This document shows, one piece after another, positions 1-64,000 of a stretch of DNA of 64,000 nt (positions are counted from its first letter, which is position 1; the number at the start of each line of letters is the position of its first letter). Origin of the DNA: Glandiceps talaboti (Eukaryota > Hemichordata > Enteropneusta > Spengelidae); NCBI RefSeq assembly GCF_964340395.1, contig NC_135555.1, positions 2,669,001 through 2,733,000 of the forward strand, read 5' to 3'. The notes beneath the pieces were generated by a model. The model saw only the letters and a program-made list of their open reading frames with translations. It ran no database searches and was not told the DNA's origin. A program made the translations under genes and the position numbers.

Positions 1-1764
1 TCTTGATCCCTGGGTGACAAAGCATGATGTTTTTTAGCACTTCTTTTTCTGGTTGCTGGTGAATACATAACTACCGCTGTGATTTTATATACTATGTTGA
101 ACTCAAATAGATATACAGTGTGTACAATAGTACGTAAGTTTTCTAAAGATCCAATAAGTTGTTGTTTCAGTAGATTCCGAACATTGAGGAGTCGTATTGA
201 CGGTATGTATACAGTATAGTACACAGCGGTAGTAGCACAGTGACCAGTGAGAGTCGTAACAATGATTCCTTTAAACTGGTTGCTATCTACTTGAACAATG
301 TGATCCTACACAAAGCCCGCAAATGTCTTCACAAGAACCAGTCTTTCTGCATAGTTGCAGTGAATCATGTCACTTCCTAGTAGCCGTCACTTCTAACAAT
401 ACACAGTGTCCAACACACGCCTAGACAAGGCTAGGTATGCTAATGACTATCTCACATCTGTCTTTGAGGGTGCACTAGCTATCAATGAAGTTAGGTTGGC
501 CATGAAATAAAGCAGTAATGTCAACAATGGTTTCTAGGACAGCCTGAGGGCGTGTGAGTCTGAATAACTGCTGACTGATTACACCTAAGTGACTAGAAAG
601 GATCATAATACACTATCTGTATAAAGTATTCAATACCATCAACAGATTATCAGGTAATCCAATTTCCTATTTCATTATTACTAAGATCTGTCTTGGATTT
701 TTTAAAAACTTTAAAAATTTCAAGTCAGACATAAGATAGAGGAAACTCACAAAATGTTGATTTTTTAATCGTAATAGCCTTATAGAAGCCAAATTCAATG
801 TAGAAGATCAATAGCCGGTTATAATGATGATGAATTTTATTGATTATATGTTAAAAAGTAAATGCTGTAAAATCAACAAAATAATGTGAATGATCGTAAA
901 CGTTTCTATTCAATACCAACTGTTAACCTTCAACTTTTAACATTTCAAAGAATACAACTCTGTCTTTATTGAGTGTATAGATATAAATACTGAAATTATT
1001 CACTTTCAATGAAATGCCAAACTTAAGGATATATCAATGAAATCTTTAAGGACATATCAATAACATTTTCCTAATTCAATTTCATTTACTTTGTTGAAAA
1101 ATTGGCAGTTCTTGATGTCCTCCTGGCCCTGGTGTCTGAAATGTTTATATTGACACCCTGTTCAATCACCTTTGATAATATGATATTAACCTTAATAACT
1201 TTATTTCTAGTACAATTTCACCAGTACTTTGTGAAAAAGCATTTTTATGAGATACAAAATGTTGCAAAGAATCAAAAAATATATTACAAGCATATAAATA
1301 CCTTTACACAAATTCTTCTGTTAGTAGGTTGGTTACTAGAAGTTTGGAGATCTTTGAGAATTTTTGTTTTCTTCATAAAATGTAAATAATCCAACAAAGT
1401 TGTTATGGAAATAATGCTGTATCCTGTTAAAGAATTTAAAAAGGTGAATAAATTGTGAGTAGATTTGTGTGCTGTTTTTATGTCAATATTCTGTGAAACT
1501 TTTATAGATAGCTACAGATGTAACTGTATTTTCAATACTTTGTAATTTTATACTGACTTTTAAAAATCTTAACAAATATAGATGTTTATATTACAATTGG
1601 CATTATAAAAGGGTTCCCTACTGTTAATGTTATTAGTTACTTTATACCAGTGCTAAACACAGCACTCAAGTGGAAACATTGTATATACATTCATAAAAAC
1701 TACAGTCATCCTCAGTCAAGTGGAAAATTGACTGTATCAAATTGTAATCACCCAGCAAGTAACT

Positions 1765-1917
1765 TGTAACATTAGATCTATTGATGTGGTGTGATACAAT
1801 GTAACATTAGATCTATTGATATGGTGTGATACAATATTGTAACATTAGATCCATTGATGTGGTGTAATACAATGTAACATTAGATCTATTGATGTAGTGT
1901 GATACAATGTAACATTT
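1765..1917. repeat. Minisatellite, about 4 copies of a 35-41 bp unit
   Basis: The unit core TGTAACATTAGATCTATTGA followed by TGTGGTGTGATACAA recurs four times, with small length differences between copies. It is visible by eye and has no coding content. Confidence 0.85.
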
Positions 1918-2393
1918 ACATATAGCTGGTAGAATATTCAGTTATATTAGTGCATGGATGTATATCCCCTAATATATCCATGGTTGGTGTCAACTGTATC
2001 ACTTATGTGTTATTAATCACAGGTTATAAAATTGCTAAAAATATGCATTGACAACATCACTGTGTACGATTTGTTTGATAGCACACAAATTCTACTGACT
2101 TTGAATAACTTTGCTAAAATGTACATTTCACCTTCTTTATGAAAGACATTTAGAGTTGATAGAAACCACCTGTTGTACATTTCATATTGCAGTCTTTGCC
2201 TTGTTACCTTTACAATTGTATACTACACAGTTTAATTGTTTACATTGGTAAACACATTGCTACTGTCTTTTGATAGATTCTATGAAATCGAAGTAAAATC
2301 TTGCAATGATAAATCCTAGTAACATTCTATCATTTCTAGTGCTATATCCATTACATAATGTAAACATACCACTTGTTATTGGCATAATGTACC

Positions 2394-2613
2394 CTGTTGA
2401 CAGTCGTTCGTGCCTTTTTGCTACATTTTATCTAAAACTAAAGTCGTTGCCTCACTCCGATCCGGAGCAATACAATAAACACGTACTGATCAGCGAGTGC
2501 CGGAGGCAATTGCAGTTCCTATCAGTACGCATTAGTATCCAGTGCTATGGAGCGAGACGACGACTTTGATTTAGATGAAATGTAGCAAAAAAGGCATGAA
2601 CGACTGTCGACAG
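2394..2613. mobile_element. MITE-like element with about 65-bp terminal inverted repeats
   Basis: The left end (CTGTTGACAGTCGTTCGTGC) and the right end (read on the minus strand, CTGTCGACAGTCGTTCATGC) are near-identical inverted repeats. The match runs for about 65 bp, through the motif TTTATCTAAA and on to a GCTCC/ACTCC block. The 90-bp middle has its own inverted repeat (GTACTGAT / ATCAGTAC). No transposase is present. A related, right-truncated copy lies at 48653-48790. The palindromic tip CTGTCGACAG is characteristic, but I cannot name the superfamily. Confidence 0.75.
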
Positions 2614-3570
2614 TCTAGCATAATGCAGTTTTCTTTGATGTGGCTGGATATTTCTTTAATAGCAGGTTTCTTCAATAAGTAAACAGCTGCAGAATGTTCA
2701 TAGTAAATTTTCAGTGTACATGAAAATAACAAAATGACAATACTATACAATGTATCTGTGACTAAAAATAAAAAATTCACCCTGTCTGTAATTGTACAAC
2801 TTTTACTACGAAATTTCTACCTTTTGGTTTGGAATCAATTTTCACTATTTTGTTGGTGTTGTAATATCCAAGTGAAAATATGTTTTACTGACAGATACCA
2901 TGTTCATGGATACTAAATCAGGAAACTGAAGGTCCAGGCAAATTAGACAATTTCAAAGCCCCTGAAAATATTACTTTCCACACTATGTAAAGTATCAAGA
3001 AATATTATACCAAAATAACACATAGACATATCAACAAATTTTATGACTGAAAAGAAACTGCAGTGCTGCCAAATTTTTGCATATTTATATTTAGTGAAGC
3101 ATCAGGTAAATAAATTTTATGATATTTCTGGAACAATATGAACAAAGCTATCATCTGACTTACAGGAAATATGTTTTAGAGGATAGAATGATATGAATGA
3201 AATCAAACAGAATATTGACATTTTTTTATAGGAAGTCAACAATTTAATTTATCTTGACTTATATAGAATGTTAGCTTTGTATTTCTGCATAAAAGTGAAA
3301 ACATGACTAGCCAATTACTGGATTTATTGTACTGATAATACTATAGCATGACAGGAAACTACTACATTTAGATATCACAATTAGAGTTGTCAGCTAGGAT
3401 TTTATGCTTCTATACTTTGATGTTATTCAATTGACAGTTACTTCAATGAACAAAGGAACCATAGAATTTCCTGCTGTCACCTTGGTGAATTCATAATACA
3501 AGCCAACCTAATTTTACTGAATTATATGTCTTAATGTTCTTTTGTTTTTATACATCTATCTCCTTTCCCT

Positions 3571-3632
3571 CACACACACACACACACACACTACAGTCTC
3601 TGTCTGTCTGTCTGCATGCCTGCCTGCCTGCC

Positions 3633-3685
<53 letters not shown>

Positions 3686-3690
3686 GTATC
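3571..3690. repeat. Compound microsatellite (CA)n and (TCTG/CCTG)n
   Basis: A (CA)n run is followed by TCTG, TGCC and CCTG tetranucleotide runs and a short (CT)n. Open frames over it on both strands are artefacts of the repeat. Confidence 0.95.
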
Positions 3691-3814
3691 TCATGAGATT
3701 GAAAATGATGTATTCTATATAGCATATCCTGTCATGACTGTTTTCATTTGAAGCAATCAATAACTTTCAATATCAAGTACTTGACATGTCACAGAAAAAC
3801 CCGGAGGAAATGCT

Positions 3815-3827
3815 GTTGCCTAGCAAC
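3815..3827. promoter_or_regulatory. Perfect RFX X-box-like palindrome
   Basis: GTTGCCTAGCAAC fits the palindromic X-box consensus of RFX transcription factors (GTNRCC, 0-3 nt spacer, RGYAAC) exactly. No promoter or gene is identified next to it, so the function is only a possibility. Confidence 0.3.
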
Positions 3828-4432
3828 CCAGCAAGGAAGGGACAATACAATGTACTTTCAAAGTGGATTGATGACTACTTTGACCAAAGTTAATGCCAGA
3901 TGTGATTTCAAATACATTTTTCTATTTGCAAAGGGAAGTTCATGATATAAGTAGAAAGAGAGCTTCTGAAAGAGAATAATTAGCATATCTAACTTCAGGT
4001 GATAAAGTCAGTATTTGGATAAACATGTTGTCAAAGAGTTATCAGGTAAAAGATAATACCACTGCTTATTTCAGATTACAACTTCAGACCCCCCCCCCCC
4101 CAACCCCCGACTGTTTCATGCACACATAAAGTGGCCACAAAAATGTTCCTGTCAAACCATGGTATGTAATGCAAGTCTTAGCTTTTCCCACATACTGAGC
4201 CGAGTGTTATCAATCCAATTCATTTGTTTGCTTTCCCTGTTTGTAACAGGTTCTGTTTATCCATGGTTTGATGTCGACAGTTGTATCTAGTCAGTAATAC
4301 AGAGATTATCATTCAACAACCAAACAAAAAGATGACTTTATAACCTCCATGTAAGTCACCAGATATCTAGTCAGTCATGATATATCAAACACCTTTTGGA
4401 TTAAATACAGACAATTCCAAACAGTCTGGTAT

Positions 4433-4480
4433 GAAGATACATTTCATACAAAGTTATAAATTTGTATGAAATGTATCTTC
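4433..4480. other. Perfect 20-bp-stem hairpin
   Basis: GAAGATACATTTCATACAAA at 4433-4452 is exactly reverse-complemented at 4461-4480 across an 8-nt loop. A second hairpin with 11-bp arms (ATACCAAAATT / AATTTTGGTAT) follows at 4514-4544. Several ATCACATG/CATGTGAT-type short palindromes follow at 4556-4690. The cluster could be a tiny foldback element, a cruciform-prone site or a small-RNA hairpin. Confidence 0.6.
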
Positions 4481-5036
4481 TATATTGTGTGGTAATGAGT
4501 AGGCTATTGATTCATACCAAAATTGTTCTCATAAATTTTGGTATAATTATTTCAAAATCACATGTTTGATCACATGATTATTTTTTAAAATCATACGATT
4601 AATCACATGATGGACACTGTCACACAACATCCTTATGATTAATCATCATGTTTTCTGTCAGAAGTTGTTGATTAATCATGTGACTAGTTAATTTGTTCAT
4701 GTAATCGATGTCATTCCTTGGTCAAAATCACAGCTGGCATTGTCATAAATAGTATTGCCTATACCTGTACATTAAAATACCACAGACTCTGGTTTGTTCC
4801 CTGGAGTCAAGAACTGACAGGTTGTAATACATTTACTGTGATTTGTTTTACATCATCACTAAGTACTATACCTCCAGTGATAGGCAGCATTTGTTGTTAA
4901 CTTGTTACACTTGTATGATCAAAACTCTTATTTGTAGCCCCTAGGTGGAGTAATGAATCAACAGGTTGTTATATCATCTTGGATTTATGTCAATGAGTCA
5001 TCACTCAGCAATATACCTCAGAGTCATGAAATAACT

Positions 5037-5113
5037 TAGTCTGGATGCCAACATAGTTTCTAACTAAAGCACTGAAGTGTAAATCATAATGATACTGTAT
5101 AGGAACTAGACTA
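5037..5113. repeat. Dispersed short repeat, copy 1 (about 77 bp)
   Basis: The sequence runs from TCTGGATGCCAACATAG to GATACTGTATAGGAACTAGA and closely matches a second copy at about 8080-8161. A shorter reverse-strand match to its left end lies near 44.37 kb. The ends carry short inverted TAGTCT/AGACTA tips, so a very small MITE is possible. Confidence 0.6.
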
Positions 5114-7566
5114 TGAAATAATGAGTGGTAAGTTGTATATCATGACTCATGTAAATTCAGAATTGCATAGCCATTGCATGTATTGGGTAATGAATCAACA
5201 GGTTGTATTTATCTTGCATCACTATCACAAAGTCATAAATTATTTTTGTGATATTGTGACAAGTGTAATCTAGCTAGCTAACCAGTAGGTGACAATTCAG
5301 AAATCAAAATGAAACTGGAAATTGCCAGGTTGCCAAGGTGTAATGTATCAATTTCATGCAATAACCACTGGTAACAAAACAAAACACTGTACTATTAAGT
5401 ACTGAAACAGTTAAGTACATTAATGTATTATTTTCAATGTTTCCTATTGTACACTTAGCCATAACCTACAAATGCATAACACTACGTCAATTTCAACCAA
5501 TAAAGTAAGATATCAAATTTGTGTCTTTGAATATTACTACAACAATAAATGTGTATGTAATAACCAATGTTTGATATCACCAAGTTATTTATACATTAGC
5601 ACCATGTAAAAGAACAATGCACAATGTATTTGGTGTTGTTCACACTTTCAACATCTAGATAACAAGTTTAGATTTGTACCTTGGGGTTACCACAACAACA
5701 GGTAGTATTGTTCACACTTTGTATCTTGAAGGCATAGTAGTAATAAGCTTATTGAGATGTATTATTAAAGTTGAATAGAATTAGACTTACTTTAATTCTC
5801 AGTCTTACTAGCATTTAATTCTTTGATAGTTCTTAGCTTAATTCAGCAGTTGCATAGCTTGATGGCAGTCTAAACACCTTGTAATTGTATGAGTTGTATT
5901 TATAGAGTAAAGGTATGCCACTGTTGGTAGGTTGGCAGACATGTGCATAGTGCACCACCACTAAAATCACACATTTGGAATTCAAGTTTCTATAAAAAAT
6001 ACTCAATAATTAGACGAATTTTAATAACACTCACATCCCTCCTACCCCCATCCCATCCCCATGTCTGCCTCCATCCTAACCCCCCCCCCCAAGTCACATG
6101 ACTGTTGACAGTCTAATGCACTCTTAGATAACACTATTCAAATCAAACTCAAATCTCTATCATTTTGACTGTAAATCTATTTTCAAACACAGTTTATAAA
6201 GAGTTGAATAAACAAAAAAGTTGATGACAAATTCAGCCATCTATTTTAAATTTATACAAATAAAATGTTATAAAAAACAGTAGATTTGTCATGATACTGT
6301 GGAATTCAAGTAATTGAGTGTTTCAATCTTTGTATAACCATCAATACCAATGCTATTGTCATTCTTTACTTTCTAGTTTGTAGACTTTCCCTTTGTGATT
6401 GTCAGGCTGGTGTAAATACATTTTGTGAAACACAAGGTACCTGGTATGCTTTTAACAATACACGGTGTCTACAACAATGAACAGTCTCTTTACAAAATTC
6501 GAAGCACTCCTGTATAAACACAAATTAGTCAAGAAAACATTACAAACATTGTTTGTAGTTTGTTGAAGTAACTGTGAACAAGTTTGTATCTTCAGAGCTA
6601 AGAATCCAATCTATGTGGTGAATTTCATAAAGTTGAACTGAGTGAACTTCAGAGAACTGAATTCATGAGTCAAGTCAAAAGTTTGATATCAAGTATTTCA
6701 GTATCTTGTCTTGAAATGTGGTGTAAACTAATAAAAAGAGTGAAAGGCAATCCTTGTTCAAGAGAGACTACCTTCTATTTAAGATGTTATCCTTCATGGT
6801 AAACTTTTGATTTGTGAAAATATCAGAGACAGGGATAAGACTGGTCTTTGACTTGTAAAACAATATTTCTTGCACTTGGTTTGAGTGTCCAACATGGACA
6901 AATTTGAATGAATGAATGCATGTTATTGTACGCGTTGTAAAGACACCCCCCCCCCCTCCACCAACCAACTCTTCTTTTCAAAACATCCTTTGTGCCGACT
7001 TGAATGTATTTCAATTTCAACGCCAAAGCCACAAAAACTGACACAAACTGACACAATGAATAAAATCATCAAGATATTCTATCATTTACAAAGAAACCAA
7101 CTACCTAAGTATTATTTTATGTAGTGACAGAAAATCCTAAGTTCACAGGTTAATGTGTTTACTGACTACCTTATACACCTGTTTTCTGTCAAATTTGACA
7201 TGATTTACCCCTTAAACAACAGACACTATTAAAAAATACAAGTCTATAAAATTTGGCGGTATTCATCGTAATAAAAATGTACGTATTCAGATAATTATAG
7301 GCTACTTTTCAAAAGCAAGACTGCTATTTGAGTAGAATCATCGCACCTACTTGAGTAGTTTATCCGAACTTTGACCGGTTTGGTGATACTAACAGAAGGA
7401 GATTCAGTGAAGCCTGACACGAATCAACTATCGACAAACAATATATTCTAGTTACAAACAACTCAATACCTCATGTCAATGAGGGTGAATATAAACAAAA
7501 CACATACAATTTGTGAGAATTGTAACTCTTTACAATGGCTTTACAGGTGATCTGTGAGGCACTTAC

Positions 7567-7770
7567 CGATTGTGTCGTAAATCAATGGATCCAGTGAAAA
7601 GAAGTCAAGAAAACCTGGGACTGACTGTCACAATTTGTGCCTTTATGCCTTGACACATGGAATACTCCTACCTACATCCATAAACTTCGAAGTTTCACTG
7701 CTGTGAGATCGCCCACAATATCACACTGCTCATGAATTATGCAGCAGAGTTACGCGTTGCCATAGCAAAT
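7567..7770 (-). promoter_or_regulatory. Possible 5' non-coding exon and promoter of a leftward gene
   Basis: On the minus strand there is a strong splice donor (AATCG|GTAAGTG, cut after 7567). Upstream of it lies sequence richer in CG than its surroundings, with an X-box-like site GTTGCCATAGCAAA (7756-7769) next to an octamer-like ATTTGCAT. No reading frame passes into the donor, so an untranslated first exon would be required, with the coding exons beyond the left edge. There is no transcript evidence, and a chance donor is quite possible. Confidence 0.25.
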
Positions 7771-9920
7771 ATTTGCATAACAATAGATGAATCCCACTAG
7801 AGTTTAGACACTTTCCTTCTGGTGTGTGTGTATTGTTATCGACAAAATTCTAACCCCGGGTAAGGGTCGGCAGTCTTAATGGACACATAGTTAGTAGTCT
7901 ATGTTGTTAGACAATGAAGTGACACCGAGAGTCTCTCAGAGTATTAAAAACTATTGAACTTGTAGAAAGAGACTGGAGATTTTTATTTTAAAGTCACTAT
8001 ATTGCCCTCATCAACTATATAGGTTTAATCCGCCATTCTGATTGATGCTTTCAACAGTACGCACATACAGTCGTACTGCCTGCCTGGATGCCAACGTGGT
8101 TTCTAACTAAACCACTGTGAGTTGAGGTGTATTGGTAACGATACTGTATAGGAACTAGACTAAAAGTCGTACAGCCACCTGTTTGTTTAAGTTGGTAGCA
8201 ATATATTTGAGTCAATTCTTTGATAAAAAATTAAAATGATGTCAATTTATAAAATAGTTTTCTTTCTACAATCAATGTGTGTTGGTTGATTTAGTATTGT
8301 GACAACAAAATGTTGGTTATACAACATACAGTTGCTGATTCATGACTATAGCAATTTCACACACTCAAGTACACATTACGCATGTGTCGCACCCCCCCCC
8401 CCCACACACACACACACCCATACACACGCACGGACACACAGATAGTATCATACGCTCCATCCCTTTCCTGATTTAGATAATGTAGGTTCATTATATTTGT
8501 AACTGTGGCTAGACCTACATGTAATCACTTGTTTTATCTGAAATGTGTATTTACATTGTACACAATAATACAGTAATTATATTTATAGATGGTCAACAAG
8601 TGCGTGTATGTATTCTGTCGTAAACTTTCTTCCCTGTCTGTGTATAACTGAACTTGGTAAGAGCATTGTATAACTTTATCCCTCAGTTTGGAAATTGTTT
8701 GGAAGGAGAAATGAAGCATATAGACAGTCCCCTCCAACTGTTTTTCATACCGAACACTTCAGAACTATTTTAGTTTACACTTATATTCATTCTTCTTTAC
8801 GTTTAATTTTTACGCGCAAGTGATTAATGCATTGTTTTGAAATTGGGGTGAATGAGTGATGAGGTTGCTATAATTCCCATGAATATCACGAAAACCGTCC
8901 GAGACCCAATCCCAAGTATTAACCTGTAGAACTCTCCTCCGTCCGACTCCACACACAAATCAATACTGTGCGCATGATTAATTGTACAGGGTTGTTTATT
9001 TAATTGGGACCATATTATCAAATATTTGATATGTAACTTTGATCGAGTTAATGTTAGTTGCTACTGTTTTTCTAAACCATGATAGTCAACAAACTGTCTA
9101 GTCACAGAAGTAAATCGTGGTGTTAGATGTAAAACAAGTATGAATTTGTAAAAGCAGATATATCGACAGTATTTGCAGCTAGAAAGCTCGATCAAATCAC
9201 AGATACACAGCAGAAAGAAAATAGCTTGGACTTGAAGTGAATATTTCAGTAGAAATCCTAGTCTTAAACAACGAATCTGAGCTACATCATGGGCTACATC
9301 ATAACAAAGTATAATATAAGCCAATAGAAGCAGAATGACACACCACTCACCTCCACAATACAGACACATTCAGCAAACCGGTCAGGGTTGGTGTTTTCTA
9401 GACACACAAACCCGTTTCTATGCGTCATCAGACCAGTGCTACTGTACAAAAAACACTATAAACAGGGCATGTCCTTGCTAGATTGATTACTAGTCAAATA
9501 AACTCCTTCTACTTGAAATGACAAGAGTAGATTTTACTGATATCAGTGGTACCAATTACGGTACAAAGTCTTCACACCTCAAGACCTGTTGATAAGGCTA
9601 CCTACCACGTGAGAATGGTTGACATCATTTCTTTGGCAACAACAAACACTGGTAAATGCAACAAGTGTTGAAATGTTATTTTCTATGAAGTTTAAGAAAA
9701 ATAAAAAGTGTAATGGCAAAAAAAAACATGAAAAGAAAAGAAAAGAAAGCAGTGTTTCGCTGTAGTTTATGTGTCCAAGCAATCATCAAGTTTAACCCAC
9801 CAAAATGTGCATAAACATGATTCTAAAACTTATGTGAAAGAAGAGTACATGTGTTACTGAGGGAGAGTATAAAATTTCAGCCATGGTAGTTTTTGGACAC
9901 TCCAAATCCAACTAGTATAT
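7771..9920. other. Non-coding stretch with dispersed repeat and CA-rich tract
   Basis: No coding exon was recognised. The stretch contains copy 2 of the 77-bp dispersed repeat (8080-8161) and a poly(C)/(AC)n tract (about 8391-8440). Short open frames, such as the one at 9061-9369 on the minus strand, show no family resemblance. Confidence 0.5.
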
Positions 9921-9924
9921 ATGT

Positions 9925-10335
9925 GTAGATAGGCATACAGAATAAAGACTGTATAGTTCATCCTTACATACATAGACTCCAACATACTTACATCCATCCA
10001 TCCATCCTTACATAGGTCTACAGAATAAAGGCCATTTAGTTCATCCTTACATACATAGACTCCAACATACTTACATCCATCCATCCATCCTTACATAGGT
10101 CTACAGAATAAAGGCCATTTAGTTCATCCTTACATACATAGACTCCAACATACTTACATCCATCCATCCTTACATAGGTCTACAGAATAAAGGCCATTTA
10201 GTTCATCCTTACATACATAGACTCCAATATTCTTACATCCATCCATCCTTACATAGGTCTACAGAATAAAGGCCATTTAGTTCATCCTTAAATACATAGA
10301 CTCCAACATTCCTACATCCATCCATCCTTCCTTAC
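9925..10335. repeat. Minisatellite, about 5 copies of an 80-bp unit
   Basis: Units contain CTACAGAATAAAGGCCATTT, then CATCCTTACATACATAGACT, then a variable number of CATC tetranucleotides. Copy-to-copy differences are few, which suggests recent expansion. Confidence 0.9.
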
Positions 10336-10340
10336 ATACA

Positions 10341-10456
10341 CATCATCATAAACCACAGCCTCTTTTACAGCAACATCCAAGACACACTGAACCACACCGC
10401 ACTGTCTTCATATTTTGCAGTGTGCGGAAGAAAGATTAGCTCTGGTTTGCAAGAAT
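10341..10456. mobile_element. Short inverted-repeat element, copy 1 of 3
   Basis: The left tip CATCATCATAAACCACAGCC and the right tip CTCTGGTTTGCAAGAATG form imperfect inverted repeats. The same tips occur in copies at 38538-38628 and 44765-44908. The interior has no coding capacity. This looks like a MITE family, judged only from the three copies in this window. Confidence 0.55.
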
Positions 10457-10744
10457 GTACATACATAACACAACATGTGCCAACCAACCACAACTAAAAA
10501 CACTGTAGACTTTTGGTGCAATATTTCTGTCAGCCAGCAATGTGAAGACATTGGATATGAAATTATTGACTATTAGAAATATTTGGGTTTGGAAAGTTTC
10601 AGACAAAATAAAGACAGCACACAACACATTATATGAATTTATGTTTTATTCTGTTTAATCAACTTGAAATCAATGTTTCACTATTATTTCAATTTCAGCA
10701 AGGTCCTTGAGATACAAAATTTTACACCTGAAATTTACAAAGAT

Positions 10745-11005
10745 ATTGTGCAGCAGCCAATCAGAACTAGTGTCTGAATGTTAATATGTAAATGTGGGAA
10801 ATATTTTGCATACTGTGCAGCATCCAATCAGAACTAGTGTTTGGATGCTCATATATAAATGTGAAATATTTTGCATATTGTGCAGCAGCCGATCAGAACT
10901 AGTGTCTGGATCCTTAATATTTAAATGTGAAATATTTTGCATATTGTGCAGCAGCCAATCAGAACTAGTGTCTAGATGCTTAATATGTAAATGTGAATTT
11001 TTGCA
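10745..11005. repeat. Tandem repeat, 4 copies of a 65-70 bp unit
   Basis: Each unit contains GCAGCAGCCAATCAGAACTA followed by GTGTCTGGATGCTTAATATG and AAATATTTTGCATATTGTG. Every unit carries a CCAAT box core, though one copy reads CCGAT. The repeat lies downstream of the REV1 stop codon, in its 3' UTR or flank. Confidence 0.9.
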
Positions 11006-11149
11006 TATCAAATGATAATTGATAATAAAATTTACATTTTTCAAATGTTGTAGTCTCTAATTCATTTCTTGTATGTGTGTTCTAAATTCCATAAACCACT
11101 GGGTTTGACTAAAAATACTGTAATGTTGTAGTCATTTCTTCATGTATTG

Positions 11150-11372
11150 AAATCTTGAGATGACATCCACACACAGTCTCGACAACAGACTGGTAACTAA
11201 ATCATTCACATGATTTTGAGGATACTCCAAACGAACACACCATGCATCTTCCCATTCATGTCATTCTGAGATGACATCCATACATTATCTCGACAACAGA
11301 CTGGTAGCTGTTTTTAGTTTTATAATTTTGAGCTTATACTCCAATGGATACATCATGCACACGTCTTCCCAT
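11150..11372 (-). repeat. Two degenerate tandem copies of the REV1 last-exon end
   Basis: The segment GACATCCA... at 11385 is the minus-strand coding sequence for the REV1 C-terminus YGCQLKIT-stop. It recurs at 11268 and 11157 (spacings about 117 and 111 bp). On the minus strand the copies read SYQSVVEIMYGCHLRMT-stop and SYQSVVETVCGCHLKI, both matching the real SQTQSIVKMVYGCQLKIT-stop. This is a local tandem duplication of the terminal coding segment plus flanking UTR, decaying downstream of the true stop. Confidence 0.75.
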
Positions 11373-14217
11373 TCATGTTATTTTGAGCTGACATCCATAC
11401 ACCATTTTAACGATAGATTGAGTTTGACTGTAAATGATGTTGTAGCCATCTTTCCAATGATTTGGGTTACACTGCATCACTTGTCTGTACAGAAAAAACT
11501 ATGAGTCAGTAATCTAGTAAAACAAATTAGTTTTGGTAAAAGTAATCGTTAACTTCAGTATGGAATCACTTCTATTCTGAATCTTTCATTGTTCAAGGCA
11601 TACATATAAAATATTCAAGTTAAGTTCAGTATAGTATTGTGTCTTTCTGCTGATCATTTCTGAGTCACCAATGTGATCAGATGTCTATAAAATCACTTTT
11701 CAACTATTCAACAATTTTACAACAATACTACAAACAGGTGGAAGAATCTTTCAAACAAAATTATCTTTTGATCCTGTACACAATAAGGCATTAAATCCTA
11801 ATGTTTTCGCTTTCAAGAAAAATATAAGTGACTTAGGGGACACGTCCACTATGAGTTGAAAAACTTGAAGTGACAAAATCTCCACCTGTTTGAAGAAAAA
11901 TTTTGGGGAGTAATATGATTCTACCCCGACAAACAGAATTTATGAAAAATTGAGAATAGTATTGATTTGTGAACATTTTGATTGACAAATATGTTGAACA
12001 TGATGGCAGAACCAATGACAAAGACACACATTGTCGTGACATAGACACACGTTGTCGTGACATAGACACACGTTGTCGTGACATAGACACACACTGTCAT
12101 GACATATAACAACCAGGGTAAAAATTCCATATCTGAATGTGTACATCTTGGCTTGCTTGAGGTATGATAACTGATTTTCCCTGCTTGCAACCTTCACTAC
12201 TCTACTACATACAAAATGTCAATGGTTGAACGTCTTACCTTTTCAGATACTTCAGCAACAAATCCACCATTTCTAAATTCTTGTCTTCCACCAACTCACT
12301 CATATACTGAATAAATTGCTGGATGTCTTCTTTTTCAGGATCTGTAAGTTTATATAAAAATAATATCAAGAACTGAAGACTTCAAATTTAACCCTAAATG
12401 TCCATTATCATAAACGGTGATCAACAAGAACCTAGATGTAACAATTCAATTCAATTACTGACCAACGTTTGCATTCTAATCCAAAAAATAACATGACAGC
12501 ATCTTTCTTAAACTTTCACGCTCAAGATCAATTATTAAAATCTTACTAGCTTGTTAAGACATAATGTTTTGTGTATAATATTAGTACTTGTTTGGCTGTA
12601 TCATTGCATGGCCTTGACTTGGGGAAAATACAGTTATAAGTCAAAGTACTACCATGACAATCTAAAAAACAACTAAATACTAGCAGTGAATGTGTGTGTG
12701 TGTGAGTGTGAGTTTGCCTGTGTCTCTGTGTGGAGGTTGTCATCAGTGTATTCCTTACAAACACTTATATATCAACTTCCAGGCTAAACATGAAAATTTA
12801 GAAAGAGAACTCACTTATACAGCTTTGTATCCATTCCTTCAACAATGCCTTCACATCTCTTACTTCTACTCTACCACATAAATTCACACTTTCTTCCTTT
12901 ATTGCAATACTCTGCTCAACTTTGCTGTCACTGCTCATGGGAGCAGTTGCCATGGTAACATCTTCAGAGCTTAGGTCATTAAGATTTGAAATGTCTATTT
13001 CCTCCCCCTTCTCTAGTTTGTTTACATCTGGGATATTTCCTGATTTGTTTCTATGACTACCATCACCCGTTGCCACAACCAACATGTTCTGAATATTTCT
13101 CTGTTTGTTTTTCCAGTCAGTTTTCATTTTCAGTGGACTTCCTTTTCTTGGTCGTCCAGGTCCTCGGGAAAACTTGCCAGGACTTGTTTTCTTCTTAGGT
13201 CCTTTCTTTGGTGATATTAATTTTACAGTTTTAGGTTTTGATGTTTCTCTAGAGTCTTTGGGCTCATTGTAATTTTGGCGACCTTTATCTTTATATGTAT
13301 TTTTCAGTTCCTCCTGCAGCTCAAGTGGTAATGCCTCCATAAAGCTGGGATCAATCTGAAATGGTGAATATAGCAATTAAAAAAAACATGGACAATACTG
13401 GCACTAATACACAACTGATTTAAGTGAATTATTCACTTGATAAAGTTGGTCATTTTGGCATAATGACAGTAAGGATTGTTTGCCCAAAGAGAAGGAATGA
13501 AAGAAGATTTTGTTGTATGTTTGTATTTTGATAGAAGGTACTTTCTCTCAATAAGTTCCTTCCACATTATATGACAGTACTATCACTTACTAGATTATTG
13601 AAGTTGTTTAGTTTTTCAGTGAATTATGCAGTAAATAGGCACAAAAAACGCTTGAATTTCTGAATAGTTTTGCATCTCAGTGGGTATATTAAAGAATCTG
13701 ATTCAAAGTTAACATAACAAGTCTATACAATAAAATGGCATATTGAAGTCCTCTACCTGTGAGAATGATAGATGGGTTGGTATGGAGTCTTCATCTTCTG
13801 TATGTCTTTTACTTGGTACACTCAGACCACTTGGACCTGCTATGGCTGCTTCAACCAATAGTCTTTTGTCTTTCTTGATGTCATTAGTTCGTTGAGTCTT
13901 TCCTCTAGTGTGTTCAGATGTCTGTGGCATCATTTCTCCAGTGTGTTCAGATATCACTTCTGTTTGTTCTGAAGTTTCTTGCTCTGTTCCCAGTTCACCA
14001 ATTAGTAGATCTTTCACTACGTCAGCCGGCAGTTCACGTACAACTGAAACATCCCACTTAGATGGTAAGTTGTAGTTTGACGGCACTAAATTCCTACAAA
14101 TATACACATCAACATCATAGTATGTAGAACAAAATGCACCAAATACTCAAAAACTAAATACTAATTTTTTTTATTTCATCATTGTATCTAGTTATTGCTT
14201 TATGTCGATGTTGAATG

Positions 14218-14261
<44 letters not shown>

Positions 14262-17200
14262 GTATGTATAAAGACAAAATATTTTGAAAATTATGATTAT
14301 TGACTAGTAACTAATACATTTGTTTGATTGATTGATTGATTATTGATGGATGGATGGAGCGAGTGATTTGATTAACTGTTTGACTGATTGATTGATCAAT
14401 CTCTTGATCATAACATGTATATACCTTGATGGGATAGTTTGGTTTCTGGCTGCATATCCTTGTTCTATTTGTTGTCTGATATTAGTTGGTAAGGCTGCCA
14501 ATACAGCTGGATCAACCTGGTCATTAAAGAGAGATAACAGTTTCAATGGTTAGTCATAAGAAAAATGTGTACTACTTGTAGACGGAAGGTAAAGTAAAAT
14601 GAACATAATGAAACCTATGGATTCAAATCAAAATGAGCCAACTTTATAAGTGTCTTTCTGCTATACATTAACATTCGACAAGCCCTGTTTGAGGATACAG
14701 CAAGTCCAATTCCCACATGCCATCTTCAACACATGCATGTGCTTCATTCCTGCATATTGGGATTTAATATGGTATAATTTGACTATCAATATATATGTAT
14801 AAATCAATTATCAAATTTTCGCTAAATCTTGGTCCACATATCAAATTCTCAGCTTCACAAGAGTATTACAGTTAATGTAACAAACCTGGGATGGAGATGG
14901 CAAATACAAGTCTTCATCTCTTATTGCCATGGAAGCAGAACTAGATGTTTCTTCAGTAACCATGGAGGCAGTATTTTGAAGCAAAGACTTGATATTTTGC
15001 TTGGGTCTTGGAGGAGGAGTAACAAAGGTATCCTCTACATCATCTCTAGTGCTAGTAGGTGATGTCATGTCATTAACACTGGAAGATGCTAGTTGTGAGG
15101 TAGATGTCATGTCATTAACACTTGTAGATGCTAGTTGTGAGGTAGATGGTTTGCAGATATTTCTCATCATGTCTAAAACTGACTTGGTACCTTGATCACC
15201 TGGTTTACTACCACATAGTCTATGTACTTGAATGCCAATCTGGTAAATGATGAAATGACAACAATCACAAATACAGCTATATTTAATAGTTTGATGTATC
15301 AATTCAGTTTAATTTGCATAACAATAGAATTGATACTAACATCTGTGGTTGTGCTGATGGTGTGTGCTCATTACAGGCTTATTATCACCTGTTTGAGGGT
15401 GAATGAGGGTGTTTTCTGATAGCTTGAAGTTTCTGCAGAGACTCAGAGGGAAACCGATATTTTTAACAATCTTTTCTCCCTTACCTCATGATTGCACTGG
15501 CACCAGTCACTTGGGAGATTTTTTCTAAGTGTCATATACTGCAAAATTTTTGAGTTTGTTATTCATTTTTAGTTTTGTAAAGGAAAATATACTCAACATT
15601 GTTTTCTAGTTACTACATAGACCCTACATGAAAAATGTTACTAGTAGTGTCCCAAGGGCTTAGGTGTGAGAGATACTGTTGTTAGGATATTTGCATTGTT
15701 GGCTATTCTTGTTTCTTGGTCCTCCTCTTTAAAGTTTCTGTTTCAATTAACTTGGTATGACTAAAACTTATAATATCCCATTCTACAAACTTGCTTCTGT
15801 AATTTCTTAAACCGACAATAAACATTCAACTCTCTTATTTCTTTTACCCTTCTTATTTCTTGAAACTGACACCTCATCCGTTAACATTAATCTTTTCCAA
15901 AGACACTTAGCCCTCTCAAGTCTTGTACCGACATGTTCATTTGTCTAAAACACTAAGACACTTACCCCTCTCAAGTCTTGTACCGACATGTTCATTTGTC
16001 TAAAACACTAAGACACTTACCCCTCTCAAGTCTTGTACCGATATGTTTATTTGTCTAAAACACTAAGTCACTTACCCCTCTCAAGTCTTGTACGATATGT
16101 GCATTCGTCTAAGACACTAAGTCACTTACCCCTCTCAAGTCTTGTACGATATGTTTATTTGTCTAAAACACTAAGTCACTTACCCCTCTCAAGTCTTGTA
16201 CGATATGTGCATTCGTCTAAGACACTAAGTCACTTACCCCTCTCAAGTCTTGTACCGATATGTTCATTTGTCTAAGACACTAAGTCACTTACCCCTCTCA
16301 AGTCTTGTACGATATGTGCATTCGTCTAAGACACTAAGTCACTTACCCCTCTCAAGTCTTGTACGATATGTTTATTTGTCTAAAACACTAAGTCACTTAC
16401 CCCTCTCAAGTCTTGTACGATATGTGCATTCGTCTAAGACACTAAGTCACTTACCCCTCTCAAGTCTTGTACCGATATGTTCATTTGTCTAAGACACTAA
16501 GTCACTTACCCCTCTCAAGTCTTGTACTGATATGTTCATATGTCTAAAACACTAAGTCACTTACCCCTCTCAAGTCTTGTACAGTTATCTTCATATGTCT
16601 AAGACACTAAGTCACTTACCCCTCTCAAGTCTTGTACAGTTATCTTCATATGTCTAAGACACTAAGTCACTTACCCCTCTCAAGTCTTGTACCGATATGT
16701 TCATTTGTCTAAGACACTAAATCACTTACCCCTCTCAAGTCTTGTACGATATGTGCATTCGTCTAAGACACTAAGTCACTTACCCCTCTCAAGTCTTGTA
16801 CGATATGTGCATTCGTCTAAGACACTAAATCACTTACCCCTCTCAAGTCTTGTACGATATGTGCATTCGTCTAAGACACTAAGTCACTTACCCCTCTCAA
16901 GTCTTGTACCGATATGTGCATTCGTCTAAGACACTAAGTCACTTACCACTCTCAAGTCTTGTACCGATATGTGCATTCGTCTAAGACACTAAATCACTTA
17001 CCCCTCTCAAGTCTTGTACGATATGTGCATTCGTCTAAGACACTAAGTCACTTACCCCTCTCAAGTCTTGTACGATATGTGCATTCGTCTAAGACACTAA
17101 ATCACTTACCCCTCTCAAGTCTTGTACGATATGTGCATTCGTCTAAGACACTAAGTCACTTACCCCTCTCAAGTCTTGTACCGATATGTGCATTCGTCTA

Positions 17201-20200
17201 AGACACTAAGTCACTTACCCCTCTCAAGTCTTGTACGATATGTGCATTCGTCTAAGACACTAAGTCACTTACCCCTCTCAAGTCTTGTACCAGTATCTTC
17301 ATTTGTCTAAGACACTAAGTCACTTACCCCTCTCAAGTCTTGTACGATATGTGCATTCGTCTAAGACACTAAGTCACTTACCCCTCTCAAGTCTTGTACC
17401 AGTATCTTCATTCGTCTAAGACACTAAGTCACTTACCCCTCTCAAGTCTTGTACAGTTATCTTCATATTTCTAAGACACTAAGTCACTTACCCCTCTCAA
17501 GTCTTGTACAGTTATCTTCATATGTCTAAGACACTAAATCACTTACCCCTCTCAAGTCTTGTACAGTTATCTTCATATTTCTAAGACACTAAGTCACTTA
17601 CCCCTCTCAAGTCTTGTACAGTTATCTTCATATTTCTAAGACACTAAGTCACTTACCCCTCTCAAGTCTTGTACAGTTATCTTCATATTTCTAAGACACT
17701 AAGTCACTTACCCCTCTCAAGTCTTGTACAGTTATCTTCATATGTCTAAGACACTAAATCACTTACCCCTCTCAGGTCTTGTACCAGTATCTTCATTCGT
17801 CTAAGACACTAAGTCACTTACCCCTCTCAAGTCTTGTACAGTTATCTTCATATGTCTAAAACACTAAGTCACTTACCCCTCTCAAGTCTTGTACAGTTAT
17901 CTTCATATGTCTAAAACACTAAGTCACTTACCCCTCTCAAGTCTTGTACAGTTATCTTCATATGTCTAAGACACTAAGTCACTTACCCCTCTCAAGTCTT
18001 GTACAGTTATCTTCATATGTCTAAGACACTAAGTCACTTACCCCTCTCAAGTCTTGTACAGTTATCTTCATATGTCTAAGACACTAAGTCACTTACCCCT
18101 CTCAAGTCTTGTACAGTTATCTTCATATGTCTAAGACACTAAGTCACTTACCCCTCTCAAGTCTTGTACAGTTATCTTCATATGTCTAAGACACTAAGTC
18201 ACTTACCCCTCTCAAGTCTTGTACCAGTATCTTCATTTGTCTAAGACACTAAGTCACTTACCCCTCTCAAGTCTTGTACAGTTATCTTCATATGTCTAAG
18301 ACACTAAGTCACTTACCCCTCTCAAGTCTTGTACAGTTATCTTCATATGTCTAAGACACTAAGTCACTTACCCCTCTCAAGTCTTGTACCAGTATCTTCA
18401 TTTGTCTAAGACACTAAGTCACTTACCCCTCTCAAGTCTTGTACAGGTATCTTCATATTTCTAAGACACTAAGTCACTTACCCCTCTCAAGTCTTGTACC
18501 AGTATCTTCATTTGTCTAAGACACTAAGTCACTTACCCCTCTCAAGTCTTGTACCAGTATCTTCATTTGTCTAAGACACTAAGTCACTTACCCCTCTCAA
18601 GTCTTGTACAGTTATCTTCATATGTCTAAGACACTAAGTCACTTACCCCTCTCACGTCTTGTACAGGTATCTTCATATTTCTAAGACACTAAGTCACTTA
18701 CCCCTCTCAAGTCTTGTACAGTTATCTTCATATGTCTAAGACACTAAGTCACTTACCCCTCTCAAGTCTTGTACAGTTATCTTCATATGTCTAAGACACT
18801 AAGTCACTTACCCCTCTCACGTCTTGTACAGGTATCTTCATATTTCTAAGACACTAAGTCACTTACCCCTCTCAAGTCTTGTACAGTTATCTTCATATGT
18901 CTAAGACACTAAGTCACTTACCCCTCTCAAGTCTTGTACAGTTATCTTCATATGTCTAAGACACTAAGTCACTTACCCCTCTCAAGTCTTGTACAGTTAT
19001 CTTCATATGTCTAAAACACTAAGTCACTTACCCCTCTCAGGTCTTGTACAGTTATCTTCATATGTCTAAGACACTAAATCACTTATGCCTCTCAGGTCTT
19101 GTACAGTTATCTTCATTTGTCTAAGACACTAAGTCACTTACCCCTCTCAAGTCTTGTACCGATATGTTCATAGTTCTAAGACACTAAGTCACTTACCCCT
19201 CTCAGGTCTTGTACAGTTATCTTCATATGTCTAAAACACTAAGTCACTTACCCCTCTCAAGTCTTGTACAGTTATCTTCATATTTCTAAGACACTAAGTC
19301 ACTTACCCCTCTCAAGTCTTGTACAGTTATCTTCATATGTCTAAGACACTAAGTCACTTACCCCTCTCAAGTCTTGTACAGTTATCTTCATATGTCTAAA
19401 ACACTAAGTCACTTACCCCTCTCAGGTCTTGTACAGTTATCTTCATATGTCTAAAACACTAAGTCACTTACCCCTCTCAAGTCTTGTACAGTTATCTTCA
19501 TATGTCTAAGACACTAAGTCACTTACCCCTCTCAAGTCTTGTACAGTTATCTTCATATGTCTAAGACACTAAGTCACTTACCCCTCTCAGGTCTTGTACA
19601 GTTATCTTCATATGTCTAAAACACTAAGTCACTTACCCCTCTCAGGTCTTGTACAGTTATCTTCATATGTCTAAGACACTAAGTCACTTACCCCTCTCAA
19701 GTCTTGTACAGTTATCTTCATATGTCTAAGACACTAAGTCACTTACCCCTCTCAAGTCTTGTACAGTTATCTTCATATTTCTAAGTAACGTCAAACATTC
19801 CCTGGTGATAATATCAGCATTGTCAGTAGGTGTCCCAAGTGTAGATGATTTAGCAAAATTATCACATACACCATGACCCATGAACTTGGCAGGGTCAACT
19901 GGAGCACCAGCTTTTCTCACTTTCAGCTTTAAAGTGATACTTTTCCCCTTCATCTTGATGTTTGTTAGTCTGTTCTTCACCTCTTGTGATAGTTTGGAGA
20001 TAAACTCTTCAGCATCACTGTCCTGAAAAAACAGTTTAGAAGATATTCATAGTTGTATTAACTGGATAACATTTATACAATGGTCATACAGAGGACGGAA
20101 TAATTTGTCCTGCTATTATTTTCCTTCATGAGTACTTAACAAAATTGAAAAATAAATGTTTTGTAGCTTTTAGACTATTATCACAATTAAGTGTATCATT

Positions 20201-21413
20201 AAGTTTAGACATAGAGAAATAGACTTCTCTACAATTTTGTTGATCAAATTTTAATATAGTTCCACAACTGTTTATCATACCCAATTATCAATCCTAATCC
20301 AACACTGGCCTTTAGTTCTGGAATGACCAGTACTTTATAAATACTGAAATGTCAGTCCAGATTAGGACTAAATGTTGGGTGGGAAAAACAGTTATCTTTA
20401 CTTTTATCTATACTTTTTGAAAAAGAATGATCCTGTGCTACTACCCTTTATGGCTCCACTGATAAGGTAACACTAATGGTGGGGGAGGGGGGAGATGTGA
20501 AGAGATTGAACCCTCGTCTTTCTCGCAAATTGTTTTTCATACCGTGGTAAATCGTATCCCATAGTTGATTTCAGCTGACACTGATTTACGTTCCCGATCT
20601 ACAGTAATAGCTCTGTCATCTTCTCCTCTACTATACTGGTACAGAGACTGACCAGTTTTAGGTCCAAAGTCTTTCTGTAATGTGCGTAATGGTACTTGCT
20701 GTAGATCACCACAACACTTCACTCCCATATTGCTAAGTCTGTGACCCAATGACCGTCCTATACCTGAACAGAAATACAGGTGAAATAGTCAAAAATCAAG
20801 AAATACAAGTAACAATCATTATACATCCAATGAAATACAACAGATATTAAAATGACCACCAAATAATATTAGTGAAATTATAAAAGTCAAGACATTTTTT
20901 TTATTACAGCCTTCTCATGGGTTTAAATAATTATTACCCTCTTAGCAATAACATTATGAAATATGATTTCACATTTGTTCATCCATCAAATTCATATAAT
21001 TTCATAAATCATGATGTAATTCTTCATTTAATACCTCATCTAGTAATATGATTGCACCATGTGTTTCTTTTCAGCCATGCATTCTATCACATATTCAGTA
21101 AATCATTCACAATGTATCATTCTGTATTGTATAACATTTCTACACACTAAAACCCTGCTTTTCTATAATTCCCTAGTGATACAGGTATATCATATCATTG
21201 GGTTAAACCCCTAGACTGGTTTTAATGATGATTTTTTGTACACACCTGGGAGGTCTTTGATTGGCTGAGTCTTAATGAATTCTTTGACATCATCGTGTTC
21301 TAGGTAATACTGGCCATTAGGCTTGGCTACACGGGTTGCCATTCTTGCCAGAAGGATATTAGAAGCTGGAATAGAGATGACTTGCTGAAATTGTTTTTTG
21401 ACAACACACAAAG

Positions 21414-21498
<85 letters not shown>

Positions 21499-24400
21499 TT
21501 TCAGTGTGAACATATATACATTCATTGTATATATCAAATTCCACATAAATATGATGACATTTTGAAAAGTAACTGTCATTGTTTCAAATTAGCCCCTCTC
21601 TGGTACATTGGTTTAAAACCACTTCAACATCACTTCACTGTATATTAAAAGGTTAACCATGTCATGTTGTTACAGGTCCATTTAATCATACACTATTTAC
21701 AATATGACAATCTTACCCAGCCCAGCTGATGCTGTACAGCCTGTCTTGCTATAAATCTCATCTCTCCAAACAGTACTGAGTTGTAGTGGTGTAATACCAG
21801 TGTCTTGTAGTAGATCAGTCACATCAATCAACATTTCATCACAACTTACAGCTTCTATGTCATGTGTATACCTGTACACATTTCATAAATATGTTTAACT
21901 TGTAAGACTAAACTGAAATGTTGTCTTATGAAGTTCTTTCAAAATAATTATTCAACAACAAAAACAAGACTTTCTGTTATAAATAAAGTTTGCAATAAAG
22001 GATACAATTATTATTCCATTCCTATTAAATTGTAATCTGGGTTATGTTGATGTTTTATTAATGGTGTGTGATGTTTTTTTGCATAAAGATAGTCACATTT
22101 CAACTCCAAACTTACCATAACAGAGACACCACACACAGCAGGATCCTTTGAATTACTTTTGATCCAAACACAAACTTGAAAATTATTGCCTGAAACTTTT
22201 GATGGCGTACTTCAGTCTTTGTCAACAGATTGACCCATTATTCAGAAAAATAGCAGAATCCTTTACCAACCATTGAAAGCATTGCTATTCTTTTTTAGTG
22301 CAGTAGAAACAGCCTATTGCGGAAATGACTACACATGGACTTGATGATGAAAATGGTCTACTTTATAATCTTTTGATTCAAATGATGAAAGTTCTCTTTG
22401 CCAGTCATGATATAGCTAAGGGACATGAAATGACCCTTGGGACATGACCTTAAGTCGTCTACCCCCTTTACAATATACTAGGCCTATTGCGGAGAATAGT
22501 CCAAAATATTGAAATCTCACCTGGCTATAGTTTCATACAGTAGTTGAGAGACCTCCTTGTATTTATCAAAGTCATATGGAATTGTTTGTAGATTTGGACA
22601 TAGTTTCTTGGCTTGTCCCATAAACATTCCGTTCTTGATTCCAGCTTTTCTGGCTTCATAGCTACAGGACGCAATCTCAGCCATGGAATTAAATTCTTCA
22701 GTCTTTGCAACTTTAGATTTGTCATTGTTTGATTCTGACTTTGTATTATTTGTATTGCTGTCATCACCACTGTTATGATGTTTATCAGAACCTTTACTCA
22801 TTACGCTTGCTTTCTTTCCTTTCAATGTTTTCTCTTTCCAAACTCTTTCATAATAATCCCTTTCATATGCGATATCAGCAGCTGAACGATTTGTCTGGGC
22901 ACTTTTACCTCTAGAGTGTGTTACAGCTACTGGTTTCCCTTTCAGTTCTGGTCGACTAAGCAACCCAACAGATACAAAGAAACAATCCATGTCCAAGTGC
23001 ATAATAGTCCTACCATACTTCGTAGATATTTGAGATGTGACATTTTCACAAAGTTTCCGTAATGTTTCTCTGCCTGGAAAGCTTGTATCTCCTTCACTTT
23101 GTAATCTACTGACAAATGCCTTCCACTCAGCTCCCCATGTTGAGATATGATGTAATCGAGAATGACTGTAAAACTCAGCCAAGTAGTTGGGATCCTGAGC
23201 ATTTGAAGGTGACCTTTGCTCTTTGACCTTTGTCCTGTCAGTTTGACCTGCAACATCTCCTGGTGACACTTTTGATTGTTCAGAGCTTTTATCACCTGAT
23301 AATAAAATGTTTCCATCTCCACTAGAAGTATCAGAGGGGCTCTTTATTTCCGAACTTTCCAGTAATTCTTCTTTGAAACCTTCATCAGACATCATTGACA
23401 CATCTGATACCTGATTGGTCAAGGAAGATCCCGATCTTTCATTGGTTAACATTTCATTTTGTCCACTGTCTTCACAAGGACTAGTTTGATTGGTGGATGG
23501 ATTCTCATTTGTTGATTCACTCTTGTGAATCTTACCAAATGGCATTCCAGGTTGTATTTTAGACTGTTGGGTGTACAGTAAATAAGGGGAACAGGACAAT
23601 AATCTGCCAGCTTTGATACTGTCATGGAGTGAGAAAGAAAAAACATAAACTTTTAGACTTTATCCCAAGAGAGTTGAAAAGTTTATCATATCATAGTTAC
23701 TCAACTAATTCAAAAATCCAACTTTTAATCTGTGACATTATATGATTACAATAAAAGATTTTAACAACCACAAAAAAGTTTGGTTCTGATGAGTTATTTA
23801 AATACTATTCTTGAGTAACAGAAAGGGAGAAAGGGGTAAAAATAGCAGTGTTTCCCCTTAGAGTCTATTGTAATTTTGTTTATGAACCCAGGTAAAATGA
23901 CATGGGAGCCCCACTAGATTTTACCTACTTACCACCTTTAGCAAAAACACTCAAAACACTCCCAACTGTGAAAGCATTTCCAAGAATATTTCATTAGTCT
24001 TAAACTGTTTTCCCTTGATTCAGTATGAATTCTAAAGAAAAGTCTTCATTGAAAGATATTGCTAATGAGCTTAATACTAGTGGCTTCATATAAGAGTGAC
24101 CCTATTTTTCTTTCTGTTTCTCATTACCCAACCGACTCAAATTTTCAGCTCCGACATCAAAATAAAAAAGAAATTCTTGCCCACCCTTCATATTTTGAGA
24201 AACAGCAAGAAGAAGCAAGTGTCTCAACTGTCGATGTAATCTGCAGTCATGGCAGCAACTACAACACTTGTTCACAAACAGAGCATTTCTTTCATGACGG
24301 AAGTTATTCAAGTAGGGCCTGAGAACATGCCAATTGTGTAGAGAAGCTGGGAAAGGGCTTGTTACCAGGATTCCGATAAAAAGAAGATAGAGAGGAGGAA

Positions 24401-25885
24401 AAGGAGAGAAACATGAAGAAGATGATTTTTTTTATAAATTGACTAACCGACCCATAGTTGCCATGAAAAAGTAATGAGAAAAAAAATGGGTCACCCTAAC
24501 AACAAGATGGGGCAACTTGAGTTTTTATACACCTAGAACCACAGCCAATGATTTAAATTATCCAATGTCACCACTATAACTCACCTGTCCACAATCCAGT
24601 CTGGTTTCACTACTTTTTTGTCCTTTAAATCTCGTATTTTACCATGAGGTAGATTAGTAGCTATGATGTGAGTAACACCAGCTTTACTGTAATAATATTG
24701 ATGATTTCCACCATGTAACATCATTAATCTCTTCAGCTCATCAGATGATGGTACTGTCGTAAAAAAACAATAATACTATCTCATGAAGGTTTATCAGTAT
24801 GCCGGTAAATAAATGACCAACAAAGAAATATAAAATCTGAACAAAAGTATTAGTGACATCCACCATATTTCAAGTGATTTTTTTTTTTAAATTTTCCTTT
24901 TTGGAAATGCCATCTCAAATATATCTCTAGTCAAGTTGCTTTGAATGAATACATTGGTAAAACTTAATACCTGTATATCCATTGATGTAGATCCTGATAC
25001 CCTCAAAGATCTTGGAACTTGATCCTTGGCGTTGTATTTGCAATGGTACACTTTCCTTGAATTGTTCATTTAGCTTACGTTTCTTGGCAGCCATATAACC
25101 ACCCTATAAAAATTGTCAAAATTATACATTCAAGTGTGTCTAGATTTGTGATTTTCCTTTCTTCGTTTTATATGTTCCAAACTGATGACAGTTGCCATGG
25201 TATCGAGATCAGGTTTTAATAGTTTACAATCAGACATTGACAGTCTCTCATCACCCACCCAAACCCCACCCTACTCCACCCCATTGTCTTCTTATTAGAT
25301 ATTAATATTTCACGGTGAGTGAACTTGTGCGATCACAGAAACAAGTGTAAGTTTAGCCCTTTCATATATAGTTGGCTAAATACGTCAATATTATCGATAT
25401 TATCGACATTTTATTGTATTCTGATAGAAATGTTCTGATACATATCCCGAGGAACAAGTACCTGTGCCCATGTACTGTAAAGTTACACCATAGATGTATT
25501 AGTAAGACGGTTATAGTAACTGACAACATCGTTGGATGGATGTATTAGAGTCTCCCCCAATAGTCATAGGAAAGTAATTTCCACGTAACACTATGTAAAT
25601 TCAATCTTGATTCTACTAAAGTCTTAATTCACCAATCAAGGTATTCAAATTCATAGATTATTAAAGCACCAATGTGTCCCATAATTAGTAATCAGAAACT
25701 CACAGATTCAACTCAGAAATCGGGAAATACACAGACTAAGAGAAAGAAAATAACTTATTCAAAGCATTGAATTTGATCATGATTTGATGTAGTATCAACA
25801 TCCATGTTCAAAAGTACGCATTGTGAATAATACATACTTGTTCAGCCCAACCATCATCAGACCATTTTCTCCGTCCCCTACTCAT
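11373..25885 (-). CDS. REV1: DNA repair protein REV1 (Y-family deoxycytidyl transferase), 14 coding exons
   Basis: REV1 inserts dCMP opposite G, abasic sites and bulky lesions, and scaffolds other translesion polymerases in the nucleus. Coding exons, 5' to 3': 25838-25885, 24971-25103, 24585-24753, 22521-23618, 21717-21871, 21246-21365, 20543-20763, 19747-20022, 14886-15239, 14425-14516, 13757-14093, 12815-13355, 12239-12341, 11373-11484. All junctions are GT-AG and in phase; the total is 3759 nt (1252 aa, against 1251 in human). Start: MSRGRRKWSDDGW, then GGYMAAKKRKL as in human. The BRCT domain lies at about 50-135, with HIIATNLPHGKI and WIVDSIKAGRLL. The N-digit segment SRLHHIS is at about 270. 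Palm metal ligands are in LDMDCFFVSVG (about 325) and SCDE (D494/E495). Next come the little-finger domain (KSVSAEINYGIRF), UBM1 (VDPAVLAALP, about 859), UBM2 (IDPSFMEALP, about 1002) and the C-terminal partner-binding domain ending YGCQLKIT. A Ser/Asp-rich linker follows the BRCT. The intron at 15240-19746 is mostly a minisatellite made from exon 8's own end. Confidence 0.95.
12015..12105. repeat. 21-bp tandem repeat, about 4 copies, in the last REV1 intron
   Basis: The unit TTGTCGTGACATAGACACACG has a period of exactly 21 bp. This leaves minus-strand frames open with 7-residue repeats (VSMSRQR). It lies between REV1 exons 13 and 14, so it is intronic and the frames are not genes. Confidence 0.85.
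14220..14275. repeat. (TA)n(TATG)n microsatellite in a REV1 intron
   Basis: A run of TA dinucleotides passes into TATG tetranucleotides, followed at 14320-14400 by TTGA/TGGA-rich low-complexity sequence. It lies in the intron between REV1 exons 10 and 11. Confidence 0.95.
15240..15904 (-). other. REV1 intron segment between exon 9 and the minisatellite
   Basis: Single-copy intron sequence. Short direct repeats of CTTCTTATTTCTT and of ACTGACACCTC-like sequence at 15830-15880 mark the approach to the array. The exon 9 acceptor is CATTTACCAG at 15240-15249, giving the junction DLRG|IGIQVHRL. I see no gene in it. Confidence 0.7.
15905..19790. repeat. Minisatellite of about 70 copies made from the REV1 exon 8 / intron boundary
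   Basis: This is a near-perfect tandem array with a unit of 55 bp, or 54 in a variant. On the minus strand the unit is CTTAGAAATATGAAGATAAC, then TGTACAAGACTTGAGAGGGG, then TAAGTGACTTAGTGT. Its first 39 nt equal the last codons of REV1 exon 8 (LRNMKITVQDLRG). The next 16 nt are the start of the intron, including the donor GTAAGT. The copy at 19747-19785 is the real exon end. Three sequence types are visible next to CTTGTAC: CAGTTATCTTCAT (nearest the exon), CAGTATCTTCATTTG, and CGATATGTGCATTCG (far end). The 54-bp type gives 18-codon open frames on the plus strand that are not genes. Copies with the intronic CTTAGACATATG or the exonic CTTAGAAATATG junction both occur. Confidence 0.95.
21418..21493. 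repeat. (TG)n microsatellite in a REV1 intron
   Basis: About 37 TG dinucleotides, 53 bp upstream (in the gene's direction) of the acceptor of REV1 exon 6 (21246-21365). The run sits close to the polypyrimidine tract. Confidence 0.98.
24093..24497. mobile_element. About 405-bp inverted-repeat element in REV1 intron 3
   Basis: The left end AGAGTGACCCTATTTTTCTT leads on to TCTCATTAC. It is matched in inverse by GTAATGAGAAAAAAAATGGG and TCACCCT at the right end, giving TIRs of about 30 bp. The interior is open for short stretches on both strands without recognisable domains. It is a non-autonomous DNA transposon by structure. Confidence 0.6.
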
Positions 25886-28520
25886 CGCTACTTGTCACTT
25901 GGAAGAAACCGTACATGTAGAGTCACATTCTGTGTTGAGTCACAGACAAGTCAGTGGATGTGCAATGTCAACAGTTCGGTTTCGCTGACATTGTCAAATT
26001 TTCATTTACGCCGCCAACGACGATGAACCTGTTGTCGTATTCATATTCAAATTGTTATTAGTATTCGTATTCTGACTGATACTCAATCTGATTAAAATCC
26101 GATGTCGATGTCGGCTAATCATTTATTGCTATTTTACCTTCGTTATTTTGCTTGAATTTACCTTCGTAGTACATGTTTACGTTTTTAGCCTGATCGCCTC
26201 CTAGAAAAACTTAGTGTGTTGAATTGTATTTGTGAACTCATTAGAATTTGTCGGGGTCACTTCTTTTCATGCATGGTAGATGGGGTGGGTCACGGTTTTT
26301 TGTGCAATGATTTGAAGGGGGCTATATTTGTCATGCCTCGGTCTTTTGAAAAACACCCCCCCCCCCTGTAATTTCTGTTCCCCCCCCCTCCCCAAATTCT
26401 TTTAAGTTGTATAAAATTTTAAATTTACAAGTATTGGAAGTCGAGTTCTGTAGACTTCACACGGCATTAAGCTTGCCTAATAGTTCTGGAAATGCACGAC
26501 ACATATTAAATCCTGTTATTTCTTCCGCGACACTGCGGTGCGGTGATGGTTCCCTAAATATTCAATGTATTTGTGTTGAAAAAAATGTCATTATTAATTT
26601 TAGTGCTTGTTTCGTTACAAATGTTTTTTTGAAAGCATGCGAAACAATTTTTATTCCATACTTTTCCAAATAAAACATGCATGACAAAAGAACGGGGTTC
26701 GGAAATGTCAGTCTGACCATGGGCATCATGGAACAATAAAGCTAAGATTATTGATATTTATAATCGAATAACAATAGTATGTAATACAAATACGCGTAAA
26801 CAACGTATGTGCGTGAAACTGACAGGTATGAAGTGAGCGGACGATTGTGACTGTATTTTTTGCAATAAAGCTTACTGATGTGTATTTTCAGTGTTCACCT
26901 CCTTCCTTTGATGTAATAATCTTCAGATTCAACGAGAATATCAATACAAACACTTGAAATCCCAGAAAACCTAGTCTTTCTCACTGTAGAACAACACCCG
27001 ATGAATTGTGAAATTTTTGTAGGTATTGTTTGGTCGTGAATGTGTAAACGTCATGAACGTTGAAATGTGTAAATTAGGATTGCATACCCTGTCTATACAG
27101 TGTGCAGAGCTAGAGAAGGTGACATGAGTGAGCCGCGTCCGCGCCCTTAGCAACCAATTACAACAATGTATTATTCGACACTCTCGCTACAAAAGTGAGC
27201 CACCAACGTTCATTTTGACACGATATATTTCTCGAACTCACACATCACATGCATTACACATAAATCTACCTCTACAATAAGACATTTTACAGAAAGAAAA
27301 TAGGTCTATGGAACACAAATGGAAGTTATACAACAAGAAAATAGTTTTTAAAGAAGGAAAACATGTGTTTTAGTAAAAAGAACGTAGATTTGACCAATGC
27401 AAACTTGGATTTGAACAACAAAAATGTACGTTTTACAGAAAGAAAATAGGTCTATGGAACATGAATGGAAGTTATACAACAAGAAAATAGTTTTTTAAAA
27501 AGAATATTGCAACGTTTGGATTGCCATAAAGAAAATACTGTTTTTTTCTTTTTTAAATTCTATTTTCATTTTGTTATTTTATGTTTTCACAATCTTAGCT
27601 TTATTGTGCCATAATGCCCAAGGTCTGGCATGCAAATAGCGCCCTCAAATGGGGGTTCGTGCAGATCTGAATGAAGCATTCATACCATGTACCAGCCAAT
27701 TCAAGGTCGATATGAGGCAATTACTATACAAAGGTAAAATGACCTATCTGAATTGAAGTCACTTTATTCAAGGAGGCTTAAGCGAAATTATACCCTACAC
27801 CTCCATGCTTTATTCAAGCAATTGCTGGAATTGTGGTCACTTTGTTGCACAGGCTATTTTTCATCCCCATTCTTTACTTAGTAAAAATGTCATAACTTTG
27901 TTAAAAATGAAGGTATTGACTCCATATTTTCACAGTTTGTTCTTTATATATTCAACATATCAGCAAAAACATTAAAATATTGTTTGTTTATGTTATGATG
28001 AAATTTGATACGTGTGTATATGAATATGTCATATTTTTCATATTTTTCAATTTTTACAAGGCAATTGTTGTTTGTTTCGGGTTTTTTTTCACCACTGTCA
28101 TCAGAAATAAAAATGTCAAATTCGTATGGTCCAACTTTGTTTAATATTGAAACGTCCATTTTATACCTTCTGCTAACACTGGACCTGCCCTTCACAAAGG
28201 ATATGTTTAACCAATATAATCTTTGATTTTATACAGCATCGTGTTATTTAGTCGCAAAATCAAACTTGTCCAGGTAAATGCTTAACGTTTGTAGCCTTTA
28301 AAATGACTAATAAACTGTCATTACGTACATCCTACATTGTGCATGTTAACTTGTGGTTTCATATTGTAACAATGGCATACGTCTTTTAAAAGCGTTTTTT
28401 ACGATTTAGTTTTTGAATAGGTTTGGGGAAATATTTTCATTATTTTTGTGATTACTGATAAGTGAAAGCTTCTGTGCAAGTAAACTTGCCGGATCTTTCC
28501 TTCCATTGCCGCAAAGTGCC
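25886..28520. other. Intergenic region between REV1 start and the transposon cluster
   Basis: This region holds the presumed REV1 promoter and 5' UTR (immediately above 25885). No TATA box was recognised in the first 200 bp. Poly(C) tracts lie at about 26356-26395. A 65-bp direct repeat (core GAAAATAGGTCTATGGAACA) occurs at about 27293 and 27438. Open frames such as 26407-26673 (+) and 27944-28195 (-) show nothing recognisable. Confidence 0.5.
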
Positions 28521-28528
28521 TGAAGTTC

Positions 28529-28811
28529 TAGACTCTCTCGCAGTCCTCGGAGCTTCGCTTTACTAAAATTAAAGCTAAACGAATTATTTTGTATGTACCG
28601 ATACCAGCGATATTAACCGTGTGTTGCGCGATCGTCACACGTCAACGAACAGTCGATGAGGGCGCACAGTCAAGGATATTCAAGTACGGCCATGGAGTAC
28701 GTCATATAGATGGTATCGCACATCGCATATATCGGTACGTACAAACAAAATAATTCGTTTAGCGTTAATTTTACAGTAATGCGAAGCTCCGAGGGGCTGT
28801 GAGAGAGTCTA
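28529..28811. mobile_element. About 283-bp MITE with long terminal inverted repeats
   Basis: The left end starts TAGACTCTCTCGCAGTCCTC, continues GGAGCTTCGC and passes through AACGAATTATTTTGTATGTA. The right end is its inverse (ACAAAATAATTCGTTTAGCG, then GCGAAGCTCC, ending GAGAGAGTCTA). The arms are about 75 bp with a few mismatches and small indels. The middle is CG-rich relative to its surroundings. There is no coding capacity. Confidence 0.8.
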
Positions 28812-28875
28812 CCACATTACCTACTAGATGTTGGGTTAACCACTTCAAAGTAGGGGGTAAGGGTGATACTACTAA

Positions 28876-30500
28876 GGGACCGGACAGAATTTACGGCAGA
28901 GGGGGGGCCTGGGGAGAAATTGGGGGGGCCATGAAAAAAATGGGAGGCTTGAAGGGGGGGGGGGGGCCATGAAAATTCTCATGGTTTGAAAGGGGGGGGG
29001 CCGCGAAATATTTTGTCATTGAAAAAAATTAATATGTTAGAAAATTTAGCATTGCATGAGATAGCACTTGATATCGCCTTTAATATTGAATGTCTACACT
29101 TTCATTTATGTATTAAAATGGAAGTGTGTACGTTTGTATTTAGTGAAGCATAAAAACACTACTCAAGATTAATTTGATACACCCTTAATTACTCTTATAT
29201 ACTCCAAGTTGTTCACACACACACACACATATGTATACATACACACACACACACATATGTATACATACATACATACATACATACATACATACATACATAC
29301 ATACATACATACATACATACATACATACATACATACATACATACATACATACATACATACATACATACATTTTAGCACTGTGGAAACAGGTTCAGTGTGT
29401 AATTACCATCAAGGATACATTACAGGTCCTAATATATATATATGGTAATATACTAGCATAGGACCTGTAATTTATGTGTTTAAAAAGTGACCTTTTGGTG
29501 AAAAATGTAAATACAAAAACGTCTGGCCAGATTAATTTAGATAGGTGTTTTATTTCTTTCCTTGACACTATTCTTGAGTTTCACTCTCAGACTCACTAGA
29601 GTCTGAAGATATGAGGCAAGACGTGTCTTTCTTTCTATCTAAAACCAGTGAAATTAAACTATTTCCCTCCTCAGCATCATCAAATGCATCTATCTGTACT
29701 AAATATTGTAAAGCATTTAGATGTCTGCGTGGTGTTAAGTGTTTTTTCATCAGTGACATGAAGTCACAAATGTCTTACATTTACAGGTGTATTGGTAATG
29801 CATTTGGTGTAGGAAAGTGAAAGCTGCATAAAATCCTTAGTTTGCTAGCACTTCATGACATCACAAATGTCTGACATTAGATAGTTATTGTGTTATGAGT
29901 ATAAATAGATATTTGAATACACTATGTAGGTGATGTGATGTTCTTAGATACTCCCCACAAATGTCCCCACTACAGTTTTTCACAAATCACGCATGTGAAT
30001 GTGTGTTTAACTCTGTGTCTGTGTTTCTGTGTATGTATCAGTGAATGACAGTTAAAACCACCACATCAAATGCCTTGGTATTAAGTGATGACTACTTATG
30101 GTGTCTAGTTGGGAAATACACAAGATTATACCACATGTGTATGATTACATGTATGGTCAAAATGTTTTATTTTGTTTTGTTTTCTAAAAAATTTCCTCTA
30201 CAACTACTAAGTTGTTTGGGCTGAAATAGTAACATAATAGTAGTACCAAAAGAAATATTACAGTTGTGCTACAGTAACAAAAAAAATTGTACTCTTTTTA
30301 GTTATTGTAGGGGGCAGGATATTGTGCACTTTTTTCTTTTCTTTTCTTTTTTTTTGGGGGGGGGCCATGAAATTTTTATACTTTTGAAAGGGGGGGCTGT
30401 GAAATTTTGGTCACAGTGGATGGGGGGGGCCAGGAAAAAAAACAAGTCAGAGATAATTTCTCCCCAGGCCCCCCCCCTGCCGTAAATTCTGTCCGGTCCC
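28876..30500. mobile_element. 1.6-kb PIF/Harbinger-like DNA transposon remnant, 3-bp TAA target duplication
   Basis: The termini GGGACCGGACAGAATTTACG and their inverse CGTAAATTCTGTCCGGTCCC are matched inverted repeats, extending inward about 45 bp through a G-rich tract. The flanks carry TAA on both sides (28873-28875 and 30501-30503). The opposite arm of the host MITE shows the uninterrupted site with a single TAA. A 3-bp TWA duplication and GG-start tips fit PIF/Harbinger. The interior has a (CATA)n run (29213-29372) and only one small open frame (29568-29759, minus, acidic Ser-rich end). It is probably non-autonomous or internally eroded. Confidence 0.7.
29213..29372. repeat. (CA)n/(CATA)n microsatellite inside the transposon
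   Basis: About 30 CATA units follow two CA-rich stretches. Open frames over it on both strands are repeat artefacts. Confidence 0.97.
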
Positions 30501-30934
30501 TAAAGCATATTTAGATGTTGGATAACCACTTCAAAGTAGGGGTTAAAGGTGATACCCTACTTTGAAGTGGTTAACCCATCTCCGTCGACTGTCTATGGTT
30601 AAACCAACATCCAAATATGCTTTAGTAGTATCAGAGTGGTGCAACTAAAACAACACCACACTATGAAGGTACAGGATGTCCCACAGGCACCTGTAGCCTT
30701 GCATTCATACTGGTTTCCACTGCTTGCAAATATATAAAAAGATGTAAACTGAATGCCTTCTGTATAGAGGTCAAAGTTTTGAGATTATCGTTCCTGCAGA
30801 CAGTTGTTGAATACAACAGAAAATATGAAATAAGTTATTTTTTCTCATTGATTGCTATTTGCTCATTGCTGTTAGTGATCTCCTGGCCAACCGCAACATG
30901 TACTGTGACATTTGTTGGGAATCAATAATATTTT

Positions 30935-31455
30935 CAGGACAAGTGCACTTTTGTATCGCAAATGCATGTATCAAATTATAAGTTGAATTTGAAGTGTGCA
31001 TTCTTGAGATATAGCCTAATTACCGAAAACCATTAATTATGTAAATTTCTCATTAATATTCATAGATGTTTACTAAAACATAATCAGTTCTTGTCACTAC
31101 CCTACAGAACACATACAATAAATTTCATTTGAATTGAGCCAGTCGTGTTTTAGAAAATGGTGATAAAGTCGCACCACTTTAGACGACATTTCCTGACAAG
31201 AAACTATTTTTTTTCTTTTTTGTGTCCATTTGAATATATGCCAATAACTTATTAAAACTAAAAGCTACATCAATAATATATTCAGGACAGGTGCGCTTTG
31301 GTATCGCAAATGTGTGTACCAAGTTATAATGAATTTGAAGCTTGCATTCTTGAGATATAGCCTAATTACCAAAAAGCATTAATTATGTAAATTGCTCATT
31401 AATATTCATGAAGTTTTACCAAAACCTAATCAAGTCTTGCCATTCCCTACAGAAA
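30935..31455. repeat. Diverged direct repeat, two copies of about 180-220 bp
   Basis: Copy 1 (about 30935-31130) and copy 2 (about 31278-31450) share blocks such as TTCAGGACARGTGC, TGTATCGCAAATG (TGGTATCGCAAATG in copy 2), CTTGAGATATAGCCTAATTA and CATTAATTATGTAAATTKCT CATTAATATTCAT. They have accumulated substitutions, so the duplication is not recent, or the two are neighbouring insertions of one repeat family. Confidence 0.75.
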
Positions 31456-31788
31456 ACCCACTAAATACATCTCTTCCTTATGGAAGAAAAAATGATAATA
31501 TTTAGACAATCAATATTCAACTTAAAGTATGAAAGAAAATAGTTTGATATTTTAATTTTGTTTTAAGTCAGCTATTAAAATACGCCCATTCTCATGTTTA
31601 AACTTACAAAACAAAAGTTAAGAAAAATACTACCTTTGCAAGTTTACAAGCACCTGTGGTGTATGTGGGTGAGAAAGGTGATATGTAAATTAAATCTGTT
31701 ATCTATTAAACTGTCTTTGCAGTTGAATCTAGTACTGCAGTAACACATAGGAGCTGACTACTATTGGTATCTCATAGAATTGATCACA

Positions 31789-34700
31789 ATGGCTGGTACA
31801 CTAGAGGGTAAAGTTTGTATCGTCACTGGAGGAACTCGTGGTATTGGTAAAGGTATTGCCTTACAGCTTGGTGAAGCTGGTGCTACAGTTTATGTGACAG
31901 GTAATATACCATTCTTTTCAAATAAAATTTGTATCACCTCCATGATGTCAGTGTTTAGTTTAGTCTAGAGGACTAGTTATTGGGTTTGATGATTTGTACC
32001 ACCTCCATGATAGCAGTGTTTAGTTTAGTCTAGAGGACTAGTTATTGGGTTTGATTCCAAACAGCTAAAGAGATCTTTAGATTCAAACCCAACAGCTATA
32101 TTCAATGTAGACTATAATATTATATTGGTTTAAATAGTATATTTATTTTTAGTACGTAACTAGTACTGTTATGTTTCATACTTTTTCGGTTTTATTTTCA
32201 ATTGAGTTATATTGTATACTTGTTTGTAGCCTACCTATAGCCATGAAGGACTAACACTAATAATGACATTATTTCAGTTATCCTAACTGTAGCCTACCTA
32301 CAGCCTTGAAGGACTAACACTAATAGTGACACTATCAGCTATACTATAAACTGTCATTTTGATTTTGTTTTTAATTTCACTCTTAATATATGGATGGCTA
32401 ATCAAATAGAATCTTTATTGCATCTATTAAGAAAACCACATTTCTTCATTGAATTTTCTGCAATAAATGTTTGGTGCTAAAATATTTAGGGTTGTTGACA
32501 AATCATATTTACCCAAAGTCTAGTCAGTGTACAATACCATCACTTACAAGTAGACAGAGAACTCAGCTAATTAGAAAAAATTGAATTATTTCTATTAAAA
32601 GTTAGATATTTTCCAGTGGGTGAAAAGTAATAAAAAGTAGTGAAAGTTACTATGGTTACAGCTACTTGGCCTTTAAATATTGTATTTCAAAATATTCTTT
32701 CCTTATCAGCTGTTGACCTTTAACCTTCAATGACAAGTACATCATTCCGTCATCTGTTCTTATGCAATCAAGGGCAAAGTTTGGTTTTCAGCAACAAATA
32801 TACACATTGTTGATAAAATATTTACTGATTAACAGGTATGAATCAATGAAGGAGCAGAATTTTTGATTTTTTAAGTTTTAATTTTTACTGATTATCATGT
32901 ATGATAGGAGCAGAATTTCTGATTTTTTAAGTTTTAGTTTTTACTGATTATCATGCCATTTTATAGTTATCAGCTCTTCTTATTGATTTCTCTGTTAAAG
33001 AATTCGTTCCTCTGTTCTTATCTTTAAAGTAACCTTTGCCCAACAATTAAGAACATTTTTTGAGAAAGATTTGATGAATTTATCTTTTAAAATTGTACTA
33101 GCTCTGTAAGGAATTGATGTGTCATTGACAGAAATTGATTATCTCTTAGCATAGTAACTGCTGTGAAGTTTGATATGATATCAATAATTGACACAACTTA
33201 GTTCTCATTGCCAATTGACACGTGTTCACTGTGCTTGGGACAATGCCCTTTTTGTATTCAACATGTGACTCTGCATAATAGCATTTTATCTTAATGCTGC
33301 TACAAGGTCAAAATAGAACAAGAAGGTCAACTTTATTTTCTCATGCACACCTAAAAAGAAGTTCAAAAGTTAACACTGAGGGAGCATAATCATTCAATCA
33401 TGAGAAAATTTTACATTGGGTTGGCATGGATAACCATGAATTAATTTTTTTATACATATTACAGTGTTACTAAGATTTTTTCTTAAAAGATAGAAAAATA
33501 ATTTCTGTATGGTATTTAAAATAGTATTGATTATTGTGACAGTAAGTTTTGTACTTTGATGAAGCAGTTTTATGTTTTACCTTACATCATATCCAGATAT
33601 CACATCATGTAACCATGGATACTCTGAGCTAATACTATTATTCTATCAAATCCTATAGAAGAAAAGTATGTTTTATGCTAATTTTATGTCTCTCTAAAAT
33701 TGATAACAACATTTTAAAATCCCTTCAGATCTTAATTTTTCTATTCAAATTATTGACTGTACAGGTATAGCTCTTTGACATTGATTTAATTATGAATACC
33801 ATGATTTACTAATCACCATTTACTCCTAATTACCATTTACTTCTCTCATCTTTTTGTCTTTGATAACAGGCAGGACATTGACTCCAAAGTCATCAGAATA
33901 TCCTGGCTCATTGCAAGAAACTGCTGAAGAGGTTAGCTACCTTTTATCGTAGAATTTAATAATTTACATTAATCTATCTTATAGCTATTGAAACTGAAAT
34001 ATAATTCTTTTCCCATAAAAATATAAAAACTGACTCTCTAAAGTTTGACATATTTTTGCCACACAGAGCTCAAATTAAACTTCTATCCGTGTAGTCAGCC
34101 AGATTCAACTATTAAAGTGAACTGTTTCACCTCCAGTTTCCTTTGACAGACCATAGCTACGAACATATGAATTTATAACTCTGGATACAATGTTTAAATT
34201 CCTGTGTACTCTGGACTACTGCTAATTTTGAGCCTGTTACACCGTATGTTGGTACTATAGATTTTGTAGTTAAACCCTGATTTGACCTTTGGCATTAAAA
34301 CATAGTGAAACACACTATAGTGTAATCTATGGGTTTAAGGCACAAACCTCTCAATTATATGATCGTTGTGTTATAAAAGTATTGTTACAGTACTTTTATG
34401 GTGATTCAGAATGTACTTGTAAGCTGTACAACATGTTCTTTATTTAATTCATATAAGTACACTGGATAAGTATCAGGTTCCCAAAGTTTGCTTTTTTTTT
34501 CTACATATGTGATATTACTTTGTAAAGTTAGACTTGTTGGCATAAGGTGATTTACACACTGTACTGTATCTAGATACAAGGTACAAGAGATCCTGACCTA
34601 AACCATTGTGTTTGATAGGTTTTATCTGATTGCATTAAGTACCTTGTTCCTGTATTGATAACAATTTTATAATACCAAAACACGTGAGATTATAAAAAAT

Positions 34701-36627
34701 GTCTCTATAATACAGGTACTAATATAGTACTTTGTAAAGGATACTTTAAATAGGGCATAATAACATGCAAATAGTGTCATTATTGCTAAATATTCTGTGG
34801 TATAGAAACACTGCATTCTGTGACAAAGTTATCCATCCTGACATACTTTGTCTAAATATTGAACAAATTAATTTGACACTTTTTTGAAATGTGGGCTGAT
34901 ATTCGTTCACATACACAATGACGGTTTCAGTCATACCAATCTACTAATGTCATAAAACTGTCAGCAGCCAAGTTATAATCCTTCTGCTTGTAAATACCAT
35001 GGTAATGTTATGATTATTTATTCACTTGCACAGCCTTGTACATTATCTATGATCAGTTTTCAAATTCTAAAATCACAAACATGTATTTATTACTTGTTCA
35101 GATTAAAAAGCGTGGAGGTAAATGTATACCAGTACAATGTGATCATAGTGATGATAACCAAATCAAAGATTTGTTTGATAAAGTCAGGAATGAACAAGAT
35201 GGAAGACTGGATATTCTCATTAACAATGTATATTCGGCAGTTCCTGTAAGTATTACAACTTATTCTTGTACATTTTTCATTTTTGGAAATTTTCATTTGT
35301 AAAAATATGAACGAGTCATAATTTTGAATAGTTTAAGGTATGCCGTGACGGGGCACCCTCACACATCGACCAACTCCTTTCACACGAGTTCTAGCTGGTA
35401 CGCATGACAAGTCCTGTCTTACAGACTGAAGAGCTATGAAAGAGATAGGAGCTAAACAGACATACCAGTATACACATAGTGTACAAAACACACCTCAGTA
35501 CAATCAAAATCACCAACACAGTCATGTAGATAAACCAATATTTGGTCAACATTCATAAACTTAATCTTGAGTTATGCTGGTATCGAAATAAAAGATATTA
35601 CATTATAATGACATTAATTTTAAAAGGTGATTACTTGAACTTTTTAAATTCTTTATTACTTACTTAACCAACATGCTGTGGAAAGCATGGTATAGTAAAC
35701 ACAATACAATACAATACAAGACAAAAATACAATACACATTACTTGTCTGCTGAGGATATCTTTCGAGATGTATCTAAAAGGAATTTGGCAAAAGGAAGTT
35801 TATCATCTGAACTTAGAATATGCAAAAAAAAAATTTTTTTTAATTATAACAAACTATTCACAAATGAAATTGTGTTATTTTATCTCAGTACAGCACTATT
35901 TGTATTATTTTGTGTGTTTGTGTTGAATTATGCAGATGTTGTTCTCAAGCCATCAAAAGAAATTTTGGGAGATGGAGCCTGAGGTATGGGATAATGTCAA
36001 TGTTGTCGGTCTAAGGTATGTAATACTGTTTCAATCTGTTAGGAATCCAACTGTGTGTGTAGTAAAACTCAACAAAACACAATATCTTCATTTTGCAGCT
36101 ATATTATTTAAGCAATCTTCAGAGAACATCATTATATATACAAGTAGCAAAAGTGATTGAGGATTTAAATCAATTTTTTTAAAATTCTCTGAGATGTTTT
36201 GTGGCACAACTAGGTTTTTATCAAATTTAGATACTGAGATGTCAGTTGTCAAGAATACACACAGATCTGATACATACATACATACATACATACATACATA
36301 CATACATACATACATACATACATACATGCATACATACATGCATGCATACATACATACATACATACATACATACATACATACATCCATACATACATACATA
36401 CATACATACATACATACATACACACACACATACATACATACATACATACATACATACATACATACACACATATACACACACACATGCACATACACATACA
36501 CATACATACATACATACACACACACATGCACGCAACATGCACATGGACATACACACACGTACACATGTGCACACACACATGTACACACACACATGCATGC
36601 AACACACACATGCACACACATGTACGT

Positions 36628-36663
<36 letters not shown>

Positions 36664-37660
36664 GGTATATTCTTTAAATTTTTATAATTCAAACATATCT
36701 TACAGAGGCAAAAAATGAGATTCACTGAAATGTGAAATTAATACATTTTTATTTCACTAATAATCATGACTGAGGAACTAAATTTGTGCTGAGTGAGCTA
36801 AAAACAATAACTTTTAGATACCATCAGTTATATCACCCCAATTCTTCAGTTGATCTGTTCTTCAATTTTCATTCTAGAGCACATTACATAGCAACAGTTC
36901 ACGCCAGTAGAATGATGGTTCCTAGGAAACAAGGTCTTATTGTCAATATATCCTCAGTAGGTGGTGTCATGTACTTTCTAAGTGTACCCTATGGTGTTGG
37001 TAAAGCAGGGGTAGGTATAAGTACTTATTATAGAGAAAATAACTGACTGTATGTTTTACCAAAAATAAAAGTCGTTTATACATCATTCAATAACTTTTGA
37101 TAAATTTCTTTAAAATATTAGCAGTTTACACATCATATTATAACTATTTGATAAATTTCTTAGACATAAAAATATTAGAAAATAGTACTTCGAATATACT
37201 GATTGTTACAATGTATGACAGACATCAAATTATAATTTTAACTCTTTAATTTTGAAATTTTAGAGTTAAAAAAATAAAATCAGGTGATTGTGAATAACAA
37301 AAATATCCCTTGCCAACCTTCAGCAAAGCTGTATTTAAACTTCTTTGTGGCATGACTTTTTTCAGGATTATTGATATAAATTGTGTGAAATGTATTTGAT
37401 TTGATTTTTACAGTGTGACAAGATGGCTACAGATTGTGCCAAAGAGTTGAAAGAACATAATATTGCATCTATATCACTATGGCCAGGTCCTGTGAAGACT
37501 GAAGTTGTTGTGGATAATCTGACCAATGGCAAATTTAGTACAGATATGATGGTAAGACAATTCAAATGAAATAATTATAAATGGTGGTGGTGGTGGTGGT
37601 GGTGGTGTTGATGATGATGATTGATGATGGTGATGGTGGTGGTGGTGGTGGTGGTGGTGG

Positions 37661-37721
<61 letters not shown>

Positions 37722-38949
37722 ACGATGACGACAACGACGACGACGACGAAGATGACGACGACATTTTTCAACATTTTACTACCAAACATCACTTTATGTA
37801 ATAAGTAAACATTGCTATGTGTGATGTTGTGAATTGTAGGAACTTATTTCAGACATCAATTAACATCACAATACATGCAGTGTTGAGGGTTATGTCTTCA
37901 AACACAGAAGACTTGCTTATATGTAATTCAGCAGTTTACTTAGTTTTTGATGAAAAGAAAGTCTCTAATCAGAGTTTAAATATTTCAAAATGATTTTTGT
38001 TTTGTTTTTAAAAACAGCTTCAGGCTGGATTTTCTCAAGGGGAAAGTATAGAATATGCTGGTAAAGCTATAGTACACCTTGCCAATGGTAAGTTACTTAT
38101 CACAACCTAGTGATTACTTGCATTGGTTCACATGCATACTAGTGGTATTTTCACGACAGTACAGGACCAGAAACATTGTATACATACATGTATGTAATTG
38201 ATATGCAAATGAGTACACATTCATTCCTTGTACACAAAATCACATGGTTAGACAGACTGGTTTTTATGGAAATTTGTTAAATATATCTAATAAGAGAACC
38301 TGCTACATATTGATGCAGCCTTTGATTGCCTTATGTCCTGTGCAAAACTTTTTATTTTATCTAGAGTATTTACACTGATACTTGCAGTGATTTGTACTGC
38401 ACTTTCATTCACTATACTCATGAAAGTATTGCCGCCTAGAACACTGCAAGCACTCACACAAATATCTTAAGTACACATCACTTGATGGAGTTCTGTCATA
38501 TTATTATCTTCTAAACAACCGTTTAGCACATTCTCTTCATCATTGTAAACCACATCCTCACTGTCCAAAAAGTTCCATTTTTCGCAGTGCTTCAGAAGAA
38601 ACAACAACTCTGGTGTGCGAGAATGATTCTCTTTGATTGTTTTTCATTGTAGCATATCTAAACTAAAGCTTTGTCATTTCAACTTTTTATTTCATTTTTA
38701 CCAACATCTGATGAACACTTCTCTTACCATACAGATCCCAAGTTGATGCAGAAAACTGGTCGAATTCTATGGACATGTGATCTTGCTAGAGAATATAATT
38801 TCAAAGACATAGACGGCAGAGATCCACCAAGTTATAGACATCTTAAAGACATTTTACACTCTTCAGGACATACTTGGTTGGCCCGCTTAGTTCCAAAATT
38901 TATCAGATTTCCAGGATGGGCTTTGGCTGTTCAATTCCATAAATTCTAA
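31789..38949 (+). CDS. DHRS1: Dehydrogenase/reductase SDR family member 1 (DHRS1), 8 coding exons
   Basis: A classical short-chain NAD(P)(H)-dependent oxidoreductase. Human DHRS1 reduces steroid and xenobiotic carbonyls and is reported on ER membranes. Coding exons: 31789-31900, 33870-33931, 35102-35245, 35936-36015, 36878-37010, 37414-37551, 38018-38087, 38735-38949. All are in phase with GT-AG junctions, totalling 954 nt (317 aa, human 313). Motifs: cofactor glycine loop TGGTRGIGKG near the N-terminus, DILINN in strand 4, catalytic Ser in VNISSVGG, YGVGK with the catalytic Tyr/Lys, and SLWPGPVKTE after it. The C-terminal half (CDLAREYNFKDIDGR, FPGWALAVQFHKF) tracks DHRS1 rather than other SDRs. 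The start is ATG 31789 (ACAATGG context). A TTTGCAG acceptor at 31716-31722 suggests an untranslated upstream exon. Oddity: the usual NNAG is NNVY (human NNAY). Confidence 0.95.
31928..32054. repeat. Two-copy tandem duplication in DHRS1 intron 1
   Basis: A 62-65 bp unit (core TTTAGTTTAGTCTAGAGGAC, then TAGTTATTGGGTTTGAT) is present twice in direct order. Two further short direct duplications follow in the same intron: about 32225-32330 (core GAAGGACTAACACTAATA) and about 32815-32955 (core TTTTTACTGATTATCATG). Confidence 0.85.
32400..32485. mobile_element. 3' end of a dispersed retroposon-like repeat
   Basis: AATAGAATCTTTATTGCATC, then AAGAAAACCACATTTCTTCA and a TTTTCTGCAATAAATGTTTG block, match 58843-58925 with few differences. 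Read on the minus strand it ends GCAATAAAGATTCTATT, which resembles a LINE or SINE tail. The family is not identified. Confidence 0.5.
35334..35425. mobile_element. MITE fragment related to the 49.86-kb palindrome
   Basis: TAAGGTATGCCGTGACGGGG followed by CACCCTCACACATCG matches one arm of the element at 49857-49952 with few changes. The other arm is not recognisable, apart from a CTTACAGACT end shared by both loci. It lies in DHRS1 intron 3. Confidence 0.55.
36262..36661. repeat. 400-bp (CATA)n/(CA)n microsatellite in DHRS1 intron 4
   Basis: Long CATA runs interrupted by CATG, CACA and CATC variants, ending in (CA)n. It keeps frames open for up to 189 codons on both strands, none of which is a gene. 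Confidence 0.98.
37583..37757. repeat. (GGT)n(GAT)n(GAC)n trinucleotide tract in DHRS1 intron 6
   Basis: About 175 bp of GGT, GAT and GAC triplets. All frames encode homopolymer-like runs and are not genes. It starts about 30 bp after the donor of exon 6. Confidence 0.98.
38538..38628. mobile_element. Short inverted-repeat element, copy 2 of 3
   Basis: CATCATTGTAAACCACATCC on the left and ACTCTGGTGTGCGAGAATGA on the right match the tips of the copies at 10341 and 44765. It lies in DHRS1 intron 7, about 100 bp before exon 8. Confidence 0.5.
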
Positions 38950-38982
38950 CGAATATAGAAAGTAGTACATCTTTTCTACTGA

Positions 38983-38988
38983 AATAAA
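38983..38988 (+). terminator. DHRS1 poly(A) signal
   Basis: AATAAA 33 nt after the stop codon, in the right orientation. The cleavage site would fall just before the 72-bp tandem repeat region. Confidence 0.6.
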
Positions 38989-39159
38989 ATCCCAATGGTG
39001 TACTTGATAATTGCTTCTTTTCCAAGTCAACACAACAAATGAACCTCTTTTTTGAAGTTCATTCATTACATCTACCTATCATGGTTGAACTCTCAAACAC
39101 TATGATATAATACATCATAGACATTGGAGAGAAATGTCTTTGATTACTCGTACATTTAC

Positions 39160-39743
39160 AGAAATGTACTTCACCTCATGTTTTACATAGACAAAGTGGC
39201 ATATTTCAAAACAGTACGTTATCTTATCCGTAGAAATGTACTTCACCTCATGTTTTACATAGACAAAGTGGCATATTTCAAAACAGTACGTTATCTTATC
39301 CGTAGAAATGTACTTCACCTCATGTTTTACATAGACAAAGTGCCATATTTCAAACCAGTACTTTATCTTATCTGTAGAAATGTACTTCACCTCATGTTTT
39401 ACATAGACAAAGTGCCATATTTCAAACCAGTACTTTATCTTATCTGTAGAAATGTACTTCACCTCATGTTTTACATAGACAAAGTGCCATATTTCAAACC
39501 AGTACTTTATCTTATCCGTAGAAATGTACTTCACCTCATGTTTTACATAGACAAAGTGCTATATTTCAAACCAGTACTTTATCTTATCTGTAGAAATGTA
39601 CTTCACCTCATGTTTTACATAGACAAAGTGCCATATTTCAAACCAGTACTTTATCTTATCTGTAGAAATGTACTTCACCTCATGTTTTACATAGACAAAG
39701 TGCCATATTTCAAAACAGTACTTTATCTTATCCGTAGAAATGT
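39160..39743. repeat. 72-bp tandem repeat, about 8 copies
   Basis: The unit begins GAAATGTACTTCACCTCATG, continues TTTTACATAGACAAAGTG and ends with a CAGTACTTTATCTTATCYGTA block. The period is exactly 72 bp (24 codons) and a unit lacks stops in at least one frame per strand. Hence frames of 207 codons (+) and 139 codons (-) stay open without being genes. Copies are nearly identical. Confidence 0.95.
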
Positions 39744-39749
39744 ATGAAC

Positions 39750-41210
39750 TTTTAGATTTATGATCAAATGAATATTATATTCATAATAAAAAAATTAAAG
39801 TCAATTGTTTATCTGGTATACTAAATGGCGTTCAAACTCCAAATCGGACAAAAATGTAATCAAGAAAAACTCAGTTTGTTTATTTACCATATGTCATGTT
39901 TACTGGGAAAGTCCTTGGATTTCTCTTATCTATATACCTTTAGTAATATACTGTCCTGTCTTGGGAAGTGTGGTCAACTAAAGTACAGTCTATTTCACAA
40001 TACCATGCAGCTTTTCTGTTTGATACAACCACGCAGAAACCAATAAGGAAGTGGACATGCTACACTTTAACATAGCAAGATTGAATGAGCACAGTTTTTC
40101 TTTGTGTTAAGCATTTGTGACAAAGAGTGTATTTGCAAACTATTGAAAACGAAAGAAAACATCGGTGAAGCTGTGGGTGGCGCACTTGATATGGACATAC
40201 TGTACGTTCCAAGCGTACACACATCTGATTTACGTCACATGACGTACACAAAAACCCATACACGTCTAATTAAACAAACAATCTTTTATTTCAATTTTCA
40301 CAAAATCTATAAAACGTACAGTAAAACAGTAAAACGTACGTCCTTTGCAGTCAAACATATATTTAATAAAGAATACAGAGAGTTTACTTTCAGAGTAATC
40401 TATAAAATTCGTCAAAAATCATTTGTTTCTGCGAAAATTAGTACATTGACGTTGAAGCAATATTCTTTCTCCTTTTTATTTATTGTAAACTTTTGAAATC
40501 CCGACATGCCAGGGTACAAATCGGTATGTCCCTTTCATAGGGACAAAATATAATTAAGCCTTAAAGTTTAATAATAATATTCTATTTTTCTCTCGCAGTA
40601 AAGGAGTACAAAATCGATTTACTCGAATTTCTCATACATTTGATTATCTTAAACAATCAGGACTTGGACCATGTTCTGTTACCAGTGAATACAATGATAC
40701 AAACATCGTCACAAAATGTCTGAAACATTTACACTCTAGCTATCTATACACACAATCTACGGTTCCCTCTACAGAGACTACACAAATAGTAAGCATCATA
40801 TCATAGCTAAAATAACAAACCATGTTGCTTTTTGGCCAACGTTTATTATTAATATTGTTATACGTTTAACGCCATTGACATAGTTTACAGTAATTACTTG
40901 ATAACTTCAGAGGGCCTGGATGACAATATTGTTCAGATAGGACTATGCTATAGTACATGAGGTTTGATTCTGTGCTCTTTACCTGATCACCTACAGACTA
41001 TGGTATTGATACAAGTAACTGTCTGTAACCATTTGTATTACAATTATAGCACAACATTTATATACAATTTATATCAATACACCACTGAAAAATATATAAT
41101 AATATTCTTACTTTATATTCATGAAGAATATACTTGACTCAAACAAAATGTACAAGATCAACAGGTTGTTTTTGTTCGATATTTTGTGTGCATCTCAGGT
41201 ATAATTACAT
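39750..41210. other. Intergenic region, no gene recognised
   Basis: It contains a 130-codon open frame (40104-40496, +) with AT-rich, Lys/Phe/Ile-rich composition and no family resemblance. Another open stretch at about 40600-40810 ends QIVSIIS-stop and is likewise unrecognised. Confidence 0.4.
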
Positions 41211-41211
41211 G

Positions 41212-41261
<50 letters not shown>
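41212..41261. repeat. (TG)n microsatellite immediately after the stop of the first membrane-protein gene
   Basis: About 25 TG units lie 5 bp beyond the stop codon of the minus-strand gene at 41267-42853, so its 3' UTR begins with (CA)n. Confidence 0.97.
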
Positions 41262-41262
<1 letters not shown>

Positions 41263-41266
41263 CCCT

Positions 41267-42371
41267 TTAAACATACAATTGCTGCTTACTACTTGCTTCA
41301 ACCATTTCTACATCTGAGCCAGGACTAGTTTTCATACTCATCAATGGTCGCTTACAAACCCTCCAGGTAAACAAAATAATTCGGAAAATAAAGATACAAG
41401 AAGCAACAACGATCAAAACAATGGAGAAAATGCAAGTGGCGTTGGATGTGTCCCAATTCAAATCGAGAATACCAGCCAGAGCCCAGATGATAACGGCCCA
41501 AACAGTGAGGGTATATCGCACCCATTTATCTAGCACAAATGTCTCCAATAGAAACCAGACGACCACTTCCAATGACAGAATGGACAGGCAAATCAAACCT
41601 GCAGTTTCTTGCGTAAGGTCATACCAGTACACCAAGACGACACCGGTGTTGAGAAGTGTAGCTACAGTGCACCAGGTCGCGTAGATGGCGATACCGTTGT
41701 GAACAAGAATGCGAATGCACCAGACGTCCAATTTCTGATGACGCATCATAGGGGACAAATGTTTCCACAAATTCTTATGGACGATGAAGAGACAGGTATA
41801 CAGTGTTAGGCAGACAAGTACCAACACAATAAACGCATATTGCATCAACTCTCTGTCCCAAAGAACCAACCATGCTGTATTGAGTCCTAAGTTTAATGCG
41901 AGAATGATGTAGAAAGTTGGTGTCAACACCTGTGGACGGACGTAGACGTAGTCGGTTTGGTTCTTTCGACAGATAGTTGTTAGGAAGTAGATAACAGCAA
42001 GTGAAAACCAGGAATAGATTATACCCCAGATAGTGAAGGTCCAATTGGCTGGTGTAATATTCAGAATATACTTGTCGGATATATCTCCTGTTGTGTTGCG
42101 AAATATCTTGAGGTCTGTAACAAAGGAGATTGTAGATATTAGATTTGTAGACAGAGTTAATGTGCAATGTTATTGATATTGTTCTTTGACAGGAAATTGT
42201 TCGATGATTAACCCCAATTATTCTTGAGACTATACATCAGTCATATGATTGAATCACACATTTTCATAACATATTTTGATAAACTTCCATACACAAGAAT
42301 ACTTGTATCCATCATACCAAATTTAAATCACATAAAATAACCACATATGTTACCAAGAGAATACATTCCAC

Positions 42372-42423
<52 letters not shown>

Positions 42424-42853
42424 ATTCTATAAATAAATCGCGAACGCCTTCTTACCAATCCATAGATGTCAACTTATACTTGTAATAGCTAATATTGTAC
42501 ATTTTTATACTGATGGCCTGTACTCATTTATTGCAGATTTGTGTACAGGTTAATACAAAGTGTATACTTTGGTTCCGACCGTATTTATTTACATGTTCAT
42601 ACGTTCATTGTTGTTCGGAATTTGTTTATTTGTTAATTTTGTACATATTGTCAATTATGACGTCACGATACTAATACATCTGATAATTATGACGTCACAA
42701 TTGATAAATCTGATCAATTGTGACGTCACGATACCTGATGTACTACTTACCAAGTTCAGGAATATTTGCTAAACCATTGATAGCCAGGGTTGCCAGGTAA
42801 ATCAAGAAAAACAGGAAGATTAGCAGCATGAACCATACCTTGTGTTTAGCCAT
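41267..42853 (-). CDS. TspO/MBR-like multi-pass membrane protein, paralog 1 (2 coding exons, 316 aa)
   Basis: Coding exons 42751-42853 and 41267-42114, split by a phase-1 intron. About eight hydrophobic segments: one in exon 1 (MAKHKVWFMLLIFLFFLIYL), then NWTFTIWGIIYSW, FYIILALNLGLNTAWLVLW, YAFIVLVLVCLTLY, IAIYATWCTVATLLN, LICLSILSLEVVVWFLLE, YTLTVWAVIIWALAG and FSIVLIVVASCIFIFRI. The signature ITPANWTFTIWGIIY and the NLGLNTAW...WDRE pattern resemble the P-rich loop/TM1 and N..LN..W motifs of TspO/translocator proteins. From memory this matches the uncharacterised vertebrate/invertebrate group around zebrafish si:ch211-161h7.5. The substrate is unknown. An N-glycosylation sequon (NTT) sits in the first loop. 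An AG acceptor at 42859-42860 just upstream of ATG implies an untranslated 5' exon, perhaps with its donor at 43896 (ACCAAG|GTAAGA). Confidence 0.85.
42372..42423. repeat. (TCTG)n microsatellite in the intron of paralog 1
   Basis: Thirteen TCTG/CTGT units lie within the intron 42115-42750. Confidence 0.97.
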
Positions 42854-43540
42854 TTTGTCTGCAAATTGAACAAGAAAGAACCGTCTGTATCAACAGCAGC
42901 TGGAAAGCATACTAGAATAGCTGTTTGTATTCTAGTATTTAAGCTGTGTAACGACTACCTTCTACTCCCAACATTTATATTTCAACACAGCGTCACCCGT
43001 ATCTTTCCACCGCCCAAACTGAACCAAACAGAAGGAACAATTTGACCGGGAAAGTAACTCGGGGTCCAAAAGAACAATTCTTCAAATAGTATTTTTTTAA
43101 CCACCACAAGTTTGACCATGCCCCACTTCCCTTTCCTACCCTTTCCATTTATTTTCGTAGTGTACAACGATACATGTGCTTTAGCAACATTACAGATTGT
43201 CGACAACTATAATAATTGTAATTAATAAAGGTAATGTAAGGCTATACAATAGTCTGTTTTTCAAACCATGAAAAGTAATCTAATTTTTATATTTTTGTTG
43301 CTATCCTGGAATACATACAGATGCTGTAAACGTATGTCCTGTACATGTATCAATGTTTGTCTAAAATATCTTTAAATGATTCGCATGAACTGTGGAATAT
43401 TATATGTATTCGGTAGACCGACAAAGCCATATACTACACATTATTGTTCTTCTGTGAACGACCAAAACATTCAATACATTGTTTTTGCGCTAGAGACTTG
43501 CAGTTTACCTGTAAATATACAGTCCTACCAGCATTCATGC

Positions 43541-43712
43541 TAGCTGCAATAATTATAGTATTTTGTTACGGTTTTTGAGGTTTTTTGGTCTGTTTTGGCG
43601 ACTTTTTAAGTTTTGGTGTTAAGTGCGGGTTAAACACCAAAACTTAAAAAGTCACCAAAACAGACGAAAAAACCCTCAAAACCGCAGCAAAACGCTACAA
43701 TTATTGCAGCTA
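43541..43712. mobile_element. Foldback (palindromic) MITE, about 170 bp
   Basis: The left arm AGCTGCAATAATTATAGTAT...GTTTTGGTGTT is followed, after about 10 bp, by the inverse AACACCAAAACTTAAAAAGT...CTACAATTATTGCAGCT. The arms are about 80 bp with few mismatches. The direct repeat CATTCATGCTAG lies just outside both ends (43532-43543 and 43713-43724) and could be an unusually long target duplication or an adjacent tandem repeat. Confidence 0.8.
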
Positions 43713-44764
43713 CATTCATGCTAGCCTGGAATCCATGCTAATGGGGATTTTAAATGTATTCGTATGGATACAGGCTACATTTATGCATTGCATGTGAACA
43801 TATGAGAAGTAGTTGAGAAGCGAAGCACAATATCGAAATCTAGCTATTATCGACATTTGACAAACATGGCACAAAATATTGAACACTTCTCTTACCTTGG
43901 TCTCCACTAGTGTTTTCTCAACTAAACTGTGTGTACTTGAAGATGAACTGACGATCGCGATCTAGAGGTTTATTCATAATCAGAGATTTACATGTAAATT
44001 AAACATCCCTCACGTTTGTCACGTTTATGAAAATGTGAATATCTGAATAAGGAATGTTAATCTTGGCAATCATTTGCCAAAATATCTATGTCTATTTGAT
44101 CATGACAAACAAGTTTACACAACACAGTTTCATAACCTGATATCTGTGTGTACAAGGACGATACGGTCATGTTATAAGACTTCCATCACACGTGAGTCGA
44201 GTCCAGAGACTTGTCATAGTCTGACTATAGTTAATTCAGCTATCCAGTAACTGTAGATAATTAATGTAGATGACTTAGAAAGTTAGAACAGGTCAACTCT
44301 CTTGGATTAGTCAAGTGCTATATCCTTCTTGCAATCTTTCAAATCTCTCTTTCGAGACCACATTGGTTCTGTTGGCATCCAGACTACTCTTGGCTAAACG
44401 TGAGTTTATGTCTGTCGAAACAATATAATATCAAATGCGAGTTTACAGCTCCTCTTTTCTGTCCCCTCCCCCCGATCACGGTGTGATACCAATGCCAAGT
44501 ACTATTCCATCATTGAATCCATACATTCGTCCATCCCTATGCGGTATAGAGATGAGAATATGCAGATGTGAACTATTGTATGTTGCATTGTAAATGCAGG
44601 TATGTGTGTGATATTGAGGAGTGATCCTGTCTTGGGGAGGGGGGGGGGTTATTGGGGAAAAAACGATATATCTCAGGAAGAGGCTATTTATTATCTTCTA
44701 CACATTATAGTATGATATAGTACTGTATATTTGTTGGCACAAAACTATGAAAAATACATAATTC

Positions 44765-44908
44765 ACATCGTCGTAAACCACAGCCTCTTTTACGGCACCG
44801 TCTAAGACGCATCGCCAAGAGGTCGTAAACCACAGCCTTCTAAGACGCACCACTGAGAGAATATTCGTAGCTACAGCAGAAATATGAGCTCTGGTTTGCG
44901 AGAATGAT
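44765..44908. mobile_element. Short inverted-repeat element, copy 3 of 3
   Basis: ACATCGTCGTAAACCACAGC on the left and AGCTCTGGTTTGCGAGAATG on the right are imperfect inverted repeats. Inside, the block GTCGTAAACCACAGCC is repeated at about 44822. It belongs with the copies at 10341 and 38538. Confidence 0.6.
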
Positions 44909-46600
44909 AATTCATGGCTAAAAATAGAAATACAACAAAATAAAACACTAATCATAAGGATGATAAATTATAAATATTTTAATTCATATCATCTAATAAA
45001 TGATTATTGTTTATTAAACAATACCGTGATGTTGATATTGAAGGGAGTATGTGTGTAGGGGCGGAGTCACCAGACACAAAGAGCACTCTCAAGGAGAGCT
45101 TTACAGGTTCCTGAAGGAAATAATAAGTGGGTATTAGGTGCGTTATGCGACTTATTGTCAATATTTGAATGTTTCATAATTGCCTCCCGTCGTAAACTGA
45201 GTTTATTATAAGGCCAAGCTTTGTTTTTACGTCCTGATATTTTATCAATAAAATTTGTGTCTATCTCCCATTTTGAAAATGGTGACTAATTTTTTGGCTA
45301 ATCTCCGGAGTACTTTTATTTATGTGATCTTAATCATGTCAATGATTACAAAATATCTCTTTGGACGAGATGACTTATTATGGTATTTGTAGATTCCTTT
45401 TGTAACCTTGAGACGAACGAGCAAACAGACTTGATGACTGTATACATACTGGTGATGGATTACACAAAAGTATGTTTATCGTAAAGTACTCCATATCATA
45501 CTTTTGATGTTGTGATCGATAGCAATAAAATAGAATATGTTTTGTCTTATTTTGTTTTATTTTACCGATTTCTTTCATTCGAGCTTTGTAACCTTTAGTA
45601 ATTCCTTCGAGATTTATCACGTGTTCGAATAAATGCGGGCGTACGTATACCCGGAAGGGGGGGGGGGGCTATACAGTTTAATGATTGTATACACTTAAAG
45701 CGCCAATATTCATACACAAGTTATATTCTTTCTCTTTTGATTGAGAAATAACCATGGTGTTTTGCCTTTCTTCAGTGTCTAACTGGATCTGACAGAATGA
45801 TCCAAATTTGCTGGAGGTGTTGAGTAACCAGAGGTGTGACTCGATAGCTTCAACCATAGAGGATCTATGCTTCAATATATGTATGGCCTAATACATCCAT
45901 GATATATGTAAATTCAGGTGTGAAAATACTTGTCAGTTTACATCTAACTTTGCTATACATCTCCAGCAAATTTGAATCATTATGTTGGATCCATTTAGAC
46001 ACTGAAATAGGACAAGTGATTTGTTCGAAACACATCTCAATCTAGAGTGGTAGAAGAGAACTTATGCACGGTAAGTTTTGCATGTTGACAGTGTTAACTC
46101 AACAACACAATCACCTTCTGATTAGAATAGAGGTTGAGGATTCATTCGCCAGTTGTAAAGCCAGGATTTAAGAACATTTTTATAGGGCTTATTACAAAGA
46201 TACAATTCTTTTCAGATTGCCAATTTATAGGCTAACTTCCAAATGATTTCCAACCAATTGCGTACATCCCCACCGTAATGTTTCATAATCGTAACTTTTA
46301 AATTGACCATTCTATAATCAAACATCCACATTCACTTTCAAACCACAACATGAATATATTAACTTCATACAATCACGCTCAAGAAAAGTACTACGATTTT
46401 ATTGGTACAAATCGATTATAATGTACAATTGCATTTGAGTATATTTAAATGAAGCGTTACACAACAGACTAGAGTAATTAGAGTTCAATGTTGATATTGT
46501 GGAAGATACTAGTAGACACGTGACGAGTTTGTCAATGTTTGAATATAAACATAAAACATAGATATGTAGATTCAAATTTCTTTAATTAAGTAAAACAACA
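44909..46600. other. Intergenic region between paralogs 1 and 2, no gene recognised
   Basis: No domain-bearing frame and no copy of the conserved membrane-protein exon were found. It has a poly(G) tract at about 45656-45668 and otherwise plain AT-rich sequence. The region would include the 3' flank of paralog 2, which is transcribed leftward. Confidence 0.45.
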
Positions 46601-46609
46601 TAATTGCAG

Positions 46610-47650
46610 TTATTTTCCACCAAACTCCACCATTTCGTTATCCACCAATTTGAGATTAGGTTCTTGACCACGCAAAGGTTGGGTGTTAACTCGCCATATG
46701 TACAAACCTACACGGAAAACAAAGATACAGGCAGCCACAATTATCAATACGAAAGAGTAGAGACCAGTCGTTGTCGTCAAATCCCAGTTTTTCTCAAGTG
46801 AACCTGCCAAAGCCCAGATAACCGTTGGCCATATCGTTAACGTATGTCGAAAATATTTGTCTAGCACGAAGGTTTCCAGGAACCACCATAGTACCACTTC
46901 ACCAGCAAGGATAGATAGAGAGATAATACAACCTGTATCTTGAGTAACATCGAACCAATAGATGAGGGTTGTTGCTATGTTAAGAAGCGCTGCTATGGTG
47001 CACCAAGTGGCGTAGATGGCTAGACCGTTATGAACGAGGATGCGGATGGCCCAAACATCGAATTTCTGAAAGCGTAGCATGGTTGATAAATATTGGTAAA
47101 GGTTTGCGTGAGACACTCCAAGGCAGAGGTAGAGAGTGAAACACATCAGACATAGCGCTATAGTCGATGCTGGTATAAACTCACGGTCCCACAATAATAA
47201 CCAACTAACATTCAGACATAAGTTTAGGATTAATGAGACGTAAAAGGGTGGGGTCAATACTTTGGGACGGGCATACACGTAGCCAAGTCTGTTTTTGCGA
47301 CATAATGTCGTCAAACAGTAAATAATCATTAATCCCAGCCAAATATAAATGACACTCCAGATGGAGAAGGTCCAACCAGCTGGAGTAATCGCCAAAAAGT
47401 ACTTGTCAGATATATCACCAGTACTATTGAGGAATATGGGTTCTGAAAAGAAGGAGAAGATTCGAAAATTTAGAAAAGGCAGCTCTGCATTGCAATAATA
47501 ACAAGAATGTAAACAACAATGAAAATAAACGAGAGCAATCAAAGTTAACTGTTTTATTTTAGTTGAACATAACTTCCATTTTATGTTAAAGAAATGTGAG
47601 AAAGAAATTAGAGAACGAGAGGAAAAGAAGAGAAAGGGGGAAAGAGATGG

Positions 47651-47743
<93 letters not shown>

Positions 47744-47975
47744 AAAGGGGGGATGGAGAGAGAGAGAGAGGGAGAGAGGGGGAGGGAGAGAGAGAGAGAG
47801 GAGGGAGGGGGAGGGAGAGAGAGGGGGAGGGAGAGAGAGCGAGAGAGAGATTTTTAAAGAGATATAGTCACTTACCTATACCAATTCCTGCAAATGCGTT
47901 GAAAGTAATACATACTGCGAAGGCAAGAAGTGTGAGCAAAATAAGCACAATCATCCAGCTTTGATGGCCCGCCAT
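46610..47975 (-). CDS. TspO/MBR-like multi-pass membrane protein, paralog 2 (2 coding exons, 310 aa)
   Basis: Coding exons 47876-47975 (33 codons plus 1 nt) and 46610-47442, with the same phase-1 split as the other paralogs. N-terminus MAGHQSWMIVLILLTLLAFA (TM1). Then a loop with an NST sequon and SDKYFL, the family signature ITPAGWTFSIWSVIY, CRKNRLGYVYARPKVLTPPFY, NLCLNVSWLLLWDRE, WAIRILVHNGLAIYATW, FLETFVLDKYFRHTLTIWPT and VIWALAG. The cytosolic-looking tail ends EMVEFGGK. Its sequence is closest by eye to paralog 1 (CRKN, EMVE tail), suggesting a more recent shared duplication. A likely 5' UTR acceptor (TCTCATAAG) lies just upstream of ATG. The intron holds a 200-bp (AG)n tract. Confidence 0.87.
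47652..47850. repeat. (AG)n purine microsatellite in the intron of paralog 2
   Basis: A 200-bp GA-rich run ending only about 25 bp from the donor of exon 1 (47875). Long open frames over it encode only Arg/Glu/Gly repeats. Confidence 0.97.
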
Positions 47976-48039
47976 TTTGATTTTCACCTTATGAGAAAAG
48001 AGAACGAACAAACAAAATGATTCGATGACATCCATCAAG

Positions 48040-48125
48040 GCAATAATAATAATGTTGGTTTCTTATATAGCGCTTTCCCACTCCGTGCTCAAAGCGCTTT
48101 ACAATTATTACCCCTGGCCTTGGCG
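48040..48125. mobile_element. SINE-like core fragment
   Basis: AATAATAATAATGTTGGTTT, CTTATATAGCGCTTTCCCAC, GTGCTCAAAGCGCTTTACAA and TTATTACCCCTGG form a pattern I recall from dispersed repeats in several marine invertebrate genomes. AGCGCTTT and AAAGCGCT are inverted with respect to each other. The family name is not certain. Confidence 0.45.
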
Positions 48126-48652
48126 TTCCAGCTTATAAATTAGTTGTTCCTATTGAAATGATTTCACCGTTATAGTTGTTTCAATCACAAAATTTCACTG
48201 TTTCAGACTATCTAATGTATGACGTGTATACAAATGGTACATTTTCAACCCTTAACCCTCGTCCTTGTAAGTTCGTGAAGTCGTTCGACAAATATCCTGA
48301 ATTATAAAGTCATGTCTCTACGAATAATTCAATGAATTGTAATGAGATATGACGTATGATATAACGTAGTAAGTATGATATGTTCGAGTAGGGTCATCAA
48401 ATACTACAAGTCCGAACCTTTGTACACCTTTGTACATCCGGGTATTGCAAACTTGTAATTGCAACTCAGATATATGTATGATCACTGTGTATAGCCTAAA
48501 GATTCGTCGTCGTGGCTTCAAATTAATATAGCGATCATGTAGACAGTGGAACAAACATAGACCTGCCTTTAATAGACAATGGAACAAAACAGACCTGGCT
48601 TTTGCATTGATGATCGTAGAACCAAACCAAGTAGACAAGTATATTTACATAG

Positions 48653-48790
48653 ACTGTCGACAGTCGCTCGCGCCTTTTTTCATACGTTTTATCTAAACTT
48701 ACGTCGTCGCCGCGCTCCGAACCGGCGCAATACTCACTATAATCGCATACTGATATCGAAGGCCCTTGATCTTAGTATGCGATTATAGTA
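48653..48790. mobile_element. Right-truncated copy of the CTGTCGACAG MITE
   Basis: CTGTCGACAGTCGCTCGCGC, TTTTATCTAAA, ACGTCGTCGCCGCGCTCCGA and GGCGCAATAC match the left half of 2394-2613. The internal hairpin has arms of CTATAATCGCATACT and AGTATGCGATTATAG. The outer right TIR is missing. Confidence 0.65.
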
Positions 48791-49188
48791 GATATATAAG
48801 CAAATGTTATTTGCTTCTGTTACGAGAGGAGGGATCCTTTTTTGATTTCATAAACGCTAAGTCACTTTACCACTTAAATATCAATTTTTGAAATCAATAA
48901 ATTTTCGCAAAAGTTATCTGAGATCAAAATCAAGACCTCGGAAATACCATTTCACAATTGTGTCGATGTCTCATTCAGAACTGTGATCTTCGACGGCACG
49001 GGTTAGCTGAGTATTAGTCCTGCTTACACACGGAGTACAACTCGTCCCTTCCTGGTGTTGAGCGAAATGCGTGCACTGTCTGCAAGCAGGACTAGCTATG
49101 AGTTAAACGTTCGTGTGCGATTGACTGCGATTGACATATTCCAATGTTCCCATAAGCTTATAACTTCGTATTTTAGTTCTTATTTAGC

Positions 49189-49257
49189 CTAGTTCCAAAC
49201 TGGTACTGTATTACAATAAAGTTTTTAATACGTAATACTGTACCAGTTTGGAACTAG
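49189..49257. mobile_element. Small palindromic element, 26-bp arms
   Basis: CTAGTTCCAAACTGGTACTG(TATTAC) at 49189-49214 is exactly inverted at 49232-49257 across a 17-nt AT-rich loop. It is probably a minimal foldback MITE. Confidence 0.7.
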
Positions 49258-49856
49258 ACGAGTTCTACTAGCCTGATATCGTGAATTTGACGGTAATGAA
49301 ATTCATAACTCATATTGAAATCTAAGCTAAATGTAAGTCCTTACCGGTATACCGTTGATCCTCCTCCAACAGTCTCCGTGGACACTATGCAACTTGAAGT
49401 ACCGTTACGTGTTATTCAGAATAAGAACACTTGTGTAAGTTTACTCTTTGTCCACCATGTATTGTCTCACGTTGTCGGACATGAGATCTATTAATATCTA
49501 ACTGTAAGTACACGTCCTTAGATATTTTCATGGAGACACTGATATTGATCCCTTATAAAAATAAGATATTACGTAACTTTAAAATCACACAATCAGTGTA
49601 AGATACGGTTGGTACAGGTTATGAAAAACGAAAAAGCCATAGGTTTTTCGTTTTCCTACTTCGCAATGAGAAAAACGAAAAACTGATGGACGATACACGT
49701 ATATACACGGACCCGGTACATACACGGACCGACCTATCAGCTATGTAGATGCTATCCGTGGCATCAATCTCAAGATCTTTCTTTACTCGATGATTCGATA
49801 CCACGTGGTGTTGCATCAACACTAGCTTCAGCAGAATCAACAGAACCGGTCGAATT

Positions 49857-49952
49857 TAAGGTACGTCGTGTCATTCCACCCTCAACGGCCTCCTCTCACC
49901 GAAGTGGGAGGGTTGACCGATGTGTGAGGGCGCCCCGTCACGGCGTACCTTA
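49857..49952. mobile_element. Short MITE with TAAGGTACG ends
   Basis: It starts TAAGGTACGTCGTG and ends CACGGCGTACCTTA, with inner GAGGGT/ACCCTC pairing. The right arm in reverse (TAAGGTACGCCGTGACGGGG) matches the fragment in DHRS1 intron 3 at 35334. Confidence 0.65.
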
Positions 49953-50683
49953 CAGACTACAGGAAGCGCTGAAAATCTTTACTGGCTAGATTAGATTGAA
50001 ATTTTGGCATTTATTTTGTCACTATTTGTAGCATAAATGTATAGTATTCTCTACGCATCATTGGTCTTAGAAACCAAGTATTGTATCCTCGATCCCAAGC
50101 AAACTGGTAGTCATGGTGATGAAGTGTCAGCAAAGCCAGAAATACAAGGATAGCTTTGGCCTTGAATAGTCTAAAGACTGTCTGTACCTTTGATTCCTCG
50201 AAAGTCACGGATAGCCTCTAGTCTACCTTGGCCCAGATACCAGTGACCAAAGCTAATAATTCTATTCTATAGCCAAGACTGCGATCGAGACTCTTCACAA
50301 AAATGTTCAGATCTCATTATCTAAATCCTGCTCTTTACGATTTTTAAAATAGATTTTTTAATTCAAACTGGTATGAATATATAAAAAAAATAAACAACAT
50401 GTACAGTAAATAGAAAAAAAATTATTTAAAGTTCAATTATTGCTTAAGTTTAATTTTACAGCATTGGTTGCCGACTTAAATTTAAGCAATTATTGATTAT
50501 ATCTTTGATTATATTTCCACTTGGTCTGGAATCTGCGCAACGATATACTGGCTTATAATTAGTGATGTGATAACAGAGATGGTTACAAGATTTAAACTGA
50601 AAATTAAACAAAAGGTTTTGAAGCACAGCTCAGTGATCTTGTCTCTACTTGTCTTGGCCACTAGGCAAAGGGTGACGATGACA

Positions 50684-50740
50684 TACATACATACATACAT
50701 ACATACATACATACATACATACATACATACATACATACAT

Positions 50741-50787
<47 letters not shown>

Positions 50788-50838
50788 TACATACATACAT
50801 ACATACATACATACATACATACATACATACATACATAC
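50684..50838. repeat. (CATA)n/(CA)n microsatellite
   Basis: About 155 bp of CATA units with a central (CA)n block. Overlapping open frames are artefacts. Confidence 0.98.
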
Positions 50839-51379
50839 GGAGTATACACACACGTACAGACAGGCGGACCGACACTGGAAGTGACAAAATCACTACAGGT
50901 CAATATCCTCTGTCGCAACGAACTGCATTGTGAGAGAGGTACAAGACACGGCGTTATGGATTTCATGATATTTTTATTGATCAATATAAGTCAATGCTAA
51001 TACTTTTCATAGAAAGCGAAAAAATATCCTAGTACAGCTATGATATCCTAGATTCCTCTGATTTTTTGAACCTTTTATAGTCCCACCAAAAATTATCTTA
51101 TAATCCCGCCAAAAAATATTGTAAATATCAAAGATTTGTAAACAATAGAAGAACGTTCACGTGATCCAACGAAATTTGTTGACAAAGAGCGAATACTTCC
51201 CCAGTTCATACATTTATTTATTGAAGAAGTTTTCTGTTTGATCTCGAATCATAAAATGTCAGAGACTGTATCTAATACAATTGCCATAGCAACAAGTTGG
51301 CATTCATAACATCTATTCAGACCTACATATCAACGAGTAATATTGTATATGTCAAGGGGTAGGTAGTTCGTCTATGACG

Positions 51380-52938
51380 TCAAGCTACTAGGTTGATATT
51401 ACTCTTGTAACAGTCATCCTCCAACATCTTCTTCTTTTCAGTGATAGTCATAGACTGACTGACTTGTGTGGTTGTCACAATAACGATACGAGCAATCAAC
51501 AAACAGGTGACGAGAATAAGTAAAACCAAGGTAACGATGGCAGAAGTTGAATTGGAGTCCCAGTTACCAACCAAAACTCCGATCAGAGCCCACATCAATG
51601 TAGGATAGACAGACCAGGTATGCAGGACATATTGATAGACAACGAAGTTTTCAAAGAAAAACCACATAAAGACTAACACTGTCAGGATTGCCTGTGCTGT
51701 CACACAAGCTATTTCCATTGTAATTCCTATAAAGTACACCATGACGATGATCAGATTCAATGTCGTTGCTACGGAAACCCATGTTGCGTAGATGGCAAGG
51801 CCATTGTGGACTAGTACTCTGATGGCAGTGATGTCACCTTCCTCCTCCAGACGCACCATCTCGGACAGATTGTCGTATAACTTCACGTGAGAAGTAGCGA
51901 GACAGTAGAGTAGAGTTACTACCATGGATACGAGGGCAATGCAAGCGTAAGGCATCATCTCACGATCCCATAATATCAACCATACGACATTGCAAACGAG
52001 ATTAAGAATGAATATACCGTAGAAACCAGAAGTCAACACTTGGGGATATACGTACACGTAGTCTGATTTGTTGGTACGACAGTAGGTTGTCTGACAGTAG
52101 ACTAGCATAGCAGTCATAAAGGTGTAGATGATTAACCAGATACCAAAGGTGTACCCTGCTGGTGTAAAGTTGGTGTCATATTTTTCGGACACTTCACCAA
52201 TGCTTTGTGTAAAAATACCTGCAATAGAAAGAACTCGGTGATGTTATTCATGATCATAGGCGATGACGGTGAAACTTCAAGCGGGAGGGGGTATCGCTGT
52301 CTACCACCACTGATTATACACGTCACGATGTACTAGTATTTTCGTATAACCACTAATTACTGTACAAGTGTATCTTGCAATTTCCTCAATTAGCATTGCG
52401 TAATTTATTACCAAATTATAAGATTATAATAAAATTTGAATTTTATGCACAAGATGGACAAAAAACGAGCAAACAAAGGATAATAACCAGATTTGACACG
52501 ATAGTAATCAATCTAATAAGCAGAGCAATATACAACATCATCCTTTATTCGAACACGAATTATAACACAGCAACAAATCTAATAAGACATATTACAGCTT
52601 GATAGCAAAAAGATTACAATTAACTTCAGTATATGACGTTCATCGAATTTGAAACGAACGTGAACTATTCAACAAATTTGCAAAGCTAGCCACAAGCAAC
52701 AACATGCACTATAGAAAACTATATTCGTCCATTTTGCGAAAAACGTGGGGTTTTTTTAATACAGAAGAACTAGATTGCCACCATTGAATATTACTTCTGA
52801 AATTTAATGATTTCTAAAAAAAAAAGAATCTGACTTACCTAAGCCAACACCTGCCTGGTAGTTGTACACTAAAGCTACAAGGAAGGCAAATAGAGATGCT
52901 ATGATCAGCGCCATCAACTTTCGATCATGGTCAGCCAT
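51380..52938 (-). CDS. TspO/MBR-like multi-pass membrane protein, paralog 3 (2 coding exons, 312 aa)
   Basis: Coding exons 52839-52938 (33 codons plus 1 nt) and 51380-52218. N-terminus MADHDRKLMALIIASLFAFL (TM1). Then SEKYDTNFTPAGYTFGIWLI (signature), CRTNKSDYVYVYPQVLTSGF, NLVCNVVWLILWDRE, TAIRVLVHNGLAIYATW and YPTLMWALIGVLVGNW, with a final TM rich in V/I/L. The tail is MTITEKKKMLEDD. Compared with paralogs 1 and 2 it lacks the N-X-T sequon after TM1 and has ENFVVYQYVLHTW where the others have ETFVLDKxxRYTLT. Its CRTNK and YVYVYPQVLTS match paralog 4, so 3 and 4 form a subgroup. A 5' UTR acceptor (TTACACAG) ends 12 nt before ATG. Confidence 0.87.
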
Positions 52939-52949
52939 GGTTGGGTATC

Positions 52950-53850
52950 CTGTGTAAAACAAAGCATTTACAATTGTACAGTTTAGTGATTGACTCAATA
53001 TTTGAAAAAGTAACCCGGTATTTTATGATATAAATATGAATATACGAACATAACATAACAACACATTTTGTAGCAGTAATCCCCTTTCTATAGAGTGGGG
53101 GGAGGGGGTAGTAGTTATATGTACACAAAACTACAAGTTGTGAAAAATAGGAATACATGTTGTAATATTCATTGATAGAATTGCATCCCTATATTTCATT
53201 TCGTATAATGTTACGACAGTTTTGGCTATCTAAAAAGCAGTGTACGCCTCAGCTTAGTCACGTTGTAGTTACGTGTAATGTTTGATGTCGACAGATCTGT
53301 AAGAAAGATATTATTCAGAGAGATAGTCATCTAAGAAACCAGCCACTAGCAGTCTGTCGAAGTAGACTTCAAGTTCGTTTATATCTTGAGGTCTTAATTT
53401 TATGGAAGACCAAGGATCAATTCAGCATTTGAGGAAAGAGATTTAAACAAACATAATAATCGTGCAGATGGAAAGTGTGGCGGATTATGAAGGAAATTAC
53501 GTGTATTTTGTAGCTTGGATGGCATAAGTAGTGTAACTTCGTTATTAGTTTGATTATTGTTGCAGATCTCCCACGCAATGTCCTATGACCAATTCCCATG
53601 ACTTGTAGTCACTTCCCTTCAATGCTGAATACGTAACAGACACAAACTGAACCCTCCCAAACTATTATATAAAAGTCAGGTACAAATCTCTTGCACTACA
53701 TACATACTTTACTTGAAACCGCTCTATATGCTATTATCATCGCATCTAATTTTCATCTGATTTTTTAAAAAAATGTAACTTATTCCAGCAAGTGCTATCA
53801 CAAGGACATGGACTTTTGCTAACACATGCATGATCTACTAGTGTTTTTAT

Positions 53851-53886
<36 letters not shown>

Positions 53887-56360
53887 TAAACCATCCAATA
53901 GGCATTGCCCAATAACAGGAGGAAAGTTCAGTGTTAATGCAGGAGGAAACCGGAGTACCCGGGGAAAACCTACGGTGTTCGGTAGAGTCAAACTGAACGA
54001 CACTCTTCTTACTTACAGCGTGGTCAATTTAATCAAACCCAGCCTACACCTTGCAGAGGTAAGAGGCGTACATATTTTCATTATTATAGTATATTCCCTA
54101 GCAACGTCATTGTATGAAAACACTCATGCAAGCCTAGAAAAACTGTAGGTTGTCAGACATTCGTATTATGTGCCCCTTTAATTTGCATTGCTTTGGTAGG
54201 CGATGTTCACATATTAGACGAACTCTTTATCTGTGACTGAGATGAACAAATACACATATATACCGTGTCTATGAGATGTCATGGTGTATCCGACTTTCAA
54301 AGCAAGAACACGAAATTAATATACTGTACATACCAAACACTTTAAAATACGGAAACAAATAAAAAATAAATTAAGTTAGTTTGACTCACCAGGTGTTTTA
54401 TAATGATGTAAATAATATGGTATGCCCGAATGACAGTCTATGTCTGTCCAGAGTTGACGTGTATCCGCCCAATGCACAGAGAAGTACGACGTATGTGTAA
54501 TGTTAGACGGGATGGAATAACAACATGTTTGTTTAATGATTAGTTATTTTTTGAAATCCAATAGATAGGATCATCTTCCTGCACATGTTATAGTCACGAT
54601 GTGAGTGTGCGTGACTCTGATTTGGGGTGATGTATTACGTAATATCAAAATAATTGTCACGAGTTCTTGAATTGAATTGATTCAGAAAAAAATAACATGA
54701 ATAGTGAACTGACAAACTAGTATAGGTCCTTTACAATATCGTTACCATTTAGTTAGATAACACGCTGTGACAGCCAGACTACTGACAAACATGCAACATT
54801 CAAGTTCCACGTATACATGCAAGCAAACAGACAAACAGTCCCACACAAACAAACAAAAGAAACGAACAAATGAACACACATTTACACATCCAAATATGAA
54901 AAATGGCTTACTTTTACAACAAATCTTGACATGTCCAATATAATGAATGGAGGGAGGGGGGGGGTTACCATCGATGGGGTAGTTACCTATACTGTGAAAT
55001 ACGCCGTACCGTTCAGCCCTAGTCAGCTCTCTTCTGCTTCAGAATTTGCCACTTTGTCGAAAAGATCCAGAACTCAAATCAATTATCTGATTCTAAAAAC
55101 TAGTCTAGAATACTTGAAATGGGTATTTATATGTAAAGTGTCGATATATAAATTTATGCAAATACGTCCAACTTTCGTTGTAAAAATTTGCGCTCCATCA
55201 GAATATCACGACTTTATACATCAAAACAGATAATAGATGCAAAACATCAATTTACGGTGGTTTTATTGAAAAATCGAATTCATAATAGAAAACAAGTTGC
55301 CCGCACTGTGATACTTTCATTACAATAATTATCTTTCCATCGCATTAATCCAGACTCACGACAGTTCTGCAAATTTTATTTTGTCTTGTTTTTCTACTGT
55401 TAATTGTTAGGTTATCATACTAATATGGTTTCAATCCATAAACTGTACGACATGTACAGGGACACAACTGGTCAGTATTTTGTGCCACGGGGTCCCTTAA
55501 AATGAGTTTCAATTCTTCAAAGATAAGCTCGTTGCAACGAAACCATGAAACTGTGCCAAGTTTTAAAACTATGCTGAAAATGATCATTGACTCTTTAGCT
55601 GGGTATACACCGTGACTGGATACCCAGGGTACGAACAATGAAATGACAGGTTATTGGTCATTTGAACATGAAAATAGAGCTTTTGATGTGTTTTAGGTCA
55701 GGGGGCGTAAGACATTTTCATATGTTGGAGGAGGGGGTTATTTTCTGCTGCTATATTACTCATGTTGAATGTAAGATGAAAGTGTAAAGAGGTGATCTCT
55801 GCTTACACCTGACATGGTATCATAATAAGTTCTTCCCTAGCATTACTCATCCCACACATACCATTCCAGTTCCGGCTTTGCAAAGAAAAATACACCGGAA
55901 TATTTGAATGTAAAATATTTATTTCATAAAAAACATATCGAATACAAATATCGCCACCATTCTTAGCAAATGTGTATTCAAAAGTCAAAGTTATCAAAAC
56001 AAGTGATACATGCATATTTTATTTTTATAAACACAATCCGCCGGTGATGGTAGGCTTGCCTACAAATAACGTCACAATTGACACCATGATGTAATAAATG
56101 TTTTTCATAATTCTATTTATAGACTACTATAATGTACATAGCATAACACAACATATCTGTTCATGCCTGAGACCATATAGCTGTTACAAGACACTTGAGT
56201 CTGTTTACCTGGTTTATCCATGTACATTCCACGGAATGTACACCACGTTCGTTAAGGTTCATATACGTTCAGAAATCTATTTTGTGAAGTTGAGATAAAA
56301 CATGCTCTAATATATAAATTATCGTTCCATCCAATCTGTTTTTTTCTGCAAATAGTGTCT
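52950..56360. other. Intergenic region between paralogs 3 and 4
   Basis: No coding exon was recognised. It contains a (TTTA)n run and SINE-like fragment (53853-54070) and a poly(G) tract at 54956. Unassigned open frames, for example 54931-55233 (+), have no family resemblance. Promoter and 5' UTR sequence of paralog 3 should lie at the left end. Confidence 0.45.
53853..54070. mobile_element. SINE-like fragment with (TTTA)n and a conserved GGAAACCGG core
   Basis: The (TTTA)n run (53853-53887) is followed by CCATCCAATAGGCATTGCCC and the core GCAGGAGGAAACCGGAGTAC, then CCGGGGAAAACCTACG. This core is one I recall as widely dispersed in invertebrate genomes; it looks like a retroposed element read from its 3' side. 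The family is not certain. Confidence 0.45.
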
Positions 56361-56364
56361 TGGT

Positions 56365-57499
56365 TTAGCTACTTGATAACAGAATACTTTGTTTTCCTGC
56401 TAAAGGTTGGGTTATACTTCTGTAAATAACGAGAGAGACACGAACGACGAAGAGAATGGCGACAAGGATGGTGAGAACGAGAGTGAAAACGGCCGAGGGT
56501 AGGGTGGGGCTCCAGTTGTAGTTCAATACACCGACTAGGGCCCAAATAAAGGTAGGATAGATTGTCAACGTGTAACGAACGTACTTGTCGACTGCGAAGT
56601 TCTCCACGATGAACCAACCCACTATCAATATAGTGAGACCAGAGAGAGCCCCTATGCACGCTGTCTGATCTGGAACATCGGCAAAATACACCAGAGCTGA
56701 AGTGATATTCAGGAACGTTGCTACGGTAACCCAAGATGCGTACACAGCGATGCCATTTTGGACAAGTACGCGGACTGCAGTGATGTCATTCTGTTGATTA
56801 TATTGTCGTAGTTGAGTGAGATTATTGTAAAGATTGATATAGGATGATATTAGACATCCATATAGTGTGGCTGCCATCAATGCACTAACAACGGTCGAGT
56901 ATGTCAGGAGCTCTCTGTCCCACAAAATCAACCATGTCATATTACAACCAAGATTTAGAATGAAGAAGCCGTAGAAAGTAGATGTTAACACTTGCGGATA
57001 CACGTATACGTAGCCTCCTTTATTGGTTCGACAGATAGTCGTTTGGCAGTAGACTTGCATAGCGATCAACCAGGTGTAAATAACACCCCAAATGCTGAAC
57101 GTATAACCAGCTGGTGTAATACTGGTTTCATACTTCGCAGACACTGCACTTGTAGTGTTATTGAAGAAACCTGTTTTATAAAGAGAGAAAAGTGACAAAT
57201 TAGAAAATCAGAAGCGACACAAATAACGTGTTTGACTTGCTGATAGTTAAATTGGAAATACAGGGATGTCAAATCACGCTATTCATGATTGTTACAAAAC
57301 AAAGTATTTTGGTACAAATAAATTAAATAAATTAAAACTCACTATTGCACAAAATTACATGGATAAGTCCTAGCTTTCAATCTGAGTACAAGTACTTACC
57401 TATTCCAACCACACCCATGTAGTTAACCACCAAATCTATAACGAACACAACCAATGATGACACAATCAGTGCTATCATTCCGGGTTTGTGGTCTGCCAT
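56365..57499 (-). CDS. TspO/MBR-like multi-pass membrane protein, paralog 4 (2 coding exons, 301 aa)
   Basis: Coding exons 57400-57499 (33 codons plus 1 nt) and 56365-57170. An ATG directly in front (57502) would add one Met; the MADH start is chosen because it matches paralog 3. N-terminus MADHKPGMIALIVSSLVVFV (TM1), an NTT sequon, SAKYETSITPAGYTFSIWGV, CRTNKGGYVYVYPQVLTSTF, NLGCNMTWLILWDRE, TAVRVLVQNGIAVYASW, ENFAVDKYVRYTLTIYPTFI and WALVGVLNYNW. The tail is short. The family-wide LVHNG is LVQNG here. The 5' UTR acceptor (GTTTTTCAG) ends at 57514. It pairs with paralog 3 by sequence. Confidence 0.87.
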
Positions 57500-57652
57500 C
57501 ATCTTCAATTACTCTGAAAAACAAAGACACGAATTTGAATATAATTTCTCAAAAACAACCACTCGAATGTTGTTGCTGATTCCTTTAAAGTAAAGTTTAC
57601 AGTAAAACACACAGTGACATGTCAAAATGACTGTCTTTAGAGTAGGCTGGGA

Positions 57653-57813
57653 CACAGGCGCTCGTAAAGTTGTTAGGTCACAGGGAATTACGAAAATATG
57701 GAGAACTACGACAGTGTCAGGCCTTCAGGCCCAACATTGACGTGAGGCCTCACTGTCGTAGTTCTCCATATTTTGGTAGTTCTCTGTGACCTAGCAACTT
57801 CACGAGCGCCTGT
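57653..57813. mobile_element. Foldback MITE, about 62-bp arms
   Basis: ACAGGCGCTCGTAAAGTTGT...GAACTACGACAGTG (57653-57715) is inverted as CACTGTCGTAGTTCTCCATA...ACGAGCGCCTGT (57752-57813), with a 36-nt loop that itself pairs (AGGCCTTCAGGCC). The arms differ at only a few positions, so the insertion should be young. It lies about 150 bp upstream of paralog 4, in its probable promoter or 5' UTR region. Confidence 0.85.
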
Positions 57814-58842
57814 GGTCTGGGGCAATACTACATTACATTACATTACATTACACAGCTCTGTCTCGAGTCCGTTTGCAATGAGCAGTTCGTTCGCTACAAG
57901 GCTATATACATGTAAAAAGACACACTGTGATCATGGTATTGTGCTGTGTAAAGGTATGCAAGTGTCGTCAGTGAACCAACCGACAGGTAAAGAGCCGACC
58001 AATCAATCAACTAACCAAGATCATCTAATATTACGAGTGACAGGTTTGATATGTTGACGCTTGATAAACGTGTAATGCACATACGAGAAGATGTACACAT
58101 TTATAAGTTTACCTTTATATCCCTGAAAGTATATTGGTTAGCCTTATAACCTTGATGTATTTGTTTTACAATTAAAAACATTTTGAAGGAAATCTGTTAA
58201 AAGATTATAGGTTGGAAGGACTTAACAAATAACAAATAAATCTGGGAAACGAAGTGTCAATTGAGAGACATCTCATCCAAATAAATCCCAAAGTTGCCTT
58301 ACCTTACAATGCTGATGTAGAGTACAGTGATTTACTTTTAAATGTATGGTCAGTTTGTTCAGCTACCTCTGTAGAACTTGCGCGACCAGTGAAGAGTTGT
58401 GGCTTTTAGTTATAGTATATTTTATGTCACGTGTTTCCGATTATGCACCCTTTCACGACACAAGCCTTGTGACTGAGCTTTACATAGCCAACAATAGCTG
58501 GCCGTGTCATACCATACTTGGTATGTCAACATCACGAGATAAGAAGTTGCGTAAAACTGTTACGACACCGTCGTATGTACATGCCATAATATGGGAGTGG
58601 GAGTCTAACTCATGGTTTTCTTCATGGCGTAAATAACTTTTAAAAAAATACCCCACAGGTTCTACAGTGGTGAATGCTTCAAAGATGTTTTAAATGCTTT
58701 AACTCGAAATATCCAGTCGTTGTTTCCGCTAAAAGAGGACCAACGACTGGACTTGTCAGAATTATCTGCCCCCCCCCCACCCCTCGTTCTGTCACATGTA
58801 AATACAAACATTGCCGCGACGTGACCGTGCTTTTCTTATAGA

Positions 58843-58925
58843 ACACAATAGAATAGAATCTTTATTGCATCCGTTAAGAAAACTACATTTCTTCACTGGA
58901 TTTTCTGCAATAAGTGTTTGATGCT
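58843..58925. mobile_element. 3' end of a dispersed retroposon-like repeat, copy 2
   Basis: AATAGAATAGAATCTTTATT, GCATCCGTTAAGAAAACTAC and CTGCAATAAGTGTTTGATGC match 32400-32485 in DHRS1 intron 1. The AATAG pentamers at the left edge look like a short microsatellite tail. Confidence 0.5.
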
Positions 58926-59489
58926 AGAACAAACCAGTAAACATACTCAAGGTGTGTTAAAGTCGGAAATTCGAAAGACAAAGTTGTACAATTTTTTGTC
59001 AACCGAAGGATAGCCTTGTTATTTTGTAATAAACGAATGTTTAGTCCCTTAATCAATGCACTCCCCTATCCTAGTATATATAGCATAAACATGCCCTGTA
59101 GCTAAAACCACCATGGCCTGAGTCTGTCGTAACAGACAGGTTCATGGCAATATTACATGTACAACATAGTGACTCATACGGAACAAAGGGAGACATAGCA
59201 ACGTATATACGTAGGTGTGAAGAAAGGAAATTCCTAATTTTATATTCGTTTCTGTGGCAACCGTACCAGTCTTTGCACGAAACCGTCCCACCAAATAAAT
59301 GCAGTACACGTAAGTATGCTTGCACCAAGTAAGGAGTTATTAGCCAACTTCGCTTTTTATTTGACATTAACTTTCACCGATAATAAACGTTGTACACAGT
59401 GTGAATCATAGGATTTCACACTTTCACAAATTATTTGTCACTATTGTGCCATTTTCAACGTTGGTGTATGATCCTAGTCTAGTTCCATG

Positions 59490-59600
59490 ATAGGCAAGCA
59501 CACGTGAATCATGTTCACGTGTTTCTGAGACACATGTTGATAGCTGAAGACACGTGAACTTGCATGGTCAAGGAACGAGGGAGTATAAAGCTTCCCCACA
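59490..59600 (+). promoter_or_regulatory. Three CACGTG E-boxes followed by a TATA-like box
   Basis: CACGTG occurs at about 59501, 59516 and 59550; the first pair forms the palindrome ACACGTGAATCATGTTCACGTGT. TATAAA follows at about 59583 in GAGTATAAAGC. The arrangement looks like a core promoter reading rightward, but no downstream gene is recognised. Confidence 0.3.
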
Positions 59601-59657
59601 CCTCTCCATTCAAAGAGGTTGACTCCGTTGAGTATTAAACACATCGGATGGTTACCC

Positions 59658-59754
59658 TAGAGTGGAATCCTTGGTATTTTAAATTTTGCTTTTCTATCCA
59701 TTAGTATTGGAAAGCAAAATTTAAAATCCAAACCCACATGGATTCCATGCTATG
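59658..59754. mobile_element. Palindromic element, about 40-bp arms
   Basis: GTGGAATCC, TATTTTAAATTTTGCTTT and a short loop are followed by AAAGCAAAATTTAAAATCCA and CATGGATTCCATG. The arms are imperfect near their outer ends. Confidence 0.65.
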
Positions 59755-60257
59755 TTTATCCAATAACATGAACAGCAGAATGAACCTCAGAGCACTAAAA
59801 GAACACACACACTTCAACTTCTAAAAGTTCATTTTCTTAGAAAAATAGTCTATGCCGTTAGTTGGCATCTCTTCTGGGTGTATTTGTGACTTGACTTGGC
59901 CTGTCTGCTTCGGAGTCCCAAATCCAGCTAGTAGACAGACAGACAGACAGACCTCTGCTTCTGCTTGATGCTGTGCAAAACACCTTGCGGTTATCGCGCA
60001 CAGGTAAAATAACGGCGTTATTAGGTATTACTGAATATTCAAAAATACTGTCACCGGTGTCTGCCCCTAAATACCACATTTTTGTTAAGGTATATTTTGA
60101 ATTTTCTTATTAAATTCCATAAGTTTGTATCATGACCATCCATGAATAGAAAAGTAGCTCACAGGTGACTGTGGTGACCATCTATGAAATGAATAGAATT
60201 GGTTGATTCACTAATTTATGGGACTCGAAAGATGAAGGTAAATGTTGGACAAGTATC

Positions 60258-60444
60258 ATCATCGTCATTGTCATCGTCACCACCACCACCACCACCACCA
60301 CCACTACCACTACCACTACTACCACTGCCACCATCACCATCACCATCGCCACCACCACTACCACCACCACCACCACCACCGTCACCACCACCAGCACTGT
60401 CAACATCATCATCACCACCACCACCATCACATATCACCATCACC

Positions 60445-60475
<31 letters not shown>

Positions 60476-60522
60476 TCATCATCATCACCATCGTCATCAT
60501 CATCATCATCATCACCACCACC

Positions 60523-60556
<34 letters not shown>

Positions 60557-60609
60557 TCATCATCATTATCATCATCACCATCGTCATCATCATCATCATC
60601 ACCACCACC

Positions 60610-60665
<56 letters not shown>

Positions 60666-60670
60666 AATCA
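60258..60670. repeat. CAC/CAT trinucleotide tract with higher-order structure
   Basis: About 410 bp of CAC, CAT, CGT and TAC triplets. A block of (CAT)n, CACCATCGT, (CAT)n and (CAC)8 is repeated twice near its right end (about 60460-60625), so the tract has evolved by block duplication. Long open frames on both strands are artefacts. Confidence 0.97.
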
Positions 60671-61248
60671 TTCATACATACATACATAGATGGGGAGAGA
60701 GAGAAGTCCCATCGAGTGACTGATCGTGATATGCAATGATATGTAGTGTTTGATAATTTGGAGTCAGGTAATACTCCGGTGATACTACTGATGAACGAGG
60801 AAGGTTATCTGGAAGGTGTCTTTATGAAGCGGAAATTGAAATTTCGCCCTCTTTGGCAGACCAGAAAATAGGTAATTCCTCCGAGTTGGTCCATCTGTTA
60901 CAGAAGTGATGGCACCATTACATTCGAGGTCATGACAAATAGTATTGACAAGCTAATGAACAGACGGGTGGGGTGATTTCAAGAAGAGTCGATGTATAAA
61001 TAATGCAACTGGTTTGTCTTCTAAGTTTGACTAGAAATCAGCTACGTATACAACATTTGGCTAGAAAGGGATACTTTGAGAGGATTTTGGAAACGACAAA
61101 AACAACATGAGTTTAGTCACCGTGGGTTGAACTGATTCAAGATCTACTGATTGTACGAGGAGTGGTAGTAATCTATTTAAAATGACAATTGGCCAAGTCG
61201 TTGCTGGCATGTCTTGATTTTTGTTTATAAAAAAAGTAATATCTATTA

Positions 61249-61252
<4 letters not shown>

Positions 61253-61311
<59 letters not shown>
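61253..61311. repeat. (CA)n microsatellite
   Basis: About 29 CA units, directly followed by single-copy sequence. A further CAT/CAC triplet tract lies at 61519-61632. Confidence 0.98.
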
Positions 61312-61314
<3 letters not shown>

Positions 61315-61520
61315 ACTAACTAATGGGACTATTTATTTTTCTACCAGTGCCTAGAAATAAACCATGTACCTCTTCAAGTTGGTGAAATATTCGGGAATGA
61401 CTCTCATCATTTTTGTTGCCTACTAGATGGTCGCATAATTTCTAGGTACCCGTATCACCTCACACAACGGCAAATATCCTAATACCAATATCAATGCAAA
61501 GAAATCAGTGCATTATTACG

Positions 61521-61553
<33 letters not shown>

Positions 61554-61569
61554 AACCACCACCATCACC

Positions 61570-61603
<34 letters not shown>

Positions 61604-62070
61604 TCATAACCACCACCAACACCACTACCATCCACACAAACGACGACATCATTTCCATCATCACAAAGAGCAACTTCCCCTCCCTTCCCCTTCCATCGTT
61701 CTTCTCGTCATAAATGACATGGCAATGCTCTAGTCGTTCGGGTCATCACATGTTCATATAAAGAATTCTTTCGACGGACAAAGTTACAACAATCAAAGAT
61801 TCTCTTTATTATAGTTAAACATACTCAAAGAAAATCTAAGCTTGCTTCAATATTGTTTCAAATGTATTGCACAAACGGGCTCAACGTATTCTGACTTTGA
61901 AAGAATATAATCAGCAATGTGAATCATGTGATTCCTTCAAGTAGATCAAAGAACTCTAAATGAGGATGCTACATGTAAGTACAAACTACTAGATTTCATT
62001 CACGGACAACTTAAACTAAAATGACATCTATGGATTAGTGTATGTCTACAACCGGAAGTAACCTACTCGT

Positions 62071-62395
62071 CTAAGACGTTACAAATTTGTCAATTTTATA
62101 AATATATTTATAAACGGTCAAATTCACGGTGGAATACTGATGAAACTTTGTACGATTCTCTTCGTCTTCATGATGGACTTCATTAAAATATACAATAATC
62201 TGAACCACTGCCTGGTCATCAATATCTTGTCGATTGTCACGTGGAGACAACAATGTCAAAAGAAAAACAACAGAAAATAAGGCAATGAAATCGTAAAGGC
62301 GAAGGACAGCAGAGATGCGAAGCCATGCAACCAGAGAAATACCAGTAAGCAAAGTAATGTACGAAACGTAGAAGAAAGTTAGTCCTCATTATGTG
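62071..62395 (-). pseudogene. Possible relic exon of the membrane-protein family
   Basis: On the minus strand an open stretch begins after an acceptor-like sequence (CTTTTCACATAATGAG, ending about 62384). It reads LTFFYVSYITLLTGISLVAW and then RISAVLRLYDFIALFSVVFL. This is similar in pattern to the family segment VLTPPFYVSLILNLCLNVSW...IALCLMCFTLYL. The rest (about 50 residues to the stop at 62071) does not resemble the family. It lacks the WDRE motif and the signature ITPA..TF.IW upstream. It could instead be a chance hydrophobic frame. Confidence 0.25.
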
Positions 62396-62830
62396 AAAAG
62401 CAAGATAAAAAGTAATTTATAAAAGCAAAACAATGAATGAAAGCAAAATAAAAGCCAGCAAACAAAATAAAAGCCAGCAAAGAAAAGAGGCAAAGCAGAC
62501 TGCAGTAGAGTGGAGTAAAAAAAACTTACTGAAATAAAACAGAGACTAGCAGACTCTAAATTAGGCAACTTGTATCACGATGGAGTAACCATGGTAATGC
62601 ATGACTCAAAAGTGGAACATGGCAAAGCCAAGCAAAAGAAAGTAAAGCTAATTGCACTGGAAGAAAAGAAAATTTATGTAACTAAATCTAGAGTTAAGTG
62701 AAACTTACAGGTAAAAAAGAATGTTTCGGAAAGTAAAACAAAATATCAAGTCTCCACACAGAAATGTGACACGGATTGTAAAGTTAAGCAAAGTAAAAAA
62801 GAAAGGTAAATGAAAGCAAAGCTTTAAAAG
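62390..62830. repeat. A-rich cryptic repeat (AAAGCAAA-type)
   Basis: Repeated short words such as AAAGCAAAATAAAAGCCAGC (twice in tandem, about 62440-62480), AAGCAAAG and AAAGTAAA give strand-asymmetric purine-rich sequence without a fixed period. Confidence 0.7.
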
Positions 62831-63393
62831 ATGTCAAATAAAATAACGTGAAAAGTTACATTGATATGCATTGCAAAGAGACTAACTCGGAGTCTATAAA
62901 ATACTGTTCCTGGTATCAGGAACTCAACTATCTAAAGGATAAAAAGACTAGACTATTACGTGAGTGTCGATTTGCTTAAAGGAAAGTCAGAGAAACCAAG
63001 TCTCGTGTGTTTCATAATTGGCCAAATCAAGAGGCGAGAATATCATCAATGCTGGCAGTTTGCGTACATGTAAGTTCACCCTGTAGTTGTTTTATAGGTT
63101 GTGGTGAATTATGTATTTAATATATTGGTAATTGTTTTTACATACTAGTATACTAAGTACTAAGCGATTCGTATAGAAGTAATGGTGTGTGGTTATTTTT
63201 TCTTCCACAATAGGTCGGGTTCTTATCTCCGGGTTGCCCCACAGTAAAACCATGCGTATTGTGAAAGTTGTTTCACGCTTCTCTCTACTTTGCTACTCTC
63301 TCGACCACAGTCTGTAGTATAGAACCAATTCAGTGTTATGATTGTGGTGCACGATGGTTGAAGCAGATGGTGGAAGTTCTCACGCATTTACTT

Positions 63394-64000
63394 TTATGGT
63401 TCTACCTTATAAGCGTTGTTAGTTGCTGCTTGCATTTCCATGGCCTGTGCTTTCAACTCATCGACATAAGCCTTTTTCTCTTCAGCTGTCATTTGTCCCT
63501 CACCATCGGGGTAAACCGAAATGGGTACTTTCATATGACGGTAAACAACCAGCATACACCTTGCGACACATAAACAGCATGAGATAGTCAATAGAACCAA
63601 GGTGTAAATAGATGTGGTTTTGTTTGGATCCCAGTTTTCATCGATGATTCCAGCAAAGGCGACTATAGCTGTGGGATATATGGTAACGGTGTAGCGTACG
63701 TACTTGTCGAGGACGAAGGTTTCGAGGACTACCCAGACAACGATTTCCACAGACACGATGATAAGTGACACCAAAGTAGCCGTGTCCATGTCGACATCAG
63801 CGTTGTAATGCAAAACCAGGCACAGATTTAGAAGGGTGGCGATGGTGGTCCAAGTGGCGTAAATAGCGAAACTGTTGTGAACAAGGATACGTGTTGCCCA
63901 CAAATCACATTTCTTGATTTCACGAATATGATCGACGCTGTTTTTCATGGAATCGTACAAGCAGATGTAGGCAGTGAATGCAATCAGTGCGACGAAGACG
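63394..64000 (-). CDS. TspO/MBR-like multi-pass membrane protein, paralog 5 (partial, cut by window edge)
   Basis: The C-terminal two thirds of the long second exon: the frame is open from the right edge (VFVALIAFTAYICLYD) to the stop at 63394. Family motifs: LWATRILVHNSFAIYATWTT, VVWVVLETFVLDKYVRYTVT and AFAGIIDENWDPN, with a last TM followed by a longer charged tail (MTAEEKKAYVDELKAQ, then AMEMQAATNNAYKVEP). The long helical-looking tail is not seen in paralogs 1-4. By ETFVLDK and WATRILVHN it is nearer paralogs 1 and 2 than 3 and 4. The signature region and first exon lie beyond 64000. Confidence 0.85.
   Translation of the reverse strand, partial: VFVALIAFTAYICLYDSMKNSVDHIREIKKCDLWATRILVHNSFAIYATWTTIATLLNLCLVLHYNADVDMDTATLVSLIIVSVEIVVWVVLETFVLDKYVRYTVTIYPTAIVAFAGIIDENWDPNKTTSIYTLVLLTISCCLCVARCMLVVYRHMKVPISVYPDGEGQMTAEEKKAYVDELKAQAMEMQAATNNAYKVEP

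Follow-up and report, generated by a model that had tools for sequence, protein, structure and literature searches.

We identify in the hemichordate Glandiceps talaboti a minisatellite that repeats the end of a REV1 coding exon, together with the adjoining 5' splice site, 71 times. It is a new, very long case of a published class, the "mirages" known from amphioxus, in a phylum for which no earlier mirage was found in the literature searched. Very probably it is an ordinary member of that class, tolerated since an intact first donor remains next to the exon and the spliceosome uses this exon-proximal one. We infer that a short tandem duplication reaching from the tail of exon 8 into the start of intron 8 was expanded to 71 units by unequal exchange or slippage; the intact first donor, which stays beside exon 8, would be the one taken, and the array would be spliced out with intron 8, leaving a tolerated, near-neutral change.

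Anatomy of the REV1 array

Within the window, the whole stretch of 64,000 nucleotides that was analyzed, TRF reports one array on the minus strand with a period of 55, 70.9 copies, 95% matches, and a score of 6309. The features of the locus are as follows.

11373..25885, minus strand: coding span of REV1 in 14 exons, encoding 1252 aa that agree throughout with NCBI protein P0002
19747..20022, minus strand: REV1 exon 8, acceptor TTTTTTCAG; unit 1 takes its exonic part from the final 39 nt (19747-19785)
19745..19746, minus strand: GT of the first (authentic) donor, GGG/GTAAGT (spliced model)
19726..19728, minus strand: in-frame TAG met by any transcript skipping the first donor, LRG-VSDLVS-stop (computed translation)
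15900..19785, minus strand: minisatellite, 71 units of exon tail, donor, and intron head (TRF, unit split)
19085..19086, minus strand: dead donor of unit 13, GGC/ATAAGT (unit split)
15909..15910, minus strand: dead donor of unit 71, GGG/CTAAGT, at the junction with unique intron (unit split)
15240..19746, minus strand: REV1 intron 8, 85% array (spliced model)
14886..15239, minus strand: REV1 exon 9, acceptor TTTACCAG/ATTGGC, reading IGIQVHRL

Splitting the array by unit gives 71 copies of 54 to 55 bp, at intervals of 55 bp (56 cases) or 54 bp (14 cases), the copy number being that of one assembly. Unit 1 is the real tail of exon 8, 39 nt of exon (19785-19747) followed by 16 nt of intron with the donor, just as the first-pass annotation of this DNA had described the unit. 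The array reported there at 15905..19790 with 70 copies is real, and its extent and copy number are corrected here to 15900-19785 and 71. A consensus 5' splice site had been ascribed to every copy; GGTAAGT is in fact intact in 69 of the 71 units (GGGTAAGTG in 68, TGGTAAGTG in one), and the donors of units 13 (GCATAAGTG) and 71 (GGCTAAGTG) are dead. The array does fill most of the 4.5-kb intron, taking up 3847 of its 4507 nt (85%). The repeat unit lies across an exon-intron boundary and the outermost copy is the gene's authentic exon boundary, two of the marks of a mirage. A chance origin of this pattern is excluded.

Exon 8, eighth of 14 coding exons, ends at 19747 and the next exon starts at 15239, which agrees with the earlier numbering and placement. 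The 14-exon model spliced at the first donor matches letter for letter the NCBI protein "DNA repair protein REV1-like [Glandiceps talaboti]" (P0002). This fit speaks for first-donor splicing and hence for the mirage reading, although the database entry could itself have been predicted with homology as a guide. The 92 aa of exon 8, which we take to be the little-finger domain, align with the solved REV1 chain 3gqc_A (human; E 2.6e-24), and the alignment stops exactly at the exon end, i.e., at the splice point. In the 1165-aa part of the model covering exons 2 to 12 we observe BRCT, IMS, IMS_C, and UBM domains, with the UBM match at 839-859 of this partial model.

Predicted outcomes of donor choice

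Computed splicing at donor 1 yields the complete protein. The many equal donors downstream of the true one, to which attention had already been drawn, comprise 68 that bear a GT, and each of these leads to one identical truncated product of 746 aa (...LRG-VSDLVS-stop), without everything after exon 8, including the UBM match. Taken formally, the two dead donors run into the same stop after VSDLVS, so that the outcome holds for 70 of 70 downstream positions. The distance from stop to junction is 34 nt for donor 2 and at least 89 nt from donor 3 onward; given the 50-nt rule for nonsense-mediated decay (NMD) in vertebrates, transcripts from donor 3 on are expected to be NMD targets. U1 duplexes were computed for 12 donors (exons 2 to 13), and that of the first exon 8 donor, at -11.1 kcal/mol, ranks with the strongest, beside exon 3 (-12.2 kcal/mol) and exon 4 (-11.1 kcal/mol), a point in favor of first-donor use.

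Such an arrangement could be a regulatory splicing switch, in which some transcripts use downstream donors and thereby set the REV1 level, either through the 746-aa protein lacking its C-terminal part or through NMD. All 68 intact, strong downstream donors share one product, and by the 50-nt rule nearly all transcripts from them would be NMD targets. In human IFI6 (6-16), where the minisatellite unit is 12 bp and its effect in frame, repeats following the real exon likewise carry donors. Two of these downstream repeats are said to serve as donors (Turri et al. 1995, in the account given by PMC4526556), which adds further isoforms, whereas every downstream donor in REV1 leads by computation to a stop, and in-frame full-length products of the IFI6 kind do not arise. 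We nevertheless consider a switch improbable, since variable columns are no fewer than chance among the six donor columns of the array (P = 0.35), a test that gives no sign of selection on the downstream donors, since arrays of this architecture are also found at unrelated genes, and since the account of amphioxus mirages in PMC3087553 reports them as not interfering with splicing. That 68 of the 70 downstream donors are intact could mean maintenance, and this is a point that counts against first-donor use and tolerance; the donor columns are, by the same test, no less variable than chance.

Classical duplication experiments have found that position matters in 5' splice-site choice. Tandem, near-identical donors hold strength and local context approximately constant and let only position and number vary, which makes them a clean natural test of this choice, and REV1 puts 69 intact donors to this test, with a single favorable outcome and a single unfavorable one.

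Unit variation and relation to known mirages

The 71 units fall into 25 distinct types in nonperiodic order, and exact repeats, self-overlap included, reach 254 bp at most. A simple assembly loop is unlikely on these grounds. More generally, it is very improbable that an assembler inflated one or a few copies: the copy number does rest on one assembly, but the divergence of the units also rises with distance and 11 further loci share the design. Identity to unit 1 drops along the array (Spearman -0.57 for units 2 to 70), with three internal units identical to unit 1. Both the identity of unit 1 with the real end of the exon and the divergence of later units with distance favor the mirage reading.

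The REV1 exon reads MKI at a site where Ptychodera and Saccoglossus read the same, and most distal units differ, with, e.g., AACATA or AACATG against AAGATA in the exon. Given the MKI shared with these two hemichordates and the departures from it in most distal units, the exon appears to be the ancestral form, from which the distal copies have changed. Concerted evolution of the coding exon, driven by the array, was considered and rejected on the same comparison, the exon having kept the MKI of both genera. Variation among the units is concentrated within 16 columns (P = 0.013, the width having been chosen after viewing); at widths of 10, 12, and 20, P is 0.15 to 0.21. By inspection, short direct repeats lie at the ends of the REV1 array (CTT) and of two of the arrays described below, L051 (AACAATGGT) and L054 (AGTT), which is compatible with an origin by slippage; none are obvious in L055, L057, and L059.

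Introners include repeats that carry splice sites, and a mobile element of this kind, inserted and then amplified, is another conceivable source of the array. We give this explanation almost no weight, since a search with the REV1 unit across the 590-Mb genome (best candidates scored, very common words skipped) returned matches at the REV1 locus only, the unit goes back to coding sequence of REV1 itself, and the units of the other exon-anchored arrays are unrelated to it.

The first-pass annotation regarded such an array as unusual; it is not singular, given the human IFI6 case, the published amphioxus mirages, and the 11 of 19 other donor-motif arrays read in this genome that by eye are anchored to an exon. 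In amphioxus, minisatellite-like repeats of exon-intron boundaries are described at either boundary in Adh3 and globin genes; as presented in that paper, globin reverse transcription-PCR and Adh3 data suggest no interference with splicing, and length instability and an intron-gain model are also described (PMC3087553). PGBD5 and TnC are further amphioxus cases in the account of PMC3902484. These genes (Adh3, the globins BflGb6 and BflGb9, TnC, and PGBD5) belong to cephalochordates, whereas the REV1 array belongs to a hemichordate. By the description in PMC3087553, BflGb6 carries 3 or 6 units of 150 to 160 bp at the acceptor and Adh3 units measure 10 to 72 bp, compared with 71 units of 54 to 55 bp at the donor in REV1; amphioxus mirages occur at either boundary, whereas the cases we found in G. 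talaboti are of the donor type only. The Rogers model, cited in PMC3087553, has introns gained through duplication of an AG/GT site; it shares with REV1 a tandem duplication over a splice boundary, but no new intron is evident at REV1, where the copies all lie inside one intron. No paper on the G. talaboti genome assembly was found in the literature searched.

Donor-motif arrays across the genome

In the genome as a whole, triplets of GGTAAGT at gaps of 20 to 50 number 10449; three control motifs of equal composition give 4846, 4939, and 4873, although single GGTAAGT (87264) is rarer than single TGAATGG (114168), the one control motif of the three for which singles were counted. CAGGTRAG triplets at gaps of 51 to 80 number 2461, against 757 for the reversed motif, and an acceptor motif gives 1495 against 1313, with singles at 97599 against 60944. 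These triplet counts give long arrays more weight. Counted instead as arrays among the matches listed, there are 8 for GGTAAGT in ~5 Mb, 18 for TGAATGG in 14.8 Mb, and 10 for AGATGGT in 32.5 Mb, the two controls summing to 28 in 47 Mb (Poisson P for the GGTAAGT excess ~0.012, or 0.003 without simple repeats). Six of the 18 TGAATGG arrays are simple GGAT-type repeats, and at least one of the 10 AGATGGT arrays has a donor-like site on its other strand.

The matches listed include 19 distinct donor-motif arrays (L049 to L067; 8 for GGTAAGT and 12 for CAGGTRAG, one shared), and the 5' end of each was read by eye and not blind. In 11 of them the array starts at a coding exon end (L051, L054, L055, L056, L057, L058, L059, L061, L063, L064, and L067) and in eight it does not (L049, L050, L052, L053, L060, L062, L065, and L066). 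Among the matches listed, exon anchoring was thus seen in 3 of 8 GGTAAGT arrays (5 Mb) and 8 of 11 further CAGGTRAG arrays (~67 Mb). Five of the 11 anchoring exons have protein homology, as follows.

L058: RCC1 repeat
L059: phytanoyl-CoA dioxygenase (E 8e-10)
L061: FHIT (E 5e-11)
L064: galaxin repeat
L067: LRRK2-like ARM (PDB E 7e-6; Pfam match under its cutoff)

For the exons of L051, L054, L055, L056, L057, and L063, Pfam, NCBIfam, and PDB (parts of these libraries for some exons) gave no convincing name, and these six rest on an open frame and an acceptor, judged by eye. Only 7 nt of exon lie inside the TRF array of L067, and that of L064 begins after the exon, the exon end being a diverged copy of the unit. 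In L061 (FHIT) and L063 the first donor (GTAAAA and GTAGGC, respectively) appears weaker than the donors of later copies (GTAAGA and GTAAGC). The TRF periods of the exon-anchored arrays are 55, 50, 35, 67 or 31, 77, 80, 71, 68, and 43, with 60 and 27 as multiples of 3 and a mixed 43/45/88 in L064; that most are not multiples of 3 is as expected if the copies are untranslated. The recurrence of one design at unrelated genes of this species also supports the mirage reading of REV1.

None of seven control arrays (7 of the 18 for TGAATGG, 0 of the 10 for AGATGGT) starts at an evident exon end, and seven frames from five of these seven had no Pfam match. On the acceptor side, surveyed with one motif, 42 clusters were listed. 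Of these, 28 members of one dispersed family rich in TTTCCAGGG were set aside, as were 5 more; none of the nine arrays read has a clear exon after its last copy. Such a survey may well miss acceptor mirages. Fisher tests on 18 donor arrays (L065 left out), with readings that were not blind, give P = 0.008 against the controls and 0.003 against the acceptors.

We regard this as preliminary evidence for a genome-wide, donor-biased class of arrays. A rough extrapolation, with wide error, would suggest a few hundred exon-anchored loci in the 590 Mb. It is a tentative proposal, for which we would claim somewhat less than even chances, that mirages of the donor type occur throughout the genome of this hemichordate, probably at several hundred loci, with a bias toward 5' splice sites and few cases at 3' splice sites because splicing would select, from any number of tandem donors, the one nearest the exon. 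The contrast between donors and acceptors fits tolerance. Provided that the first donor is used, the exon stays clean after a donor duplication; an acceptor duplication, by contrast, places additional AGs ahead of the exon, and splicing usually takes the first AG that follows the branch point.

A mutational preference would produce the same contrast. Minisatellites might arise preferentially at 5' splice sites for reasons beyond mere tolerance, e.g., through R-loops or U1-linked transcription effects, and the triplet counts for GGTAAGT, CAGGTRAG, and the acceptor motif are the evidence for it. We find this rather doubtful: survival bias gives an equal pattern, since acceptor arrays would be spliced to the first AG and be harmful and donor arrays would not, the triplet counts weight long arrays, the excess counted as arrays being that given above, and at least one control array (C1:32521645) itself bears AG/GTAAGAA on its other strand.

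If donor mirages are indeed genome-wide, they would provide a ready-made series, from few to >70 copies, in which the rule governing 5' splice-site choice can be put to the test, and mirages, no longer an amphioxus curiosity, would be a trait that a second deuterostome phylum shares. Were they common in both hemichordates and amphioxus, donor-spanning tandem duplication would be a mutation that happens often, is mostly silent, and may give rise to new introns and alternative exon ends. Two other minisatellites lie in the window: the one at 39160-39744 has no evident coding frame (read without a gene model), and the one at 31927-32055 starts ~26 nt inside the intron adjoining an SDR-like exon.

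Donor strength at two further arrays

Two of the donor-motif arrays elsewhere in the genome that, as read by eye, start at the end of a coding exon, L061 (FHIT-like) and L063, have an authentic first donor that is apparently weaker than the later copies: GTAAAA against GTAAGA in L061, and GTAGGC against GTAAGC in L063. These weaker-looking first donors offer a natural test of position versus strength.

Repeats and a neighboring gene in the window

An in-frame tandem duplication of 42 bp lies inside REV1 exon 9 (window 15057-15148; copies TSTSQLASTSVNDM and TSTSQLASSSVNDM), and repeat turnover therefore also affects the exon neighboring exon 8. Tandem repeats are abundant in the region, including the following minisatellites:

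9929-10338, unit 83/79 bp
10743-11008, unit 66 bp
12016-12106, unit 21 bp
39160-39744, unit 72 bp

On the plus strand, a gene starts at window 31790-31900, reading MAGTLEGKVCIVTGGTRGIGKG, which we take to be short-chain dehydrogenase-like.

Repeat families elsewhere in the genome

In the 42-bp tandem array L086, which is made of ERLATSYLSRVSSQ repeats, one frame stays open over 615 nt, and the array is possibly protein-coding. Most acceptor-motif clusters among the matches listed for contigs C1 and C2 of G000 (28 of 42) belong to a dispersed TTTCCAGGG-rich repeat family.
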